From Paenibacillus polygoni (lineage in GTDB: Bacteria; Bacillota; Bacilli; Paenibacillales; Paenibacillaceae), in the NCBI RefSeq assembly GCF_030263935.1, contig NZ_CP127162.1, forward strand, positions 510,001 to 574,000: 64,000 bases of DNA. Direction: 5' to 3'. Positions 1 through 64,000 of this stretch are shown in pieces. Position 1 is the stretch's first letter. The number at the start of each line of letters is the position of its first letter. The position numbers and the translations under genes were made by a program. Below the pieces are notes generated by a model, which searched no databases, had not been told where the DNA came from, and saw only the letters and a program-made list of their open reading frames with translations.

Positions 1-601
1 GGGAATGTCAGCAAAAGAGGCAGACGAGAGCTTAAAATACTGGCTTGAGAAATTTGAGGTACCCGAGTATTACGACAAACGAATTGAAGAACTTTCTAAG
101 GGGAATCAGCAGAAAATGGGTTTTATCGCTGCTGTTGTCCATCGCCCGCAAATCCTGATTTTAGATGAAGCATTTAGTGGTCTTGATCCCGTGAATGTGG
201 AACTGCTGAAATCAACGGTAAAAGAAATGCGAGATGAAGGAACTTCCATCTTGTTCTCGACACACCGAATGGAGCACGTCGAAGAGCTGTGTCAGAATAT
301 CACCATACTTCACCGCGGTAATTCCGTAGTAGAGGGAAGCATTAGAGAGATTAAATCTAGATACCCGCGGGAACAGGTACGTCTGATCACTTCAGAAGAG
401 GTGAGTGGACTGGAGCTGCTTCCGGGTGTTACGAAGGTGGAACGAATGGAGCGAGGCTATCTAATCACAATCCGTTCTATGGAGGCAGCCCAGCTTGTGC
501 TGCAAAAAGCATTAGAAACCGCTACAGTGGAGCATTTTGAGATTAAAGAACCGACATTGAATCAAATCTTTATCAAGGAGGTAGGAACAGGTAATGAATA
601 A
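1..601 (+). CDS. ABC transporter ATP-binding protein, C-terminal part (YhaQ/NatA-like), truncated by window start
   Basis: C-terminal two-thirds of an ABC ATPase that powers an ABC-2 exporter. The reading frame is open at the first base, so the true start and the Walker A motif lie outside the window; the ATG at 5 is internal. Visible motifs are the signature LSKGNQQ (about 92-112), Walker B ILILDEAFSGLD and the switch histidine FSTHRMEH. The C-terminal tail after the nucleotide-binding fold (last ~80 residues, ending EPTLNQIFIKEV) is typical of NatA/YhaQ proteins. It overlaps the downstream permease gene by 8 bp, so the two are translationally coupled subunits of one exporter. The substrate (Na+, peptide or drug) cannot be told from sequence. 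Confidence 0.93.
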   Translation, partial: GMSAKEADESLKYWLEKFEVPEYYDKRIEELSKGNQQKMGFIAAVVHRPQILILDEAFSGLDPVNVELLKSTVKEMRDEGTSILFSTHRMEHVEELCQNITILHRGNSVVEGSIREIKSRYPREQVRLITSEEVSGLELLPGVTKVERMERGYLITIRSMEAAQLVLQKALETATVEHFEIKEPTLNQIFIKEVGTGNE

Positions 602-1907
602 ACTTGGGACAATTATCGGATTTACCTACAAGCAGAAGGCAAAGACGAAAGCTTTTAAAGTGACGACCCTCATCCTTGTGATTCTGATGACGATTGGTAT
701 AAATCTTCCTTATCTTATTTCCTCTTTTACAGGTGAAGAAAAAGAGAACAGCAGCGCTACACGTGCAGAGGTTCCATCTATTGGTCTTGTGATAACGGAT
801 CCTGAGCAGCAAGCTGTTGGGGATGAACTAAAGCTCTATACCGACGGTCTTATTAATCCTGTATTTAAGCTTGTATCCTACGAGTCAGCCGAGGAATCGA
901 AGCTAGGCGAGGATGTAAATGATGGAATTATTGATGGATATGTAACGCTTGAGAATATGGAAGGATCTGCTTCACCTTTGGCTACCTACTATTCTCTCGA
1001 TGGGGATGTATCTTCCGAAGTGGCAACGTGGCTGCAACTTGCCATTCAAAATGCGAAAACAAAAGTGATCGCACAGAACTCGCTTACCGAACAACAGATT
1101 GCAGATATCAGCACACCGGTATCTCTGATTACGAAAGAAATGAATGTAGAAAATAGTTCAAGTACTGCTGATACAGAGGATTCCGCTTCCCAAGGTGTGA
1201 ACTATGCTTTTGTCTATGTGCTCATGATTCTATTCTTCTTCTCTACCGTAATGACAGGGAATATGATTGCTTCCGAAATTACCGCAGAGAAAAGCTCACG
1301 GATTATGGAAATCCTGATCACCAGTGTGTCTCCACTGACACAAATGTTTGGTAAAATCATCGGTATTTTCTTGCTCAGTTTGACGCAGATTGGGATCTTT
1401 GGACTTACGATCTTCGCAAATCTCATGCTGCCTCATAATAAAGAAATGCTCAGTTCCATGAACATTGATTTAACTTTACTTAATCTGGATGTACTCTTTT
1501 ACGGACTATTATTCTATATCTTTGGTTATTTCTTGTATGCGGTTCTGTTCGCTGCGATTGGTTCCATTGTCAGTCGTACAGAAGATTTAGGTCAGGCGCT
1601 TACACCAATGACAATGCTTTCTCTGGCTGCTTTCTATATCGGAATCTTCAGTATGGGAACACCGAACAGCTTACTTGTTCAAATCTCAAGTTACGTGCCG
1701 TTCACCGCTCCAACGGTAATGATTCTTCGGGTCGGAATGGGAGAGATCGCTGTTTGGCAGATATGGGTATCACTAGTCATTTTGATTGCAGCAATCTTAG
1801 GTTTCGGATGGTTGTCAGCGAAGATTTATCGTACGGGCGTATTGATGTACGGTAAACGTCCGAGCGTAGCGGAACTTCGTAAGGCGATGAAGGCTTTTAA
1901 AATGTAA
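594..1907 (+). CDS. ABC-2 type permease (YhaP/NatB-like)
   Basis: Membrane subunit of the exporter whose ATPase ends just upstream. 437 residues: an N-terminal transmembrane helix (about 22-45), a large extracytoplasmic domain (about 46-200) and five to six further helices from residue 203 on, the standard ABC-2 architecture of NatB/YhaP. The conserved ABC-2 stretch around residues 222-245 (ITAEKSSRIMEILITSVSP) is intact. The ATG at 594 follows AAGGAGG inside the ATPase gene and overlaps its end by 8 bp. No regulator is visible for this pair; the promoter is upstream of the window. Proposed role is ATP-driven export; substrate unknown. Confidence 0.92.
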   Translation: MNKLGTIIGFTYKQKAKTKAFKVTTLILVILMTIGINLPYLISSFTGEEKENSSATRAEVPSIGLVITDPEQQAVGDELKLYTDGLINPVFKLVSYESAEESKLGEDVNDGIIDGYVTLENMEGSASPLATYYSLDGDVSSEVATWLQLAIQNAKTKVIAQNSLTEQQIADISTPVSLITKEMNVENSSSTADTEDSASQGVNYAFVYVLMILFFFSTVMTGNMIASEITAEKSSRIMEILITSVSPLTQMFGKIIGIFLLSLTQIGIFGLTIFANLMLPHNKEMLSSMNIDLTLLNLDVLFYGLLFYIFGYFLYAVLFAAIGSIVSRTEDLGQALTPMTMLSLAAFYIGIFSMGTPNSLLVQISSYVPFTAPTVMILRVGMGEIAVWQIWVSLVILIAAILGFGWLSAKIYRTGVLMYGKRPSVAELRKAMKAFKM

Positions 1908-1980
1908 TAAAAATGAGTTGATTTTTATTTAAGGTACTACTGGATTACATTCTATTATTCATAAATAAGGAGAATCTAAC

Positions 1981-3186
1981 ATGAACCATTGGAAAAAATC
2001 GCTCTTATCGCTCATTATTTCAGCAGGTATGCTCGCCTCAGCGGCCCCTGTATTAGCTGCACCACAGCAACCGGTACTAAAGATAAACGATCAAAAAGTT
2101 GAATTTGCAACAAGTACACCTATTGTTGACCAGGGCACAACGATGGTGCCGCTGAGAACAACACTCGAGGCTCTAAATGTTAAGCTGTCCCATGTCCAGG
2201 ATGGAACCATTCAAGCGGTTGTTGACGGCAAGCAGATCACGCTGAAAAGCAAGACGAAGCTGATTAACGGTGTAACCTATGTTCCAATTCGTACGGTGGG
2301 AGAAGCCGCAGGTTACGAAGTACGTTGGGATAAGAAGTCTGGTACTGTACTTTTGGTTTCCAAAACAACGGGTGAAGCTGCTCGCGGTTTCATGTGGGAA
2401 GTGGAGAACAACGGGAATACCGTGTATCTCGTTGGATCGATGCATATTGCGGATGATAGTTTCTATCCACTGCGTTCAGAGTATGAGGAAGCTTTTGCTG
2501 AGGCGGATTATTTAGGTGTAGAGATCGATATTAGCAAAGCCGTAGATGAAGAGCAGCAAAAATTGATTGCGAATATGGGAATGTACCAGGATGGAACTAC
2601 GCTGAAGGACCATGTATCCAAGGAAACTTATGTGAAGCTTGAAGAAATTCTAAAGCAAAATGGAATGGAAAAGAACGCACTAGATGCATATAAGCCTTGG
2701 GTAGTCGAGACAACGATCAGTACTCTGAAAACAATGACAGCAGGGTACGAAGCGGCTGCAGGTATCGATCTATATTTCATCCAGAAAGCGATGGAGCGCA
2801 AAATACCAGTTCTGGAGCTAGAATCCTATGAGTCCCAACTTGGCATGTTTGATGATTTCTCCAAGGAGCTGCAGGAGCGGAATTTGAAGACTGCGCTAGA
2901 CAATTTTGATGCCCTGAATGATAGTGTGGACCAAATGGCCGATATGTGGAAATCAGGAAATGATGAAATGTTACTTGAATTCACCAACAGCATGGCTGTC
3001 GAACCTGAGTTTTATAAAGCGATGCTGGTTGATCGAAATATCGGGATGGCGGATAAAATCGACGGTTACCTGAAAAGTGACAAGAAAGAAGAGTATTTCA
3101 TCGTTGTTGGCGCAGGACACTATCTGGGTGAACATGGCGTTATAAAGCTGCTTCAGGATAAAGGGTACACAGTGGTACGCAAATAA
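1981..3186 (+). CDS. Secreted TraB/GumN family protein with copper amine oxidase N-terminal-like domain
   Basis: 401 residues. A signal peptide (1-27, ending VLAA) is followed by a copper amine oxidase N-terminal-like beta domain (about 30-127), a module Paenibacilli commonly use as a cell-surface stalk, and then a TraB/GumN domain (about 135-400). The two hallmark TraB motifs GSMH (about 153) and GAGHYLGEHG (about 377) are present; in the family these are proposed metal-binding/catalytic residues of a Tiki-like metalloprotease. AAGGAG lies 8 bases before the ATG. It is transcribed alone, 73 bp after the ABC permease, with a terminator downstream. Substrate is unknown. Confidence 0.88.
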   Translation: MNHWKKSLLSLIISAGMLASAAPVLAAPQQPVLKINDQKVEFATSTPIVDQGTTMVPLRTTLEALNVKLSHVQDGTIQAVVDGKQITLKSKTKLINGVTYVPIRTVGEAAGYEVRWDKKSGTVLLVSKTTGEAARGFMWEVENNGNTVYLVGSMHIADDSFYPLRSEYEEAFAEADYLGVEIDISKAVDEEQQKLIANMGMYQDGTTLKDHVSKETYVKLEEILKQNGMEKNALDAYKPWVVETTISTLKTMTAGYEAAAGIDLYFIQKAMERKIPVLELESYESQLGMFDDFSKELQERNLKTALDNFDALNDSVDQMADMWKSGNDEMLLEFTNSMAVEPEFYKAMLVDRNIGMADKIDGYLKSDKKEEYFIVVGAGHYLGEHGVIKLLQDKGYTVVRK

Positions 3187-3233
3187 AGGACTAATTTTAA
3201 AACAGTGGTTTGTCTGATTGAATTTATTGGATC

Positions 3234-3299
3234 ATGCCTCCTTAGGACTGACGGTACACCTGTTTGGGTGAGCCGATGAGTTCAAGGGGGCATTTTTTT
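3234..3299 (+). terminator. Rho-independent terminator after the TraB gene
   Basis: Imperfect inverted repeat ATGCCTCCTTAGGACT / AGTTCAAGGGGGCAT followed by seven T. It lies 47 bp after the stop codon. Confidence 0.7.
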
Positions 3300-3322
3300 A
3301 AAAAACAAGATCATGACTTTGA

Positions 3323-3772
3323 TCAGAGTAGATCTTTTGTTTTTGCCAACTTAACAGTGAGGAGTCCTGATAATGGTTTTCCATTTTTAGCGGCGATGCT
3401 GATCCAGTGAGTACCTGTTGACCAAGGTTTAATACCCTTTTTAGCCAACTGTTCGCCAGGAGCTAAGGTAAAAAACATCTTTTCTTTTCCTGTAAGTGTA
3501 TTCTGGGTAACCCTGACAGTGACAGTATCAGATGATGTGTTATGAATCCAGATCTTTGCCCAGCCGTAATATGGTTCGATATAGAAATTATTTTTATAGG
3601 TAGTGCCTAAAAAGGACTCGTTTTTATACTCATAATCAACATCAAGAGTTTGGATGTCTTGGGATCGGGTCACTGTTTCGTTTGAGGCAAACACAGGAAT
3701 TACGCTCAGAACGGTGACACTAGCTAAAGTGAATGCCATCACTATCTTGGTTACATGGTTCATTTGTTTCAT
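3323..3772 (-). CDS. Putative secreted protein of unknown function
   Basis: I do not recognise the family. From the ATG at 3772, which has GGAGG about 12 bases upstream, the product is 149 residues with a clear signal peptide (MKQMNHVTKIVMAFTLASVT..., cleavage after VFA). The mature part is about 120 residues, rich in beta-forming and aromatic residues, with a WIHNTSSDTVTVRV stretch suggesting an immunoglobulin- or lectin-like beta sandwich. The frame stays open upstream to 3892 but that stretch lacks a ribosome binding site. It is convergent with the TraB gene and stands alone. Secretion is well supported; role unknown. Confidence 0.72.
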   Translation of the reverse strand: MKQMNHVTKIVMAFTLASVTVLSVIPVFASNETVTRSQDIQTLDVDYEYKNESFLGTTYKNNFYIEPYYGWAKIWIHNTSSDTVTVRVTQNTLTGKEKMFFTLAPGEQLAKKGIKPWSTGTHWISIAAKNGKPLSGLLTVKLAKTKDLL

Positions 3773-4064
3773 AGTAATAATATTCCTCCAAGCTTGTAAT
3801 GTAGTAAATATTATCCAATAAAATGTATAAGAGAGCAACTTTTTCGCTATGCGTTCTTTAACTGATCGGAATAAAACGCATAACATAAACATGATGGGGG
3901 CTGAATGCAGCCCACTTCATTAATTGAAACCGTTCCCCTAAAATTCATTTATTTAAACCAGCTCATTTTATGGGTTGGTTTTTTTATTTTGGAAAAAAAC
4001 TCTTTACTTTTCTAAAGAAATTTGGTTTTGTGTATAAAGAAATTTATATAGGAAGAGGTAAGAC

Positions 4065-4589
4065 ATGAAACGAATGAACGTCGAAGGATATCTATCAAAA
4101 ATGAAAGGAGCAGGTAGCAGTCCGCTGCAAATTGATGTAAAAGATTCACTGACTGGACTGATCGGAGGGTTCTTAACCATCTCGATTTTAGCCTTCCTCA
4201 CAAGTATGACATCTTCCGAATGGTTAATGGCTCCATTTGGAGCAAGCTGTGTACTGGCATTTAGTGTGTGGAATGCTCCTTTATCACAGCCTCGGAATAT
4301 TATCGGCGGTCACTTTGTATCGGCACTCGTTGGGTTAGTTGCCTACCATCTCATTGGTGCTAAACCTTGGGCGATTGGACTTGCTGTGGGCTTAGCAATT
4401 TCACTGATGATGTTAACGAAGACGACCCATCCGCCAGCTGGAGCAGACCCCATCATTATTATGCTGGGCGGATATGGGTGGAGTTATCTTGTTTCACCTG
4501 TACTTATTGGTTCTCTGATCATCGTGCTCATCGCACTCATCATCAACAACATGCGGAGTAATCGTGCATATCCGACTTTTTGGATCTAG
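4065..4589 (+). CDS. HPP family integral membrane protein
   Basis: 174 residues with four predicted membrane helices (roughly 30-50, 55-75, 82-120 and 140-165) and the family-defining THPPAGADP motif near residue 125. HPP proteins are small inner-membrane proteins; a plant chloroplast member has been linked to nitrite transport, but bacterial function is not settled. The ATG follows GGAAGAGG. The 3' end overlaps the convergent LysR gene by 4 bp, with no terminator between them, so readthrough antisense transcription of both tails is likely. Confidence 0.88.
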   Translation: MKRMNVEGYLSKMKGAGSSPLQIDVKDSLTGLIGGFLTISILAFLTSMTSSEWLMAPFGASCVLAFSVWNAPLSQPRNIIGGHFVSALVGLVAYHLIGAKPWAIGLAVGLAISLMMLTKTTHPPAGADPIIIMLGGYGWSYLVSPVLIGSLIIVLIALIINNMRSNRAYPTFWI

Positions 4590-5494
4590 TTATAAGTAGA
4601 TATAGATGAAGAGGAAGTAAGTAACTCAATTAGTTTTTGAGCGGACTTGCTGAGATAATGCTGCTTTAGCCAGATCACGGCAGAACTAGAGGTGGCTTGA
4701 GGACCATTAATTTCATATGTCTGAATATCACGGTTATCATATCGGTGTAATGAGGAACGCGGGAGTATAGATGCCCCAAAACCGGAAGCTACAAGTTCTA
4801 CCAATATCCCTATATCGGAACATTCCCCGACAATAGCAGGAGAGAGTCCCCGAGCATGAAATTGATCCAAGATTAAATGATAGAGTCCAAGTCCCTCCGT
4901 GCTAGGGAGGATAAGTGGATATTCCGAAATGGCCTCATAGGAAATAGCACCGTTTGCTGTGACCGATTGAGGCGGGGAATCCTCTTTTCCTGTGACAAAG
5001 TATAAAGGTTCTGCGCCTACAATCGCGTAATCATAATCTTCAAGTGAAATGGGGAGGCGCACAATCGCTACATCAAGGATCTTTTCTTTTACTAGCTTAG
5101 CAAGTGTGTTTGTCTCATTCTGCTGAATTTTGAAGGTTACTTTGGGATAAAGGGTGCGAAACGTACTCAAAATCTCAGGGAGCCGCTCATCAGATAGTGT
5201 ATTAATTCCAATAGAAAGTTTACCTCGTACACCAATTCCCGATTCTTTCACTTCGGCTTTCGCTTCTTCCATCATCCGTGTGATGCTGAGTGCATGCTCA
5301 TACAGTGTTTTACCTGCAGAGGTAATCTCAAGGTGTCGTCCATTTCGATGAAACAGCGTTACACCGAGTTCCGTTTCCATCATCTTTAGCTGCTGACTAA
5401 GCGGAGGCTGAGACATGTGGAGTCTCTGTGCAGCGGAAGTCACCTGCAGTTCTTCTGCAAGCGCGATAAAATAACGTAATTGCTTAATATCCAT
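4586..5494 (-). CDS. LysR family transcriptional regulator
   Basis: 302 residues, the normal LTTR length. The N-terminal winged helix (1-60) has the diagnostic AAQRLHMSQPPLSQQLK recognition region, and residues 90-295 form the periplasmic-binding-like inducer domain. It is divergent from the ankyrin lipoprotein gene, with a candidate T-N11-A LysR box (5520-5534) 26 bp before its start, so autoregulation and control of the divergent transcript are plausible. It also converges on, and overlaps, the HPP gene. The inducer cannot be inferred. Confidence 0.93.
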   Translation of the reverse strand: MDIKQLRYFIALAEELQVTSAAQRLHMSQPPLSQQLKMMETELGVTLFHRNGRHLEITSAGKTLYEHALSITRMMEEAKAEVKESGIGVRGKLSIGINTLSDERLPEILSTFRTLYPKVTFKIQQNETNTLAKLVKEKILDVAIVRLPISLEDYDYAIVGAEPLYFVTGKEDSPPQSVTANGAISYEAISEYPLILPSTEGLGLYHLILDQFHARGLSPAIVGECSDIGILVELVASGFGASILPRSSLHRYDNRDIQTYEINGPQATSSSAVIWLKQHYLSKSAQKLIELLTSSSSISTYN

Positions 5495-5519
5495 AGGTAA
5501 GCTCTCCTTGTCGATATCT

Positions 5520-5534
5520 ATATGAATTCCATAT
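5520..5534. promoter_or_regulatory. Candidate LysR-type operator (T-N11-A)
   Basis: ATATGAATTCCATAT has perfect 5-bp arms (ATATG/CATAT) and contains TATGAATTCCATA, the T-N11-A core used by LysR regulators. It lies between the divergent LysR and ankyrin lipoprotein genes, where such sites normally sit. Which gene it controls is inference. Confidence 0.5.
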
Positions 5535-5615
5535 ACTTTTGCAAGGTATTAAATATTTTTAATATAGTTATGCTCATGATACCATACAAACATAGCATAG
5601 CGATGGAGGGATAAT

Positions 5616-6323
5616 GTGAGGTTGCCTGGAGCAGGAATCATTTGTGTACTTGTACTCATGCTTTTAGGTTGTAATCATCCTTCGAATGAACCATCTAGGG
5701 AAGAAGTAAACAAGGAAGGTGGAGAAGTGATGCCAACAGAACTAATCAAGGCAGCTGAACGTGGTGAAACAGACCGAGTCTTAGCATTAGTGGAATCAGG
5801 TGTAGATATAAATACAACAGATGCCAAAGGACGGACAGCGATCCTGGCAGCGACTCATAACGATAAGCAAGATACGTTAAAAGCATTGATTGATGCAGGG
5901 GCCGATCTCAATCTCCAGGATCAACGGAATGACAATCCACTGCTCTATGCAGGTGCCGAGGGCAAGTTAGAGATCGTGAAGCTAATGGTGGAAGCTGGGG
6001 CGAATACCCGCATAACGAATCGTTTTGGCGGCACTGCCCTTATTCCTGCTGCTGACCGAGGTCATGTGGAGATTGTAGAGTATTTACTTCAGCATTCGGA
6101 TGTAGATATTGATCATGTCAACAATTTAGGATGGACTGCTCTGCTTGAAGCTGTCATTCTTGGCGATGGCGGGGTAAACCATACCCAAATTGTGAAACTG
6201 CTTGTCTCTCATGGAGCGGATGTTAATCTGGCCGACAGTGATGGGGTTACGCCTTTACAGCATGCCAAGAGGCATGGTTACACCGAAATGATTTCCATTT
6301 TAGAACAGGCAGGGGCTAAATAA
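5616..6323 (+). CDS. Ankyrin-repeat lipoprotein
   Basis: 235 residues starting with GTG behind GGAGGG. The short hydrophobic N-terminus ends in a lipobox (LMLLGC, Cys at 19), so the protein should be lipid-anchored outside the membrane. Residues about 40-235 consist of five to six ankyrin repeats, recognisable by repeated G-T-A-L/A...A...G..E.VK.L...GAD patterns. Ankyrin domains bind proteins, so this is probably a surface partner or inhibitor protein. It is 60 bp upstream of the NCS2 permease and on the same strand with no terminator between, so they may be cotranscribed. The spacer carries a short direct repeat (AAGATATAC twice). Confidence 0.85.
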   Translation: MRLPGAGIICVLVLMLLGCNHPSNEPSREEVNKEGGEVMPTELIKAAERGETDRVLALVESGVDINTTDAKGRTAILAATHNDKQDTLKALIDAGADLNLQDQRNDNPLLYAGAEGKLEIVKLMVEAGANTRITNRFGGTALIPAADRGHVEIVEYLLQHSDVDIDHVNNLGWTALLEAVILGDGGVNHTQIVKLLVSHGADVNLADSDGVTPLQHAKRHGYTEMISILEQAGAK

Positions 6324-6382
6324 AGATATACAAAGATATACAAAGATTATGTAATTATGATGGTGAAAGATGGGAAATAGAA

Positions 6383-7768
6383 ATGATGGAACAGTTGAAA
6401 TCAAGATATTCATTTAGTGTGCTGCTTGCCGGTGTGCAGTGGCTTTTCTTTTTGTTTACAAACACAGTTATGGTACCACTATCCATTGGTCATGCACTTG
6501 GGCTTGCGCCGGGTGAGATTGCTGGGTCGATGCAGCGTTCCTTCATACTGACCGGAATTCTCTGTATCGTACAATTGATATGGGGGCATCGTTATGCTCT
6601 CATGGATGGGCCAGCTGGCGTATGGTGGGGACTTGTTCTCAGTATATGCGCGTCTGCACCGGCGATGGGGCTTTCTCTCGGATCGGTCGCAGCAAGTTTA
6701 ACCAGCGGTTTTGTTTTATCAAGTATACTCGTAATTATCCTTACGCTGTGCGGCTTTCTTAAAGTGCTTCAGCGTATTTTTACGCCAATTGTTATGGGTG
6801 TGTATTTGCTTCTGCTCACATTTCAGCTGGCCAACACCTTTTTTAAAGGCATGATCGGATATGATCAGACAGGGAAATGGGATTTGTCGCTTGCCGGTCT
6901 GTCACTCTTCATTATTGTGGTTGTCGCCATTATTCATATTAAAGGGAAAGGTAAATTCGGACAGTTTTCTTTGCTGAGCGGAATTGTTGTAGGCTGGATT
7001 GCTTATGCGATTTTGTTCGGGGGCGGAGAGAGTGCGCGCTCTGTTGCGGAAGGAGCAAATGGAGTGTGGCACTGGTTTCCATGGGGAACACCACAGCTTG
7101 AGCCGGGGATTATCTTAGTTGGTCTGATCGCGGGCCTTGTGAATATGACGAATACCTTAACGAGCTTAATCGCAGCAAGTAAAATGTATCAGAGAGAGAC
7201 AACCGAGAAACAGTACAGAAGATCCTTTTTGTTTACGAATTTCTTTTCCATTCTGGGCGGTTGTCTCGGGCTCATTCCCTTTGGTACGTTTGCTTCCTCT
7301 ATTGGTTTTCTTGAAAATACGAAGGTACTGCGGCGAGCTGCTCTATTCGCAGGCTCCGTCATGTTTATCTTGGTAGGGGTATTTCCTTCTCTCAGCGGAT
7401 GGTTAGCGCAGCTTCCTTTATCGGTTGGGAACGCAGTGCTCTTTGCAGCTTATTTGCAAATGTTTGGTACAGCGATTCGGACGTTCCAAGGGGCGGTTTT
7501 CAATCCGAAAACGATCTATCGTGTGGCTCTTCCGGTACTCATAGGAATCAGCATCATGAATATACCTTCTTCTGCGTTTACCGAGTTTCCACCGCTCTTA
7601 ACCCCGATTCTGTCTAATGGACTTGTGATTGGTGTTGTCATGGTGATTATCCTAGAGAATTTTGTGCGCTGGGATAAATATGAGACGAAAATACCTCAAA
7701 AAGAAATGAATTCTGCAGCCGAGTCTGCTGTTAAAGAGAAGGTTGCGACAGCGACTTCTGTAAATTAA
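6383..7768 (+). CDS. NCS2 family purine/pyrimidine permease
   Basis: 461 residues of almost continuous hydrophobic helices, consistent with the 14-segment fold of the nucleobase:cation symporter-2 family. The first helix region (FSVLLAGVQWLFFLFTNTVM) and the later GLVNMTNTLTSLIAASK segment resemble the conserved regions of uracil/xanthine permeases such as B. subtilis YwdJ. It should import a nucleobase with H+ or Na+. The C-terminal ~30 residues are polar and cytoplasmic. The closest relatives have not all been assayed, so the base specificity is open. A strong terminator follows. Confidence 0.87.
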   Translation: MMEQLKSRYSFSVLLAGVQWLFFLFTNTVMVPLSIGHALGLAPGEIAGSMQRSFILTGILCIVQLIWGHRYALMDGPAGVWWGLVLSICASAPAMGLSLGSVAASLTSGFVLSSILVIILTLCGFLKVLQRIFTPIVMGVYLLLLTFQLANTFFKGMIGYDQTGKWDLSLAGLSLFIIVVVAIIHIKGKGKFGQFSLLSGIVVGWIAYAILFGGGESARSVAEGANGVWHWFPWGTPQLEPGIILVGLIAGLVNMTNTLTSLIAASKMYQRETTEKQYRRSFLFTNFFSILGGCLGLIPFGTFASSIGFLENTKVLRRAALFAGSVMFILVGVFPSLSGWLAQLPLSVGNAVLFAAYLQMFGTAIRTFQGAVFNPKTIYRVALPVLIGISIMNIPSSAFTEFPPLLTPILSNGLVIGVVMVIILENFVRWDKYETKIPQKEMNSAAESAVKEKVATATSVN

Positions 7769-7833
7769 TTATTCGAAATGTTCGTATGCACTATAAATTC
7801 GTTCTAAAGTATTCATTAGATATGAAGGCCAGC

Positions 7834-7869
7834 CTGCTCGATCCTTACCATGGGTCGGGCAGTTTTTTT
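7834..7869 (+). terminator. Rho-independent terminator after the permease gene
   Basis: Eleven-base-pair stem (CTGCTCGATCC / GGGTCGGGCAG, counting G-U pairs) with a 6-nt loop, followed by seven T. Confidence 0.85.
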
Positions 7870-8105
7870 GTTGATGAAAATACGGTGTAACGATTGGCTT
7901 TAGGAAAACTTTTGATAGTGCAGCTTAGGCTGAGTTGTGGTTCGTATTCAGAGAAGGCGAGATTGGAGGGAGTAAGTCTTCGATCTGATGTGAGGGAGCT
8001 GCACTGTGACTCATCAATATAATTAATAAATGTTAATATATTTCGTCCTAGGGTAATAGAGAGTAGGGATTGATTCTATTTATACATGAACATCGAGAGG
8101 AGTTG
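7870..8105 (+). other. Leader region with long-range inverted repeat upstream of the Cys-rich protein gene
   Basis: No gene is visible here. The region has perfect 9-bp arms AGTGCAGCT (7917-7925) and AGCTGCACT (7997-8005) separated by about 70 nt. In a transcript these would close a large stem-loop shortly upstream of the copper-binding protein gene. No known riboswitch class is recognised. Confidence 0.4.
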
Positions 8106-8111
8106 CGTACG

Positions 8112-8441
8112 ATGATAAACCAAAATTACAAAGAGTGTATTGAAGCGTGTTTAAAATGTATGGCTGCTTGTAACCACTGTTATTCATCTTGCTTGGATGA
8201 GGAACACGTTGAAATGATGAAAGAATGCATCCGACTGGACCGGGAATGTGCTGATCTATGCGAGTTTGCAGCGCATGCCATGTCAATGAACAGTAGTTAT
8301 GCGAAAGCCATTTGTCTAGCTTGTGCAGAGGCTTGCGAAGCATGCGGTAACGAATGTAAAAAACATGACCACGACCATTGTCAGCAATGTGCAGAAGCAT
8401 GTTTTGCTTGTGCAAAAATTTGCCGTGAAATGGCAGCTTAA
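8112..8441 (+). CDS. Cys-rich four-helix bundle copper-binding protein (DUF326/Csp-like)
   Basis: 109 residues, about 20 of them Cys, arranged as repeated C-x3-C, C-x2-C and C-x6-C motifs along predicted helices (for example CIEACLKCMAACNHC and CAEACEACGNECKKH). This is the pattern of cytosolic copper storage proteins and B. subtilis YhjQ-type proteins, which hold many Cu(I) ions in the core of a four-helix bundle. There is no export signal, so it is probably cytosolic. I place the start at the ATG at 8112, preceded by GAGAGGAG; an upstream in-frame extension to 8070 lacks a ribosome site. It is monocistronic. Other copper genes (CopC-CopD) lie 26 kb away. Confidence 0.87.
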   Translation: MINQNYKECIEACLKCMAACNHCYSSCLDEEHVEMMKECIRLDRECADLCEFAAHAMSMNSSYAKAICLACAEACEACGNECKKHDHDHCQQCAEACFACAKICREMAA

Positions 8442-8622
8442 TGGTTCAGGTTATAAAGAAGTAAAGAAAGATGGGCTCTGTATTGAACAGAGGTCATCTT
8501 TTTCGATTTTTTCCCTATAGTTATTGTAGCAGCAGATCATATAGTCTTTAATTTTTGTCTTTTCAAAATGGTGATTTCTAAAGAATATATGATACAATGC
8601 AATAGCTTGGGAGGTGAAAGAA

Positions 8623-8835
8623 ATGAAGAATAAAGTGGTAGCCGGTGTACTAGCTATTTTGCTTGGATCATTAGGTATACATAAATTTTATTTAGGAAGA
8701 ATTGGTTGGGGCATAGCGTACCTTCTTTTATCATGGACGGCCATTCCAGGATTTCTGGGGCTGATTGAGGGGATTATTTATCTTGTGAAATCGGATGAAG
8801 ATTTTAACGCCAAATATAATAGCAAGTATGTATAA
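8623..8835 (+). CDS. TM2 domain-containing small membrane protein
   Basis: 70 residues. Nearly the whole protein is a TM2 domain: two hydrophobic helices separated by a short loop, with the family signature GxxGxHKFYLGR (residues about 15-24) and a second helix ending GLIEGIIYL. The start chosen is the ATG at 8623 with GGGAGGTG seven bases upstream; the GTG at 8614 is part of that ribosome site. TM2 proteins are widespread and mostly of unknown function. A hairpin terminator follows at once. Confidence 0.87.
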   Translation: MKNKVVAGVLAILLGSLGIHKFYLGRIGWGIAYLLLSWTAIPGFLGLIEGIIYLVKSDEDFNAKYNSKYV

Positions 8836-8845
8836 TACATGATGC

Positions 8846-8889
8846 AACAGCCATTCCCCCGTAGGAATACCAGGTAATGGCTGTTTTTT
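8846..8889 (+). terminator. Rho-independent terminator after the TM2 gene
   Basis: Ten-base-pair perfect stem AACAGCCATT / AATGGCTGTT followed by a T run. Its 3' end touches the last codon of the convergent LCP gene. Confidence 0.85.
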
Positions 8890-9913
8890 AATAGGTTGAA
8901 ATTACTTCTGTATCTTCTTTATTTTCCACATCTTCTTCATGATCTGCGGAATCTTGTCCGGAGCCGAGTACTTCTTGAACGTATGCTTTTAGTTCATCTG
9001 GATCTTTGACGGTAAGAACAGCTGCACCGCCAATCTTTGTCTCTTTAATCAAATTCATAGGAGGTATTTGCTCAGTAGCTTGGAGATTGCTTTGAACCCC
9101 AAGAGCGGCAAGCTTCCAGATATCATTAAATGTAAGGTTCGTATCAATATATGGGTTGACTTCCTTCAGAATCGAGGGAAGCCTTGCCATGGATGACGTA
9201 GTTTTCAATTTCTCAGCAATGGCTCCCAGCAGTTTACGTTGCCTTTCTGTTCTAGAAAAATCCGACATCGCATCATGTCTAAAACGGACATACATTAATG
9301 CTTTTTCTCCATCAAGATGCTGAAATCCCTGCTTTAAATCGATATCGTATTCATGGTTATCTGCCTTGCTCACATAATATAAATCTTTTTCTACTTCGAT
9401 ATCTACGCCGTCCACTGCATCAACGAGTTTGATGAAGCCTTGGAAGTCGGTGTACACATAATACTGAATGGGAATTCCTAAAAGGTCGCTTGCCGCTTGC
9501 ATTGCTATGTCTGGACCATGGGTAATGGCCGTATTAATTCGATTGTTTCCATAGTTCGGTATTGCGGTGTATGTATCACGTAACAGAGAGAACAAGGAGA
9601 TTTTCTTCGTAACTGGATCTATAGAAGCCACTAGCATCGTATCAGACCGCGGGATCTCGCCCTCAGAGAAACCTCTCGCATCCACACCCATAAGAAGCAC
9701 GTTTACAGGCTCGTCGCCTTCCCAAACCGGGGGCTCTATGGCAGAGTCCTGATCTACCTTTTCAATATTGTAAAAAGGCGAGTCTTCTCCTGTTTTTTGC
9801 AAGTCTCCAAGTTCATTTGCGATAGAAATAAAATAGTAACCCCCCGCGAGTAAAGCAACCAGTGCAATCAATGTGATAACAATAATCAGGGCTTGTTTTG
9901 TTTTCTTGGTCAT
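8888..9913 (-). CDS. LytR-CpsA-Psr (LCP) family protein
   Basis: 341 residues: one N-terminal membrane anchor (about 8-30), then an extracytoplasmic LCP catalytic domain (about 70-250). Recognisable LCP features are NVLLMGVDAR with its conserved Asp, the SLLRDTYTAIP region, the Arg-rich YVRFRHD...D..RTERQRKLL stretch, and an acidic, low-complexity tail. LCP proteins transfer undecaprenyl-linked polymers (teichoic acid, capsule, teichuronic acid) onto peptidoglycan at the outer membrane face. The ATG has AAAGGA nine bases upstream. The gene is isolated and convergent with the TM2 gene. Which polymer it attaches is unknown. Confidence 0.92.
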   Translation of the reverse strand: MTKKTKQALIIVITLIALVALLAGGYYFISIANELGDLQKTGEDSPFYNIEKVDQDSAIEPPVWEGDEPVNVLLMGVDARGFSEGEIPRSDTMLVASIDPVTKKISLFSLLRDTYTAIPNYGNNRINTAITHGPDIAMQAASDLLGIPIQYYVYTDFQGFIKLVDAVDGVDIEVEKDLYYVSKADNHEYDIDLKQGFQHLDGEKALMYVRFRHDAMSDFSRTERQRKLLGAIAEKLKTTSSMARLPSILKEVNPYIDTNLTFNDIWKLAALGVQSNLQATEQIPPMNLIKETKIGGAAVLTVKDPDELKAYVQEVLGSGQDSADHEEDVENKEDTEVISTY

Positions 9914-10329
9914 CAGGGATTATCCTTTCAAATCAAGTGGGATTAAGTTTCTTAGATTAAGGGTCATTTACCAAGTTTAATTATAAATAAATGCAAAGAT
10001 GACGTGCTAATCTTTTAACTTACAGTTCTCTTACGAAATTGTAATATAGGTAAGTTTAGAGATTTTTAGATTATATGGTATCGTTGAAACAAGCAAACCG
10101 TTACGTTGAACTGTACGGTTTTCTCATTTTAATCCATATGGATCACGAAAAAGGAGGTAGAACTCATTGGGAAGGCGTTTTTGCATTTTTATCAAATTGC
10201 AGATGTAAACCGATTCAAAAATGGGCGATGGAATCATTTATATGCATCCACATTCCAGGCGGGTAGTCTTCTTTATGCTACCGACAGTCCAAAAAGGATA
10301 ATGAACTCACTTAGAATGAAACTATTTTT
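9914..10329. other. 416-bp intergenic region between LCP and the first CNNM-type gene
   Basis: No convincing gene. It holds the LCP promoter on the minus strand and a long untranslated leader for the rightward CNNM-type gene. A strong AAGGAGG at 10152 is followed only by a short TTG frame of 13 codons (10167-10208), a possible leader peptide, and by a longer frame with no standard start. It did not match my memory of the M-box Mg2+ riboswitch. Function unassigned. Confidence 0.4.
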
Positions 10330-10362
10330 GGAGGTGAATCCCTCAGCTGAGGGAAGTCATTG
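10330..10362 (+). promoter_or_regulatory. Two-SD switch-like leader of the first CNNM-type gene
   Basis: GGAGGTGA (about 10331) is followed by the palindrome TCCCTCAGCTGAGGGA and then, seven bases later, the TTG start at 10360. The arm CCCTC can pair either with the upstream GGAGG or with the downstream GAGGG, which is itself well spaced as a Shine-Dalgarno for the TTG. The same arrangement precedes the next gene at 11709-11742. Confidence 0.6.
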
Positions 10363-11667
10363 GACATTGTAACCATTACAAATTTATTAATACTTCTTAT
10401 ATTAATTGGACTCACTGCTTTTTTCGTTGCCTCCGAATTTGCTGTTGTTAAAATACGTATGTCTCAGATCGACCAACTCATTGGCGAAGGCAATAAAAAA
10501 GCAGTCTTGGCGAAGAAGGTCGTCGCGGATCTAGATTATTATCTTTCAGCCTGTCAATTAGGTATTACGGTTACGGCGCTCGGACTTGGGGCTCTAGGAA
10601 AACCGACGGTGGAACGCTTATTATATCCATTATTTGATTACTTGCATGTACCAGAATCGATCGCTTCTGCTGCTTCTTATGCGATTGCTTTTATTTTCGT
10701 AACCTTTCTGCATGTGGTAGTGGGAGAGATGGCACCGAAGACAGTAGCGATTCAATACGCTGAGAAGATAACCATGCTGCTTGCTGCACCCCTTTATTGG
10801 TTTGGTAAGGTGATGTATCCATTCATTTGGGCATTAAATGGGGCGTCACGTGTCCTTCTTCGTGCTTTTGGTGTTAAGCCTGCGGGGCATGATCAGGCCT
10901 ATTCGGAAGATGAGCTGCGAATTATTATGAATCAAAGTTATGAAGGCGGCGAGATTAACCAGACGAAGCTTGCCTACATGGAAAATGTTTTTTCTTTTGA
11001 CGAGCGCGTTGCCAAAGACATCATGGTTCCTAGGACGGAACTGATTACTATAGATCAGGATATGGAGTATGTAGATATCATTCCTGTTTTAGATCAATAC
11101 AATTATTCCCGTTATCCTGTCATTGAGGCAGGGGACAAAGATCGGATTGTTGGGGTCGTGAATGTGAAGAAAATGCTGCCCTATATTGTTGCTAAAAAAG
11201 AAAGCAAGCTCTCTGATTTCATTCGGGAACTCCCCTATGTTGTTGAAAATACAAGGATTCAGGATGCCATGATTAAAATGCAACAGCAACAAGTGCATAT
11301 GGCCGTCGTTATTGATGAATATGGAGGTACATCCGGCATCCTTACCATGGAAGATATATTAGAAGAAATTGTAGGCGAAATTCGTGATGAATTTGATGCG
11401 GATGAAGTAGCGGATATACAAAAAACAGGGGAACATGAGTATTTGATTAACGGTCGTATCCTCCTGAACGAACTGGAGAAGCAGTTTGGTTTCATCTTTG
11501 AGGGCGATGAAGAGGTGGACACCATTGGAGGTTGGATTCAATATCATAAAGGTACGACGGTTGAGACCGGTGATGTGATTGAACATGGAGAATTTGCATG
11601 GACTGTCGCAGAGATGGATAACTTTCAGATTAAACAAGTTATTCTTCAGCGTGTTCATCATAACTAG
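10360..11667 (+). CDS. CNNM/CorC-type (DUF21-CBS-CorC_HlyC) membrane protein, probable Mg2+ efflux/hemolysin family
   Basis: 435 residues, TTG start. Domain order: DUF21/CNNM membrane domain (about 1-190, three to four helices, with the conserved SACQLGIT and EMAPKT segments), a CBS pair (about 205-330, MVPRTELITID ... GILTMEDILEEIVGEI), and a C-terminal CorC_HlyC domain (about 345-430). The family includes B. subtilis YhdP/MpfA, a Mg2+ exporter, and YugS/YrkA. It is the full-length member of a tandem pair; the second gene starts 73 bp downstream. Translation probably depends on the unusual leader hairpin. Mg2+ export is inference from family. Confidence 0.9.
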   Translation: MDIVTITNLLILLILIGLTAFFVASEFAVVKIRMSQIDQLIGEGNKKAVLAKKVVADLDYYLSACQLGITVTALGLGALGKPTVERLLYPLFDYLHVPESIASAASYAIAFIFVTFLHVVVGEMAPKTVAIQYAEKITMLLAAPLYWFGKVMYPFIWALNGASRVLLRAFGVKPAGHDQAYSEDELRIIMNQSYEGGEINQTKLAYMENVFSFDERVAKDIMVPRTELITIDQDMEYVDIIPVLDQYNYSRYPVIEAGDKDRIVGVVNVKKMLPYIVAKKESKLSDFIRELPYVVENTRIQDAMIKMQQQQVHMAVVIDEYGGTSGILTMEDILEEIVGEIRDEFDADEVADIQKTGEHEYLINGRILLNELEKQFGFIFEGDEEVDTIGGWIQYHKGTTVETGDVIEHGEFAWTVAEMDNFQIKQVILQRVHHN

Positions 11668-11707
11668 AGGGATTCTCTTTTGATGAAAGAAAGTAAGATC
11701 AATTTCT

Positions 11708-11742
11708 TGGAGGTGAATCCCTCAGCCTGAGGGAATGAATTG
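11708..11742 (+). promoter_or_regulatory. Two-SD switch-like leader of the second CNNM-type gene
   Basis: Near-identical to the leader of the preceding gene: TTGGAGGTGAATCCCTCAGC, one extra C in the loop, TGAGGGAA, then the TTG start at 11740. The roughly 35-bp match stands out because the two coding regions have diverged widely at third codon positions. Confidence 0.6.
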
Positions 11743-12786
11743 GACGGAATAATTGCGTTAAACTTAGTTTTGGTCGCTGTATTTATTGGACTCACCGCTT
11801 TCTTTGTCGGAGCGGAATTTGCAATTCTTAAAGTACGGATGTCCAGGATCGAACAACTGATTGCGGATGGGAATAAGAAGGCGATAACTGCCAAAAAAGT
11901 AGCACATGATCTTGATTATTATCTATCAGCCTGTCAGCTCGGTATTACCATTACTGCGCTTGTACTTGGTGCGCTGGGTGAACCGACGGTTGAAAAAATA
12001 CTGCACCCGATATTCGATCATTTTGATGTACCAGCAGCTCTAGCAACGGTGCTATCATACACCATTGCCCTCGCTATTATTACATTTTTACATGTTGTTA
12101 TCGGTGAATTAGCACCTAAGACACTAGCTATTCAGTTTGCAGAAAAGATGACATTACTACTTGCTACACCGCTTTATTGGTTCGGTAAAGTCATGTATCC
12201 GTTTATTTATGCACTGAATGGTTCAGCTCGGATCTTGCTTCGTATATTTGGGGTGAAACCTGCCGGCCACGATACCGTGTATTCGGAAGAGGAGCTCAAG
12301 CTGATTGTGAATCATAGCTATGAACGTGGAGAGATCAATCAGATAGAACTGGATTACCTGGAGAACATTTTTGCATTTGATGAGCGATTGCTTAAAGAAA
12401 TTATGATCGAACGCGAGCAGATCGTTACTTTAAGTCGCGGAATGTCCCTTAATGAGATGATGGAAGTTCTAAACCAGAATGAATACACGCGGTATCCTGT
12501 TATCGAAGAGGGAAATAAACATCGATTTATCGGATTTATTAACACGAAAGAAATGCTGACAAGTATGGCTGCAGGAAGGGAATGTAGAATGGGTGAATTT
12601 ATCCATGATATGCCTTGCTTCTCGCAGAACGCTTCAATTAAAGATGTTCTTATAAAAATGCAGCAAAGTCGTGTTCATATCGCGGCTGTTACAAACGAAG
12701 AAGGAATTACGACAGGGCTTGTTACGATGGAAGATATCTTAGAAGAAATTGTAGGGGATATTCGTGACGAAGCGGTGCTCATCTAA
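11740..12786 (+). CDS. CNNM/CorC-type membrane protein lacking the C-terminal CorC_HlyC domain
   Basis: 348 residues, TTG start. It is a clear paralogue of the upstream gene along its whole length: DUF21 domain (about 1-190) and CBS pair (about 205-335). It stops right after the EDILEEIVGDIRDE segment that ends the second CBS domain, so the ~85-residue CorC_HlyC module is missing. The stop is followed directly by a terminator, so this is a settled short form rather than a frameshift I can see. It may act with the full-length neighbour as a heteromer; that is speculation. Confidence 0.88.
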   Translation: MDGIIALNLVLVAVFIGLTAFFVGAEFAILKVRMSRIEQLIADGNKKAITAKKVAHDLDYYLSACQLGITITALVLGALGEPTVEKILHPIFDHFDVPAALATVLSYTIALAIITFLHVVIGELAPKTLAIQFAEKMTLLLATPLYWFGKVMYPFIYALNGSARILLRIFGVKPAGHDTVYSEEELKLIVNHSYERGEINQIELDYLENIFAFDERLLKEIMIEREQIVTLSRGMSLNEMMEVLNQNEYTRYPVIEEGNKHRFIGFINTKEMLTSMAAGRECRMGEFIHDMPCFSQNASIKDVLIKMQQSRVHIAAVTNEEGITTGLVTMEDILEEIVGDIRDEAVLI

Positions 12787-12791
12787 TCATG

Positions 12792-12832
12792 GCCTGCCTA
12801 GATCTATTGTGATCGGGCGGGCTTGTCTTTTT
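12792..12832 (+). terminator. Terminator after the CNNM-type gene pair
   Basis: GC-rich hairpin GCCTGCCTAGATC / GATCGGGCGGGC with minor mismatches, then TTGTCTTTTT. Confidence 0.7.
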
Positions 12833-12845
12833 GAAGCAAATCATA

Positions 12846-12863
12846 TATCTTAAATTTAAGATA
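12846..12863. promoter_or_regulatory. MhqR-like operator (18-bp perfect palindrome)
   Basis: TATCTTAAATTTAAGATA is a perfect palindrome. It has the TATCT-N8-AGATA form of the B. subtilis MhqR box, which controls hydroquinone/catechol dioxygenase genes by repression, and it stands 63 bp before just such a dioxygenase gene. The binding protein is not encoded next to it. Confidence 0.65.
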
Positions 12864-12926
12864 ATATAATCATTAATGAATTGGAGCTTGCAGCTGCATT
12901 AATCAATTAATAAAGGAGAGCTCATT

Positions 12927-13868
12927 ATGTATACGATTGCAGGTCATCATCATATTTCTATGCTCACAAAGGATGCGAAAGAAAACAATCAATTTTATAC
13001 AAAGGTACTCGGTTTACGAAGAGTGAAAAAGACGGTTAATCAAGATGACCCTGGTATGTATCATCTTTTTTATGGGGATCTAACAGGAAGTGCAGGAACA
13101 GAACTATCTTTTTTTGAAATGCCTCGTGTAGGCAGTACGATTCGTGGAACGAATAGCATTAGCCAGATTGGACTGCTTGTCCCATCCTATGAGAGTTTGG
13201 TTTTTTGGAAAAATAGATTCGAAGTACTTGAGGTACAACACGGAGAAATCACCCAATATGCGGGGAAAGACGCACTGCATTTTCAGGATAACGAAGGTCT
13301 CCGAATGGTGCTGCTGAACAATGACGGATTAGAAACTCCTGAATACTGGTCAGCATGGAAAGATTCTGTGGTGCCTGTAGAGCATCGTATATTGGGGCTG
13401 GGTGCGATTGAATTAACCGTACGTTATGCAGATCGATTAGACAAAACCTTAAAGGAACTCCTCGGTTATGTAGAGGCATCTCGTTCGGAGCATGAAGTAG
13501 TGTATCAATCCGTAGCCGGACAGTCCTTTGGAGAAATTGTAGTGAAACAGCAAGAAGGACCTATAGAAAAACCGGGAAAAGGCAGCATTCATCATATTGC
13601 GATCCGTGTGAAGGACGAGGAAGAATTGCGCTATTGGGATAGGGTTATTAACGAACAGGGATTCCGCACTTCAGGGATCGTAGACCGCTTCTACTTCCAA
13701 AGTTTATATTTCCGTGAATCGAATGGGATTTTATTTGAAATGGCGACCGATGGTCCTGGATTTACAGCAGATGCAAGTGTAGAGTCGCTTGGAGAAGGAC
13801 TGGATCTGCCTCCTTTCTTAGAAGAGAGACGTGCCGAGATTGAAGCGAACTTGCAGCCCATCGATTGA
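12927..13868 (+). CDS. VOC-family ring-cleaving dioxygenase (MhqA/MhqO-like)
   Basis: 313 residues with two vicinal-oxygen-chelate modules (about 5-130 and 150-290). Likely metal ligands are the His of GHHHISM near the N-terminus, the His of IHHIAIRV at about 224, and the Glu of GILFEMATDGPGF near 270. This matches the hydroquinone-type dioxygenases of B. subtilis (MhqA, MhqE, MhqO), which help clear quinone-like electrophiles. AAAGGAG precedes the ATG. It forms an operon with the flavin-dependent oxidoreductase 21 bp downstream, and an MhqR-like palindrome lies upstream. True substrate unknown. Confidence 0.88.
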   Translation: MYTIAGHHHISMLTKDAKENNQFYTKVLGLRRVKKTVNQDDPGMYHLFYGDLTGSAGTELSFFEMPRVGSTIRGTNSISQIGLLVPSYESLVFWKNRFEVLEVQHGEITQYAGKDALHFQDNEGLRMVLLNNDGLETPEYWSAWKDSVVPVEHRILGLGAIELTVRYADRLDKTLKELLGYVEASRSEHEVVYQSVAGQSFGEIVVKQQEGPIEKPGKGSIHHIAIRVKDEEELRYWDRVINEQGFRTSGIVDRFYFQSLYFRESNGILFEMATDGPGFTADASVESLGEGLDLPPFLEERRAEIEANLQPID

Positions 13869-13889
13869 TTACGAAGGAGAGATATAGAG

Positions 13890-14945
13890 ATGGAACAGTA
13901 CCGGATAGACACAAATAAAGGCATTGAATTTGGATTATATTCCATTGGTGAGCACTTAATTGATCCTATGACAGGGAAACGTATTCCTGCGCAGCAACGC
14001 ATTCATGAACTGATTGAAGCGAGCCAATTGGCGGATGAAGCGGGACTTGATGTTTTTGCCGTAGGGGAAAGTCACCAGAACTATTTTACGACACAAGCAC
14101 ATACCGTCATTTTAGGAGCAATTGCACAAGCTACGAAACATATTAAAATAGCGAGTTCAGCAACCGTACTCAGTACCTCTGATCCTGTTCGTGTGTACGA
14201 AGATTTTGCAACGCTCGATTTAATATCAGGCGGACGTGCCGAGATTGTTGCAGGGCGCGGATCAAGAGTGGGAGCGTATAGTTTACTTGGGTATGATGTT
14301 CAGGACTATGAAGAATTGTTTGAAGAGAAAATGGAACTGCTTATGAAATTAAACGAGGAAGAGTTCGTTACATGGGAAGGTCAGTTCAGAGCACCGCTGA
14401 AGCATGCAGGGATCTTACCACAACCACTCCATGGTCAAATGCCGATATGGCGGGCAGTAGGCGGACCTCCAGCGAGTGCAATAAAAGCGGGACGTGCAGG
14501 AGTTCCGATGATGCTGACGACGCTTGGTGGACCTGCGATAAACTTCAAGCACTCCGTGGATGCCTACCGTATGGCTGCAGAAGAGAGTGGTTTTGATCCT
14601 GAAACCTTACCTGTAGCAACGACAAGCTTGTTCTATACTGCAAAGGATTCACAGGATGCACTTCGTGATTATTACCCTTACCTTAATGCAGGGATGAGAG
14701 CACTGAAAGGGAGTGGCTATCCGAAGCAGCAATTCACACAAGCAATAGATTACCGTGATGCACTAATGGTGGGCAGCCCAGAGCAAATCATTGAAAAAAT
14801 GTTGTATCAACATGAATTATATAATCAACAACGTTTCATGGCCGAAATTGATTTTGGTGGAATGCCAATGGATAAAGTAATGAAAAACATTGAACTGATC
14901 GCAACCGTAATTATGCCGGCTGTTAAGAAATATACAGCAAAATAA
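13890..14945 (+). CDS. LLM class flavin-dependent oxidoreductase (luciferase-like)
   Basis: 351 residues forming one bacterial-luciferase-like TIM barrel. Family features include GLDVFAVGESH near residue 50, the SSATVLSTSDPVRVYEDFAT segment near 90-110, and LDLISGGRAEIVAGRGS, a near-invariant LLM motif. These enzymes use FMNH2 or F420 and act on diverse organic substrates; FMN is the likely cofactor in Bacillales. It lies 21 bp after the dioxygenase gene with its own GGAGAG site, so the two are cotranscribed, probably as an electrophile or aromatic detoxification unit. Exact reaction unknown. Confidence 0.88.
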   Translation: MEQYRIDTNKGIEFGLYSIGEHLIDPMTGKRIPAQQRIHELIEASQLADEAGLDVFAVGESHQNYFTTQAHTVILGAIAQATKHIKIASSATVLSTSDPVRVYEDFATLDLISGGRAEIVAGRGSRVGAYSLLGYDVQDYEELFEEKMELLMKLNEEEFVTWEGQFRAPLKHAGILPQPLHGQMPIWRAVGGPPASAIKAGRAGVPMMLTTLGGPAINFKHSVDAYRMAAEESGFDPETLPVATTSLFYTAKDSQDALRDYYPYLNAGMRALKGSGYPKQQFTQAIDYRDALMVGSPEQIIEKMLYQHELYNQQRFMAEIDFGGMPMDKVMKNIELIATVIMPAVKKYTAK

Positions 14946-14994
14946 GCAGGGAATAGAGATAGAACTTGCTAGATCGATCGTGGGTTTAAAAGTG

Positions 14995-15030
14995 AGAAGA
15001 GCCAAGTCTAAATAGACTTGGCTCTTCTTT
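14995..15030. terminator. Terminator between convergent LLM and GH127 genes
   Basis: Long perfect stem AGAAGAGCCAAGTCTA / TAGACTTGGCTCTTCT with a 2-nt centre, then a short T run on the plus strand. It probably serves both convergent genes. Confidence 0.82.
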
Positions 15031-15063
15031 GAATGGTACTGAGGTTCCGGTGTTATATTTTAA

Positions 15064-17037
15064 TTAAGACTGTTCTCGAATCCAAACCTGCATCTCACCT
15101 GGTGTACGGTTGCCCCATAATGTGTATGGAACAGCCAGCAGCCGCTGGGCTTCCTGCTTCGGCGGTGCAGTAGAGTAGAGCGTATCTTTATGTTCTGTAT
15201 CTTCTTCTTGGCGGATGCCGTCCATTTCAAGGAATACAACTTCATCATTCCATATGCCGGTTACTTCGCGAATCTCAGCATCTGCCGGCAGACGAACGGA
15301 TGTCAGTGGAGAGACGTTATCCATCTCTTCCAGACAATAAACGAGCGGACCGCGCTGAAGGGCTACACGGCCTGCGTTTGCTCTCACGTTTGAATGAGAA
15401 TACAGACGCCGTGCTTGCATATCAAAATGAATGGACAGCTGATCGCCTTGCTTCCATGTGCGTTTGAAGTAAGCATATCCATCACGGATTTCCGCCGTGA
15501 TTTCTTCTCCATTCACGCTGAAGGAGGTGTCCTGAGACCAGGATGGCACACGTACAGCTAGAGTGAATATTCCATCACCTTCTACTGCTTGGATCTGTAA
15601 GCTCGCTAGTCCTTTCCAAGGTAATTCACTTGTAAGCTCAATCGTCGCTTTGCTAGAGCCAAGCACAACTTGTGTTTCATTGCCGATATATAGATGGGTA
15701 TAAAGCGTATCCTCGCTTGATGTAAAGATGTATGAGCCAAGGGAAGATAACAAACGGGCAACGTTAGGAGGACAGCAAGCACAGCCATACCATTTTTGAC
15801 GAACCGCCTTCACATGATGTTTGCCTGGATTTCCTTTGCTTGCTTCCGGCCATACTTCCATCGGATTTACATAGAAATAATGTTTTCCATCCTCAGCGAT
15901 TCCGGCCGTTACCGTATTGTAGAGTGCGCGTTCCATCACATCTGCGTATTCCCCTTTCATCTCTGCTTGAAGCATGCGTCTAGCAAAGAAAATAAGGCCA
16001 ATGGATGCACAGGTTTCGGAATAGTTCGTATCATTAGGAAGGTCATAGTCAAAAGTAAAGGCTTCCCCGTGATGGGTTGAACCAATGCTGCCATTCACAT
16101 ACATTTGCTTATGGACAATGTTATTCCATAATCTTTTACAAGCATTCAGCAGTTCCTGATCCCCGTTAAGAATGGCTAAATCGGCCATTGCAGTATACAT
16201 GTAAACTGCCCGGACTGCATGGCCTACCGCTACTTCTTGTTCCCGAACCGGTTTGTGCGCCTGCCAGTATTCGAGGCTTGGAAAATGTTTTTGTACAACA
16301 TCGCCCGTCCAGAAAGACTTCCGTCCCCTGCGCTCCCATTCTTCGCGGAAGAAACTTGGCTTTTGACCTCTCTCATCGATAAAGAAAGAGCTGAGATCGA
16401 GGTATTTTGTATCACCCGTTACTTGGTACAGTTTAATGAGAGCAAGCTCAATCTCCTGATGACCATCGTATCCTCGGATTTGACCGGGCTCTGGCCCATA
16501 GGTAAGGCAGATGAAATCAGCGAATTTCTTTGCTACATCCAAAAGTTTGGTTTTACCCGTACCTTCGTAATAGGCAACAGCCGCTTCAATTAAATGACCT
16601 GCCGTATAAAATTCATGACAGTCGTGCAGATTGGTCAGCCGTTTATCTGGAGCAGCCACCATGAAATAGGTATTAATGTAACCGTCCTCATCTTGTGCAG
16701 CGGCAATCAGGTCAATGGCTTCATCAGCGATTTTGGTAAGATCAGGGTCTGGAGAAGTGGATAGAGAGAAGCCAACGGCTTCGAGCCATTTGTATAGATC
16801 AGTGTCTTGAAAGACAAAGCCATGGAACTCACCTTCCTCAAGTCCGGCAGCAATGCGGAAGTTACGAATCGCTCTGCTTGGCTCAGCGTCAGGAATTGCA
16901 TCATTGAGTGCATCCCACTGATAAGGGATAACGGTATTTTTAACAAGTTCAACATAAGGAGTCCAATAGGAATCGTTAATGGCTATATTTTTTAGCGGTA
17001 AAGGCTGAGATTGAAACGCACTGGATACTTTATTCAT
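15064..17037 (-). CDS. Glycoside hydrolase family 127 (beta-L-arabinofuranosidase-like)
   Basis: 657 residues from the ATG at 17037, which has GGAG nine bases upstream; the open frame continues to 17127 but without a ribosome site. The family fold is an (alpha/alpha)6 barrel with beta sandwiches. The zinc/catalytic cluster known from GH127 HypBA1 is recognisable: E-x-C in NYSETCASIG and the adjacent Cys pair in YGCACCPPNVARLL, one of which is the nucleophile. No signal peptide is seen, so it should act in the cytoplasm on imported arabinose-containing oligosaccharides. It is divergent from an AraC regulator, its likely controller. No sugar transporter is adjacent. Confidence 0.9.
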   Translation of the reverse strand: MNKVSSAFQSQPLPLKNIAINDSYWTPYVELVKNTVIPYQWDALNDAIPDAEPSRAIRNFRIAAGLEEGEFHGFVFQDTDLYKWLEAVGFSLSTSPDPDLTKIADEAIDLIAAAQDEDGYINTYFMVAAPDKRLTNLHDCHEFYTAGHLIEAAVAYYEGTGKTKLLDVAKKFADFICLTYGPEPGQIRGYDGHQEIELALIKLYQVTGDTKYLDLSSFFIDERGQKPSFFREEWERRGRKSFWTGDVVQKHFPSLEYWQAHKPVREQEVAVGHAVRAVYMYTAMADLAILNGDQELLNACKRLWNNIVHKQMYVNGSIGSTHHGEAFTFDYDLPNDTNYSETCASIGLIFFARRMLQAEMKGEYADVMERALYNTVTAGIAEDGKHYFYVNPMEVWPEASKGNPGKHHVKAVRQKWYGCACCPPNVARLLSSLGSYIFTSSEDTLYTHLYIGNETQVVLGSSKATIELTSELPWKGLASLQIQAVEGDGIFTLAVRVPSWSQDTSFSVNGEEITAEIRDGYAYFKRTWKQGDQLSIHFDMQARRLYSHSNVRANAGRVALQRGPLVYCLEEMDNVSPLTSVRLPADAEIREVTGIWNDEVVFLEMDGIRQEEDTEHKDTLYSTAPPKQEAQRLLAVPYTLWGNRTPGEMQVWIREQS

Positions 17038-17159
17038 GATCTCACTCTCCATTTCATGATCTTTTATTACATCATAGTGCAGAATGCTGCCCTTTGTCGG
17101 TAGAAGGTAAGGTATAATAGGTGTCAAAAACTGACCTCATAATGAGAGGGAAGGAGAAA

Positions 17160-17987
17160 ATGAATTTGTTATCTCTTTATTTGCAGCAACCGTATACTTT
17201 TGTGATGGGAGGACGCTTCTTATCGGATGAATCCTGGTCTCATATGGACCGGACGATCGAAGATTATGAACTGATTATTGGCGTATCCGGGGTGATTTTT
17301 ATCGAAGTAAATGGGTTAATGTATGAAGTGAAGGAAGGGGATGTGCTGCTGCTTGAACCTGGAGAAAGACACCGTGGGTACAAGCTTTCCCAGCCTGGAG
17401 TTTCATTTTACTGGTTTCATTTTTTATTACCTGAACAAGCACCCTCTGATGTAGCAGAATCATACGGACAAATTCCAAGGTATGCAAGATGCCCAAATCC
17501 AAACCGAGTGCATATTTTAGCACGTCAGCTTCTGCATGCAGGGAGCGGCGGGTACCGAATAGGGAGAGCAGGAGACTATTTTCTGACCACTCTTCTCATT
17601 GAACTCGCAGAACAGCTTCAAGATGCAGATGAGTATTCGGCACTGAATCCGCAGCTCCCCGAACTTCTCGAATGGATTCGTCTGCATGCACAAAGTGAAG
17701 ATATTTCAGTAGAGAAAATAGCAGATCAAATGGGATATAACAAAGATTATTTATCTCGTATGTTTAAGAAAAGGTTTGGAGTTGGTGTGCTGGGTTACAT
17801 TCACCGATTAAAGCTCGATGCAGCCAAAGAAGCACTGACAGGTACAAACTTACATATTAAAGAAGTTGCCGCGCTCGTTGGTATAAAGGATGATAAACAG
17901 TTTGCCAAATGGTTCAAGCGCTTGGCCGGTGTGACGCCTACATCATACCGAAGGGAATTCCGTCTGACCAAGCTGAATAAGGAGTAA
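17160..17987 (+). CDS. AraC family transcriptional regulator
   Basis: 275 residues. Residues about 10-130 form a cupin-type sugar-sensing domain (VKEGDVLLLEPGERHRGY), and about 175-275 a double helix-turn-helix AraC DNA-binding domain (IADQMGYNKDYLSRMFKKRF, then IKEVAALVGIKDDKQFAKWF). The start is the ATG at 17160 with GGAAGGAG just upstream; the frame is open to 17121 without support. It is divergent from the GH127 gene, sharing a ~120-bp intergenic region with a TATAAT at 17113-17118. By analogy with AraC regulators beside glycosidases it probably activates the GH127 gene when an oligosaccharide is present. Confidence 0.92.
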   Translation: MNLLSLYLQQPYTFVMGGRFLSDESWSHMDRTIEDYELIIGVSGVIFIEVNGLMYEVKEGDVLLLEPGERHRGYKLSQPGVSFYWFHFLLPEQAPSDVAESYGQIPRYARCPNPNRVHILARQLLHAGSGGYRIGRAGDYFLTTLLIELAEQLQDADEYSALNPQLPELLEWIRLHAQSEDISVEKIADQMGYNKDYLSRMFKKRFGVGVLGYIHRLKLDAAKEALTGTNLHIKEVAALVGIKDDKQFAKWFKRLAGVTPTSYRREFRLTKLNKE

Positions 17988-18089
17988 TTGAATAAAGCTG
18001 CTATGATGAATAGAAACAAATGGACCCGTAATGTGTTAAAATGAATGAAAATCTAGAGTGCCGCATGGAATTGAAAGGGAAGATAAAGA

Positions 18090-18326
18090 ATGTCATATAC
18101 AGCTGAACAGGTAGCCGAATGGATGGTAGAGGAAATTCGTTTTAAGGGGAATTTATATCAAGAAGACGCCATTCGCTATGTACGGGAACATTTTGGAGAG
18201 GAATTCGTATTTGTTAATGAGAATGGAAATGCCTCACTAGAGAAAGAAGTGAAGAAAGCTTTCCGTAAACTTCATAAGGGACGAATCGCCTGGGATCGTG
18301 ATGGATTTATGTGGGGCTGGACCTAA
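18090..18326 (+). CDS. Small conserved hypothetical protein (DUF6953-like)
   Basis: 78 residues, soluble and mixed-charge, with no signal peptide. The sequence (TAEQVAEWMVEEI...LYQEDAIRYVREHFGEEFV...WDRDGFMWGW) resembles a small winged-helix-like conserved family annotated in Bacillales as DUF6953; I am moderately sure of that name and know no function. GGGAAGATAAAG precedes the ATG. It is monocistronic with its own terminator. Confidence 0.75.
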   Translation: MSYTAEQVAEWMVEEIRFKGNLYQEDAIRYVREHFGEEFVFVNENGNASLEKEVKKAFRKLHKGRIAWDRDGFMWGWT

Positions 18327-18336
18327 GAGAAATACA

Positions 18337-18367
18337 AACACGATCCGTGTAATGGGTCGTGTTTTTT
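18337..18367 (+). terminator. Terminator after the small hypothetical gene
   Basis: Stem AACACGATCC / GGGTCGTGTT followed by a T run. Confidence 0.8.
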
Positions 18368-18517
18368 ACTTGCATCAATGAATAGAGGCGGTGGTAATTG
18401 CTTGGCAAGCTTTTCTTGAAATATAATCCTTATAAAGGTTTATCAACAAGTAATATCTATAAATATAGTGTATACTTTGGGTAGGTTTCATCGCGTCGTA
18501 TGAAATAGAGGTGAACT

Positions 18518-20179
18518 ATGATCAAGGACAAATCACGTTTCTTTCAAAATTTTGAAGAGGCTGCTAGTCATATTATTGATGTGTTGAAGTCTCTGATCCA
18601 AGCAGAGACTATTTTTATAGCTACGAATGATGGTGTAACGAATAAAATATTGAAAGCTTTTAACAGAGCAGAGATCCTCGTACAGGAAGGGGTTTCGCTT
18701 CCTTGCAAGCAATCGTATTGCAGTTTGGTTGGCAGAGAACCGGTTGTTATTTCGAGTACTCTGGAGCATCCAATAACGAAGGAATTAGATATTACAGGGC
18801 AGATAGGGAATCACTCCTTTGTTGGAGTGCCGATTAGTTATAAAAGCGGAAGATTATTTGGAACGTTATGCGTGCTTGATAGCAGCTCAGCGGTAATTAA
18901 AGATGAGGATATACAGACGCTATCTTCCATGGCGATGTTCTTGTCTTACATTATTGAACTGGAAAGAATTATCGATCTTGAAGTGAAGCGGAATGAAATG
19001 CTATATCGAGATAAGAAAGAATTTGAATTGAAAGTCCAGAAGTTACGTAATGAAGTACAAATGGCTGATCAGATGACACAACATAAATCAGAATTTCTGG
19101 CCATGATTACTCATGAACTTCGTAATTCAATAAATGGAACGATAGGCATGTCCGATCTACTAGAAACAACGGAGCTTTCGGAGCAGCAACAGGAGTATAT
19201 GGATCTATTGAAGTCAAGCAACAATTCGCTGTTGTCACTTGTAAATAATATTTTAGACTATAGTAAGATTGAAGCTGGCAAAGCTGTATTGGAAGAAGAT
19301 CCGTTTGATCTTGTTTCTACAGTAGAAGATGCCATTTATACAGTCGCTCCTAGGACGCTCGGCAAGCCCGTAGAAGTTATTCTTGATGTAGCTCCAGACA
19401 TCCCCACATATCTCCTCGGTGATGCTGAGAAAATACGGCAGATTCTGCTTAATTTTCTGAGTAACGCAGTGAAATTTACGCATGAAGGTGAAATCCTTGT
19501 ATGTCTGCGTCTTTTGAATTCTTCGGATGAGGATCAGGTGTATATTCAAATTACCATTCAGGATAGCGGTGTAGGTATAGCAGAAGAGAAAATATCTCAG
19601 TTGTTTCAGTATTATTACCAGGCTCATGAAAACGACCATATTCATCACTACGGTGGAACAGGGCTTGGTCTTGCGATCGCACAAAATTTAGTGAACATGA
19701 TGGATGGATCTATTGAAGTAGAGAGTAAGGTTTCTGAGGGGACAAAAATCAGTATTATTCTTGGGTTTAAAGAATATGCCGGTTATGATAATCTACCGTT
19801 CTCCTCATCTGTTCTGAAACAGATGAAGATCCTGATTATTGATGATAACGAAACAAGCAGGCAATCCCTGGGTAGACTCTTGAAAAGCTGGGGGATTGAA
19901 CAGACAGAAGTAGCATCTACAGCGGAAGCGATGATCCACATCCAGTCGGGGTTAACTTATGATTTGCTATTAATGGATATCAGTATAGAAGAATCATCGG
20001 ATATTAGAGCATACCTCGGTGAGGATGTGCCCATTGGACTTCTAGCCCCCATTGGAACGACATTGAATGCCGAGCAGAAGAAGAAGTATGCATTCTTAAC
20101 ATTTAAACCGTTCCGAAGATTGCAATTATATAATGCGCTGATTGCCTGCCAAACAAAAAAGTTAACAGCAAACCTATAG
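18518..20179 (+). CDS. GAF-domain hybrid sensor histidine kinase with C-terminal receiver
   Basis: 553 residues, no membrane segment. Domain order: GAF sensor (about 15-160), coiled coil (about 160-195), HisKA with the H-box FLAMITHELRNSINGTIG (phospho-His near 203), HATPase (N box LLNFLSNAVKF, G1 DSGVGIAEEK, G2 GGTGLGLAIA), then a receiver (about 440-550). The receiver keeps the acidic pair IIDDNE, the phospho-acceptor Asp in LLMDIS, and the Lys in TFKPF, but the usual Thr/Ser after beta-4 seems replaced (PIGLLAPIG). It is an orphan cytosolic kinase with no adjacent response regulator or histidine phosphotransferase. Signal unknown. Confidence 0.9.
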   Translation: MIKDKSRFFQNFEEAASHIIDVLKSLIQAETIFIATNDGVTNKILKAFNRAEILVQEGVSLPCKQSYCSLVGREPVVISSTLEHPITKELDITGQIGNHSFVGVPISYKSGRLFGTLCVLDSSSAVIKDEDIQTLSSMAMFLSYIIELERIIDLEVKRNEMLYRDKKEFELKVQKLRNEVQMADQMTQHKSEFLAMITHELRNSINGTIGMSDLLETTELSEQQQEYMDLLKSSNNSLLSLVNNILDYSKIEAGKAVLEEDPFDLVSTVEDAIYTVAPRTLGKPVEVILDVAPDIPTYLLGDAEKIRQILLNFLSNAVKFTHEGEILVCLRLLNSSDEDQVYIQITIQDSGVGIAEEKISQLFQYYYQAHENDHIHHYGGTGLGLAIAQNLVNMMDGSIEVESKVSEGTKISIILGFKEYAGYDNLPFSSSVLKQMKILIIDDNETSRQSLGRLLKSWGIEQTEVASTAEAMIHIQSGLTYDLLLMDISIEESSDIRAYLGEDVPIGLLAPIGTTLNAEQKKKYAFLTFKPFRRLQLYNALIACQTKKLTANL

Positions 20180-20199
20180 ATTAAATAGAGAAATCAATG

Positions 20200-20238
20200 C
20201 TCTGAGTTTTCCGTAATGGAAGGCTCGGAGTTTTTTTG
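20200..20238 (+). terminator. Terminator after the hybrid kinase gene
   Basis: Thirteen-base-pair stem CTCTGAGTTTTCC / GGAAGGCTCGGAG counting G-U pairs, followed by seven T. Confidence 0.82.
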
Positions 20239-20258
20239 TATTACTAATAAATAATAGA

Positions 20259-20287
20259 TTGACAGTAAATAATGACCTCTATACAAT
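20259..20287 (+). promoter_or_regulatory. Sigma-A-type promoter of the lmrA-like gene
   Basis: TTGACA (20259-20264), a 17-bp spacer, and TACAAT (20282-20287), a near-consensus vegetative promoter. The predicted start is about 20294, just before the LmrA/QdoR-type operator. Confidence 0.8.
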
Positions 20288-20306
20288 AATAAAGTCTGAA
20301 AATAAG

Positions 20307-20322
20307 TAGACCAGTCACTATA
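20307..20322. promoter_or_regulatory. LmrA/QdoR-type operator upstream of the tetR-type gene
   Basis: TAGACCAGTCACTATA has the core TAGACCAGTC of the box bound by LmrA and YxaF/QdoR in B. subtilis. It lies just downstream of the predicted transcription start, where a bound repressor would block transcription. Confidence 0.72.
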
Positions 20323-20346
20323 TTTTATGAGAAATGGGGGAAAAGA

Positions 20347-20916
20347 TTGAATTCAAAGAATGACTCAAGAGATAGTATCCTTGCTACAGCAACACGTCTT
20401 TTTCACTTGCAGGGTTATCATGCAACGGGTCTAAATCAGATTCTGAAAGAAAGTGGAGCACCGAAAGGTTCCTTGTACTATCATTTTCCGAATGGAAAGG
20501 AACAGCTGGCTATTGAAGCTGTACATAGGATGGCTGAATTTGTAGAAGCGGATATCCTGAAAAGTCTGAATAAAGATGTCAGTGCGGTAACCGGAATTCA
20601 GAATCATATTTTAAAAATGGTAGATTGCTTTAACGAGATAGATACACTCGAAGGGATTCCCATCGGTATCGTTGCTGCAGAAACGTCGCTGATTAGTGAA
20701 CCATTGAGACTCGCTTGTCAGGCAGCTTTTGAAAAGTGGGAAGAAACATATCGCATATGTTTAATAAAAGAGGGATTTGAACTTGAGCATGCTACGAAGC
20801 TATCCATGCTCATTAACAGTATGATCGAAGGGGCCATTACGCGTTGTCTTACCAATAAGAATGGACAGCCGCTGCAGGTGGTCGCCGAATATTTACCCAT
20901 TTTGCTTAAAAAATAG
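20347..20916 (+). CDS. lmrA: TetR family repressor, LmrA/YxaF (QdoR)-like
   Basis: 189 residues with TTG start after GGGGGAAAAG. The N-terminal helix-turn-helix (about 8-55; ATRLFHLQGYHATGLNQILKESGAPKGSLYYHFPNGKEQL) is the YxaF/LmrA type, with the characteristic PKGSLYYHFP recognition segment. The C-terminal part is the ligand-binding helical domain. It is upstream of, and probably cotranscribed with, the DHA2 drug exporter, as in lmrAB. Matching operators lie before both genes, so it should autoregulate and repress the exporter. In B. subtilis the paralogue responds to flavonoids; the ligand here is unknown. Confidence 0.85.
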   Translation: MNSKNDSRDSILATATRLFHLQGYHATGLNQILKESGAPKGSLYYHFPNGKEQLAIEAVHRMAEFVEADILKSLNKDVSAVTGIQNHILKMVDCFNEIDTLEGIPIGIVAAETSLISEPLRLACQAAFEKWEETYRICLIKEGFELEHATKLSMLINSMIEGAITRCLTNKNGQPLQVVAEYLPILLKK

Positions 20917-20951
20917 AACAGAAGTCTCTCATGTTTTGCAGACATATTATA

Positions 20952-20963
20952 TAGACTGGTCTA
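20952..20963. promoter_or_regulatory. LmrA/QdoR-type operator upstream of the lmrB-like gene
   Basis: TAGACTGGTCTA, arms TAGAC/GTCTA around a 2-bp centre, is the same box as at 20307 read on the other strand. It lies 35 bp before the exporter start and gives the second gene its own control point. Confidence 0.72.
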
Positions 20964-20997
20964 AATATAGATAAATAGTGATAAGAGGAGTGTTTTT

Positions 20998-22437
20998 TTG
21001 AGTCAGCATACGATGTCATCTTTAGAAAAACCGGCAATTAGGCCGGTTCCCATTACCATTGCACTGATGATTGGTGCTTTTATTGGGTTACTTAGTGAAA
21101 CAGCACTCAACATGGCATTTACCGAAATTATGAGTGATTTTGGTATTGAAACTCATGCCGTACAGTGGTTAACAACAGGCTATTTGCTTGTGCTTGGAAT
21201 TCTTGTTCCTGTCTCTGCCCTATTACTACAGTGGTTCTCTACAAGACAACTGTTTAGTGCATCATTACTATTCTCGATTCTGGGTACACTTGTCGCTGCC
21301 GTGGCACCTAATTTTGCTATACTACTCATTGCTCGTGTGATTCAGGCCATCGGAACAGGACTATTGTTACCGCTGATGACTACGGTAATCCTCGTTATTT
21401 TCCCGGCACACAAACGAGGAACCGTAATGGGAACCATGGGTCTTGTGATTACGTTTGCTCCGGCTGTAGGTCCGACATTGTCTGGTCTTGTCGTTGAAAA
21501 ACTCAGCTGGCACTGGATCTTCTGGATCTGTCTGCCGCTACTTATTTTAACTTTCTTCTTTGGCTTGAAATTCATGCAAAATGTATCTACCATTACGAAA
21601 CCGAAGATTGATATTCTATCTGTGTTGCTTTCGACCATTGGATTTGGCGGTATTGTATATGGATTCAGTAATGCAGGAGAAGGGGCAGGTTCATGGGGCG
21701 ATTCACTCGTCATTGTTCCGTTGCTTCTAGGAGTCATCGGACTTACCTTGTTCGCAATAAGACAATTCCGTATGGAAAAACCTATGCTTAACCTGCGTGT
21801 ATTTAAATTCAAGATGTTTACCTTTGGCGTTATCATTGTATTTATTTGTATGATGCTTATCTTGTCGGCTTCCATCTTGCTGCCACTGTACTTAAAAGGT
21901 GGACTATTGTTAGCTGCTTTCTCTGCCGGTCTAATGCTACTGCCAGGTGGAGTCATAAACGGACTGATGTCACCTTTTACGGGCCGACTGTTTGACAAGT
22001 TTGGACCAAGAGTACTTGTATTCCCTGGATTCATCATTACTACGCTATTCACATTCTTGTTCACAAATGTAACAACCGAAACTTCGACGATTGCTGTTAT
22101 TTTGATGCATACCGGTCTCTTTGTCGGGGTGGCGATGATTATGATGCCTGGGCAAACCAATGGTCTTAATCAATTGCCGAAAGAATACTATCCAGATGGA
22201 GCCGCAGTAATGAATACATTACAGCAGATTGCAGGTGCGATCGGTACAGCAATTGCGATTAGTATTATGTCTGCGGGTCAGATGACATATATGGCTGATC
22301 ATGCAGGTGATGTGAATGATCCGATCTTTATGTCAGGAGCTCTGACAGCAGGCGTACAAAATGCATTCATGTTCGCTTTTATTGCTTCTATTATTGGACT
22401 GATTGTATCTCTCTTTGTGCGAAGAGTGAAAGTGTAA
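20998..22437 (+). CDS. lmrB: DHA2 family MFS multidrug exporter (LmrB-like)
   Basis: 479 residues, TTG start after AGAGGAG. Fourteen membrane helices are expected for this EmrB/QacA-type family. Features include the helix-1 segment IGAFIGLLSETALNMAF, the motif-C-like region GLVITFAPAVGPTLSGLVV in helix 5, and the late MNTLQQIAGAIGTAIAIS segment conserved in LmrB. It would export lipophilic drugs (LmrB confers lincomycin and puromycin resistance in B. subtilis) using the proton gradient. Its regulator is directly upstream. Confidence 0.88.
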   Translation: MSQHTMSSLEKPAIRPVPITIALMIGAFIGLLSETALNMAFTEIMSDFGIETHAVQWLTTGYLLVLGILVPVSALLLQWFSTRQLFSASLLFSILGTLVAAVAPNFAILLIARVIQAIGTGLLLPLMTTVILVIFPAHKRGTVMGTMGLVITFAPAVGPTLSGLVVEKLSWHWIFWICLPLLILTFFFGLKFMQNVSTITKPKIDILSVLLSTIGFGGIVYGFSNAGEGAGSWGDSLVIVPLLLGVIGLTLFAIRQFRMEKPMLNLRVFKFKMFTFGVIIVFICMMLILSASILLPLYLKGGLLLAAFSAGLMLLPGGVINGLMSPFTGRLFDKFGPRVLVFPGFIITTLFTFLFTNVTTETSTIAVILMHTGLFVGVAMIMMPGQTNGLNQLPKEYYPDGAAVMNTLQQIAGAIGTAIAISIMSAGQMTYMADHAGDVNDPIFMSGALTAGVQNAFMFAFIASIIGLIVSLFVRRVKV

Positions 22438-22450
22438 ATAAAGTTGAGAG

Positions 22451-22483
22451 AACCTGTTGGCTTATAAGCCAGCAGGTTTTTTT
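22451..22483 (+). terminator. Terminator after the exporter gene
   Basis: Stem AACCTGTTGGCTT / AAGCCAGCAGGTT with a 2-nt centre, followed by T run. Confidence 0.88.
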
Positions 22484-22519
22484 GTGCTTTAGTTAATGTA
22501 GAGGAGAACAAGTAAACTA

Positions 22520-22578
22520 TTGACACTTACCGATTACAAGTGTAAACTTCAATCAAATACTATCGATTACAATTGTAA
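22520..22578 (+). promoter_or_regulatory. Promoter and two BlaI/MecI-type operators
   Basis: TTGACA (22520-22525), 17-bp spacer and TAAACT (22543-22548). Two copies of the BlaI-type dyad overlap and follow it: TTACAAGTGTAA (22534-22545) and the perfect TTACAATTGTAA (22567-22578). Both contain TACA-N2-TGTA as bound by BlaI/MecI repressors. Site 1 covers the -10, site 2 lies downstream of the start. Confidence 0.78.
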
Positions 22579-22603
22579 TTACATAGAATGGAGACGATGA
22601 TAA

Positions 22604-22984
22604 ATGAATGATGTTCCACGGATTTCAGAAGCGGAGTGGGAAGTGATGAAGGTCTTTTGGAAGCAATCACCTGCTACTGCAAGTGATGTGATGAATGAAC
22701 TGCGTAATGATAAAGAGTGGAAACCCGCTACGGTGAAATCACTGATTAATCGGCTGTTGAAGAAGAAGGCACTTGAATTTCATAAAGAAGGTAAAACGTA
22801 TTTATACTCTCCGCTAGTAAGTGAAGAGGAGTGTGTAAGGGCAGAAAGCAAGTCGTTTTTACGGCGATTATATGGCGGGGCACTGAAACCGATGTTTGTG
22901 CAATTCTTGAAAGATGAGAAATTAACAGAAGAAGAAATTAAGGAACTGAAATATTTATTGGATAAAAAATCAGGTGAGAAATGA
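22604..22984 (+). CDS. BlaI/MecI/CopY family transcriptional repressor
   Basis: 126 residues, the normal length of BlaI/MecI. The winged helix occupies about 5-75 (ISEAEWEVMKVFWKQSPATA, then WKPATVKSLINRLLKKKAL), followed by a dimerisation helix region that is the usual protease-sensitive site. It ends in ATGA, overlapping the start of the M56 peptidase gene by 4 bp, the classical blaI-blaR1 arrangement. Two TACA-N2-TGTA dyads in its promoter point to autorepression. Confidence 0.92.
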   Translation: MNDVPRISEAEWEVMKVFWKQSPATASDVMNELRNDKEWKPATVKSLINRLLKKKALEFHKEGKTYLYSPLVSEEECVRAESKSFLRRLYGGALKPMFVQFLKDEKLTEEEIKELKYLLDKKSGEK

Positions 22985-25098
22985 GCATCGTTCATCTGCT
23001 TACGGAAGGGGTTCCTTCCTTCTTATTATGGCTTGGTAAGACGTCACTCATGGCTTCTGTGGTGGTCATTCTCATACTAGGGATAAAAACACTGCTACGG
23101 GACCGGCTCCCTGTAAAATGGCAATATGCTTTATGGCTGGTTCTGATTATGAGACTTATACTGCCATGGGCTCCAGAAAGTTCTTTTAGCTTATACAACC
23201 TATTTCCGAAAACAACAAACTCCTCCACAGAAACCATGTTTACAGATGTGGGTGATTACGAAATCACTTCTTCATCCTTGTTGACTGAAGATGAGGAGAT
23301 GAACGGGAGAAACCATAGTACTGGAGACGTTGCTCCAGTGGAGGACATGGTAGGTGAGGATACGGTAGGCGTTGAAAATGCTGGAGTTCGGCAGCAGCAA
23401 GCTCTACTTTTGTCAGAAATTCCATGGCTATATGTGAGTGTTTTCCTGGTTTGGGTGTTGGGTGTTAGTATACTAGCGTTCCAACTATGGAAGATGAATC
23501 GAAAGTTTATTAGGGCTCACATTCAGAATGGCATTAAAGAGGATGCACATACGCTGCAGTACTTAAAGGAATGTAGGGAATCCATGGGTATCAAAAGAGC
23601 AGTTAAGCTGAAAGTTACAGATGCAGTAGAAGGACCTGCCTTGATTGGGGTTTTTCGGCCTCAAATATTACTTCCGTCATCTGTTGAAGAGGAGTTTACA
23701 GAGAAAGAATTAAAGTACATTTTCCTTCATGAACTTGTGCATTACAAGCGTAAGGACATTCTAGTGAACTGGGTTATGCTATTTCTACTCGTAGTGCACT
23801 GGTTCAACCCCGTTCTCTGGTATGCCTATCGCAGAATGCGGGAAGATCAGGAGCTGTCATGTGATCACAAAGCGATTTCATATGTTAAGGGCAGCGAAGT
23901 GAAGGAGTATGGGTACACGATCATTAAGTTACTGACAAAGAGGTCAAATATACCAAACTCGCATCTGCTGGTTACTGCTCATTTCTCATCAGACAAGCTG
24001 CAGATCAAAAGGAGAATCATGATGATAACCAAGTTTCGGAGAAAATCAATCTTATGGTCTGCCCTGGGATTAGTAGTCGTTGCGACTTTCATGTTAGTAG
24101 CTCTAACGAACGCGAAAGCAGATAGTAAATATGCCGGTTTAGAGAGAGAAATCATAGAGATGACGAAGCAAAATGCTTCTCTTTTAGATAATGTAGATTC
24201 ATCCATTCGAGCTGCTGCAGAAGAATCAATCCATGAGATGATGAGACATTTGGGAAAGCCGCTTCCTTTAATTAAAGTAGAGACGGTTTCAGAAACGAAT
24301 CAAGTTTTCTTCGAATTCAAAGGAGACGGGACAGGTATGAATTATATATGGGTAAATGCAGATACTGGAAATCTGGAAAGAGCCATTATGAGTCTCGATC
24401 TTCCCATAGAACGTCTTGAGCCGGGGTTGGTTGAAAGAGCTGAACATACCTTGCAAGAAAAAGGATATGAAAGTGTTGCGGAGTTCGATATCCCAGTGCA
24501 TCGTCATATAAAATACGACATTAAAGGTTTGGAACACTATACAGGAGGGGAGACATTAGGAATACAAACCGTTTTAAAACAGGGTAAATCCACTGAAGTT
24601 ATTTTTACGAATGGTGAGGTCTATCGGATTTCATTTAAACTGCCTGTTAACAAGGTTTCAGACGCAAAGATAGAAGCGGCTAGGCAAGCATTATCTTTAT
24701 TAAATGAAGATGTACTTCAGACCGATGTAACAGATGTTTTCTTTTCCTATGACAACTTTGGTGCAAATCAGAGTCTAACATTGAGATTTGGTGAAGCAGG
24801 AGATGTATTCATGCATCCGGATCGGAATGAAATTCAGGGAATCCGGGATGGTTCCATACCTGTTACAGGAACAGAAGGATACTCTAAGCCAAGACTTAGT
24901 TATGGCGATGAACAGTTTCGAAGAGAGTTCTCCTACCTTGCTGAACAATTATTTCATATAGACTTGAAGGGATACGAATTAAGCAGAGTAACAAAGTCTC
25001 CCGGTTCTTTCACGTTTGAGAAGAGTGGGGAGCGTACTGTTCATATGGGTATTAACCCCTATGGTGAGATTATTGGTGTGAGCAGAGATGAAGGCTGA
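22981..25098 (+). CDS. M56 family (BlaR1-like) membrane metalloprotease with non-penicillin-binding sensor domain
   Basis: 705 residues. The N-terminal half is a BlaR1-type M56 zinc protease in the membrane: helices near 10-60, about 145-170, catalytic HELVH at 250-254 followed by a helix, and a last membrane helix at about 355-378. It presumably cleaves or inactivates the co-encoded BlaI-like repressor. The extracellular C-terminal ~325 residues do not show the SxxK/SxN/KTG motifs of the beta-lactam sensor of BlaR1; instead they look like repeated PepSY/YcdB-type alpha-beta modules. The inducing signal is therefore probably not a beta-lactam. No effector gene follows in the operon. Confidence 0.87.
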   Translation: MSIVHLLTEGVPSFLLWLGKTSLMASVVVILILGIKTLLRDRLPVKWQYALWLVLIMRLILPWAPESSFSLYNLFPKTTNSSTETMFTDVGDYEITSSSLLTEDEEMNGRNHSTGDVAPVEDMVGEDTVGVENAGVRQQQALLLSEIPWLYVSVFLVWVLGVSILAFQLWKMNRKFIRAHIQNGIKEDAHTLQYLKECRESMGIKRAVKLKVTDAVEGPALIGVFRPQILLPSSVEEEFTEKELKYIFLHELVHYKRKDILVNWVMLFLLVVHWFNPVLWYAYRRMREDQELSCDHKAISYVKGSEVKEYGYTIIKLLTKRSNIPNSHLLVTAHFSSDKLQIKRRIMMITKFRRKSILWSALGLVVVATFMLVALTNAKADSKYAGLEREIIEMTKQNASLLDNVDSSIRAAAEESIHEMMRHLGKPLPLIKVETVSETNQVFFEFKGDGTGMNYIWVNADTGNLERAIMSLDLPIERLEPGLVERAEHTLQEKGYESVAEFDIPVHRHIKYDIKGLEHYTGGETLGIQTVLKQGKSTEVIFTNGEVYRISFKLPVNKVSDAKIEAARQALSLLNEDVLQTDVTDVFFSYDNFGANQSLTLRFGEAGDVFMHPDRNEIQGIRDGSIPVTGTEGYSKPRLSYGDEQFRREFSYLAEQLFHIDLKGYELSRVTKSPGSFTFEKSGERTVHMGINPYGEIIGVSRDEG

Positions 25099-25243
25099 GT
25101 AAATTCATTTAAAGGGATGTTCTACATTTTTCGTCATGACTTGAGAATAAGTGATTCGTATGAGCAATAGACTGAAAGAAGTGATGCCGAATGTATCGGA
25201 TGAATTCTTGATTCGGAGTTAATCATTTCTGGAGGGATCAATA

Positions 25244-25879
25244 ATGGCGGTGTCTTATATGGATTTTACATCTCCGGGTGTGCAGTATTTTTACGATTTG
25301 AGAAATAACAGATCCTTCACCAAAGACAGAGGTAACTATATCAATGCACTTGGTGTTAAGCAGCTGAATACACTCGGTGACAATTCTTTGCTCGATATTT
25401 ATTTGACGCGCGGTAATATTGTGGAGCCTCATATACATCAGAATGCTTCAGAACTTGTATATTGTATTTCCGGTGCAGCCGTGATCTCCCTAATTAATCC
25501 ATTCACAAAAGAGGTCATTCAAGTGCCGGTCTCTCCAGGTCAGGTCGGGAACGTGCCGCAAGGATGGTTTCACTGGGAGATGGCGACTGAAGATAACACT
25601 CACTTACTGGCGATCTTTGATGCGCCAACACCGGAATTCATTGCTGTATCGGATTTTCTACGACTTGCGCCACCGGGAGCCGTTGCACATACGTATTGCT
25701 TGGATGAAGCTGCGTATAAGGCTGCGATTGCTCCCATTAGTGATACGGTTGTCATTGGTCCTCCTGCCAATTGTACAAAGTATCACCAGCCTCAGCCTAA
25801 ACCTCAGCTGTATGCCCAGAATAACGGCCCCGTGTATCCGGATTATGTTCAGAGGCAAGGGAACTACCCGCAACAATGA
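25244..25879 (+). CDS. Cupin domain protein with Q/P/Y-rich tail, apparently cut by an in-frame UGA
   Basis: 211 residues from ATG after TGGAGGGATC. Residues about 45-150 form a cupin barrel: motif 1 is IVEPHIHQNASELVYCISG (His-x-His ... Glu) and motif 2 is PQGWFHWEMA, so a metal site is likely, as in oxalate decarboxylase-like cupins. The C-terminal tail (about 185-211) is rich in Gln, Pro, Tyr and Asn. After the TGA at 25877-25879 the same frame continues for 27 codons of similar composition to TAA at 25961, which suggests readthrough or a recent nonsense change. A spore-coat or surface role would fit such a tail, but that is a guess. Confidence 0.82.
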   Translation: MAVSYMDFTSPGVQYFYDLRNNRSFTKDRGNYINALGVKQLNTLGDNSLLDIYLTRGNIVEPHIHQNASELVYCISGAAVISLINPFTKEVIQVPVSPGQVGNVPQGWFHWEMATEDNTHLLAIFDAPTPEFIAVSDFLRLAPPGAVAHTYCLDEAAYKAAIAPISDTVVIGPPANCTKYHQPQPKPQLYAQNNGPVYPDYVQRQGNYPQQ

Positions 25880-25963
25880 CAGCAGAGAAATACCCAGATT
25901 CCCCATGGATATACGAATCAGGGGCCAAGCTACGGTGGACCTAGCCCTTATCGACAACCTTAA
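25880..25963 (+). other. In-frame continuation of the cupin reading frame beyond UGA
   Basis: Directly after the TGA the frame encodes QQRNTQIPHGYTNQGPSYGG and then PSPYRQP before TAA. The Gln/Pro/Tyr/Gly bias matches the residues before the stop (GPVYPDYVQRQGNYPQQ). The context is CAA-TGA-CAG. It is either a readthrough extension or the remnant of a longer gene. Confidence 0.6.
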
Positions 25964-25983
25964 AGTAATAAGAATAGTAGCAG

Positions 25984-26010
25984 ACCGTGTCCCTCGGACG
26001 CGGTTTTTTT
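25984..26010 (+). terminator. Terminator after the cupin frame
   Basis: Stem ACCGTGTCC / GGACGCGGT with a 3-nt loop then seven T. It starts 21 bp after the distal TAA, which fits the longer frame as the original gene end. Confidence 0.85.
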
Positions 26011-26250
26011 ACATAGTTACAAGTTAGGAATAGGCTCCTTTTTTGTGAGTTTTACCTCCAAAGAGCTCAAGTTATGTTATCGAGCAAATTACTCATGTAA
26101 ATAGAGGAAAAGTCGTGGGCTCTCAAATCACAAATCACAGTAATAAATGATTAGAACCATACTCTCTCTTTAGAAGCGAACAGGATTCAGATACAATTAT
26201 TCCAGAACTAGAAGCACGGGATCATACATAGAGAAGGGAAGGAAGAGGAC

Positions 26251-26817
26251 ATGGAAGAGAACTTTATACCCAAAGTGTTACAAGGGAAGAAAGTATATCT
26301 TAAACCCTTAAATGCAAGTGATGCAAAAACATATTATAAGCAGCTTTTTAATGTAGAAACAAGAAGACTGACCGGCACGAAGGCCATTTTTAATTATGAG
26401 CAGATCGTAGAATATATAGATAGAAAGCGAGGGGATGATTCAACCGTAATTTTGCTGATTGCCTTGCAGGAGACAGATGAACTCATTGGAGAAATTGTAC
26501 TGCAAGACCTGGACTATACGAACCGGAGTGCAAATCTCAGAGTTGCGATTGACCAACCAGCCCGCCAAGGGCACGGTTATGGCACTGAAGCACTGTGTCT
26601 TATGCTGGATTATGGGTTTGGTATATTACAGCTGCACCGGATCGAGCTGAATGTATATGACTTCAATGAACGGGCTGCGCATGTCTATGAGAAAGTGGGT
26701 TTTAAGGTAGAAGGGCGCCAGCGTGATGCTTTGTTCTACAATCATAAATATCATGACGCGATTCTCATGAGTATGCTCGAAGGTGAGTACCGTGAGAAAT
26801 ATCAGAATGTAAAATGA
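26251..26817 (+). CDS. GNAT family N-acetyltransferase (RimJ/RimL type)
   Basis: 188 residues of the Acetyltransf_3 group. The acetyl-CoA pyrophosphate-binding region is QPARQGHGYGTEAL near residue 104, followed by the LHRIELNVYDFNERAAHVYEKVGF segment conserved in RimJ/RimL-like enzymes. It would acetylate an amino group on a protein N-terminus or small molecule; substrate unknown. GGAAGAGG precedes the ATG. It is monocistronic. Confidence 0.9.
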   Translation: MEENFIPKVLQGKKVYLKPLNASDAKTYYKQLFNVETRRLTGTKAIFNYEQIVEYIDRKRGDDSTVILLIALQETDELIGEIVLQDLDYTNRSANLRVAIDQPARQGHGYGTEALCLMLDYGFGILQLHRIELNVYDFNERAAHVYEKVGFKVEGRQRDALFYNHKYHDAILMSMLEGEYREKYQNVK

Positions 26818-26823
26818 AAAAAC

Positions 26824-26869
26824 GGCACGAGTTGATAAGCCCTTAGGCTGATCAATCGTGCCATTTTTT
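26824..26869. terminator. Bidirectional terminator between GNAT and ABC-2 permease genes
   Basis: Long stem GGCACGA...TTGAT / ATCAA...TCGTGCC with A-rich left and T-rich right flanks, between two convergent genes. Confidence 0.85.
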
Positions 26870-26883
26870 ATATGTGACTATAT

Positions 26884-28143
26884 TTATGCTGAAATCGCAG
26901 CCTGTGCAGGACGACTTGAATCCTGCTGTTGATGCTGCTGTTTCTTATTTTCTTGATTTCTTTTCCATAGGAATGCAATGACGATGATGGCGGAAAAGAG
27001 AAGGAAGAAAGTAGGAACGATTAGTAACGCCTTTCCTAGCCCAGCTTCCATATTACCGCCGTAATAGAGTAATGAACGCATGCCATCAATCATGTAACGA
27101 ATAGGCATCATGTTGCCAACGATCCGGTGGAAATCGGGAAGGTTTGTAACTGGAATCGCTCCGCCGCTAGCAAAGATTCCTAAAATATTGACCGGGAACG
27201 CAGCCAGCATAGCCCATTTTCCGAATAACATGCCAATCATTTTGAACATAGCGAACATGGTCATCGTGCATAGCAAAGTAAATAAGAATATTGAAATGAT
27301 GCCTGATGAGTGGTAGCTTCCATAGAGTCCAAACACTGCTACTGGAATTACGGCTGCAACAGCGATCATTAATATAGCACTAAGCAGAATCTCCGTTGCA
27401 AACACCTTTGAATAGGTGAGAGGAACGCCATGGCTCTTCAGACTATCGCTAATACCACCTAAATATCCATGAATCATCTGTGTCCCCATAAGCCCGGTAA
27501 TAGATGCGATTAAGACGATCATAAACGGGGTCATTCCTTTGTTGGTATCGGAAGGAAGCCCGAGCACGCTTGTCACCTTGGATTCGATAGGGTGGTCAAG
27601 CTGAGATGCGGTCATAGGAGATAAAAGTGCTTGCTGTTTTGTCATTTCTGCTTTTATTCCGCCGCTAACCATATCAGAGATTGATGAGGCTAGGGACTGT
27701 AATACCGTTGTTGAGAAGCTGGAAGCCATCTGTGAAGCTCCATCATTTAATAAAATTTCAATAGGTACGGCAGTATGATCAGCTTCTCCTGATAAGAACG
27801 ATTGCTGTAAGGCAGAAGTCTGTTCACTGAAATTAGCGGGAATAACCAAAGCTCCGTTTGCTTTGTTTTCTTTAATCGCCTGTATAGCGGTTTCCTTTGA
27901 ACTTTCAATCTGCCATACAAATGAGTGTCCATCTTGCTGTTTCACAAGGTTTGAGATAATTGCTTTACCTTCCGGCGAGTCTGCAAAATCGGAGTCCTCA
28001 CTCACCAAAATGAGCGGAAAATCGTGCATCCGCTGATCAGCACCGCTAAATACCGGCAAGTAAATCAGGATCATACTCAGCATTAACACGGCTACAGACC
28101 AGACCGGAAACCACGCAAATTTAATTTTTAATAAGTTTTTCAA
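26884..28143 (-). CDS. ABC-2-like membrane permease (YhgE/Pip-type)
   Basis: 419 residues with TTG start ten bases after AAAGGAG. One N-terminal helix (about 12-32), a ~170-residue extracytoplasmic domain, then five helices from about 205 to 395: the YhgE/DUF3533-like ABC-2 arrangement. The last 25 residues are a Gln-rich cytoplasmic tail. No ATPase subunit is adjacent. It follows a MarR regulator 20 bp upstream in the same operon, a common pairing for drug-efflux permeases, so an export role controlled by that MarR protein is likely. Confidence 0.83.
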   Translation of the reverse strand: MKNLLKIKFAWFPVWSVAVLMLSMILIYLPVFSGADQRMHDFPLILVSEDSDFADSPEGKAIISNLVKQQDGHSFVWQIESSKETAIQAIKENKANGALVIPANFSEQTSALQQSFLSGEADHTAVPIEILLNDGASQMASSFSTTVLQSLASSISDMVSGGIKAEMTKQQALLSPMTASQLDHPIESKVTSVLGLPSDTNKGMTPFMIVLIASITGLMGTQMIHGYLGGISDSLKSHGVPLTYSKVFATEILLSAILMIAVAAVIPVAVFGLYGSYHSSGIISIFLFTLLCTMTMFAMFKMIGMLFGKWAMLAAFPVNILGIFASGGAIPVTNLPDFHRIVGNMMPIRYMIDGMRSLLYYGGNMEAGLGKALLIVPTFFLLFSAIIVIAFLWKRNQENKKQQHQQQDSSRPAQAAISA

Positions 28144-28163
28144 TTGAAGCTAGCTCCTTTAAT

Positions 28164-28598
28164 TTACTTTAGTTTACGATTCAGTAAACGAATACTCAGG
28201 TATACCATTTCTTTATCCTCTTCATCTAATTGCTCGAATTGTTCCTTGACTGACAGATCCATCTCCGGAATAAAAAGAACGTCATTGCCTTTATCCGTCA
28301 GTGTAATTCGGTGACTTCGCCGATCCTCTGGATTATCTATGCGATTGACATAACCTCTTTGTTCAAGGGAGTCTACCAAATAAGTGATCGAAGCCGCCTT
28401 AATTTCTAGATACTGGGCTAAATGTACAGATAGACAAGGTCCTTCTCGTTGAACTTTTGTTAAAATGGCAAATTGATTCAAAGTTAAATCGTATTTTCGC
28501 AAATGATCTACGAAAGCCTTGATCCGGTAGTTCGTCAATTTTTGTTCCAATTGATTATAAGTGTCCATTAGCATGTCTAGAGAAATTTGATGATCCAA
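28164..28598 (-). CDS. MarR family transcriptional regulator
   Basis: 144 residues, TTG start eight bases after AGGAG. The winged helix lies at about 35-105 (LTLNQFAILTKVQREGPCLS, then YLEIKAASITYLVDSLEQRGYVNRIDNPEDRRSHRITLT), with the D-x-R-S-x-R wing typical of MarR. It is the first gene of an operon with the ABC-2-like permease and has a palindrome over its own -10 region, so it should repress the operon until it binds a ligand or is oxidised. It contains a single Cys at about 53. Confidence 0.92.
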   Translation of the reverse strand: MDHQISLDMLMDTYNQLEQKLTNYRIKAFVDHLRKYDLTLNQFAILTKVQREGPCLSVHLAQYLEIKAASITYLVDSLEQRGYVNRIDNPEDRRSHRITLTDKGNDVLFIPEMDLSVKEQFEQLDEEDKEMVYLSIRLLNRKLK

Positions 28599-28636
28599 AA
28601 GTATTGCTCCTATTCGTAAAAATAGTATTAGTGAAG

Positions 28637-28669
28637 AAGTATTATACTTAGAATGCCCTAAATAGTAAA
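28637..28669 (-). promoter_or_regulatory. Promoter and operator of the MarR-permease operon
   Basis: On the minus strand: TTTACT (28669-28664), 17-bp spacer, TATAAT (28646-28641). The perfect palindrome AAGTATTATACTT (28637-28649) covers the -10 and is the likely MarR binding site. Confidence 0.68.
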
Positions 28670-28897
28670 CCGCATAATCGACAATTTAGTTAAAAAAATC
28701 GAAATTAATCAAATTAAATATCTTTTTTGTGAACATTATCATTGCTATTAGAGGTGAAATAGTGAGGGGATAAACCCAAATAATGGTTAGGTAAAACTAA
28801 TAGTATGAGGTAATATAAAGGAAAATATCCTAATACTTATATCGATCATTAATATTTATCGTTCAGGATATAGACGAAAGTGAATGGTGGTGAGCTT

Positions 28898-29467
28898 TTG
28901 GGAAAAACAGTTTCGATGTGGATCATCACAGGGTCCATATTTCTGATCATCTTGTTTGCCGTACTCATTGGCAGAGAATACGATAAACAGGAACAACAAC
29001 AAATTAACGGTAAGGCTTTTACGTACTCCTATGGCAGCACTGCATTTTTATTACATGCGTCAACCTATTATACGGACAATGTCTTGAACAGAGCTGGGGC
29101 ACTAAATCGGGATAGCGCAAGAGAGTTATTTTTAGGGTACACTCGTTTAATCAGAGCGGCAGAAGAGATTAGACAACTCCGTAGTAATCATTCTGAAGGA
29201 GAAGATTTGAGTACAGAAGCTCTAGAGAACAAGCTTAAGGAGCTCGGAGCAGAACTTTTGTCACATTCCTCGAAAATACTTGAAGGGACAGGCGACCGCA
29301 GGGAAATAAAGAAAACGCGTATGGTTATTCACGAACTGGAGGAGCAAATTCCTGACCTGCCGAGTGACACAAATTATCAAGATTTTCCTGAAGAGCAGAA
29401 ACAGGAACTTATTCATCTTCTGAATCGTATTTCGTCACAACTGGAGAAAGGGCAGGGTGATACTTAA
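28898..29467 (+). CDS. Membrane-anchored protein of unknown function, first of a pair
   Basis: I do not recognise this family. The TTG at 28898 follows GGTGGTGAG and gives 189 residues: one N-terminal membrane helix (about 6-27) and a hydrophilic, largely helical extracytoplasmic domain with long coiled-coil-like stretches (about 70-185). An alternative GTG at 28880 has a weaker ribosome site. The gene abuts the next one (stop and start are adjacent), which encodes a protein of the same size and topology, so the two products probably work together at the cell surface. Confidence 0.68.
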   Translation: MGKTVSMWIITGSIFLIILFAVLIGREYDKQEQQQINGKAFTYSYGSTAFLLHASTYYTDNVLNRAGALNRDSARELFLGYTRLIRAAEEIRQLRSNHSEGEDLSTEALENKLKELGAELLSHSSKILEGTGDRREIKKTRMVIHELEEQIPDLPSDTNYQDFPEEQKQELIHLLNRISSQLEKGQGDT

Positions 29468-30028
29468 GTGAGGAGCTTCTTAACAAAATACATAAAAGGA
29501 ATAGCCATTGTAACGTTAACCTGTGCTTTGGTAGCAGGCGGTTGGTACGTATTTTTACTGGTGGATGGGAAGTCTCTCATCTCGGATGGGATCGAGGAAA
29601 AACAAGTGTATGACCAGTTTCGTACAGAGCTTGAACGTACGTATGAGCTGCTAAGGGAATTTAACGAGAGTGAGCAAATAAGGGCTGATGTCCCTTTATT
29701 GCTGCAAGCGAACGATCACTTTAAACAAGCGGAAGTTCATTTGAATCAATTCTATTCTTATTTTTCATATCGACTCACGGACCCTCAAGTCCTGCATGAG
29801 ATACAGTACAAAGGAGAACTGCATGTATTCAATATACCTCTCGATTTTATAATAGGAAGAGGCAGAGAGAGTGATATTCTGTACCTTATGGAGTATTCAA
29901 GTTTATTACTAGATACATTCCCCTTAGAGTATACGAAGAAGGACCGAACGGATTTCTTTATCCAATTTAATGACGTGAATGATCAAGTCAATAAACACGA
30001 TTTTAAAAACGAATATATTTGGTCGTGA
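29468..30028 (+). CDS. Membrane-anchored protein of unknown function, second of a pair
   Basis: 186 residues, GTG start immediately after the stop of the previous gene. One N-terminal membrane helix (about 10-32) then an extracytoplasmic, mostly helical domain with a conserved-looking FSYRLTDPQVLHEIQYKGEL segment. No family is recognised and no catalytic motif is visible. Same size and topology as its neighbour. A terminator follows. Together they form an isolated two-gene operon of unknown role. Confidence 0.7.
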   Translation: MRSFLTKYIKGIAIVTLTCALVAGGWYVFLLVDGKSLISDGIEEKQVYDQFRTELERTYELLREFNESEQIRADVPLLLQANDHFKQAEVHLNQFYSYFSYRLTDPQVLHEIQYKGELHVFNIPLDFIIGRGRESDILYLMEYSSLLLDTFPLEYTKKDRTDFFIQFNDVNDQVNKHDFKNEYIWS

Positions 30029-30040
30029 AAATAGATCTAA

Positions 30041-30095
30041 AGGAATCTCTGAAAAGACGGAATAACCGTTCAATCCAGAGATTCCTTTTCTTTTT
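30041..30095 (+). terminator. Terminator after the unknown membrane protein pair
   Basis: Perfect 11-bp stem AGGAATCTCTG / CAGAGATTCCT with a longer loop, then a T-rich tract. It overlaps the 3' end of the convergent Rrf2 gene. Confidence 0.78.
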
Positions 30096-30507
30096 GGGAG
30101 AGGTCATAGATTACATCCGCGATGGAGACACTCGCAAGCTGATCTTCCATTGCTTTTTGAGCAGAAATAAAGACAGGGGTGATCGCATTCTGAATATTAC
30201 GGCCTACTACACAGGCAGGATTGGGAGAATCATGTACAGAAAATAGGGCATCTTCTTCCACCGCATTTACTGCCCGGTACACGTCGAGTAGAGTGATATC
30301 TGCTGCCTCTTTTTTGAGCTTCGCCCCTGCAACGCCCGGTTTTACATCAACAAGCCCTGCTTTACTCAGCATACCTGTAATTCGGCGAATGACCACGGGA
30401 TTGGTACCCACGCTGCCCGCGAGAAAGTCTGAGGTGTTGACGATATCCTTGTTAATCTCAAGCAGTGACAAAATATGAATGCCAACAGCAAATCGGCTAG
30501 TAACCAT
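30070..30507 (-). CDS. Rrf2 family transcriptional regulator (YwnA-like)
   Basis: 145 residues from the ATG at 30507 with AAAGGAG upstream; the frame remains open to 30573 without a ribosome site. The winged helix (about 1-75; TSRFAVGIHILSLLE, then VGTNPVVIRRITGMLSKAGLV) is the Rrf2 type, as in B. subtilis YwnA. The three Fe-S cysteines of IscR are absent; a single Cys occurs in NPACVVGRN. In B. subtilis ywnA sits next to ywnB, as here, so it is a candidate regulator of the NAD(P)-binding protein gene upstream, from which a terminator separates it. Confidence 0.9.
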   Translation of the reverse strand: MVTSRFAVGIHILSLLEINKDIVNTSDFLAGSVGTNPVVIRRITGMLSKAGLVDVKPGVAGAKLKKEAADITLLDVYRAVNAVEEDALFSVHDSPNPACVVGRNIQNAITPVFISAQKAMEDQLASVSIADVIYDLSQKEKESLD

Positions 30508-30619
30508 CTTTACGTTAACTCCTTTATTCTTCTGCTCATAGCAGAGTAATTCTTCTACTAAATAGGTATACACATCCTTTATAGTGTAATCTATTGTACC
30601 CTGAGTGAACAGTTGTTAA

Positions 30620-30650
30620 CAAAAAGACCCTCCGGGCAGCCCAGAGGATC
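30620..30650 (-). terminator. Terminator of the NAD(P)-binding protein gene (minus strand)
   Basis: On the minus strand GATCCTCTGGGC / GCCCGGAGGGTC forms a stem followed by TTTTT. Confidence 0.82.
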
Positions 30651-30673
30651 TGAAATATGAAAAAACAAGGAGA

Positions 30674-31309
30674 TTATATTTGTTCGCCAACGACAGTGAA
30701 ACGTTCACCGATATGTGCTGGGTTTTCAATTTCATCCACAATCGCAATTGCATAGTCCGCGTAACTGATGTAGCTGTCGCCTTTAGCGTTCACAATTAGA
30801 TTATCTTTTCCTTTTTGATAGGAACCACTGCGTGTCCCTTCTGCATCAAATGTCGCCGCTGGGCTTACGAAAGTCCATTTTAGGTCTGTAGAAGCTTTCA
30901 GATCCTCCAGGTTTTTACCTTGATTGCTTGCGGTTGGTTTGTAGAGGTCAGGAAATTCTGGTGTGTCGATTAGTTTTGTTGTTTTCGCTTCATCCACGTA
31001 CAAGCTTCCTGCACCGCCGACAACAATCAGCCGAGTGCCTTCCACACCGCTCAGTGCCTTAATGAGTGTTTTGCCTGCTTCAACATGTTTATGCTCTTCA
31101 CCTGGCGCTGCACCAAAGGCATTCACAACAACATCATATTTATTTAGATCTTCTGTCGTTAGTTCGAAGATATCTTTCTCCACGGCAGGAAATCCGCTAA
31201 TCTTAGATGCATTTCTTACAATCCCTGTGACTTCATGGCCTCGTTTTCTTGCTTCGTCCATAATGAGTTTTCCTGCTTTTCCGCTAGCACCAATAATGGC
31301 AATTTTCAT
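30674..31309 (-). CDS. NAD(P)-dependent oxidoreductase, NmrA/SDR-like (YwnB-like)
   Basis: 211 residues from the ATG at 31309, which has GGAGGA six bases upstream. A Rossmann fold opens with KIAIIGASGKAGKLIMDEA, the GxxGxxG nucleotide-binding motif of atypical SDRs. It lacks the Tyr-x3-Lys of classical SDRs. YwnB-type proteins are NAD(P)H-binding reductase-like proteins; the substrate is not established. The adjacent Rrf2 gene and a dyad over the -10 suggest redox- or electrophile-responsive control. Confidence 0.9.
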   Translation of the reverse strand: MKIAIIGASGKAGKLIMDEARKRGHEVTGIVRNASKISGFPAVEKDIFELTTEDLNKYDVVVNAFGAAPGEEHKHVEAGKTLIKALSGVEGTRLIVVGGAGSLYVDEAKTTKLIDTPEFPDLYKPTASNQGKNLEDLKASTDLKWTFVSPAATFDAEGTRSGSYQKGKDNLIVNAKGDSYISYADYAIAIVDEIENPAHIGERFTVVGEQI

Positions 31310-31351
31310 TTTAATTCCTCCCATGTTTTTATGTAAAAACGTTTTTCAACC

Positions 31352-31388
31352 TGTAACCATTATAGTTACAACTAAAGTGATCTGTCAA
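31352..31388 (-). promoter_or_regulatory. Promoter and operator of the NAD(P)-binding protein gene
   Basis: On the minus strand: consensus TTGACA (31388-31383), 18-bp spacer, consensus TATAAT (31364-31359). The inverted repeat TGTAAC-N7-GTTACA (31352-31370) spans the -10. A perfect-consensus promoter covered by an operator suggests a strong, repressed promoter; the neighbouring Rrf2 protein is the obvious candidate repressor. Confidence 0.75.
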
Positions 31389-31553
31389 CCGGCTCAGGAT
31401 ATAGGGGGAAGATATCCCTGCAAGGAAAGATATACTTCCTGCTTACCGGATGTAATATCTAGGAGAGAATGACTGAGGTTGGAATTCAGTTCAGTTGTAT
31501 AATAAAATGAAGTGTAATCAATTTTGCATGATAAAGGAGCGGGACAGGACCCA

Positions 31554-32708
31554 ATGAAGTTTCCCTTTCGAATGATAGTGAACACGTTACTTGTACTCCT
31601 TATATTTATTGGACTTCAGCTGTATATTGGCTGGAATATGTACTTGTTTCTCTCTTTTTATGTTTCTGATATTTCTATTTTCGTATTAGGGATCACTCTG
31701 ACGGTAGTATCGCTTGGATATGCGATCGGACGGATCAAGTGGCTTGGTCCTATAGGGCGCTTCATAAAAGTGATCGGTTCGTACTATTTTGCACTGCTCG
31801 AGTTCTTCATCCTTGTACTTCCGGTGATGGATCTGATCGGATGGATATGTCATCTTGCGGGTGCGGATTCAAAGGCATATATTCCGATACTTGGCTGGGC
31901 AACGGCAGCTCTTCTAGTCATTTTCCTGCTGCGCGGGTCTTATAATGCGTGGAGTCCTATCGTAAGAAAATATGAAGTAGCAGTAGCAAAAAAGCCAGAA
32001 CCAGGTGCGAAGAGAAAGTACACCATCGCAGTAGCTTCCGATATCCATCTTGGGAACATTGTGGGCAATCGATATCTAAGAAGGCTGACCGGACTCCTTA
32101 ATGGATTAAACCCTGATCTGACCTTACTGGTAGGGGATGTGCTTGATGATTCGATTGAACCTTTTTTGCGAAATAAGATGTCATATGAGATGAAGAAATT
32201 ATCTGCTAGATACGGTGTTTTTGCAGTGCTCGGTAACCATGAATATTACGGAGGGCATATTGATCGTTATGTGAAAGAAATGAGTGAGATTGGAATTCCT
32301 GTCCTTCGGGATGAGGTGGTCAGCGTAGCAGGCGGAGCTATCTACATAGCGGGACGTAAAGATCTGACTGCAGAACGGATGGATCCAGAAGGACGTTTAT
32401 CTGTATCAGATCTGCTTATGCCGCTGGACCATACAAAGCCGATTGTTTTGCTGGATCATCAGCCATATGCGTTTGATAAAGCTCAGGAAGCGGGTGCTGA
32501 TCTGCTGCTATGCGGACATACGCACAGAGGACAGTTTGCACCCAATCATTTCATTACAAAACGACTTTTCGAACTGGACTGGGGCTATATGCTGAAGGAG
32601 AAAATGCATGTGATTGTGTCCTCTGGTTTTGGTTCATGGGGACCGCCGATCCGCCTCGCAAGCAGATCAGAAGTCATTCATATTGAACTAACATTTACCG
32701 AAGAATAA
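31554..32708 (+). CDS. Membrane-anchored metallophosphoesterase
   Basis: 384 residues. Three to four N-terminal membrane helices (about 5-135) precede a calcineurin-like phosphoesterase domain with every core motif: ASDIHLGN, GDVLDD, GNHEYYGGH, and GHTHRGQ. The fold binds two metals and hydrolyses phosphoesters; YkuE/YaeI-like relatives are membrane-associated. I place the start at the ATG at 31554; a TTG 30 bases upstream is also in frame but its AAAGGAG lies downstream of it. Monocistronic with its own terminator. Substrate unknown. Confidence 0.88.
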   Translation: MKFPFRMIVNTLLVLLIFIGLQLYIGWNMYLFLSFYVSDISIFVLGITLTVVSLGYAIGRIKWLGPIGRFIKVIGSYYFALLEFFILVLPVMDLIGWICHLAGADSKAYIPILGWATAALLVIFLLRGSYNAWSPIVRKYEVAVAKKPEPGAKRKYTIAVASDIHLGNIVGNRYLRRLTGLLNGLNPDLTLLVGDVLDDSIEPFLRNKMSYEMKKLSARYGVFAVLGNHEYYGGHIDRYVKEMSEIGIPVLRDEVVSVAGGAIYIAGRKDLTAERMDPEGRLSVSDLLMPLDHTKPIVLLDHQPYAFDKAQEAGADLLLCGHTHRGQFAPNHFITKRLFELDWGYMLKEKMHVIVSSGFGSWGPPIRLASRSEVIHIELTFTEE

Positions 32709-32723
32709 GTAAGTAATTTGATA

Positions 32724-32759
32724 AAGACATTCCTCTTTTTTATGTGGGATGTCTTTTTT
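32724..32759 (+). terminator. Terminator after the phosphoesterase gene
   Basis: Stem AAGACATTCC / GGGATGTCTT with a U-rich loop, then T run. Confidence 0.78.
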
Positions 32760-33053
32760 AGTAGCCTCTAAGATTTACAGTATGCTGAATATGTTATCTC
32801 ATGGAGTGAATAATTAAGGGGGCATAATTAACTATGATCTAAATGATTTATCAAGTGAAAGGTTAATCAGAAGAATAACTTAGAGAATGAAGTTGTTACG
32901 TTCATGGCGATATCCTTTTCTAGAAGTAGTAATGGTTGTAAACTGGCAGAATTATTGTAAAATGAACAAGGGATTTATGATAAACATTACATAAAGAGCA
33001 ATCCATGTACACACAAATTCTACTATTTTCATCTCACAAAGGAGAGAACATTC
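32760..33053 (+). other. Intergenic region upstream of the Bcr-type exporter
   Basis: No gene seen. A candidate promoter TTGTAA (32936-32941), 16-bp spacer and TAAAAT (32958-32963) precedes the exporter gene. The rest is AT-rich with no clear structure. Confidence 0.4.
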
Positions 33054-34271
33054 ATGCCCCAAGCTCAGGCGATCCAGGAAGCACCAGATCGTGCGAAGCG
33101 GCTTTGGCTGGCGTTTATACTCGGAACGCTGTCAGCTTTCGGCCCATTCTCACTGGATATGTATCTGCCTGCACTAACCATTCTGGCAGATGATTTAAAC
33201 ACCACCGCATCCTATGCCCAGCTTAGTCTTACCGCTTGTATGCTGGGACTTGCGCTTGGTCAGTTAGTAGCAGGACCTATTAGTGATGCGAGAGGACGAC
33301 GCGGACCGCTGATGATCGGTCTTGGCGTATTTACCCTGTCCTCGATCTTATGTTTTATTGCTCCATCGATAGAAATGTTTGTTGTTATGCGGTTTATTCA
33401 AGGAGCAGCGGGAGCAGCAGGAATTGTGATCTCAAGAGCCGTAGTTCGTGATTTGTATTCAGGCACAGAGCTCACCAAATTCTTTTCCTTACTGATGCTC
33501 ATCAACGGAGCGGCGCCGATCCTTGCACCTATCGCAGGGGGGCAGCTGCTCACGGTAACCTCTTGGCGAGGGGTGTTCGTTGTCCTCACCGTCATTGGGG
33601 TATTATCCTTAATTGGAGTTATCCTTGGTCTTCCTGAATCTTTAGCAAAAAATGAACGTACTCAAGGCGGTCTGCAACAGACGTTTCGTGCCTTTGGTAC
33701 GATCATGAAAGATCGGGTATTCATGGGCTATGCTCTTTGCCAAGGATTTGTAGGAGCTGCTATGTTTGCCTATATATCAGGCTCACCTTTTGTGCTTCAA
33801 AAAATCTATGAAGTCAGCCCTCAAACCTACAGTTTAATCTTTGCTATGAATGGAGCGGGTATCATTATTGCAAGTCAGATTGCGGGAAGACTTGCAGGGC
33901 GTGTGGGAGAAACAAGACTGCTGATTACAGGTTTGTCCCTTGCTGGGATCGGCGGAATCAGCCTGCTTCTCGCCATTTTAGCAGATGCTCCGCTGGTTGG
34001 TATTTTGATTCCACTTTTCCTGGTGGTTTCTTGTGTTGGTATTGTAAATACCGCAACATTTGGACTTGCGATGCAGAATCAAAAGAATTCGGCGGGCAGC
34101 GCATCGGCTTTGCTTGGTGTTCTTATGTTCCTATTTGGGGGACTCGTAGCCCCTCTCGTTGGAATTGGCGGCGAAGATACGGCCGTACCGATGGGGATTG
34201 TAATTGCATCTGCTGAACTTCTTGCCATTGCCCTGTATATACTCATGGTCAGACCGCGTTCGCGGAAATAG
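33054..34271 (+). CDS. Bcr/CflA family MFS drug exporter
   Basis: 405 residues, twelve expected helices. The Bcr/CflA subgroup signature is clear: LGTLSAFGPFSLDMYLPALT in helix 1, then ALGQLVAGPISDARGRRGPLMIG (MFS motif A) after helix 2 and RFIQGAAGAAGIVISRAVVRDLY in helix 4-5. These proton antiporters export bicyclomycin, chloramphenicol or sulfonamide-type drugs. AAAGGAGAG precedes the ATG. Monocistronic; no regulator adjacent. Confidence 0.92.
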   Translation: MPQAQAIQEAPDRAKRLWLAFILGTLSAFGPFSLDMYLPALTILADDLNTTASYAQLSLTACMLGLALGQLVAGPISDARGRRGPLMIGLGVFTLSSILCFIAPSIEMFVVMRFIQGAAGAAGIVISRAVVRDLYSGTELTKFFSLLMLINGAAPILAPIAGGQLLTVTSWRGVFVVLTVIGVLSLIGVILGLPESLAKNERTQGGLQQTFRAFGTIMKDRVFMGYALCQGFVGAAMFAYISGSPFVLQKIYEVSPQTYSLIFAMNGAGIIIASQIAGRLAGRVGETRLLITGLSLAGIGGISLLLAILADAPLVGILIPLFLVVSCVGIVNTATFGLAMQNQKNSAGSASALLGVLMFLFGGLVAPLVGIGGEDTAVPMGIVIASAELLAIALYILMVRPRSRK

Positions 34272-34289
34272 GACCATTCAATTTTATTA

Positions 34290-34324
34290 AAGAAGAGGGG
34301 ATTCTTGATCCTTTCTTCTTTTTG
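34290..34324 (+). terminator. Terminator after the Bcr-type exporter
   Basis: Thirteen-base-pair stem AAGAAGAGGGGAT / ATCCTTTCTTCTT (with two G-U pairs) and TTTTT. Confidence 0.85.
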
Positions 34325-34549
34325 GTTTAGCCTTTTGTAGTGGACTATTTTAGAACGTGCAGTGATATGATCAACAATACCGAGCATATTTCGCTTGTGA
34401 AAGTTGCTTTTTGTTCATAATTCAACCCGTTTCGCCTGCTTTTTAGGAAAAGTATGACCCGTCTGGGCTATTCTTTTGCTCCGAAAGGATGGGTTATGCT
34501 GAGTCGTATGGGAGTGTTACATAAACTACTGGAAGAGAAAGGATCGATA

Positions 34550-35146
34550 ATGAAAATGATGAAAAAAGGAATTCTTACGCTGGTTCTGTTTTTAGTGCTG
34601 CTGCCAGGCGCTGCTTTTGCACATACGGGTCTAGAAAGTGCGGTCCCTGGAAATGGAGATACGGTGACTTCTGCGCTGGATGAATTAGTTCTTACGTTTG
34701 AAACACCAATTGAGCCGCTTAGTGAGATTAAAGTAGTAAATGAAGAAGGCAGCGTCATGGACCTGGCGAATATCGAGGTCAAAGAAAACACGCTGACAGC
34801 GAAGTTAAATGAACCATTGCCGAATGGAGTTTACAAGGTAGACTGGACGATTGTCGGGGAAGATGGTCATACGATTAATAACGAATACGCATTTACCGTA
34901 GATGCACCAGTGGAGCCGGAACAGCCGGACAATACTGCTGTAGAGGATGAAAATACAAACACGGATACACCTGTAACCAGCGAAGATACAGTAGATGAAC
35001 AAGTGAATACGGCGGCACCTGCAGCAGACGATGTACAAGAAACAGAAGCTGGCAATACAGGAAATGCAGGAATTTGGATTGCGCTCATCGTCGTTGTTGT
35101 TATTGCGGGTGTCTATGTAGCCGTAAGACGTAAAGGGAAAAAATAA
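34550..35146 (+). CDS. copC: Secreted, membrane-tethered CopC domain copper-binding protein
   Basis: 198 residues from the ATG at 34550 (AAAGGA seven bases upstream); the 32-codon upstream extension lacks support. Signal peptide 1-25 ends GAAFA, leaving an N-terminal His (HTGLESAVPGNGD), the Cu(II) ligand of CopC proteins. The CopC beta sandwich (about 26-120) contains the second motif WTIVGEDGHTINNEYAF. An acidic Thr/Asp-rich linker (about 121-168) leads to a C-terminal membrane helix and basic tail. It is followed two bases later by copD; B. subtilis YcnJ is the fused equivalent. Role: extracytoplasmic copper binding and hand-over to CopD for uptake. Confidence 0.9.
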   Translation: MKMMKKGILTLVLFLVLLPGAAFAHTGLESAVPGNGDTVTSALDELVLTFETPIEPLSEIKVVNEEGSVMDLANIEVKENTLTAKLNEPLPNGVYKVDWTIVGEDGHTINNEYAFTVDAPVEPEQPDNTAVEDENTNTDTPVTSEDTVDEQVNTAAPAADDVQETEAGNTGNAGIWIALIVVVVIAGVYVAVRRKGKK

Positions 35147-35148
35147 AA

Positions 35149-36228
35149 ATGGGTTTTCTTAGCGAAGGTCTGCTATACATCTGTTATGCGTTTCTTATGG
35201 GAAGTTTGATTGTTCATCTTGTTCCGGGTAATGCAAGACCTGGGCTCCGTATCCCGCGTCAGGCGGTGATCTGGAGTATCGTGGGGACGATGGTTTTATC
35301 TTTTGCACCCCTGCTCCAGATTATTATTCGTTTTGGTTCAGGTATTGGATATGGAAAAGCACTGTCCACCGTCCTATTCTCTTTTAAAGAGGGGAAAGCA
35401 TATCTCTTGGTATTTGGACTCTGTTTATTATTACTCCTTACCTTTATGCTGATAAAAGATGCCCTTCACAACAAAAAGATACTCTATCCATCCTTGCTGA
35501 TTGTTCTGTGTATCATTGCAACATTCGGCTATTCCAGCCACTTAGGTGCGATTGAAGGATTTAAGGGAGCTGTCATTCAAACCGTTCATATGCTTTCTAT
35601 GGCTGTATGGGCAGGAGTTCTTTTTGCTATTGCGTGGTTTACAGCAGAAGCGCGGAACTGGGATCGTTTTCTGAAATGGTTCACCCCAGTATCAATCGCT
35701 TGTGTCGTACTTATCTTGGGATCGGGACTGCTTACGATGAGCTACACGGTACCTGAATATGTAAACTCCTGGATTCTGCCGTATGGGCAGGCATTGTTAA
35801 TGAAACATTTACTGTTTGTTCCGATTATTATTTGCGGATTGTGTAATGGATTTTTAATTCGGAGTAAAATGAAACAGAATCAAGGTTTTGCTGTCATTCC
35901 TTGGCTCAAAGCAGAAACCATTCTTATTCTATTTGTACTCTTGTTCACAGCCTTAATGTCGCAGGAAGCACCACCTCACACGGTTGCTGAAACACTGCAG
36001 TACAATGATCCGTCGGCAATCTTCCTGATGCTTCATCCTGAGGCTGGTGTACCGCTGAACTGGGGCATTACGTTCCCAGCGGCTGCTCTTGCAGGGTTTG
36101 CTCTACTAATCCTTGCTGGGATGATCATTTCATTTACAAACAAAAAAGCAAGCCCTGTAATGTTACTAATTCTTGGATTTCTGTTTGTACTCACTGCTTA
36201 CGGAAGCCTAATGTTAAGTGTAGCATAG
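35149..36228 (+). CDS. copD: CopD family copper transport membrane protein
   Basis: 359 residues with about nine membrane helices and the CopD domain in the central region (IQTVHMLSMAVWAGVLFAI with His; FTALMSQEAPPHT). Starts two bases after the CopC stop, so the pair is translationally coupled. CopC-CopD/YcnJ systems import copper. The usual YcnI and YcnK neighbours are missing; an ArsR gene follows after a terminator but its product is not evidently a copper sensor. Confidence 0.9.
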   Translation: MGFLSEGLLYICYAFLMGSLIVHLVPGNARPGLRIPRQAVIWSIVGTMVLSFAPLLQIIIRFGSGIGYGKALSTVLFSFKEGKAYLLVFGLCLLLLLTFMLIKDALHNKKILYPSLLIVLCIIATFGYSSHLGAIEGFKGAVIQTVHMLSMAVWAGVLFAIAWFTAEARNWDRFLKWFTPVSIACVVLILGSGLLTMSYTVPEYVNSWILPYGQALLMKHLLFVPIIICGLCNGFLIRSKMKQNQGFAVIPWLKAETILILFVLLFTALMSQEAPPHTVAETLQYNDPSAIFLMLHPEAGVPLNWGITFPAAALAGFALLILAGMIISFTNKKASPVMLLILGFLFVLTAYGSLMLSVA

Positions 36229-36259
36229 CGCATACCGGATGAAAGATAAAATAGTTATC

Positions 36260-36297
36260 GATACCGCCTTTATTTCAAGGATAAAGGCGGTATTTTT
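36260..36297 (+). terminator. Terminator after copCD
   Basis: Perfect stem ATACCGCCTTTA / TAAAGGCGGTAT then TTTTATT. Confidence 0.88.
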
Positions 36298-36324
36298 ATT
36301 TACAAATAGATAGGAGCATATATA

Positions 36325-36645
36325 ATGAAGCTTATGGAACCTATAATGATTCATAAAGTGTTGTCGAATGAGACAAGGCGGGATATTCTTGAATGGCTCA
36401 AAAAACCCGAAGAACATTTCGGTGATCGGTACCATGCTCCTCCTAACGGAGATTGGACAAAAGGAGTATGTGTAGGAGATATTCAAGCGAAGGCAGGGCT
36501 TGCACAATCCGTTATTTCGAATTATTTATTATCAATGCAAAAGGCCGGCCTGCTCTTGTCAGAACGTGTTGGTCAGTGGACATATTACAGACGAAATGAA
36601 GAGGTCATTCAGCAGTTTTGTGATGAACTCAAAAAAAATCTATAA
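36325..36645 (+). CDS. ArsR family transcriptional regulator
   Basis: 106 residues. Winged helix of ArsR type (about 8-95; HKVLSNETRRDILEWLKKPE, then AGLAQSVISNYLLSMQKAGLL). The metal-box position reads GVCVGDI, with one Cys rather than ELCVCDL, so metal sensing is doubtful. An insertion of about 20 residues (HFGDRYHAPPNGDWTKG) between helices 2 and 3 marks the non-metal ArsR subgroup often found beside NAD(P)-binding or Gfo proteins. It precedes a Gfo/Idh/MocA gene but a dyad and probable promoter separate them. Confidence 0.9.
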   Translation: MKLMEPIMIHKVLSNETRRDILEWLKKPEEHFGDRYHAPPNGDWTKGVCVGDIQAKAGLAQSVISNYLLSMQKAGLLLSERVGQWTYYRRNEEVIQQFCDELKKNL

Positions 36646-36672
36646 GAAAGGAGGCTTTTTTTTCATTATAAT

Positions 36673-36690
36673 TATCTAGATTCCTAGATA
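36673..36690. promoter_or_regulatory. 18-bp dyad of TATCT-N8-AGATA form
   Basis: TATCTAG-ATTC-CTAGATA has perfect 7-bp arms. It lies 89 bp before the Gfo/Idh/MocA gene and 28 bp after the ArsR gene. Its outer bases match the MhqR-like operator at 12846. It could instead be a site for the neighbouring ArsR protein. Confidence 0.5.
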
Positions 36691-36778
36691 TAAAGATACG
36701 TAAGGGACTATCAAAATCTCCTCGTCCTATTTATGATACAATGACAAAAAAAGAAAAGTGACGAAGAGGAGGGGTAAC

Positions 36779-37762
36779 GTGGTACGCTTCGGTATTATTG
36801 GAACAAACACGATTACAGAGCGTTTTCTGGAGGCGGCAAGCACACTCACTGATTTCAAGCTTACGGCAGTTTATTCACGGACGGAGGAACGCGCTAAACA
36901 ATTTGCTGAAAAACACGGTGCAGAATTTATCTATACAAATTTAGAACATATGGCTGCGAGTGAAGAGCTCGATGCTGTGTACATTGCCAGCCCAAATTCA
37001 TTACATAGTGAGCAAGCGATCCTCATGATGAATCATGGGAAGCATGTTTTGTGTGAGAAACCAATTGCTTCTAATAGTAAACAGCTTCAAGATATGCTGG
37101 ACGCAGCTGCAGCAAATCAGGTTGTGTTAATGGAAGCGATGAAATCAACACTTCTTCCGGGTTTTGCAAAAATCCAAGAGGAGCTGCCTAAGCTGGGCAC
37201 GGTTCGTAAATATAATGTGAACTATTGTCAGTATTCCTCTCGCTATGATGCATATAAAGAAGGTAAGGTTCTTAATGCTTTTAAGCCCGAGTTCTCTAAC
37301 GGCTCCTTGATGGATATTGGAGTGTACTGCATCTACCCGATGGTTGTCCTGTTTGGCCAGCCTGAGAATATCAAAGCAACCAGTGTGATGCTTAATTCGG
37401 GTGTAGATGGTGAGGGAAGTATCGTGTTGCAGTACAAGGAAATGGAAGGAGTCATTACGTACTCCAAAATAACGAACTCTTATCTGCCATCCGAAATCCA
37501 GGGGGAAGAGGGAAGTATGGTTATTGATCACATTAGTACGCCTGGAAAAGTGCAGATTCATTATCGACAGGGTGAAACAGAGACGATCTCGGAAGTATCA
37601 AATGAACCTGCTATGAAGTACGAGGCAGCGGAGTTTATCCGTCTTGTACAAAGCGGAGAGCTGGAATCACCTGTGAATTCACATCATCATTCCAGTGTAA
37701 CCATGGCGATCATGGACACGGTTCGAAGACAGATTGGGCTTGTCTACCCTGCAGATCGTTAA
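36779..37762 (+). CDS. Gfo/Idh/MocA family oxidoreductase
   Basis: 327 residues from the GTG at 36779, preceded by GAGGAGGGG; an upstream GTG at 36758 is within reach but lies before that ribosome site. N-terminal Rossmann fold VRFGIIGTNTITERFL, the catalytic-region EKP motif in HVLCEKPIAS (about 91-97), and a C-terminal alpha-beta domain (about 125-325) with the conserved FSNGSLMDIGVYCIYP. These enzymes reduce or oxidise sugars, inositols or dihydrodiols with NAD(P). Substrate unknown. Monocistronic, facing CarD. Confidence 0.9.
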   Translation: MVRFGIIGTNTITERFLEAASTLTDFKLTAVYSRTEERAKQFAEKHGAEFIYTNLEHMAASEELDAVYIASPNSLHSEQAILMMNHGKHVLCEKPIASNSKQLQDMLDAAAANQVVLMEAMKSTLLPGFAKIQEELPKLGTVRKYNVNYCQYSSRYDAYKEGKVLNAFKPEFSNGSLMDIGVYCIYPMVVLFGQPENIKATSVMLNSGVDGEGSIVLQYKEMEGVITYSKITNSYLPSEIQGEEGSMVIDHISTPGKVQIHYRQGETETISEVSNEPAMKYEAAEFIRLVQSGELESPVNSHHHSSVTMAIMDTVRRQIGLVYPADR

Positions 37763-37772
37763 ACTAGAGAAC

Positions 37773-37811
37773 AAAAAGAGGCCCGGTACGCAGAACGAAA
37801 GGCGGCCGGGT
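37773..37811 (-). terminator. Probable terminator of the CarD gene (minus strand)
   Basis: On the minus strand the CCCGG / CCGGG(CC) arms with a ~19-nt interior are followed by TCTTTTTG. It lies 28 bp after the CarD stop codon. Confidence 0.5.
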
Positions 37812-37838
37812 TATTTGCATCTTTTTATTTAGGAATAA

Positions 37839-38324
37839 TTAGTGTACCGCATGAAGGGTATTATCGAGTAGAAGAGCTGCTTCTTCAGGCGAAATATTTC
37901 GAGCGGTGATGAGTTCGCTGATGACAAGTTTACGTGCATTGTTCAGCATGTTTTTGTCAGTCCAGCCAAGTGATTTTTTTGAACTCAGATGACTCAAATC
38001 ACGGATAACTTGCAGCTCCATAGTAAGTTCACCTGTTTTCAGTTTATTCAGCAGATTTTGCTGTCTTGCCGTAGGATTGGAGGGGAGTTCAGAACTTTGT
38101 TCCAAAAGTACGGATCGTGCGCTTTCCAGCATTTCCTCATCCGCAATACTCCGAATGCCGAGCGATTCAGCATTATGGATCGGAAATGAGACTTCCATGA
38201 CCGGATGCTCAATGGTCACCTGGTAATACCATTTTTTCTCTCCGAGAATTTCCTTCTCTTCCATAGCCTCAATATGACCTGCACCGTACATGGGGTAGAA
38301 AATATAATCGCCTACTTGAAACAT
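37839..38324 (-). CDS. CarD/CdnL family transcriptional regulator
   Basis: 161 residues. The N-terminal RNA-polymerase interaction domain (about 1-60; FQVGDYIFYPMYGAGHIEAM) is a Tudor-like fold related to TRCF, and the helical C-terminal domain (about 65-160) is the DNA-binding part. CarD proteins bind the RNAP beta subunit and stabilise open complexes at many promoters. The ATG has AAGGAAG upstream. It lies downstream of a triplicated repeat. Confidence 0.9.
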   Translation of the reverse strand: MFQVGDYIFYPMYGAGHIEAMEEKEILGEKKWYYQVTIEHPVMEVSFPIHNAESLGIRSIADEEMLESARSVLLEQSSELPSNPTARQQNLLNKLKTGELTMELQVIRDLSHLSSKKSLGWTDKNMLNNARKLVISELITARNISPEEAALLLDNTLHAVH

Positions 38325-38442
38325 AGATAAAACTTCCTTTCCGAAGACCTTGAAATAAAAAAAGACCCTGATTTAGTTGGGTGTTCGCCGTGAGTTATTC
38401 TTCTATTATAGCATACGTTTGAAATCGGCCTGGTTTTAGTGA

Positions 38443-38975
38443 GGTTGGAGTAAGGGGAGGCGGTGTTTCCAAGCTCCCTGCTCCACTTGTTTTGTCTGGA
38501 CATAAGTAGATTCGAAGAAGCAGTGGTCCAGCCAAAGCCAAAAGTCGCAGAGATCTAGGAAACACCCAAATCCCCCGATGTCCAAGCCACCTTTCAAAGG
38601 GGCGAGTTCAAAGTGATGCGGTTGGAGTAAGGGGAGGACGGTGTTTCCAAGCTCCCTGCTCCACTTGTTTTGTCTGGACATAAGTAGATTCGAAGAAGCA
38701 GTGGTCCAGCCAAAGCCAAAAGTCGCAGAGATCTAGGAAACACCCAAATCCCCCGATGTCCAAGCCACCTTTCAAAGGGGCGAGTTCAAAGTGATGCGGT
38801 TGGAGTAAGGGGAGGACGGTGTTTCCAAGCTCCCTGCTCCACTTGTTTTGTCTGGACATAAGTAGATTCGAAGAAGCAATAGTCCAGCCAAAGCCAAAAG
38901 TCGCAGAGATCTAGGAAACTCCTAAATCCCCCGATGTCCAACCTTGCTTTCAAAAAGGCCGAGATCAAAGTATGC
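38443..38975. repeat. Three tandem copies of a ~178-bp structured non-coding repeat
   Basis: Copies at 38443-38619 (177 bp), 38620-38797 (178 bp) and 38798-38975 (178 bp, diverging over its last ~60 bp). Copies 1 and 2 are almost identical. Within each, GGTGTTTCC and GGAAACACC are complementary (38462-38470 with 38558-38566 in copy 1) and enclose a second pair CTGGAC/GTCCAG (38496-38501 with 38526-38531), so each unit can form a nested stem-loop. Open frames exist on the minus strand only because of the repetition; none has a ribosome site. It lies downstream of amtB, upstream of carD. Confidence 0.85.
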
Positions 38976-38982
38976 GACAACG

Positions 38983-39019
38983 CAAAATCGGCTGAATGGT
39001 TTGGGAAACCATCCAGCCG
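38983..39019 (-). terminator. Terminator of amtB (minus strand)
   Basis: On the minus strand GGCTGGATGGTTT / AAACCATTCAGCC forms a 13-bp stem with one mismatch, then GATTTTG. Confidence 0.75.
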
Positions 39020-39036
39020 TTACGGAGGAAAATGAA

Positions 39037-40320
39037 TTAGAGGGGGAGGTTTGATTTTTTGATCTCTGCGGAGAGTTGCTCTGGGTATCCATATGTTCCG
39101 TGTTCACTCAGATCAAGACCAACGAGTTCTTCCTCTTCGGATACGCGAATACCGATCGTTTTCTTCATGACCCATAGAATTGCGAAGGATACTGCGAAGG
39201 CGTAGATTGCGCATGTAACAACACCGAGTGCCTGAACGCCCAGCTGTCCGAAGCCGCCGCCATAGAATAGACCCGGGTTACCTACCGCAAGTTTTTCGAC
39301 CAGTTCAGGAGTAGCAAAGAAACCAGTGGACAGTGTACCCCAGATTCCTGCAGTACCATGAGCAGACAAGGCTGCGATAGGATCATCAATTCTCATTTTC
39401 TCGAAGAAGCGGATGCTGAAAAAGACGAGGATACCGGCAATCAGGCCGATCACAATGGCAGCCCAGGAATCTACATAAGCACAAGATGCGGTGATGGCAA
39501 CAAGTCCGGCAAGCGCACCGTTTAACATCATGCCTACATCCGCTTTTCCCATAAAGGCCCAAGCAACGAGGAGAGCAGCAACAGCACCGGCTGCGGCACC
39601 AAGCTGTGTATTGATGGCAACAAATCCGAAGAAACTTCCATCTTCCACGGTTAGTGTACTGCCTGCATTAAATCCGAACCAGCCTACCCATAGAATCATT
39701 ACGCCGAGTGTTGTAAAGACTTGGTTATGACCTGGCATATGGTTTGGTTTACCATCTTTATTGTATTTACCGATCCGTGGTTTTAACAGAATTGTTGCTG
39801 CTAAAGCTGCACAAGCCCCTGTTAAATGAACTACTGTGGAACCAGCAAAGTCTTGGTCTCCATGTTCAGAGAGCCAGCCGCCGCCCCAAATCCAGTGTGC
39901 AATAACAGGATATACAAGTACGGAGAAGAGAACAGCGAAGATGAGATACGAGGATAATTTTGCTCTTTCGGCAAAACCGCCCCAAGCGATGGACATGGAT
40001 ACGGCAGCAAAAGCAAGCTGAAAGATGAACATAACGCTTGGGGCTATGATGTCATCTGCAGAAGAGCCTGTGACATTAAAAGCGAAGTAATCGCCCCAAC
40101 CAATGAGTGCATTTCCTTGACCGCCAAAGATCAGCGCATAACCCACTGCCCAAAATACAATGGATACAATCCCGACGGTGAAGATCGTCTTGCCTGCAAC
40201 GTGACCGGCGTTCTTCATTCGAGTTGAACCTGCTTCAAGAAGAATGAATCCGCCTTGCATGAATAATACCAAAATGGCTCCCAGCATGACCCAAACACTG
40301 TTTATTCCGATGACCTCCAT
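39037..40320 (-). CDS. amtB: Ammonium transporter AmtB/NrgA
   Basis: 427 residues with eleven expected helices. Amt signatures are plain: GGFILLEAGSTRMKNAG in helix 1-2, DFAGSTVVHLTGACAAL with the conserved Asp and first pore His, and ALSAHGTAGIWGTLSTGFF with the second pore His. It conducts ammonium into the cell under nitrogen limitation. AAGGAGTGG precedes the ATG. The usual partner GlnK is not next to it on either side. A GlnR/TnrA box lies in its promoter region. Confidence 0.94.
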   Translation of the reverse strand: MEVIGINSVWVMLGAILVLFMQGGFILLEAGSTRMKNAGHVAGKTIFTVGIVSIVFWAVGYALIFGGQGNALIGWGDYFAFNVTGSSADDIIAPSVMFIFQLAFAAVSMSIAWGGFAERAKLSSYLIFAVLFSVLVYPVIAHWIWGGGWLSEHGDQDFAGSTVVHLTGACAALAATILLKPRIGKYNKDGKPNHMPGHNQVFTTLGVMILWVGWFGFNAGSTLTVEDGSFFGFVAINTQLGAAAGAVAALLVAWAFMGKADVGMMLNGALAGLVAITASCAYVDSWAAIVIGLIAGILVFFSIRFFEKMRIDDPIAALSAHGTAGIWGTLSTGFFATPELVEKLAVGNPGLFYGGGFGQLGVQALGVVTCAIYAFAVSFAILWVMKKTIGIRVSEEEELVGLDLSEHGTYGYPEQLSAEIKKSNLPL

Positions 40321-40465
40321 CTTGAACCACTCCTTGTTTGTATAAAATGACTTGCATCACGCTGCTGACTGCAATATGAGAACGAGGACAACAACCTTCT
40401 ATTCTCACAAATGGTAAAGTTTGTTTGTAAGGCTTTGACCGTATTGTAGAGCGAAAATTATACTT

Positions 40466-40482
40466 TGTCAATATATCTAACA
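40466..40482. promoter_or_regulatory. GlnR/TnrA box upstream of amtB
   Basis: TGTCAATATATCTAACA matches the consensus TGTNA-N7-TNACA at every fixed position. It is 146 bp before amtB, just upstream of a minus-strand TATAAT (40462-40457). Nitrogen-dependent control by GlnR or TnrA is the expected consequence. Confidence 0.75.
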
Positions 40483-40780
40483 TAAGATTCTGTAAAATTT
40501 ATTTTGTGCACACATTATTTGTATTATTATTTGCACTTTATTACATATTTAATATAAGTAATTCATTAATTATTCGAAATTGAATAGATATTAGGATGAT
40601 CAAGCACATAAAACAGTATATTTACATTAAATAACTAATATATAACATATATATGACACAATTCGTTTTTATAAAACTTTTGGTTTTTGAAACGATCATC
40701 CTAGAAAAACGTATGAAAATTGGGCTTTTTTCATTAATATATATATAGGAGCTATTGGATCGTAAGAAAGGGATGCATAT
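40483..40780. repeat. AT-rich intergenic region with 10-bp terminal inverted repeats
   Basis: No gene. TAGGATGATC (40592-40601) and GATCATCCTA (40694-40703) are perfect inverted repeats bounding a 112-bp AT-rich segment. No target duplication is evident. It could be a degenerate small mobile element or a large hairpin in the leader of the following gene. Confidence 0.5.
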
Positions 40781-41923
40781 ATGGAACAAGAGAGAGTTTG
40801 GCCAGACAGATTTAAGCGTTTTTTTCTCAATAATAAATTTGTTCTTTTTTTGTTGATCATCTTATTGATTGGTCTCAATATTATGGTCTTTACCAAAGTT
40901 TCATTCGTTTTTCGGCCTTTAGAAGTTTTGCTTAGGACCATTGTGATACCGATTTTATTAACAGGTGTAGTGTATTATTTACTGAATCCGCTGGTGGACA
41001 TATTAGAACGCCGAGGTTTAAAAAGAATATATTCGATTCTGATCTTATATCTTCTAATTGCAGCTATTATTACGATTGTGATCCTTGCGGTCGTTCCCGT
41101 TGTGCGGCAACAGATTGAGGACTTAATTCTTAATTTCCCAAGATATTATGAAAATGTAGCCTTTCAGTTTGAACAGTTTATTGGAAGTCAGTATCTGACA
41201 CAGATTCAATCCGCAGTTAATTTTGATTTGGATACGATGATTCAGGACTTATCTAAACAGGCGAGCACGATTTTGGATACGACTTTTTCAGGAATTGGCG
41301 GTTTCTTAGGAATCCTAACAGAGACCGTGCTCACCATCGTCACCGTGCCGTTCATTCTTTTCTATTTATTAAAAGACGGCAAAAAACTGCCTAATTATCT
41401 GTTGTCTTTCCTGCCAACAAAGATGCGGCCAGGGACAACTCGAATTCTTGCCGAATCCAATCATCAGATCAGCTCGTATATTCGCGGACAGATTATTGTG
41501 AGCTTCTGTATTGGTGTTCTGCTGTATATTGGCTATGTCATTATCGGTCTTGATTATGCGCTTATCCTTGCTGTGATTGCTGCCTTTACGAGTATTGTTC
41601 CTTATCTCGGACCGGCAATCGCGATCACACCTGCGCTTCTCGTTGCTGCCTTTACGTCACCGGTAATGCTGCTGAAAATGATCGCCGTTTGGACAATTGT
41701 TCAGCTGATCGAAGGGAAATTCATATCTCCGCAGATTATGGGAAAATCGCTTAAAGTGCATCCCATTACCATTATTTTTGTCATTCTGACAGCGGGGAAT
41801 TTGTTTGGAGTGGTTGGGATCTTGCTGGCCGTACCCGGTTATGCCGTTCTTAAAGTGCTCTTCACCCATCTATTCAACTGGTTCAGGGATGGTTCGGGGC
41901 TCTACGATCAGGATATAAAATAA
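40781..41923 (+). CDS. AI-2E family (PerM/YueF-like) membrane transporter
   Basis: 380 residues: two to three N-terminal helices (about 20-100), a ~110-residue soluble region, then five helices (about 160-375). The conserved [15 protein letters not shown] and late [32 protein letters not shown] segments are diagnostic of the AI-2E/PerM family. Members export autoinducer-2 or act as Na+/H+ antiporters; the substrate here is unknown. Monocistronic. Confidence 0.9.
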
Positions 41924-41968
41924 AAAGAAGCATTCTTGCAGACGTTAACTGCAGGAATGCTTCTTTTT
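41924..41968. terminator. Bidirectional terminator between convergent genes
   Basis: Near-perfect stem AAAAAGAAGCATTCTTGCAG / CTGCAGGAATGCTTCTTTTT with flanking A and T runs on both sides. Confidence 0.9.
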
Positions 41969-41993
41969 ATTTTCGAAGAAAGGTAAACCGATG

Positions 41994-42368
41994 TTACTCG
42001 TGTTTAATATGCTGAAGAGTCTGAATGAAGATTTGTTCAATATGTCCATCGTCGAGCGAATAATATACGGTTTTTCCTTCTTTGCGCCGCTTCACGATAC
42101 GCATGTTGCGCAGGGAACGGAGCTGATGAGAGATGGCGGATTGTCCCATATCCAAAAGTACTGTGAGATCATGAACGCATAATTCTCTCTGTAATAATGC
42201 ATCAATAATACGAAGGCGGGTCGGATCACTAAATGCCTTAAACCAGTCTGCCATTTGTACCGACGTTGTTTTATCAAGCAAGGAGTTTTTAAGGTTGTCT
42301 AGTGAAGCTTCCGAACCAGAGCATGTTGCATCACAATCTTCAATCGGTATTATTTTTTGATTTTCCAT
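41994..42368 (-). CDS. ArsR/SmtB family metal sensor (CadC/CzrA-like)
   Basis: 124 residues from the ATG at 42368. The winged helix (about 40-105) contains the metal box ELCVHDL, and the N-terminal arm carries a CDATC pair, as in CadC-type sensors. The C-terminal helix has the alpha-5 pattern D-x-H...H-x-x-H (DDGHIEQIFIQTLQHIKH), the Zn site of CzrA. It may therefore hold both the alpha-3N and alpha-5 sites. It is divergent from a Cd/Zn/Co-type P1B ATPase, with a matching 20-bp operator between the genes, so it should repress the ATPase gene until Cd, Zn or Pb binds. Confidence 0.9.
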   Translation of the reverse strand: MENQKIIPIEDCDATCSGSEASLDNLKNSLLDKTTSVQMADWFKAFSDPTRLRIIDALLQRELCVHDLTVLLDMGQSAISHQLRSLRNMRIVKRRKEGKTVYYSLDDGHIEQIFIQTLQHIKHE

Positions 42369-42451
42369 GTGTATCACCGCCTCTTATATTGTTTTATTAT
42401 AGCCAAAATAAGGGGAAGTGTATAAATATATATTTATTGTTCCAAGTATCA

Positions 42452-42481
42452 TTGACTTCGTCTTTGACAGGTGCATATAAT
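42452..42481 (+). promoter_or_regulatory. Promoter of the cadA-like gene
   Basis: TTGACT (42452-42457), 18-bp spacer, TATAAT (42476-42481), immediately upstream of the ArsR-type operator. Confidence 0.75.
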
Positions 42482-42493
42482 AAATCCATAAAC

Positions 42494-42513
42494 ATATGAA
42501 CAGTTGCTCATAT
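42494..42513. promoter_or_regulatory. ArsR/SmtB-type (CadC/CzrA) operator
   Basis: ATATGAACAGTTGCTCATAT: arms ATATGARCA/TGYTCATAT around a 2-bp centre, one mismatch, the usual form of CadC/CzrA operators. It covers the predicted transcription start of the ATPase gene. Confidence 0.82.
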
Positions 42514-42559
42514 ATTACTTTTAACGATTTCCATGGGAAGTCAGAGGAGATGACAGAGC

Positions 42560-44887
42560 GTGAGTAATGAAACCAAACAAGTAAGATATGAACTGCTTTT
42601 GGATGGTCTTGACTGTGCGAACTGTGCAATGAAGATTGAAAATGGAGTAAGTAAACTGCAAGGAGTCACGTCTGCAACAGTTAACTTTGCAACATGTAAA
42701 TTGATTCTTACTGCAGAAGATGAGACGAAAGAAGATGTCATCACGGAAGCAAAACGTAAAATTAAACAACTTGATTCGCATATTAAAGTTTCCGTCATAG
42801 GAGCGAGAACCCCTCAAAAAGAGGGCAGAAAAAATGGGCATGTCCATCAGCATCATGCCCATGATCACCACGGACATGATCACCACGGACATGATCACCA
42901 CGGACATGATCACCACGGACATGATCACCACGGACATGATCACAGCCACGGCGAAGCGGACGGGCATGAAGGACATAGTCATGATCATAGTTCAGCCCAA
43001 ATGCGTAAAGTTGCTGTACGGCTTGGTGCAGGAACGATCCTTGCTGTTCTCGCAGCACTGCTGCCGATCGGTGGCTGGGCTGAAGTCTCCTTGTTTGTGC
43101 TTGCTTATCTGCTGATTGGCGGTGATGTGTTATGGCAAGCTGTTCGCAATATTGCAAGAGGCCAGGTATTTGATGAATTTTTCCTGATGTCCATCGCAAC
43201 GTTGGGCGCGTTTGCCATTCGGGAATACCCGGAAGCTGTTGCAGTCATGTTGTTTTATCAGATTGGAGAGATGTTTCAGAGTCTTGCTGTGAACCGTTCA
43301 CGTAAGTCCATTCAGTCATTAATGAACATACGGCCGGACTATGCAAACGTGGAGACAGACCAAGGCACTCATAAAATCTCACCTGAACAAGTTGAAATAG
43401 GGAATATTATTGTTGTGAAGCCCGGAGAGCGGGTACCGCTTGATGGAGTCGTAATATCAGGGACCTCTATGCTTGATACCTCTGCACTGACAGGAGAGTC
43501 TCTTCCTAGAGAAGCAGAGCCGGGCAGTGAGATGCTGAGTGGATTTGTTAATCTAAATGGTGTCTTGAAAATAAAAGTATCCAAAACTTACGGTGAGTCC
43601 ACCGTATCCAAAATTCTGGATCTTGTCCAAAATGCATCAAACAAAAAAGCACCTACGGAAACATTTATTAATAAATTTGCAAGGGTATATACTCCGATTG
43701 TCGTCATTGTAGCCCTGCTGTTAGCCATCATCCCACCGCTTGTGATGAGTGGTGCTGAATTCTCAGATTGGCTGTACCGGGCGCTGATCTTTCTTGTTAT
43801 CTCCTGTCCTTGTGCCCTTGTTGTTTCCATTCCGCTTGGATTTTTTGGAGGCATTGGAGCGGCATCCAAAGCAGGGGTGCTTGTAAAAGGCGGAAATTAC
43901 CTCGAAGCTTTGAGTCAAGTGAAAACAGTCGTATTTGATAAAACGGGAACTCTTACGGAAGGCGTTTTTGAAGTATCCGGGATTTATCCTTCTCGTAAGT
44001 TCCTTGCTTCTGCTGGTTCAGAAGAGGAAGCCAAACAACAGTTATTAGAATATACAGCTTATACAGAACTGCATTCTCATCATCCAATTGCGGCATCTAT
44101 TCGAAAAGCATATCAAGAAGCGCTTCAAGAAGAGCGGGTTACAGATTATGAGGAATTATCAGGTTATGGAATTAGGGCAAGGGTGGATGGTCATATCATC
44201 TTTGCAGGGAATACGAAACTCATGAAACAGCAAGAAGTTGCTTACGAGGAGGCAGCAGCATACGGTACAGTTATTCATGTGGCAGTTGATGGGGCATATG
44301 CAGGGCACCTTGTTATCTCGGACCGAATCAAAGCAGATGCTGCCCGGGCGCTGGATGATCTTCGTTCCCTCTCGATTCATAAGACAGTGATGCTTACTGG
44401 GGACGTTCGATCTGTTGCCGAATCTGTTGCAAAGGAACTTGGAGTAGATGAGGTGCACGCAGAACTGCTTCCGCAGCATAAAGTGGAACAGATGGAGCGG
44501 ATTACTGCTTCGAAAGATGCGAAAGAGAAAGTGATGTTTGTGGGTGACGGCATTAATGATACCCCTGTTCTTGCCCAAGCTGATGTGGGTGTTGCGATGG
44601 GAGGTCTCGGGTCGGATGCGGCGATTGAAGCTGCTGATATTGTCATCATGACGGATGAACCTTCTAAGATTGCAACGGCGATTCGCATTGCGAAACGGAC
44701 CCGCACTATTGTATGGCAAAATATTATCTTTGCACTGGGTGTTAAAGCGGTGTTCCTTATTCTTGGTGCATTCGGCATAGCAACCATGTGGGAAGCTGTC
44801 TTCTCTGATGTGGGTGTGACTGTTCTTGCTGTACTAAACGCTATGCGGATCTTGGGATACAAAGAACCTGCTTCAGCAGTTAAATAG
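42560..44887 (+). CDS. cadA: Cd2+/Zn2+/Co2+-type P1B ATPase (CadA-like) with His-rich linker
   Basis: 775 residues, GTG start. N-terminal HMA domain (about 8-75) with the GLDCANCAMK metal site, then a His/Asp-rich linker (about 92-145) containing five in-frame DHHGH repeats. The ATPase core has TGES (actuator), CPC in ISCPCALVV (about 415-419, the transmembrane metal site), DKTGT with phospho-Asp at 460, and GDGINDTP. The eight-helix P1B topology and CPC place it with the Cd/Zn/Pb exporters, and the His-rich linker favours Zn/Cd. It pumps metal out of the cytoplasm. Its CadC-like repressor is divergent. Confidence 0.92.
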   Translation: MSNETKQVRYELLLDGLDCANCAMKIENGVSKLQGVTSATVNFATCKLILTAEDETKEDVITEAKRKIKQLDSHIKVSVIGARTPQKEGRKNGHVHQHHAHDHHGHDHHGHDHHGHDHHGHDHHGHDHSHGEADGHEGHSHDHSSAQMRKVAVRLGAGTILAVLAALLPIGGWAEVSLFVLAYLLIGGDVLWQAVRNIARGQVFDEFFLMSIATLGAFAIREYPEAVAVMLFYQIGEMFQSLAVNRSRKSIQSLMNIRPDYANVETDQGTHKISPEQVEIGNIIVVKPGERVPLDGVVISGTSMLDTSALTGESLPREAEPGSEMLSGFVNLNGVLKIKVSKTYGESTVSKILDLVQNASNKKAPTETFINKFARVYTPIVVIVALLLAIIPPLVMSGAEFSDWLYRALIFLVISCPCALVVSIPLGFFGGIGAASKAGVLVKGGNYLEALSQVKTVVFDKTGTLTEGVFEVSGIYPSRKFLASAGSEEEAKQQLLEYTAYTELHSHHPIAASIRKAYQEALQEERVTDYEELSGYGIRARVDGHIIFAGNTKLMKQQEVAYEEAAAYGTVIHVAVDGAYAGHLVISDRIKADAARALDDLRSLSIHKTVMLTGDVRSVAESVAKELGVDEVHAELLPQHKVEQMERITASKDAKEKVMFVGDGINDTPVLAQADVGVAMGGLGSDAAIEAADIVIMTDEPSKIATAIRIAKRTRTIVWQNIIFALGVKAVFLILGAFGIATMWEAVFSDVGVTVLAVLNAMRILGYKEPASAVK
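42863..42937 (+). repeat. Five perfect tandem copies of a 15-bp unit inside cadA
   Basis: GATCACCACGGACAT is repeated five times without a mismatch, each adding DHHGH to the metal-binding linker. Identical nucleotide copies imply recent or ongoing expansion; copy number can change without shifting the frame. Confidence 0.95.
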
Positions 44888-44911
44888 CAACCTATTTACA
44901 CTATCAAAACG

Positions 44912-44947
44912 AAGCCTCTTCCTTTTTACTGGAGGAGGCTTTTTTTA
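44912..44947 (+). terminator. Terminator after cadA
   Basis: Stem AAGCCTCTTCC / GGAGGAGGCTT followed by seven T. Confidence 0.88.
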
Positions 44948-45022
44948 GGGTTTGTTTTACGTTTCTCCATTCACTAAATTCCAGTTCCTCCTTAGATTCC
45001 CTAAGACAATTCTTCTTCTAAA

Positions 45023-45036
45023 CCTATGTACATAGG
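45023..45036. promoter_or_regulatory. 14-bp perfect palindrome upstream of the aldehyde dehydrogenase gene
   Basis: CCTATGTACATAGG is fully self-complementary and lies in the promoter region of the aldehyde dehydrogenase gene, upstream of the inserted small element. Possible operator; the binding protein is unknown. Confidence 0.45.
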
Positions 45037-45093
45037 CGAAAAATGTTAGCAATTATTGTTTTAATTACTGTCAGCGGGATATTACTTTATAAG

Positions 45094-45177
45094 GAATCAA
45101 TTTCATATAATCTTTAGTTGCTTTAATCGAGAGGATATAGATCAAAGTGATTCTATTTTGAGTTATGAAATTGATTC
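45094..45177 (-). mobile_element. MITE-like element, copy 1 (84 bp)
   Basis: Bounded by 14-bp perfect terminal inverted repeats GAATCAATTTCATA / TATGAAATTGATTC and by direct 3-bp duplications AAG (45091-45093 and 45178-45180). Its reverse complement aligns with copy 2 (46678-46795) end to end apart from a ~34-bp gap; shared interior stretches include TTTGATCTATAT and TAAAGCAAC. It has no coding capacity, so any movement would need a transposase supplied elsewhere. It lies between the palindrome and the ribosome site of the aldehyde dehydrogenase gene. Confidence 0.8.
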
Positions 45178-45251
45178 AAGAGGATAACAATTAGATCAGT
45201 TCTTATTTTCATAGATCATTTTTAACTACTAATTCGAATGGAGGTCCTAAA

Positions 45252-46679
45252 ATGTTACTACAGCATTTATATATTAACGGACAATGGAGAGAAGCAAAAT
45301 CCTATACGACACTGCTTTCTCCTTACAGTGAAGAAACCATCGCACAAGTTGCTATTGCATCAGAACAAGATGTAGAAGATGCTGTTGAAGGAGCAGCGGA
45401 AGCTTTTAAAGTGATGCGCAAGATGCCTGCACACGAGCGTTCTTGCATTCTTGCAAAAGTTGCAGAGCTTTTAGAAGAGCGGAAAGACGAAGCTGCAGAG
45501 CAGATCGCTAAAGAGGCTGCAAAACCTCTCAAGGCAGCAAAGGCTGAGGTGGATCGGACGATCGAAACGTACCGTTTTGCAGCAGAGGAAGCCAAACGAA
45601 TTCAGGGCGAGACGATTCCTATGGATGCGGCAGCTGGCGGAGAGGGAAGAATTGCTTACACGGTAAAAGAACCTGTCGGTGTGGTCGGAGCGATCACGCC
45701 ATTTAATTTTCCGATGAATCTGGTTGCACATAAGCTTGGACCTGCCATCGCAGCTGGGAATACAATCGTGTTAAAACCTGCGGGACAGACGCCTTTGTCT
45801 GCCTATCTTATCGCGGAGTTATTTGAAAAAGCAGGTTTGCCCAAAGGTGCTCTTCAGGTGATAAGCGGGAATGGGAAAATGATCGGGGATAAGCTGGTTA
45901 CTGACTCGCGTGTGAAGCATATTACATTCACAGGGAGTCCGAAAGTCGGAACGGGAATTCGAGAGAAAGCAGGCTTAAAAGGGGTGACACTTGAACTTGG
46001 CTCGAATGCTGCGGTCATTATCGATAAAGAACCAGGAGATTTAGAAGCCATTGCAGAGCGGGTGACAGCCGGTGCTTATTCTTACCAAGGCCAGGTATGT
46101 ATCTCCGTGCAGCGAGTTTATGTTCATGAAGAGATTGCCGAATCCTTCACCAAGCTTCTAACTGAGAAAGTCTCTAAGCTGCGTACAGGTGATCCTTCGG
46201 ACCCGAATACGGATGTATCGGCGCTCATTACAGAGGAGGATACACAGCGAGTAAGGGACTGGATTCAGGAAGCGAAGGCAGAGGGAGCGAAAGTAGTGAT
46301 TGGCGGAGAGATGGAAGGCCGAGTGCTTAAACCAACCATCTTAACCCATGTGCCACTTTCTGCAAAAGTCTCCTGTCAGGAGGTATTTGGACCGGTCGTT
46401 GTAGTTCATAGCGTGAACTCGGTCACGGAAGCGATCCAGCTGGTAAACGATTCCATGTATGGACTTCAAGCGGGTATCTTCACACAAAACATCAATGATG
46501 CGATGAAAGCAGCAGATACACTTGAGGTGGGCGGCGTGATGATTAATGATATTCCTACTTTTCGCGTAGACCATATGCCTTACGGGGGTGTGAAACAAAG
46601 TGGATTTGGCAGAGAAGGCATCAAATATGCGCTGGATGCAATGACGGAACTTAAGCTTGTGGTCATTAACCGTAATTGA
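45252..46679 (+). CDS. NAD(P)-dependent aldehyde dehydrogenase
   Basis: 475 residues, full length for the superfamily. NAD(P)-binding region ITPFNFPMNLVAHKLGPAIA and FTGSPKVG; catalytic Glu in LELGSNAAVI (about 249) and catalytic Cys in GQVCISVQR at 283. The sequence is closest in feel to succinate-semialdehyde/lactaldehyde-type or phosphorylating-bypass dehydrogenases; the exact substrate cannot be named. GGAGG precedes the ATG. Small inverted-repeat elements flank the gene on both sides, and its stop codon is formed partly from the first two bases (GA) of the downstream element. Confidence 0.92.
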   Translation: MLLQHLYINGQWREAKSYTTLLSPYSEETIAQVAIASEQDVEDAVEGAAEAFKVMRKMPAHERSCILAKVAELLEERKDEAAEQIAKEAAKPLKAAKAEVDRTIETYRFAAEEAKRIQGETIPMDAAAGGEGRIAYTVKEPVGVVGAITPFNFPMNLVAHKLGPAIAAGNTIVLKPAGQTPLSAYLIAELFEKAGLPKGALQVISGNGKMIGDKLVTDSRVKHITFTGSPKVGTGIREKAGLKGVTLELGSNAAVIIDKEPGDLEAIAERVTAGAYSYQGQVCISVQRVYVHEEIAESFTKLLTEKVSKLRTGDPSDPNTDVSALITEEDTQRVRDWIQEAKAEGAKVVIGGEMEGRVLKPTILTHVPLSAKVSCQEVFGPVVVVHSVNSVTEAIQLVNDSMYGLQAGIFTQNINDAMKAADTLEVGGVMINDIPTFRVDHMPYGGVKQSGFGREGIKYALDAMTELKLVVINRN

Positions 46680-46795
46680 ATCAATTTCATAACTCATTAA
46701 AACGATAAGTTTGTAACTATATATAGACAAATAGAACCATTTTGATCTATATATACTCCTGACTAAAGCAACGAAAGGTATTATGAAATTGATTC
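46678..46795 (+). mobile_element. MITE-like element, copy 2 (118 bp), inserted at the aldehyde dehydrogenase stop codon
   Basis: Terminal inverted repeats GAATCAATTTCATAA / TTATGAAATTGATTC, with ATT target duplications at 46675-46677 and 46796-46798. Removing the element and one ATT restores AAT-TAG, an in-frame stop at exactly the same codon, followed immediately by the terminator. Opposite orientation to copy 1 and about 34 bp longer in the interior. No coding capacity. Confidence 0.82.
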
Positions 46796-46798
46796 ATT

Positions 46799-46824
46799 AG
46801 AACATTGTTTCATGTTCTTTTTTC
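46799..46824 (+). terminator. Original terminator of the aldehyde dehydrogenase gene
   Basis: Stem AGAACAT / ATGTTCT with a 5-nt loop and a T run. It is now displaced 118 bp from the stop codon by the inserted element. Confidence 0.75.
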
Positions 46825-46837
46825 TTATAACTAGGTT

Positions 46838-46853
46838 CATTCTGAACAGAATG
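46838..46853. promoter_or_regulatory. Dyad upstream of the MerR-type gene
   Basis: CATTCTG-AA-CAGAATG, perfect 7-bp arms, between the terminator and the MerR-TipAS gene. It has the size of a MerR operator; a TAAAAT at 46873 may be the -10. Autoregulation is inferred. Confidence 0.5.
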
Positions 46854-46975
46854 GGTAACTAACCATATATAGTAAAATGAGAAGCTTAGACGTTCAAATG
46901 TACTTAATCCTATAGAACATGACCCACAGTAAGCAATCATTCAAATTAAAAAACAGCAGGAAGGGGGTGTGAGCG

Positions 46976-47719
46976 TTGCAGTATACATTAGATGATCTTT
47001 CCTCTTTTACAGGAGTGGATCAAGAGACATTAACTTCCTACGAGGAAGAAGGTTTACTTGAATCACACGGTGACGTAGATCATGCACCGAAGTATGGATA
47101 TGATAGCTTGCTTGCACTTCAGCAGATTATGTTATACCGGGAACGATCTTTATCAGTCAATCAAATTAAAGAACGAATGCAATCGGAACCGAAGGAACTG
47201 CTGGGCAGACTGCACGATCATCGGCTGCATTTACTCAGAGAATCTTCTCGAATTCATACGTTAATCCAGTCCGTAGATGAAACGATTGAGTCGCTAGAAC
47301 TCCATAAAGAGATCGAACCAGATCATCTATTTAGAGGTTTCAGCGAGGAGGAACGAAGCGAAAAGAAGGGACCAAGCCTCTCCCCAAGCGAAATCGAGAT
47401 GGAGTTAAGTAACTCTACTACTCGGGTGCAGGAAGAATATTTATCATCCCAGGAGACGCTGGATATGATTAATGAACAGCTTCAACAAGCGATGGAGAGG
47501 GGACTCACTCCTGCAAGTGAGGAAGTACAAAGAACGGTACGAATGCACTTAGATTGGGTTAAACAATTTTATACGCCGACAGCAACGATATATAAAGGCC
47601 TGGCAGATCTTTACGTGGATAAGATACAGTATAGGGAGATATATAATCGTTACCATCCGGGGATGGCAGAGTATATGCGTGACAGTATGCTCGTGCTGGC
47701 GGATCGGGAACTGAAGTGA
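46976..47719 (+). CDS. MerR family regulator with TipAS-like ligand domain
   Basis: 247 residues, TTG start after GGAAGGGGGTG. N-terminal MerR helix-turn-helix (about 1-70; SSFTGVDQETLTSYEEEGLL, less canonical than usual), a long dimerisation coiled coil (about 75-125), and a C-terminal TipAS-type helical domain (about 135-245; LDWVKQFYTPTATIYKGLADLYV), which in TipA binds thiopeptide antibiotics. It may sense a hydrophobic drug. No target gene is adjacent. Confidence 0.88.
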   Translation: MQYTLDDLSSFTGVDQETLTSYEEEGLLESHGDVDHAPKYGYDSLLALQQIMLYRERSLSVNQIKERMQSEPKELLGRLHDHRLHLLRESSRIHTLIQSVDETIESLELHKEIEPDHLFRGFSEEERSEKKGPSLSPSEIEMELSNSTTRVQEEYLSSQETLDMINEQLQQAMERGLTPASEEVQRTVRMHLDWVKQFYTPTATIYKGLADLYVDKIQYREIYNRYHPGMAEYMRDSMLVLADRELK

Positions 47720-47734
47720 GTGTAATCCTATAAA

Positions 47735-47776
47735 AAACAGGCACCTTGAGAGAATTCTCGAGGTGTCTGTTTTTTA
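47735..47776. terminator. Bidirectional terminator
   Basis: Stem AAACAGGCACCTTGAGA / TCTCGAGGTGTCTGTTT with A and T runs on either side, between convergent MerR and fRMsr genes. Its first arm resembles that of the terminator at 62093. Confidence 0.85.
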
Positions 47777-47790
47777 ATGCTTTATTTATA

Positions 47791-48273
47791 TTATAGCTGT
47801 GCTGATAAAATTTCCACGAATTGTTCCAAAAATTCCTGATCTACTTGGTCAAAACGGGATAAATGGGGGCTGTCTATATCCAGTACACCGAACAGTTCTC
47901 CATTTTTCACAATAGGAACGACAATTTCACTTTTGGTTGCTTCATCACAAGCAATATGTCCGGGGAATTCATTCACGTTCTCCACACGTATCGTGCGGCG
48001 CTGCTCAGCGGATGTTCCGCATACGCCTCTTCCTATACCAATTCGAATACAAGCGGGAAGACCTTGGAAAGGTCCCAAGACGAGTTCCTTACCATCATAA
48101 ATATAAAATCCAACCCAGTTGATATCGGTTAAAAATACATTGAGCAAAGCAGAAGCGTTTGCCATATTGGCTATTGCATTCGGTTCATCATAGATTAAGC
48201 CTTTTAATTGACTGAGCACGGTATGGTATTGTTCCTCACGTGTTCCTTCGTAGGCAGTAGTTTGAAATGACAT
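47791..48273 (-). CDS. Free methionine-(R)-sulfoxide reductase, GAF type (YtsP/MsrC-like)
   Basis: 160 residues forming one GAF domain. The fRMsr cysteines are present in GRGVCGTSAEQ (about 84) and HIACDEATKSEIVVPI (about 118), with the FPGHIACD segment typical of the family, so it should reduce free Met-R-SO through a Cys disulfide relay with thioredoxin. GGGG precedes the ATG at a suitable distance. Monocistronic. Cytosolic oxidative damage repair. Confidence 0.9.
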   Translation of the reverse strand: MSFQTTAYEGTREEQYHTVLSQLKGLIYDEPNAIANMANASALLNVFLTDINWVGFYIYDGKELVLGPFQGLPACIRIGIGRGVCGTSAEQRRTIRVENVNEFPGHIACDEATKSEIVVPIVKNGELFGVLDIDSPHLSRFDQVDQEFLEQFVEILSAQL

Positions 48274-48481
48274 GTGTAGTCCCCTTCCAGATAGTCGCTA
48301 GTATTATGTTTCACCTGTGGATATGAACAAAAAATCATTAATATATCTAATTAATTGTATGTGATTGATCTCACGTAAGCAAGGGTAATGATGAAGTAAA
48401 CGAAGGAAGTTTTCTAACGAGTACAATGGAATATCATTTTATGATGACAAGCTATTTTAATCAAAAGAGAGGAGTTATGAT

Positions 48482-48766
48482 ATGCTAGCAGATACACAAA
48501 ATTTATTTATCCGAATTCACATGCTTCACATGGCTCAAAGTGAAGATTTAACGGTAACTGGCGTACTCACTAAGCTTGAAACACAAGGTTACAGAGTAGG
48601 TGAGCGTGAAGTGAAACAAGAGCTGGAGAGACTTACCCAAGAAAATTTTCTGACTTCTCACGATGATAAATTTAGTATCACAGGAGCAGGAATTGCAGAA
48701 TTTAAAGAAGTTCGTACCCTGCTTGGATCGGTTGCGGCAGAGGTTGTAGAAACAGAAACTGTCTAA
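48482..48766 (+). CDS. Small winged-helix-like hypothetical protein
   Basis: 94 residues with no signal or membrane segment. Predicted helix-helix-strand pattern (TVTGVLTKLETQGYRVGEREVKQELERLTQENFLTS) looks like a winged helix, but I recognise no named family. GAGAGGAG precedes the ATG. Flanked by terminators, so it is transcribed alone. Confidence 0.72.
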   Translation: MLADTQNLFIRIHMLHMAQSEDLTVTGVLTKLETQGYRVGEREVKQELERLTQENFLTSHDDKFSITGAGIAEFKEVRTLLGSVAAEVVETETV

Positions 48767-48791
48767 TTCGTTCCCATCCATCACTTGATAC

Positions 48792-48850
48792 GAAAAAGAA
48801 AAAGCACGTGCACCTCTATTAGTCATAGGGGATCACGCGCTTTTTCTTTT
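48792..48850. terminator. Bidirectional terminator
   Basis: AAAAAGAAAAAGCACGTG / CACGCGCTTTTTCTTTTT stem with A and T runs on both sides, between convergent genes. Confidence 0.82.
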
Positions 48851-48889
48851 TTTGCCTAATGAATTAAATAGGACGATACAAAGGACTTA

Positions 48890-49900
48890 CTATGCTTCGA
48901 GTGGAGTAAGAGAATCTACTCCCTTGGCTGATTCGGAAGAAAAAGCGGGATGAACTTCATGGGTTGCATCTTTACATACGAAATTTTCTTCTCTGTATAA
49001 AATCTCATTAACAAAATCCATAACTTCCGTACGGTATAAGGACGGATTGGTCATATAAGCATTCGCATGCTCTGCTTTTTCCACTAATAATAAACGTTTG
49101 AATCCAATTTTACGGGAGAATAAATCCTCGCTCATATAGGTAGGAACAAATCGATCCTCTATGCCGTGAACAAACATGACAGGGAGCTCGCTTTCTTCTA
49201 CTGCGCGCAGCGGCGATACCTGTTCTATTCGAAAACCGGCTCTTTTTAGTACACGTCGATGCATGATCGTATAAAACCAGGGGAAAACTTGAAGTTTGAC
49301 TCGTCTAATCTGGTATTTCATAAGTTCAGTCAAATCAGAGTAAGGACAATCGGCAATCACAAATTTCACGCAAGGGTCTGCAATGGATAGATACTCGAGG
49401 ACCGTACCGCCGCCTAAAGATTGCCCGTGCAGACCGATAAGGCAGTCCTGACCAACGCGTTCGCGTAAAAGATCCACCCAAGCTGCGACATCATACTTCT
49501 CTTTGTATCCAAACGTTGTATAGATGCCTTCACTTTTTCCATGTCTCCGCTGATCAACGAGCAGTAGATTAAACCCGAGCTCGGAGAACATCGTAATGTA
49601 CTGCGTTGATATAGAGTGAGATGCGGTGTAACCGTGTACTATAATAATCCAGCGATGGGAAGAAGGGTTGGGTTCAACGATGACGCCATGGAGCTTAAGA
49701 CCATCTTGGCTTTTAATCCATACATCTTCTTTAGCCAGTTCATTATAGGCTGATCGGTGATAGACACCTGCCTTTTCAAGCATGGAGAACAAATAATCTT
49801 CACTCCGTACCTTCATACGCATCATTTTTCTAAAAGTATACGTAAGAAGTCCTTCCACTAAGAGTAAGAAGGAAAGCAAAATGAAAGCAATTTGATACAT
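48890..49900 (-). CDS. Membrane-anchored alpha/beta hydrolase (YqkD-like)
   Basis: 336 residues. An N-terminal helix (about 3-25) anchors an alpha/beta hydrolase domain (about 60-310). The nucleophile elbow is GLHGQSLGGG (Ser about 164), the acid is in VHGIEDRFVP, and the catalytic His is in VEKAEHANAYM. AAGGAGG precedes the ATG. B. subtilis YqkD has the same plan; its substrate is unknown. It faces away from a GNAT gene and converges on the small winged-helix gene. Confidence 0.9.
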   Translation of the reverse strand: MYQIAFILLSFLLLVEGLLTYTFRKMMRMKVRSEDYLFSMLEKAGVYHRSAYNELAKEDVWIKSQDGLKLHGVIVEPNPSSHRWIIIVHGYTASHSISTQYITMFSELGFNLLLVDQRRHGKSEGIYTTFGYKEKYDVAAWVDLLRERVGQDCLIGLHGQSLGGGTVLEYLSIADPCVKFVIADCPYSDLTELMKYQIRRVKLQVFPWFYTIMHRRVLKRAGFRIEQVSPLRAVEESELPVMFVHGIEDRFVPTYMSEDLFSRKIGFKRLLLVEKAEHANAYMTNPSLYRTEVMDFVNEILYREENFVCKDATHEVHPAFSSESAKGVDSLTPLEA

Positions 49901-50067
49901 CGTGGGTCGTTCCTCCTTCCATGGATACTGACCGTAGTATACCCCTTGATTTATGTCTGATATCCCCGTACCTATGATTATCCACTTGTCTTCTTTTTCT
50001 TCCTGTGATTAGATGACTAGAGCAACAAGCTGTTTTACTGCAGAAAGGATAAATAGGAGGAATTAAC

Positions 50068-50637
50068 ATGTATAGATGCTCAGGTCACCTCCCTGAATTA
50101 CATACAGAACGATTGTGGCTGAGAAAGCTGCGGAAGCAGGATAGCGCAGCGATTTTCCAGGTATGGTCTGATCCAGCCGTCACAAAATATATGAATATTG
50201 AGTCCATGCACAGCAAAGAGGATGCGGAGGAAATGATTGAACTCCTCGATGGGTGCTCGCAAAATGAAGAGGGTTTTCGATTCGCAATTATTGAAAAAAG
50301 CAGTGGTAAAATTATTGGCAGCTGTGGATTTAACAATTGGCAGCTTGAAGGTGCGTTTCGCGGTGAGATTGGATATGAACTGGCTTCTTCGCACTGGCGG
50401 CAAGGACTCATGACAGAAGCGGTAACCAAATTGCTGGATTTCGGTTTTACTACCATGGAATTAAACCGTATAGAGGCTTTAGTTGATCCGCGAAACGATG
50501 CTTCTGCCAAGCTGCTATCATCCCTGTCATTTACTTGTGAAGGGATTCTTCGGCAGCTGCAATATACATCTACAGGTTATAAGGATATGCAGATGCACTC
50601 CCTTTTGTTTGAAGAATGGAAGTATTTGAGAAAATAA
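50068..50637 (+). CDS. GNAT family N-acetyltransferase (RimJ/RimL type)
   Basis: 189 residues, Acetyltransf_3 type: LHTERLWLRKLRKQDSAAIF at the N-terminus, acetyl-CoA site near ELASSHWRQGLMTEAV, and the FGFTTMELNRIEALVDPRNDAS segment. Similar in class to the GNAT at 26251 but clearly different in sequence. AGGAGG precedes the ATG. Substrate unknown. Confidence 0.9.
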   Translation: MYRCSGHLPELHTERLWLRKLRKQDSAAIFQVWSDPAVTKYMNIESMHSKEDAEEMIELLDGCSQNEEGFRFAIIEKSSGKIIGSCGFNNWQLEGAFRGEIGYELASSHWRQGLMTEAVTKLLDFGFTTMELNRIEALVDPRNDASAKLLSSLSFTCEGILRQLQYTSTGYKDMQMHSLLFEEWKYLRK

Positions 50638-50765
50638 ACTTGAAAAACACTTCAAATCATTTCCTGTGAATAAAATAAGCTGCTTTCTTCCCTGGGGAGT
50701 AAGGGAATGGTAATATGGAATAGGTTTGCGTGAAAGCAAACAAAGGAAAGAAGGTATTAATTTTT

Positions 50766-52271
50766 ATGACGAATACTAATCAAATAAATGGCCGCGGCCT
50801 CATCTTAATTGGTGTGCTGCTGGCCACATTTTTGTCTGCAATTGAAGGGACTGTGATCGGCCCTGCAGGACCAACGATCGTGAGCGATCTTGGGGATGTA
50901 TCGCTGCTGAGCTGGATCTTTACGTCCTACCTGCTGACGATGGCGGTCAGCACTCCGATCTTTGGTAAAATTAGCGATCTTTACGGCAGAAAACCCGTGT
51001 TCCTCATCGGTGTAGCCTTGTTTTTATTAGGCAGTATCTTGTGCTGTTTTGCTGTAAATATGGAAAGTATGATTGCTTTTCGAGCCATTCAGGGGATTGG
51101 AGCGGGGGCAGTAGTTCCTGTGACGTTCACGATTATCGGCGACATTTACAGTATTGAAGAACGCGGCAAGGTGCAGGGACTGATCAGTTCGGTATGGGGG
51201 ATTTCTTCGTTAGTCGGTCCCCTGATCGGCGGTTATTTTGTTGATTATCTGGGTTGGCAGTGGATATTTGGATTTAATATTCCCTTTGGACTTCTAGCAA
51301 TGTGGTTTGTTGCGAAGTACTTTAAAGAAGAAGTAGTAAAAAGAAATACGAAAATCGACTTTGCGGGTGCATTTACCTTTATTATTGGGATTACTTCGTT
51401 ATTGATTGTACTCACACTTGGCGGTCAGTCTTATGCATGGACTTCACCATTTATTATTCTTCTACTCCTTGGTGCAATCAGTTTTCTGATCTTATTTGTT
51501 TATATCGAAAGTAAAGCAGAGGAACCGCTTGTTCCACTGAGTCTATTCCGTATTCGGGATATTACCTTATCTAATATTTCTGGCATGCTCATCAGCGCTC
51601 TGCTTATTGGTCTTTCGAGTTACCTTCCCCTGTGGGTACAAGGAGTACGCGGAGGAAACGCTACTTCTTCCGGTTTAATGCTCGCGCCCATGTCAATAGG
51701 ATGGTTAATCGGAGGAATTATTGCAGGCAGACTTCTTGTAAAGCTCGGCTCACGTAAAACTACACTAATTGGGCTTACGGCTATTGTCATCGGTTCGGTT
51801 GGTTTACTATTTGTAGCGGCCAGCACACCAGAATGGGTGATGTATGTATATACTTTCATCTATGGTATTGGTTTTGGATTTTCTTTTACCGTGTTTACGA
51901 TTATTGCCCAGTCTTCTGTAGGTCATCGTCAAAGAGGGGCTTCTACAGCGCTGAATACTTTTACACGGACACTGGGACAAACCATCGGAGCTGCTGCGTT
52001 TGGTACTTGGTTAAATGTGCGAATTGCCGCTCTTTCTGATGAATACCATTTGACCGAACAAGGCATCACACAAGCAGATATTAATCAAATCCTTGCTCCG
52101 CATGGCACGGCTACGATGCCAGATCATCTCAAGATGATGCTGCAAAATGTACTTGAACTCAGTTTACATTCACTTTTTGTTATTATGATGATTATCTCCA
52201 TTGTTGCTTTTCTTGTGACTGCGGGTCTGCGGAACGCAGCGCCTGAACCTGTGACTGACGAAGATCAGTAA
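50766..52271 (+). CDS. DHA2 family MFS multidrug exporter (EmrB/QacA type)
   Basis: 501 residues from the ATG at 50766 (GAAGG about 12 bases upstream; a GTG at 50730 is an alternative). Fourteen helices are expected. Helix 1 has LLATFLSAIEGTVIGPAGPTI; motif A is FGKISDLYGRKPVFLIG; motif C is SSVWGISSLVGPLIGGYFVD in helix 5. Proton-driven export of lipophilic compounds is expected. No regulator is adjacent, unlike the LmrB-like exporter at 21 kb. Confidence 0.9.
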   Translation: MTNTNQINGRGLILIGVLLATFLSAIEGTVIGPAGPTIVSDLGDVSLLSWIFTSYLLTMAVSTPIFGKISDLYGRKPVFLIGVALFLLGSILCCFAVNMESMIAFRAIQGIGAGAVVPVTFTIIGDIYSIEERGKVQGLISSVWGISSLVGPLIGGYFVDYLGWQWIFGFNIPFGLLAMWFVAKYFKEEVVKRNTKIDFAGAFTFIIGITSLLIVLTLGGQSYAWTSPFIILLLLGAISFLILFVYIESKAEEPLVPLSLFRIRDITLSNISGMLISALLIGLSSYLPLWVQGVRGGNATSSGLMLAPMSIGWLIGGIIAGRLLVKLGSRKTTLIGLTAIVIGSVGLLFVAASTPEWVMYVYTFIYGIGFGFSFTVFTIIAQSSVGHRQRGASTALNTFTRTLGQTIGAAAFGTWLNVRIAALSDEYHLTEQGITQADINQILAPHGTATMPDHLKMMLQNVLELSLHSLFVIMMIISIVAFLVTAGLRNAAPEPVTDEDQ

Positions 52272-52420
52272 GGAATCATTTATCTATATTTTAACTCCAT
52301 AATCGATGTGAGATTATTTTTCTCTTCCTCTATCATAAATAGACGCTATCAGCGGCATACTAAGAAACAGCGTGACAGGCATTCTTGAATTCTAGATATG
52401 ATGAAGAGAGGATGAGCGAT

Positions 52421-52846
52421 GTGGAGGAACCTGCAATCCTGACTCAATTTCCTGATCAGACAAAAGCTCGCGGAGCATTTGAAACGTTAGTAGAGTTAGG
52501 TTATAAACCAGAAATGCTCGGATCAGGTCTTATGGATGTAAAGATAGAGCAACAGGACATTACGACAGCTCTTGAAATTATCGAAGTTTTTGAAGGAAAG
52601 ATACAGGATGAGAACGGGAATCGAGAGAGGATTACTCCTAGTTTCGATGGTAAAGATGATACCGAATTCGCATACCTGTCCATTCCGGCCCACACGGTTA
52701 ATGAAGATTTAGATGAAGCTTACTTATCTGGACAGAGCGACAATCCTTTCGGGGATAACTTCCTGGAAGAAGAGCGTAATTATAGTACGGACCATGATGA
52801 TTTTGGGGCAGCATACGGGGGCTTTTCAGGTAGTGTAAAAGCGTAA
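52421..52846 (+). CDS. Acidic hypothetical protein
   Basis: 141 residues from a GTG at 52421 with GAGAGG nine bases upstream; an ATG at 52412 is in frame but touches that site. The N-terminal ~70 residues (ILTQFPDQTKARGAFETLVELGYKPEML) look like a small ferredoxin-like alpha-beta fold, similar to proteins annotated in Bacilli as general stress or YflT-like, though I cannot name it. The C-terminal half is acidic and low in complexity, ending in a Gly/Ser tail. Function unknown. Confidence 0.65.
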   Translation: MEEPAILTQFPDQTKARGAFETLVELGYKPEMLGSGLMDVKIEQQDITTALEIIEVFEGKIQDENGNRERITPSFDGKDDTEFAYLSIPAHTVNEDLDEAYLSGQSDNPFGDNFLEEERNYSTDHDDFGAAYGGFSGSVKA

Positions 52847-52849
52847 CAA

Positions 52850-52891
52850 TACAAAAAAAGCGATCATTCCAAAGTGATCGCTTTTTTGTAT
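52850..52891. terminator. Bidirectional terminator
   Basis: ACAAAAAAAGCGATCA / TGATCGCTTTTTTGT, near-perfect stem with A and T runs, between convergent genes. Confidence 0.9.
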
Positions 52892-52922
52892 GTGCATAGC
52901 TCTAATAGAATTTGATACCTGC

Positions 52923-54191
52923 TTATGCTCCAGCAGTTTGTTGTGCAGCATGTTTCCCTGCGGTGTATCCGGTGGAGAAGGCAGCCGTGATATTATATCC
53001 TCCGGTGTAGCCGTGAATATCAAGGATTTCTCCGCAAAAATAAAGACCTTGCATGAGCTTAGATTCCATTGTTTTCGGGTATATCTCTTTTAAGTTTACT
53101 CCGCCTCCTGTCACGAATGCTTCAGCAAGAGAACGAGTTCCTGTTACAACAATAGGAAAACCTTTTATTAGATTCGCCAGGGTTTCCATCGCGCCTTTAG
53201 GAAGGTGATGATATGTCGTATCTTCTTCAATCTCGGCTTTGGTCAGGATGACAGGGATAAGCCGCTCAGGAACAATTCCTTTCAGCGAGTTTTTGATCGC
53301 TTTTTTCGGCTCCTGTTCAAGTTTATATTTCAGTTCCTGTGTCATTTCTCCCAGAGATTTTGAGGGATATAGATCAAGCTTCATCGTTACCTGATGTGAA
53401 CCTGTTTTCTTCTGTACTTTCCGAATGAACTGACTGCACCTTAGAGCTATAGGTCCAGATAAACCGAAATGAGTAAAAATCATATCTCCTTCATGACGAA
53501 TGACGACTTTATCTTTCGCATCGTGAACCGAGAGGGCAACGTCCGATAAAGACAGACCCTGCAGTTCTTTCGACTGAATGAAACGCTCGCCTGAAACAAT
53601 AGGCACCTCGGTAGGGTATAATTCGGTTATGGTATGACCTGCCGCTTCAGCCCATGGGTATCCATCCCCTGTAGAACCGGTTTGAGGTACTGATTTTCCT
53701 CCTGTCGCGACAATAACTGCATCTGAACGAATCATCTTACCTGATGCAAGCTTCACCCCGGCAACCTTCTGATCCTCATACACAATTTCGGACACGGGTG
53801 AGTCCGTATAAATCTTTACCCCGAGAGCTGTTGCTTTTCCAATGAGTGCATCCACTACTGTCTTGGCCCGGTCGGATACCGGGAACATTCTTCCATTGTC
53901 TTCTTCTTTCAAAGCAATGCCAAGATCCTCAAAGAACCGCATAATTCCTCTGTTATCCATATGTTGAAAAGCGCTGTACAAAAACTTGCCGTTTCCTGGT
54001 ATATGGCGGATCAGCTCGTCTGGTTCTTTGGCATTGGTTACATTACAACGGCCGCCTCCCGAAATTCCAAGTTTCCGTCCAAGTTTATTACCTTTATCTA
54101 TAAGAAGAACGGAAGCTCCATGTTCCGCTGCGGCAACAGAAGCCATAAGACCGGATGGACCTCCGCCAATCACAATTACATTTACATTCAT
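52923..54191 (-). CDS. HI0933/YhiN family FAD-dependent oxidoreductase (YtfP-like)
   Basis: 422 residues from the ATG at 54191. The FAD-binding Rossmann motif VIVIGGGPSGLMASVAAAEHG opens the protein, followed by LIDKGNKLGRKLGISGGGRCNVTN, the family-defining stretch. A central insertion domain (about 190-345) and a C-terminal FAD closing segment (CGEILDIHGYTGGYNITAAFSTG) complete the family plan. The physiological substrate of these flavoproteins is unknown. Monocistronic. Confidence 0.91.
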   Translation of the reverse strand: MNVNVIVIGGGPSGLMASVAAAEHGASVLLIDKGNKLGRKLGISGGGRCNVTNAKEPDELIRHIPGNGKFLYSAFQHMDNRGIMRFFEDLGIALKEEDNGRMFPVSDRAKTVVDALIGKATALGVKIYTDSPVSEIVYEDQKVAGVKLASGKMIRSDAVIVATGGKSVPQTGSTGDGYPWAEAAGHTITELYPTEVPIVSGERFIQSKELQGLSLSDVALSVHDAKDKVVIRHEGDMIFTHFGLSGPIALRCSQFIRKVQKKTGSHQVTMKLDLYPSKSLGEMTQELKYKLEQEPKKAIKNSLKGIVPERLIPVILTKAEIEEDTTYHHLPKGAMETLANLIKGFPIVVTGTRSLAEAFVTGGGVNLKEIYPKTMESKLMQGLYFCGEILDIHGYTGGYNITAAFSTGYTAGKHAAQQTAGA

Positions 54192-54470
54192 TGTATGAAT
54201 TAACCTCTTTCTATACCTTATTGCGAACTTCAAAACCCTGGGCAGGTCTCAGGGCGGGTCTCTTATCTATCGTATCAGAACCATGAGATGAAGTCGAAAC
54301 GATGTCGTAATTTGTTTTTATATCGAAATAAAGAGAAAAGAACTGGATGAATAATGGTATTTTTGCGTATCTACACACAGAAAATATTGTAAAATAATGC
54401 TTGCTATGTTTTAATCAGGTTACATAAGGATGTGCCTCGGTAACGTTGCGCGAAGGAGGAATAACAGCCC

Positions 54471-56159
54471 ATGTTTGCGGTCAAAGGTATTTTGTTGCAA
54501 GTCCTGCTTGCTGGTATCACTCCGCTTTTATTTTTCCTTTTTTTAGGGCGATTCGGGACCGAATTTCAAGAGATGAAAAAAGCATCGTCATCTGTGCAGA
54601 TCCAGCGTAGTTTATTGCTCTCTTGTTTCATTACGCTTTGCTTATGCTTTCTTTTTTCGTCTGTCTTATTAGAAAAGATCTATCTGAATTTAAGTCTGGT
54701 TCCCGTCACTTTATCTATCTTGTACGGATCCTACCCAATTGGGATTTTAGTCTCGGTGATCTCGATGGCAGCCTTCTTTTTTATCTCCGATTATTGGACA
54801 GAACCCGCTATCTTTTTAGGATCAGGCGCTTTACTTTATCCTATTATGTTATTGTTCGTAAAATATTTTAAAAAAGCAAGTCTATCCAGTAAAAAGAAAA
54901 TTTTTTCAGTGATTTGGTTTTCTTACACGATTCCTTGTTATGGAATTGTTTTGTGGAAATATAATTTTGAACGGACAGAACAGATTGAATATGCGCTCTA
55001 TTCATCGCTATACATCTTTTCCTCACTGTTTGTTCTTCTCGCTGCAATTCATTTAATAGAAAAAATTCTAGTGTATCACAGCTTTGCTGCTGAACTTGAA
55101 ATTCGCTGGAAAGAATATCGTCATCAATTAGATATGAATGAACATTTATTAAATACCGTACCTGTGTCGGTCGTTGCCTTTGACATGGAAGGGAATATTG
55201 TTAATGCCAATACACGGATGCTTACTCAGATGAAGACGAAGGAATTTATGCCAAATTCCCCTGAAGAAATGATTGGCAAACGAATTGAAGCCATCATTGG
55301 TATTGAACATGGACTGCGTGTAACTGAGCGAATTCGAAATGCAAGCCAAACTGGTGAGATCACCTCTGAGTACTTGAGAGTAGGAACTAACACCTATTTC
55401 ACTACCATATCTCCTGTTAAAAATCCGATTAGCGGAAGAATGATCGGATCATCCATGGTTCTTCAGGATATAACGGAACTTGAGACGCTTCGTAATGAGC
55501 TTGCCCATGTAGAAAGGCTGGGTGTTGTCGGTCAAATGGCAGCCAGTATTACACATGAGGTGCGTAATCCGATGGCTGTAGTCAGAGGATTTCTGCAGCT
55601 GCTTAGGGAGAAAAGTCCCCAGTCTCTTGATCATTATTACCATATTGTGATGGATGAATTAGATCGAGCTAACAGTATTATTAATGACTTTCTTTCTCTG
55701 GCTCAGAATCATGCTTCTGAAAAAGAAGAAGTCCATCTCCATCATATCATTAAGGAGCTGGCCCCTTTACTGCTCGCAGATGCCAACATGAGAGGTCAAT
55801 CCATAGAAGTGAGATTAGATGACAATATTCCAAGCAGGTTTGTGGATCCAAAGGAAATTAAACAGCTGATACTGAACTTGGCACGAAACGGAATGGAAGC
55901 GATGGGGAATAAAGGAACGCTGATTATTAGTACGGCTTTGGAGGAGGGAGATGTAAGACTCAGTGTAAGTGACAGCGGCCAAGGCATTCCTCTTGAAACG
56001 CAAAATAAACTTTTCGAGCCATTTTTCACAACGAAATCAGAAGGAACAGGTCTTGGTTTATCATTATGCCAAGGCATTGCCGAAAGACATAATGCAATCA
56101 TCAGAATTGAATCAGAAGAAGGGGTAGGCACTACTTTTCATGTGATTTTTAAAAAGTAA
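54471..56159 (+). CDS. Sporulation-type membrane sensor histidine kinase (5TMR-LYT, PAS, HisKA, HATPase)
   Basis: 562 residues. Six membrane helices (about 5-200) of the 5TM receptor LYT type, a PAS domain (about 225-335; LLNTVPVSVVAFDMEGNIVN), HisKA with the H-box ASITHEVRNPMAVVRGFLQL (His about 365), and HATPase motifs NLARNGMEAM, DSGQGIP and GTGLGLSLCQGI. The H-box with a following GFLQLL is characteristic of KinA-KinE phosphorelay kinases feeding Spo0F. No response regulator is adjacent, as expected for a phosphorelay kinase. Signal unknown. GGAGGA precedes the ATG. Confidence 0.9.
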   Translation: MFAVKGILLQVLLAGITPLLFFLFLGRFGTEFQEMKKASSSVQIQRSLLLSCFITLCLCFLFSSVLLEKIYLNLSLVPVTLSILYGSYPIGILVSVISMAAFFFISDYWTEPAIFLGSGALLYPIMLLFVKYFKKASLSSKKKIFSVIWFSYTIPCYGIVLWKYNFERTEQIEYALYSSLYIFSSLFVLLAAIHLIEKILVYHSFAAELEIRWKEYRHQLDMNEHLLNTVPVSVVAFDMEGNIVNANTRMLTQMKTKEFMPNSPEEMIGKRIEAIIGIEHGLRVTERIRNASQTGEITSEYLRVGTNTYFTTISPVKNPISGRMIGSSMVLQDITELETLRNELAHVERLGVVGQMAASITHEVRNPMAVVRGFLQLLREKSPQSLDHYYHIVMDELDRANSIINDFLSLAQNHASEKEEVHLHHIIKELAPLLLADANMRGQSIEVRLDDNIPSRFVDPKEIKQLILNLARNGMEAMGNKGTLIISTALEEGDVRLSVSDSGQGIPLETQNKLFEPFFTTKSEGTGLGLSLCQGIAERHNAIIRIESEEGVGTTFHVIFKK

Positions 56160-56340
56160 TAAGATGGCGGCCTGTTTAATAAAGGGCAGATTCGTGTATC
56201 AATACATAAGAACTTAGGGGCATAAGTTAAGAGGGGATAGAAAACCTGATTCAGAGTCATAATAAGTTTGCCATCATGCTTTAGGGTGTGTGGCTTAAGC
56301 ATCATAGATAACTTTGTGACGAAGAGAGGAGGGATTCCCT

Positions 56341-56457
56341 GTGTCAAAAAATGATTCTAAACAACAACAGCTTCAAAAGGAATCCAACAAAAAGAGCCAT
56401 TCAAAAGGTCAAGTAACGGACAAGAAGCTGCAAGGTGACAATTTCCCTGCAACCTAG
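56341..56457 (+). CDS. 38-residue hydrophilic small protein
   Basis: GTG start eight bases after a strong GAGGAGGG, 38 codons ending at TAG 56455-56457. The product is rich in Lys, Gln and Ser with no hydrophobic stretch (MSKNDSKQQQLQKESNKKSH...), and ends GDNFPAT. It resembles in style the short spore or phage-shock-like basic peptides of Bacilli but I recognise no family. The stop lies inside the 16-bp palindrome TGCAACCTAGGTTGCA (56448-56463). Confidence 0.5.
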   Translation: MSKNDSKQQQLQKESNKKSHSKGQVTDKKLQGDNFPAT

Positions 56458-56622
56458 GTTGCAAAAATATTCAAATCCTTGTGTATCTATGAAGGGGATC
56501 CAAGGTTTGATGAGCTCTCATCCTCCCTTGCGTTCACAACTTATGAATGTATAATAAGGTTAGCATCGATTTTTAAAAGTGATTAATCTAATATACAGAT
56601 ATTCATAAGGAGTGAATAGAAC

Positions 56623-57057
56623 ATGTCTATGTCTTTTGATCAATACATGAGAGATATGGTTCAACCAATGAGGGATGAACTTACAAACCTTGGTATAAAG
56701 GAACTTCGCACTGCAGAAGAAGTAGAAGCGAATTTGCCAGAAGCAAAAGGAACCACACTGGTCGTTGTCAATTCTGTATGCGGATGCGCAGCAGGTCAAG
56801 CACGTCCTGGAGTTGGTAAAGCTCTGGAAAATGAGGTGAAACCGGATCATTTATTCACCGTATTTGCAGGTCAAGATAAGGAAGCGACTGCAAAAGCGCG
56901 TGAGTACTTTGCTCCGTATCCACCATCATCTCCTTCTATAGCCCTGCTTAAGGATGGGGAACTTGTACACTTCATCGAACGTCATCAGGTAGAAAATCGT
57001 TCTGCAGAAGAGATTGCAGAAGATCTGACAGACGCTTTTAATCGTTACTGCAAATAG
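56623..57057 (+). CDS. Bacilliredoxin (BrxA/BrxB; YphP/YqiW family)
   Basis: 144 residues with the diagnostic Cys-Gly-Cys at 53-55 (VVNSVCGCAAGQARPG) in a thioredoxin-like fold. Bacilliredoxins remove bacillithiol from S-bacillithiolated proteins after oxidative stress; the thiol pair is the catalytic site. AAGGAG precedes the ATG. It is monocistronic and shows the organism probably makes bacillithiol. Confidence 0.92.
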   Translation: MSMSFDQYMRDMVQPMRDELTNLGIKELRTAEEVEANLPEAKGTTLVVVNSVCGCAAGQARPGVGKALENEVKPDHLFTVFAGQDKEATAKAREYFAPYPPSSPSIALLKDGELVHFIERHQVENRSAEEIAEDLTDAFNRYCK

Positions 57058-57067
57058 TCAGTTACAT

Positions 57068-57116
57068 AACGCCCCTAGGTTTTCGGTTCATACCCGAACG
57101 CTCTTGGGGCGTTTTG
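57068..57116 (+). terminator. Terminator after the bacilliredoxin gene
   Basis: ACGCCCC / GGGGCGT stem with an inner hairpin, then TTTTGTCTTTTT. Confidence 0.78.
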
Positions 57117-57171
57117 TCTTTTTCTTTTCTTATTGCCTATAAGATATCATGGAGAAACCGAGGTGTGGATG

Positions 57172-57981
57172 ATGAGTTTACAAGAGCAAATCATTGCTGA
57201 ATTAAAAGTAAAGAAAAGCATTAACCCGGAAGAAGAAGTTCGTAAGCGTGTGGATTTTCTGAAGGACTATGTAAAACAATCCCATACGAAGGGACTTCTC
57301 ATTGCGATTAGCGGTGGACTTGATAGTGCAGTGGCAGCCGGACTATGTAAACTAGCAACCGATGAACTCACGAAGGAAACAGGGGAAGAATACAAAACGC
57401 TTGGCGTATTCCAACCATACGGCGAACAGGCGGATATTGAACATAGTTATGCTACAGCGAAAGCATTTGACCTTCATTATACATTGGAGACAAATATTGA
57501 AGAAGCAGTGAATGAAATCGCACTTGAAGTGGAGCATGGTTTCAAAAAGATGGGGATGTCTCGTCATATGTCACCGCAGGGCAAAGGAAATGTAAAAGCG
57601 AGAACACGAATGGTTATGCAATATGCATTATCTTTCGAAATGAATCTGCTCGTTGTGGGTACAGACCATGCGTCAGAAGCGATTACTGGATTCTATACAA
57701 AATGGGGAGATGGTGCAGTTGATATCACTCCGCTATCTAGTCTGAATAAACGTCAAATTCGCCAGGTTGCTGCTCATATTGGTGTACCTGATGAGATTAT
57801 TAATAAGGCGCCTACAGCAGGACTATGGGAAGGCCAAACCGATGAGGATGAACTGGGAATTTCCTATGAAGATAACAGCGATTATTTGGAAGGAAAAGAA
57901 ATTCCTGCGGAAGCAAGAGAGAAGCTCGAAGCAGCTTATCAGCGTACCGGCCACAAACGGAATGCGATTCCAGGCATTTAA
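57172..57981 (+). CDS. nadE: NAD+ synthetase, ammonia-dependent
   Basis: 269 residues from the ATG at 57172 (AGGTG six bases upstream; the frame is open to 57133). The P-loop pyrophosphatase motif is AISGGLDSAVAAGL (about 49-62). Later family features are present: TRMVMQYALSFEMNLLVVGTDH and the KAPTAGLWEGQTDEDELG segment. There is no N-terminal nitrilase domain, so it uses free ammonia to make NAD+ from deamido-NAD+. Monocistronic. Confidence 0.94.
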   Translation: MSLQEQIIAELKVKKSINPEEEVRKRVDFLKDYVKQSHTKGLLIAISGGLDSAVAAGLCKLATDELTKETGEEYKTLGVFQPYGEQADIEHSYATAKAFDLHYTLETNIEEAVNEIALEVEHGFKKMGMSRHMSPQGKGNVKARTRMVMQYALSFEMNLLVVGTDHASEAITGFYTKWGDGAVDITPLSSLNKRQIRQVAAHIGVPDEIINKAPTAGLWEGQTDEDELGISYEDNSDYLEGKEIPAEAREKLEAAYQRTGHKRNAIPGI

Positions 57982-58025
57982 TACATTACGAATAATAAAC
58001 GATAGGAAAGTCTTACGTCTATGTT

Positions 58026-58066
58026 GCCCCCGTTATTTCTGGCTTATGCCGAAAACGGGGGTTTTT
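58026..58066 (+). terminator. Terminator after nadE
   Basis: CCCCCGTT / AACGGGGG stem with a loop of about 20 nt and TTTTTG. Confidence 0.8.
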
Positions 58067-58145
58067 GTCATCTCTAGAACATAGATTCTAGTGAGTCAGA
58101 CTGTTACAATAGATGGGACTTCATATAGAAGGGTGGTGATCTCAG

Positions 58146-58553
58146 ATGATTTATGGAATCGGCAATGATGTACTGGAAACAGAGCGAATTCGGCGTATTT
58201 TAGAAAGTGATCGGAGAATATCGTTTATTAACAGGCTTCTGACAAAAAAAGAGCAGGATCTTCTTTTTACACGAAATAAAAATGAGCTGGCTTATGTGTC
58301 GGGACGATTTGCTGCTAAAGAAGCGATAACAAAAGCATTTGGCTGCGGAATCGGGCAAACGATTGGTTTTCAAGATCTCGAAATTTTGCCTGATGAGAAA
58401 GGGAAGCCTGTTGTTTCATTAACTGCAGATGCTTGGCAGCGTCTGGATCTCACCGGGGAACAGGAGTATCTTATTCATCTGAGTATTTCACATCAACCCG
58501 CTGTAGCCGCAGCTTTTGCGATTGTGGAACGAATAGACAAAACGGCACATTAA
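58146..58553 (+). CDS. acpS: Holo-[acyl-carrier-protein] synthase
   Basis: 135 residues. AcpS motifs are present: IYGIGNDVLETERIRRIL (Mg ligand Asp at 8) and GRFAAKEAITKAFGCGIG (catalytic Glu). It transfers 4'-phosphopantetheine from CoA to ACP, an essential step of fatty acid synthesis. GGTGGTGAT precedes the ATG. It is followed closely by mutY, probably in the same transcript. Confidence 0.94.
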   Translation: MIYGIGNDVLETERIRRILESDRRISFINRLLTKKEQDLLFTRNKNELAYVSGRFAAKEAITKAFGCGIGQTIGFQDLEILPDEKGKPVVSLTADAWQRLDLTGEQEYLIHLSISHQPAVAAAFAIVERIDKTAH

Positions 58554-58601
58554 TACAGATTTCGATAGATGTACAAACAAGGATGGGAGAACAAACAGGA
58601 A

Positions 58602-59747
58602 ATGGATCAACGTACAGCAAAACAATACTTCAGCACTGAGCTGCTGAATTGGTATATGCAGAATAAACGGGATTTGCCTTGGCGTCGCCATCGCAACCCT
58701 TATTATATTTGGGTATCTGAAATTATGCTTCAGCAAACCAGGGTAGAAACCGTTAAACCTTATTTTGAACGGTTCATCACTCGATTTCCGGCTCTGACGG
58801 ACCTGGCCGAGGCACCGGAGGAAGATGTGCTGAAGCTTTGGGAAGGGCTTGGTTATTATTCTCGCGCACGCAATCTTCAAGCGGCAGCAAAGCAAGTCCT
58901 TGAGCTTCATGGGGGAGAGGTGCCCAGTGAAAAAGATGCCGTATTTAACCTCAAGGGAGTAGGTCCGTATACAGCAGGTGCCATTCTCAGTATTGCTTTT
59001 AATCAGCCTGAGCCTGCTGTGGATGGAAATGTGATGCGGGTATTATCGCGATACTTCCTGATTGAAGACGATATTATGAAAGGCAGTACGCGGGTCAAAA
59101 TGGAGACTCTGGCGGCGGAGCTTATTCCGCAAGGGCGAGCAGGTGACTTTAATCAAGCGCTGATGGAACTCGGTGCCCTTGTATGCACACCGAAATCACC
59201 GCATTGTCTGACTTGTCCTGTGATGGAGATGTGCAAAGGACGGATTGAAGGCAGAGAAGATACGCTGCCTGTGAAGAAGAAAGCAAAACCTCCTCGCCCA
59301 GAGCAGCGCATTGCAGCCTTAGTTACAGGGACTTCAACAAACGAAGGTAAGATTCTTGTTCGTCAGCGTCCGCAAACCGGGCTGCTTGCTAGAATGTGGG
59401 AGCTGCCGCATGTACTTGCTTCTGTGCCAGGCGGACTTGCTTCACAAGTGCCGGATGAGCCGGCTATGGACATGATGAAAGGTCATCTGCTAGAAGAAGG
59501 TTACGCCGTAAATCCAAAAGAGTTCTGGAAGATTGCGGAGCATACATTTAGTCATATTCATTGGAATCTTCAGGTGTATCACTGTGAACAAGCGGAACAT
59601 ATAGTAAGCCCTGCGATGGTAGCAGAGAGAAACGAATCCTATAAGACCGAAGGGGATGTCTATAAGTGGATTGGACCTGAAGATATGGAAACCATGGCTT
59701 TTCCGAATGTATTCCTGAAATTAATTAAAGAACATTTTGTCTTATAA
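58602..59747 (+). CDS. mutY: A/G-specific adenine DNA glycosylase
   Basis: 381 residues from the ATG at 58602; an in-frame ATG at 58569 has no ribosome site. HhH-GPD domain: PWRRHRNPYYIWVSEIMLQQ with the catalytic Glu, hairpin LKGVGPYTAGAIL, and catalytic Asp in EPAVDGNVMRVL. The Fe-S cluster is C-x6-C-x2-C-x5-C in CTPKSPHCLTCPVMEMC. The C-terminal NUDIX-like domain (about 250-375) recognises 8-oxoG. It removes A mispaired with 8-oxoguanine. Lies 48 bp after acpS. Confidence 0.94.
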   Translation: MDQRTAKQYFSTELLNWYMQNKRDLPWRRHRNPYYIWVSEIMLQQTRVETVKPYFERFITRFPALTDLAEAPEEDVLKLWEGLGYYSRARNLQAAAKQVLELHGGEVPSEKDAVFNLKGVGPYTAGAILSIAFNQPEPAVDGNVMRVLSRYFLIEDDIMKGSTRVKMETLAAELIPQGRAGDFNQALMELGALVCTPKSPHCLTCPVMEMCKGRIEGREDTLPVKKKAKPPRPEQRIAALVTGTSTNEGKILVRQRPQTGLLARMWELPHVLASVPGGLASQVPDEPAMDMMKGHLLEEGYAVNPKEFWKIAEHTFSHIHWNLQVYHCEQAEHIVSPAMVAERNESYKTEGDVYKWIGPEDMETMAFPNVFLKLIKEHFVL

Positions 59748-59768
59748 ATATAAATATTTCTTACACTA

Positions 59769-59797
59769 AGTCTGCTTTGTCGAAGCAGGCTTTTTCT
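59769..59797 (+). terminator. Terminator after mutY
   Basis: AGTCTGCTT / AAGCAGGCTT stem with a short loop, then T run. Confidence 0.78.
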
Positions 59798-59905
59798 TTT
59801 GTTGACGAAAAATAAAGCAATTGCATGAAATGGAATTTAATGTTATAAGATAAGGTGAGTATACTCCACACAGAGTATAAATCTAGGAAAAGAGGAATTT
59901 TCGCA

Positions 59906-60307
59906 ATGAATGATCAAGATAAAATCGAGAAAGTGACTGTAAATGTAGGGATCGTAGACTTAGGCCAAATGGATCTTTTGGTAGATCAAGCCTTTTATTC
60001 AAACCGGACTGATTTTATTAGAACAGCCATTCGGAATCAACTGGAGACACATCGAAAGGACATACAGGATTATGTCACACGTAAAATAACAGCAGTCGGT
60101 GTGGTGATTTATGAGCGGCATGATCTTGAAATGTTACGGGATTCAAGCACAAAGATCGAGATTCGTCTTATAGGCCAACTCGTATTTACTAAGGATGTCG
60201 ATGCAGAACTCATACGTGATACAGTGAAGCACATCCAGCATTTTGGCGTATTAAAGGCAAGCAAAGAAGTGAAAGAAGTGATTAAGGAAATTCAAAATTC
60301 CAGATAA
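59906..60307 (+). CDS. Ribbon-helix-helix (CopG-like) transcriptional regulator
   Basis: 133 residues from the ATG at 59906 with AGAGGAA upstream; the frame is open to 59855. Residues about 8-55 form an RHH DNA-binding domain (KVTVNVGIVDLG, then SNRTDFIRTAIRNQLE). The remaining ~75 residues form a ligand or oligomerisation domain with an alternating alpha-beta pattern. The NikR nickel ligands are not seen. It is 14 bp upstream of an ABC exporter in the same operon, so it probably regulates that exporter. Confidence 0.85.
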   Translation: MNDQDKIEKVTVNVGIVDLGQMDLLVDQAFYSNRTDFIRTAIRNQLETHRKDIQDYVTRKITAVGVVIYERHDLEMLRDSSTKIEIRLIGQLVFTKDVDAELIRDTVKHIQHFGVLKASKEVKEVIKEIQNSR

Positions 60308-60321
60308 AAGGGGCTGTCCAG

Positions 60322-62067
60322 GTGGCTGTTTTTAAAGGTCTAATCCGTAAGTATTGGTACTTTTATGTTGTGCTTGGTCTGGTAACGGTTATTGATATCA
60401 CGATGAATTTATCCATCGCATGGCTTTTTGGCAACTTAACAGAAACAGCTGTATCCCGTAATACAGCTAAATTTCTCCCGCTGCTGTACGTTGGAATTGC
60501 TCTGATTCTCATTATGGGTATTAATCAATACGTGAATGGATATTTAAAATCTCGTGTATCTGCCAATGTACAGGATGAGCTCCGTACCCTGACTTTTCGT
60601 AAAATGCTAGGGCTTTCACAATCCTACTACGACAAGCATCATTCAGGAGACCTTTTGTCCCGAATTACCACAGACAACAAGACGATCGGCGGAGCACTTG
60701 GTCATACCTTGATTGAATTGATCAAAAATCCGCTGATGGCTCTTTGTGCTTTTATCTATCTTGTCATTATTGAATGGCGGCTCGCTTTAATCTCCTTGCT
60801 GATTGGACCGGCCATTTTATTATGCGGTGTCCTGCTTGGGCGCAGTATCCGTGAGAGATCAACAGTATCACAGCAAAAGTGGGGGAACATGACCTCCTTT
60901 GTGCAGGATGTGGCAGGCGCGAGCATGATTTTCAAGGTGTTTCGACTGGAATCCATTTTTAATCAAAAATTCAGCACCCAGTCTAGAGCAGTAAGAGAAC
61001 AGGAGATAAAGCTCGGCACCACCACGAGTATTTTGCAATCTTTATCAAATATGATCGGTTTCTCGGCTTTTGTTCTTGCTATTACATATGGAGCCTATCT
61101 TGTAGCTAACGATGTAATTACGATCGGAAGTCTCATGGCTTTTGTTCAGCTGATGAACTATGTCATTATGCCATTCACGACTTTTGCTTCTACTTGGGGA
61201 GAACTGCAGATTTCACTAGGAGCCGCGGACCGAATACAGGAAGTGCTTAAAGAGCAGCCAGAAGAATTGGAGCAACAGGACTCGTTATTAAGGAGTAACC
61301 AGGAAAAGAAAGATGTCCATGTTTCCCTTGAACAAATCGATTTCGCCTATTCAGATCGTAAAGTGCTGGATCATCTCAGTATAGAGATTGAACATGGGAA
61401 ATTCACTGCCATAGTAGGAGCAAGCGGCAGCGGAAAAAGCACGTTATTCCGATTGTTACTCGGATTTTATAATCCCGATCAAGGAGACATTCGTGTGAAT
61501 GGAGTGAGCTATTCGGATATGTCTTTACATGAAATACGAGCTCTTTACGCACTTGTACCGCAAGAGCCGCAGCTTTTTACTGGTACCCTTCGTGAGAATA
61601 TCTTATATGGTAATCCGGAAGCTTCGGAGGAAGATATGAAGGAAGCAGTGGTACATGCGAATGCACATTTGTTTATAGAGCAGTTTCCTGAGGGATTGGA
61701 TACGCAAGTGGGGGAGAAGGGCAGCCAGTTGTCTGGCGGACAACGTCAGCGGATTGCTATAGCCAGAGCGATTCTTAAGAAGGCACCTGTTCTTCTACTA
61801 GATGAAGCTACTGCCTCACTTGATAATGAATCGGAACAATTGGTACAGGATGCACTAAGGCAGCTGATGAACAAAAGGACAACGGTAGCCATAGCTCACC
61901 GTTTGTCTACTATTCAGCATGCCGACAAAATCGTTGTTATGCATGAGGGGAAAATCGTAGAGACGGGTACTCATGAGGAATTGATGCAGTTATGCGGTCA
62001 TTATTATGAGTTATACCGAACGAGACAAAATAACGAACTTATCGAAGAAGCAGGATCCATTGCTTAA
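60322..62067 (+). CDS. ABC exporter, fused permease and ATPase (BmrA-like)
   Basis: 581 residues, GTG start. Six-helix transmembrane domain (about 15-310) then a nucleotide-binding domain (about 335-575) with Walker A GASGSGKST, Q-loop VPQEPQLF, signature LSGGQRQR, Walker B VLLLDEATASLD and the switch His in AIAHRLST. This half-transporter layout, as in BmrA, works as a homodimer and exports lipophilic drugs, lipids or peptides. It follows an RHH regulator with which it is cotranscribed. Confidence 0.92.
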   Translation: MAVFKGLIRKYWYFYVVLGLVTVIDITMNLSIAWLFGNLTETAVSRNTAKFLPLLYVGIALILIMGINQYVNGYLKSRVSANVQDELRTLTFRKMLGLSQSYYDKHHSGDLLSRITTDNKTIGGALGHTLIELIKNPLMALCAFIYLVIIEWRLALISLLIGPAILLCGVLLGRSIRERSTVSQQKWGNMTSFVQDVAGASMIFKVFRLESIFNQKFSTQSRAVREQEIKLGTTTSILQSLSNMIGFSAFVLAITYGAYLVANDVITIGSLMAFVQLMNYVIMPFTTFASTWGELQISLGAADRIQEVLKEQPEELEQQDSLLRSNQEKKDVHVSLEQIDFAYSDRKVLDHLSIEIEHGKFTAIVGASGSGKSTLFRLLLGFYNPDQGDIRVNGVSYSDMSLHEIRALYALVPQEPQLFTGTLRENILYGNPEASEEDMKEAVVHANAHLFIEQFPEGLDTQVGEKGSQLSGGQRQRIAIARAILKKAPVLLLDEATASLDNESEQLVQDALRQLMNKRTTVAIAHRLSTIQHADKIVVMHEGKIVETGTHEELMQLCGHYYELYRTRQNNELIEEAGSIA

Positions 62068-62092
62068 TATAACCAGAAAAATACAACCTAAA

Positions 62093-62128
62093 AAACAGGC
62101 ACCTTGTTATATAACAAGGTGCCTGTTT
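62093..62128. terminator. Terminator between the ABC exporter and sodA, strongest for sodA
   Basis: Perfect stem AAACAGGCACCTTGTTA / TAACAAGGTGCCTGTTT. On the minus strand it is followed by TTTTT, on the plus strand by a shorter T run. Confidence 0.88.
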
Positions 62129-62147
62129 CGAATCATTATGAAGTGAA

Positions 62148-62759
62148 TTATTTCGCAGCTTCGTAACGTTTATTTACTTCATCCCAGTTGATTACGTTCC
62201 AGAAGGAAGCGATGTAATCAGGACGTTTGTTTTGATATTTCAGGTAGTAAGCATGTTCCCAAACATCAAGACCAAGAACTGGTGTCAGTCCTTCCATGAT
62301 CGGGCTGTCTTGGTTAGGTGTGCTTGTAATTGCAAGTTTACCGTCTTTACCTACAACGAGCCAAGCCCAGCCGCTGCCGAAACGAGTTGTTGCTGCTTTA
62401 GCGAAATCTTCTTTGAATTTATCAAAGCCGCCAAGCTCGCTGTCAATCGCTGCTGCAATTGCACCTGTAGGAGCGCCGCCGCCGTTAGGTCCGATAATTT
62501 CCCAGAACAGGCTGTGGTTATGGTGTCCGCCGCCGTTGTTGCGAACAGCTGTACGGATGCTTTCAGGTACGCTGTCAAGGTTAGCGATCAGATCTTCAAG
62601 GGATTTACCTTGAAGCTCAGGAGCGTTTTCCAAAGCTGCGTTCAAGTTAGTTACATAAGTATTGTGATGACGATCGTGGTGGATTTCCATTGTTTGAGCA
62701 TCGATATGTGGTTCTAGTGCGTCGTTTGCGTAAGGAAGTGCTGGTAATTGGAATGCCAT
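62148..62759 (-). CDS. sodA: Superoxide dismutase [Mn]
   Basis: 203 residues. Metal ligands are recognisable: the first His in [14 protein letters not shown], the second in [12 protein letters not shown], and the Asp and His in [22 protein letters not shown] and GSGWAWLVV match Mn/cambialistic enzymes of Bacilli. It dismutes superoxide in the cytosol. AGGAGGA precedes the ATG. Confidence 0.96.
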
Positions 62760-63299
62760 AATGAAATTCCTCCTAATAAAATAGTTTTAAATGAAAGGTA
62801 CAGTCTCTATGTAAGAATTACCCCTCGTCATTTCTATTAAACCGTATTCAGCGTATTTAATCAACATTTTTGTTGAATAAGTTGTTGTATAAGGGTTTAT
62901 AATTCACATCAAGTTTACATTGGAAAAATATATCATGCTAAGTAACTTGACATGTATAACAGATGTTGGACGAAATGGAAGCCTGAAAATGTAAACGCTA
63001 CAAATGAAGCGCTTTCAGAAAAAAATTGCGTGTTTTCTGTAATAAAATGTGGTTTAATGGACCAAGAAGTAAATACTTTTCGTTTTTTGTCGTAATTATA
63101 TTTCCTGAACATTTCTAGTTGGCCTATATGGGCGTGACAGATGTTCCAGCCGGCTCTATGTCGGTTTTTCTGCCTGTATTTAAATGCACATTCTGATTGT
63201 ATCTAAATACATACAGAAAAGTGATCATCGGGTTTTGGTTAAAAAGGGATGCCTTTTTTGTAAAACCTCACTAAAGTTAACGAAAAGGGAGATTAACAG
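62760..63299. other. 540-bp intergenic region with terminator-like hairpins
   Basis: No gene found. It contains the sodA promoter on the minus strand and an unusually long, structured leader for the GNAT gene: an orphan terminator-like hairpin AGCCGGC / GTCGGTT with TTTTT (63154-63175), and a nested hairpin with GGTTTT...AAAACC around AAAAAGG / CCTTTTT (63231-63267) ending about 20 nt before the GNAT ribosome site. Two imperfect cre-like sequences are near 62990-63017. Confidence 0.45.
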
Positions 63300-63725
63300 A
63301 TGAACATTCGTTCCTTTCAGTTGAGTGACGCAAATCGCGTGACGGAGCTGCTGCAAGTTGCTTTGTCGGAAGATTGCTACGAGAACACGATTGGGCCTTT
63401 TGCAAGACAACTATCCTGGGACTCGGACCTAATCATGGTTGCTGAGGAAGACGGAGAACTTGTAGGTGCACTAATTGGGACTATCGATCAGAATCAAGGT
63501 TACATTTATCGTATTGCCATTCATCCAGATGCTAGACGCCGTGGAGTGGGCAAAGCTTTGGTTAAAGCTGTGGAGAAACGTTTTCAGCAGCGCAAAGTAA
63601 CCCGCGTATGGGTTGCAGGTGATGAACATAACAAGGCCGCGATGCCTTTGTACGAGGCAATGGGATACGGTGCCAACCAGATTATGAAAGCTTTTCAGAA
63701 TCTGAGTATTCTGGTCCACAACTAA
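63300..63725 (+). CDS. GNAT family N-acetyltransferase
   Basis: 141 residues, a single GNAT domain with the acetyl-CoA-binding IHPDARRRGVGKALVKAVEK at about 76-95 and the late PLYEAMGYG segment. Shorter and distinct from the two RimJ/RimL-type GNATs in this window. AAAGGGAG precedes the ATG. It has an unusually long leader with hairpins. Substrate unknown. Confidence 0.9.
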   Translation: MNIRSFQLSDANRVTELLQVALSEDCYENTIGPFARQLSWDSDLIMVAEEDGELVGALIGTIDQNQGYIYRIAIHPDARRRGVGKALVKAVEKRFQQRKVTRVWVAGDEHNKAAMPLYEAMGYGANQIMKAFQNLSILVHN

Positions 63726-63800
63726 CTAGAGAATCAGGCATAAAAAAATAGACACAAATAAATAGACACGAATAAATAGAACTAATATTCATCATATCAG

Positions 63801-63845
63801 GCATATCTTGGCTTCCGTTGCAAATGGAACCGAGATATGCTTTTC
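63801..63845 (+). terminator. Terminator after the GNAT gene
   Basis: GCATATCTTGG...TCC / GGA...CGAGATATGC stem and TTTTC. Confidence 0.75.
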
Positions 63846-63912
63846 TATTCATATGGCATTTATACAATATAGATAAAAATGCCACTTACAGATGATCGAG
63901 GTGACTTAAGGG

Positions 63913-64000
63913 ATGAATCGTCATGTACCGCAAAAAAAAGATCGTCCGGTGAAACCATCCTCTTCCAGCTTTTCAAGAGAGCTAAAGGAATGGTTTAAAA
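63913..64000 (+). CDS. Start of a gene truncated by the window end; possibly type I signal peptidase
   Basis: 29 codons from an ATG with GAGGTG nine bases upstream. The N-terminus is basic and Ser-rich (MNRHVPQKKDRPVKPSSSS), then SRELKEWFK at the window end. Short basic tails ending in E-W-x-K before a membrane helix are typical of SipS/LepB signal peptidases, but the hydrophobic part is outside the window, so this is only a guess. Confidence 0.5.
   Translation, partial: MNRHVPQKKDRPVKPSSSSFSRELKEWFK

Follow-up and report, generated by a model that had tools for sequence, protein, structure and literature searches.

An IS1182-linked MITE family in Paenibacillus, with two inverted copies around an aldehyde dehydrogenase gene of Paenibacillus polygoni

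An aldehyde dehydrogenase gene between two inverted copies

The window, by which we mean the whole stretch of 64,000 nucleotides analysed (positions 510001-574000 of the single 4.94-Mb contig of P. polygoni), carries on its forward strand an aldehyde dehydrogenase (ALDH) gene (PF00171; 45252-46679), whose homologues gave the enzyme family and nothing further. The gene lies between two short segments: copy 1 (45094-45177, reverse strand), an 84-bp variant without 34 bp of the interior, identified by alignment, and copy 2 (46678-46795, forward strand), the full-length 118-bp form, identified by sequence, alignment, BLAST and a model match. A first-pass annotation had read the pair as a MITE bounded by a 14-mer and its complement, and all four occurrences that it gave were found exactly, at 45094-45107 (+), 45164-45177 (-), 46678-46691 (+) and 46782-46795 (-). 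With up to two mismatches allowed, the 14-mer had eight matches in the window compared with 1.44 expected, a number reached by none of 100 shuffles. The reverse complement of 45094-45177 aligned end to end with 46678-46795, and the gap of about 34 bp annotated between them was recovered as 34 gap columns (32 + 2). Both copies are small, with stop codons in their ends, and therefore hold no useful reading frame, in agreement with the absence of coding capacity proposed earlier.

Terminal inverted repeats matching the 15-bp sequence GAATCAATTTCATAA at 14 or 15 positions were present at both ends of both copies, as judged by sequence and end matching: the left arm of copy 1 (45094-45108, +) matched 14/15, while its right arm (45163-45177, -) and the left (46678-46692, +) and right (46781-46795, -) arms of copy 2 matched 15/15, the left arm of copy 2 being identical to the ends of IS1182-type insertion sequences (IS). 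The ends of each segment pair as a stem, and folding was far better than that of shuffled sequences on both strands of both segments (z -3.7 to -6.3). Copy 2 also contains an inner inverted repeat (46717-46756, +; arms 46717-46727 and 46746-46756), which shows compensatory changes among the copies of relatives. Each copy is flanked by its own 3-bp direct repeat, as annotated: AAG at 45091-45093 and 45178-45180 around copy 1, and ATT at 46675-46677 and 46796-46798 around copy 2, all consistent with the empty sites of the relative An7, which at the first site reads TTATAAGAGG.

Copy 1 ends 74 bp before the ALDH start. Upstream of it, a block at 45040-45090 appeared by eye to be conserved in An7 and P. 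gallinarum, and partly in genome G043; this block could be the ALDH promoter, in which case copy 1 would lie inside the 5' leader.

Copy number, size and spread of the family

In the genome of P. polygoni, 105 end sequences were found at no more than one mismatch, compared with two for a reversed-pattern control. BLAST of the 118-mer returned at least 40 matches (every one of the 40 scored, among 92 candidates), and a covariance model built from 40 copies returned at least 61 at an E-value of 0.001 (150 of 4432 first-look candidates scored), so the many copies that the first-pass annotation had proposed to look for are present and the genome holds about 60 copies of one element. From 96 loci of this genome, 47 end pairs were collected, and 46 were analysed after removal of one 147-bp false pairing. 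The commonest length was 118 bp (24 copies), with shorter forms down to 33 bp, the shortest having more end mismatches and a less certain identity. Three of the 24 118-bp copies were identical, and a further ten lay within one or two bases of another copy; this near-identity suggests recent spread. At least four pairs of copies lay within 2 kb of each other compared with about 1.5 expected, from which we claim no clustering.

Two side observations concern shortened forms. An 88-bp form recurs, in P. polygoni at G000:C1:1682050-1682137 and also in P. gallinarum and genomes G009, G030, G045 and G058; the P. polygoni copy lacks about 30 bp between both CTATATATA repeats of the inner stem, a slippage-like pattern. 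In Paenibacillus sp. 453mf (G058:C9, L403:1016-1174), four head-to-tail copies of a 39-bp mini-form are separated by one-base spacers, an unusual tandem array of a micro-MITE.

Matches at an E-value of 1e-6 occurred in 48 of 197 genomes (four candidates scored per genome), namely P. polygoni, 45 others of the genus and two of another family. One of these two, P. albiflavus (G167), had seven model matches, its best copy being 87% identical to that of the window, from which we infer a likely horizontal spread. Plasmid and phage sequences, searched by BLAST, contained no match to the 118-mer. A 15-mer scan of viral contigs gave at least 120 stretches, 80 of which were checked; two ends (no more than four mismatches in total) were present in 17, none with matching 4-base flanks, and the viral stretches were therefore taken as chance.

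Exact target duplications flanked 29 of the 46 P. polygoni copies analysed (4 bp in 25 and 3 bp in 4; none in 17), beyond a chance level, estimated by pairing left flanks with the right flanks of other copies, of 3.3% for 4 bp and 4.3% for 3 bp. Among 62 copies of relatives, the duplications were of 4 bp in 25, 5 bp in 4, 3 bp in 4 and 2 bp in 1, with none in 28. Both copies at the ALDH gene belong to the 3-bp minority: the 3-bp duplications annotated there are real at both sites, but the norm of the family is 4 bp. The favoured target was T-ANNT-A, with A first and T last in 84% and the outer T and A in 60-62% (25 sites with exact 4-bp duplications per set, both strands).

IS1182-family transposases with the same ends

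A DDE_Tnp_1 search of seven genomes located transposase ends about 115 bp from an exact MITE end in An7 (G018) and P. gallinarum Sa2BVA9 (G005). The eight DDE_Tnp_1 matches of P. polygoni were other IS, none with MITE ends. A side observation in this genome is six copies of another DDE_Tnp_1 IS with 472-codon frames and without MITE ends, five of them with identical scores (G000:C1, positions 232860, 412493, 472587, 594283, 4199888 and 4896263). An IS427-type parent (PF13340) was rejected, as matches occurred in two of 12 genomes and the three loci had no paired ends.

The An7 transposase piece (148 residues) scored 39.4 with Pfam DDE_Tnp_1_6, above the cut-off of 25.1, and gave a partial match of 79.5 to the NCBI IS1182 model, below its cut-off of 270; a contig end truncates it, and the element may in reality be intact. 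Its relatives were found in 39 of 393 genomes at an E-value of 1e-15, four of them from the genus of the window. In genome G264, eight of ten listed transposase matches were fetched, and seven of the eight had exact 15-bp ends on both sides, the other having one end only. Each of the seven paired elements has a length of 1551 bp and a frame of 454 codons, and the duplications were of 4 bp in six (ATTT, ACGT, GACT, CATT, AATA and ATTC) and of 5 bp in the remaining one (AACGT), noting that the end pairing favoured pairs carrying a duplication. The G264 transposase scored 271.3 with the IS1182 model, just above the cut-off. The IS of G213, G342 and G347 had ends with 0-1 mismatch and 4-bp duplications, while in those of G372 and G119 the two ends together had 1-3 mismatches and an exact duplication was absent; no paired ends were present in six of 20 stretches from other genomes or contig ends, and one pair (L388) was false. 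Autonomous IS1182-family elements with the ends of the MITE, another of the checks proposed by the first-pass annotation, therefore exist in related genera. Among 11 loci whose transposases share 44-53% identity with the An7 piece, ten had GAGTC or AAGTC instead of GAATC, and at 54-61% identity both kinds of end were present; by this pattern the MITE ends suggest a link to the nearer transposases, if not a sharp one.

P. polygoni itself has one decayed transposase end near 974.8 kb, with two in-frame stops and 75% identity over 283 bp to the An7 piece. A full-transposase search of ten MITE-bearing genomes found no intact IS with MITE ends, five being without a match and five having only truncated, decayed or contig-cut pieces; conversely, a scan of two genomes that carry intact IS (G264 and G213) gave no MITE model match. 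The parent transposase, given as unknown in the first-pass annotation, can now be assigned by kind to the IS1182 family, although an intact copy was not found in the ten MITE-bearing genomes searched.

This small overlap between the hosts of intact IS and the hosts of MITEs would be expected if the MITE were moved by a different, unsampled IS and its IS1182-like ends had arisen by chance or convergence. The interior of the MITE would also fit such a case, being unlike any IS found here: in a BLAST comparison of the 118-mer with 13 extracted sequences (12 IS and the false pair L388), only the ends matched, over 15-21 bp, apart from short chance hits. The G347 element gave the longest match, 20 of 21 bases, at one of its ends. 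With sharing confined to 15-21 bp at the ends, the interior was not recovered as an internal-deletion product of any IS found. Against this stand the identity of both MITE ends to IS1182 ends (15/15), the usual duplication of 4 bp in both, and the presence in two close relatives, An7 and P. gallinarum, of transposase pieces with an exact MITE end, and we consider a different mobiliser very unlikely.

A MITE moved by an IS1182-family transposase is, as a whole, very probably the best explanation. The element is a non-autonomous MITE of 118 bp with 15-bp terminal inverted repeats, accompanied by shortened variants, and a DDE transposase of the IS1182 family, working in trans on these repeats, would have spread it through P. 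polygoni and many other Paenibacillus genomes, cutting with a stagger of mostly 4 bp (sometimes 3 or 5) at AT-rich T-ANNT-A targets, often at or just past gene ends. Copy number, ends, duplications, empty sites and target preference are direct results, and from them we infer that the mover was an IS1182 transposase of the subgroup described above.

Empty sites in relatives

An7 carries the ALDH gene and its flanks without either copy, the sites TTATAAG-AGGATAAC and AAATTAG-AAC being unbroken, and in P. gallinarum both sites are unbroken too, but diverged (flank identity 94-97% to An7 and 86-91% to P. gallinarum). With both sites empty in relatives, both copies are real, independent insertions, which would most simply have occurred once the lineage had separated from An7 and P. 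gallinarum. The sites of two further P. polygoni copies (L044 and L053) are empty in P. gallinarum (L142), where a 4-bp overlap directly displays the duplication. Six P. polygoni copies (L023, L036, L038, L039, L060 and L174) are common to a locus of a relative. Copy size differs at two sites: L195 has 56 bp in P. polygoni but 118 bp in both An7 and P. gallinarum, and L167 has 116 bp in P. polygoni, compared with 40 bp in J45TS6. Because the loci of relatives were mostly fetched for containing copies, the proportion of empty sites is uninformative. Together with the copies, the duplications and the IS with the same ends, the empty sites uphold the MITE interpretation of the first-pass annotation, which had named them as a check.

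Inverted copies around one gene resemble a composite transposon, in which the two copies and the ALDH gene would form one mobile unit transporting the gene. However, each copy has its own duplication and no outer-only duplication was present, and since An7 and P. gallinarum have the gene at this very position but neither copy, the copies are not a composite unit and the gene is not their cargo; we give this arrangement practically no credence. It is equally improbable, to the point of being negligible, that the segments belong to the ALDH locus as a conserved hairpin or regulatory RNA instead of being a mobile element: the strong hairpins and the compensatory changes of the inner stem would suit such an RNA, but presence in all relatives and nowhere else was looked for and not found, there being about 60 dispersed sites, target duplications and empty ALDH sites in relatives, and Rfam gave no family at threshold in 44800-47200, its two sub-threshold matches lying beside the copies and none on them.

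Position of the copies relative to genes

Compared with rough ORF calls, 35 of the 46 copies were clear of ORFs, ten overlapped an ORF edge and one (33 bp, uncertain) lay inside. Among the 45 not inside an ORF, 18 had the nearest gene 3' end inside the copy or no more than 25 nt away, and five had the nearest 5' end so placed. Seven copies provide a stop codon within the element, and the ALDH gene is one of three genes with a copy at the -2 position, where the T of the target and the GA of the element form TGA. In the window this codon occupies 46677-46679 (+), the GA being bases 1-2 of copy 2, whereas the empty site of An7 reads AAT TAG; the last residues, INRN, are unchanged compared with An7, whose stop is TAG. 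The earlier description of inverted copies around the gene holds, with the addition that the right-hand copy interrupts the stop codon and so is not purely intergenic.

A promoter scan of 44880-47000 gave two sites compared with 4.3 in shuffles, one of them on copy 1 and facing away from the ALDH gene, and a terminator scan gave three compared with 1.7, none on a copy. On these results, a promoter or terminator role of the copies is unsupported.

Inner stem and predicted pairing between copies

The inner stem was analysed in an alignment of 40 distinct copies of 108-122 bp, from 43 loci offered, which were mostly the best BLAST match per genome, a choice that favours conservation. The interior inverted repeat comprises 11 pairs, with 94% of cells paired, and at one pair G-C occurred in 20 copies, T-A in 13 and C-G in one, with three unpaired and three gapped. 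Covariation was 0.103 compared with 0.032 in shuffles, none of 500 reaching the observed value, and at most 0.024 in slid controls, although such counts are inflated by the relatedness of the copies. Other measures were less decisive, the number of pair types being reached by 16 and that of pairs with two-sided changes by 41 of 500 shuffles, and the covariation term of RNAalifold was small (-0.2). In the 118-bp copy of the window, C-C stands at the outermost of the 11 positions.

Because the two insertions are inverted, the copies in an ALDH transcript are able to pair with each other. The predicted fold of both copies was -96.0 kcal/mol jointly compared with -52.6 as separate hairpins, and when the structure of the 1745-nt region was predicted, copy 1 paired with copy 2 over 79 of 90 nucleotides. 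A second inverted pair, at L166:2039-4101 (G000:C1:3030338-3032400), flanks two ORFs and likewise has strong predicted pairing between its copies, as expected from any inverted pair. It is conceivable, though in our view unlikely, that the inverted insertions act as complementary 5' and 3' UTRs, so that the ALDH mRNA would form a panhandle altering its stability, RNase III processing or translation, and that the covarying inner stem would then be kept for an RNA action of the element at many gene ends.

Significance and comparison with known systems

With these results, a high-copy repeat family of a large genus associated with soil and plants acquires a likely parent, and its duplication length and target rule are described. 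The MITE appears to have spread recently, and all that was found of a matching transposase in the same genome is a decayed relic. The stop codon that copies provide shows how such elements settle at gene ends. The inner hairpin has no relation to the IS found and offers a hint, open to testing, that the element may matter in its RNA form. Among the titles and abstract openings listed in searches of the open-access literature for Paenibacillus MITEs, IS1182 and similar repeats, none named the family.

The RUP element of Streptococcus pneumoniae is linked to an IS630 element with a TA target, and hence to an IS family other than IS1182. RUP, with 107 bp and 108 copies, is described in terms that resemble the Paenibacillus MITE, with a length of about 110 bp, terminal repeats, stop codons in the frames and movement presumed to be driven by an IS in trans (PMC2229807). 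QMITE2 of Coxiella burnetii likewise lies mainly in 3' UTRs or between genes, and one insertion alters a gene end; it differs in its length of 150-190 bp and its direct repeats of 7-11 nt, and the paper that describes it does not mention IS1182 (PMC5896051). IS1272 has been assigned to the IS1182 family, and its new insertions are described as replacing inverted-repeat targets without a duplication, older copies lying in inverted-repeat or other targets, whereas the Paenibacillus MITE and the IS described here leave duplications of 3-5 bp (PMC5678879). Replacement of the IS1272 type was ruled out for our element, as duplications are present and the target bases are kept.

The closest likeness is to the IS1182-linked MITEs of Methanosarcina acetivorans (ISMac2), of 160 and 169 bp with repeats of 26 and 25 bp, the first with 14 copies and a 4-bp direct repeat and the second with no direct repeat in the published listing (PMC3852290). 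Compared by description only, these are likewise short, non-coding and multi-copy with IS1182-like terminal repeats, the 118 bp and 15-bp repeats of the Paenibacillus element being shorter than those of the archaeal ones (PMC3852290). The Paenibacillus copies are a real IS1182-linked MITE family, of a kind that, going by this account, has already been described in archaea (PMC3852290).
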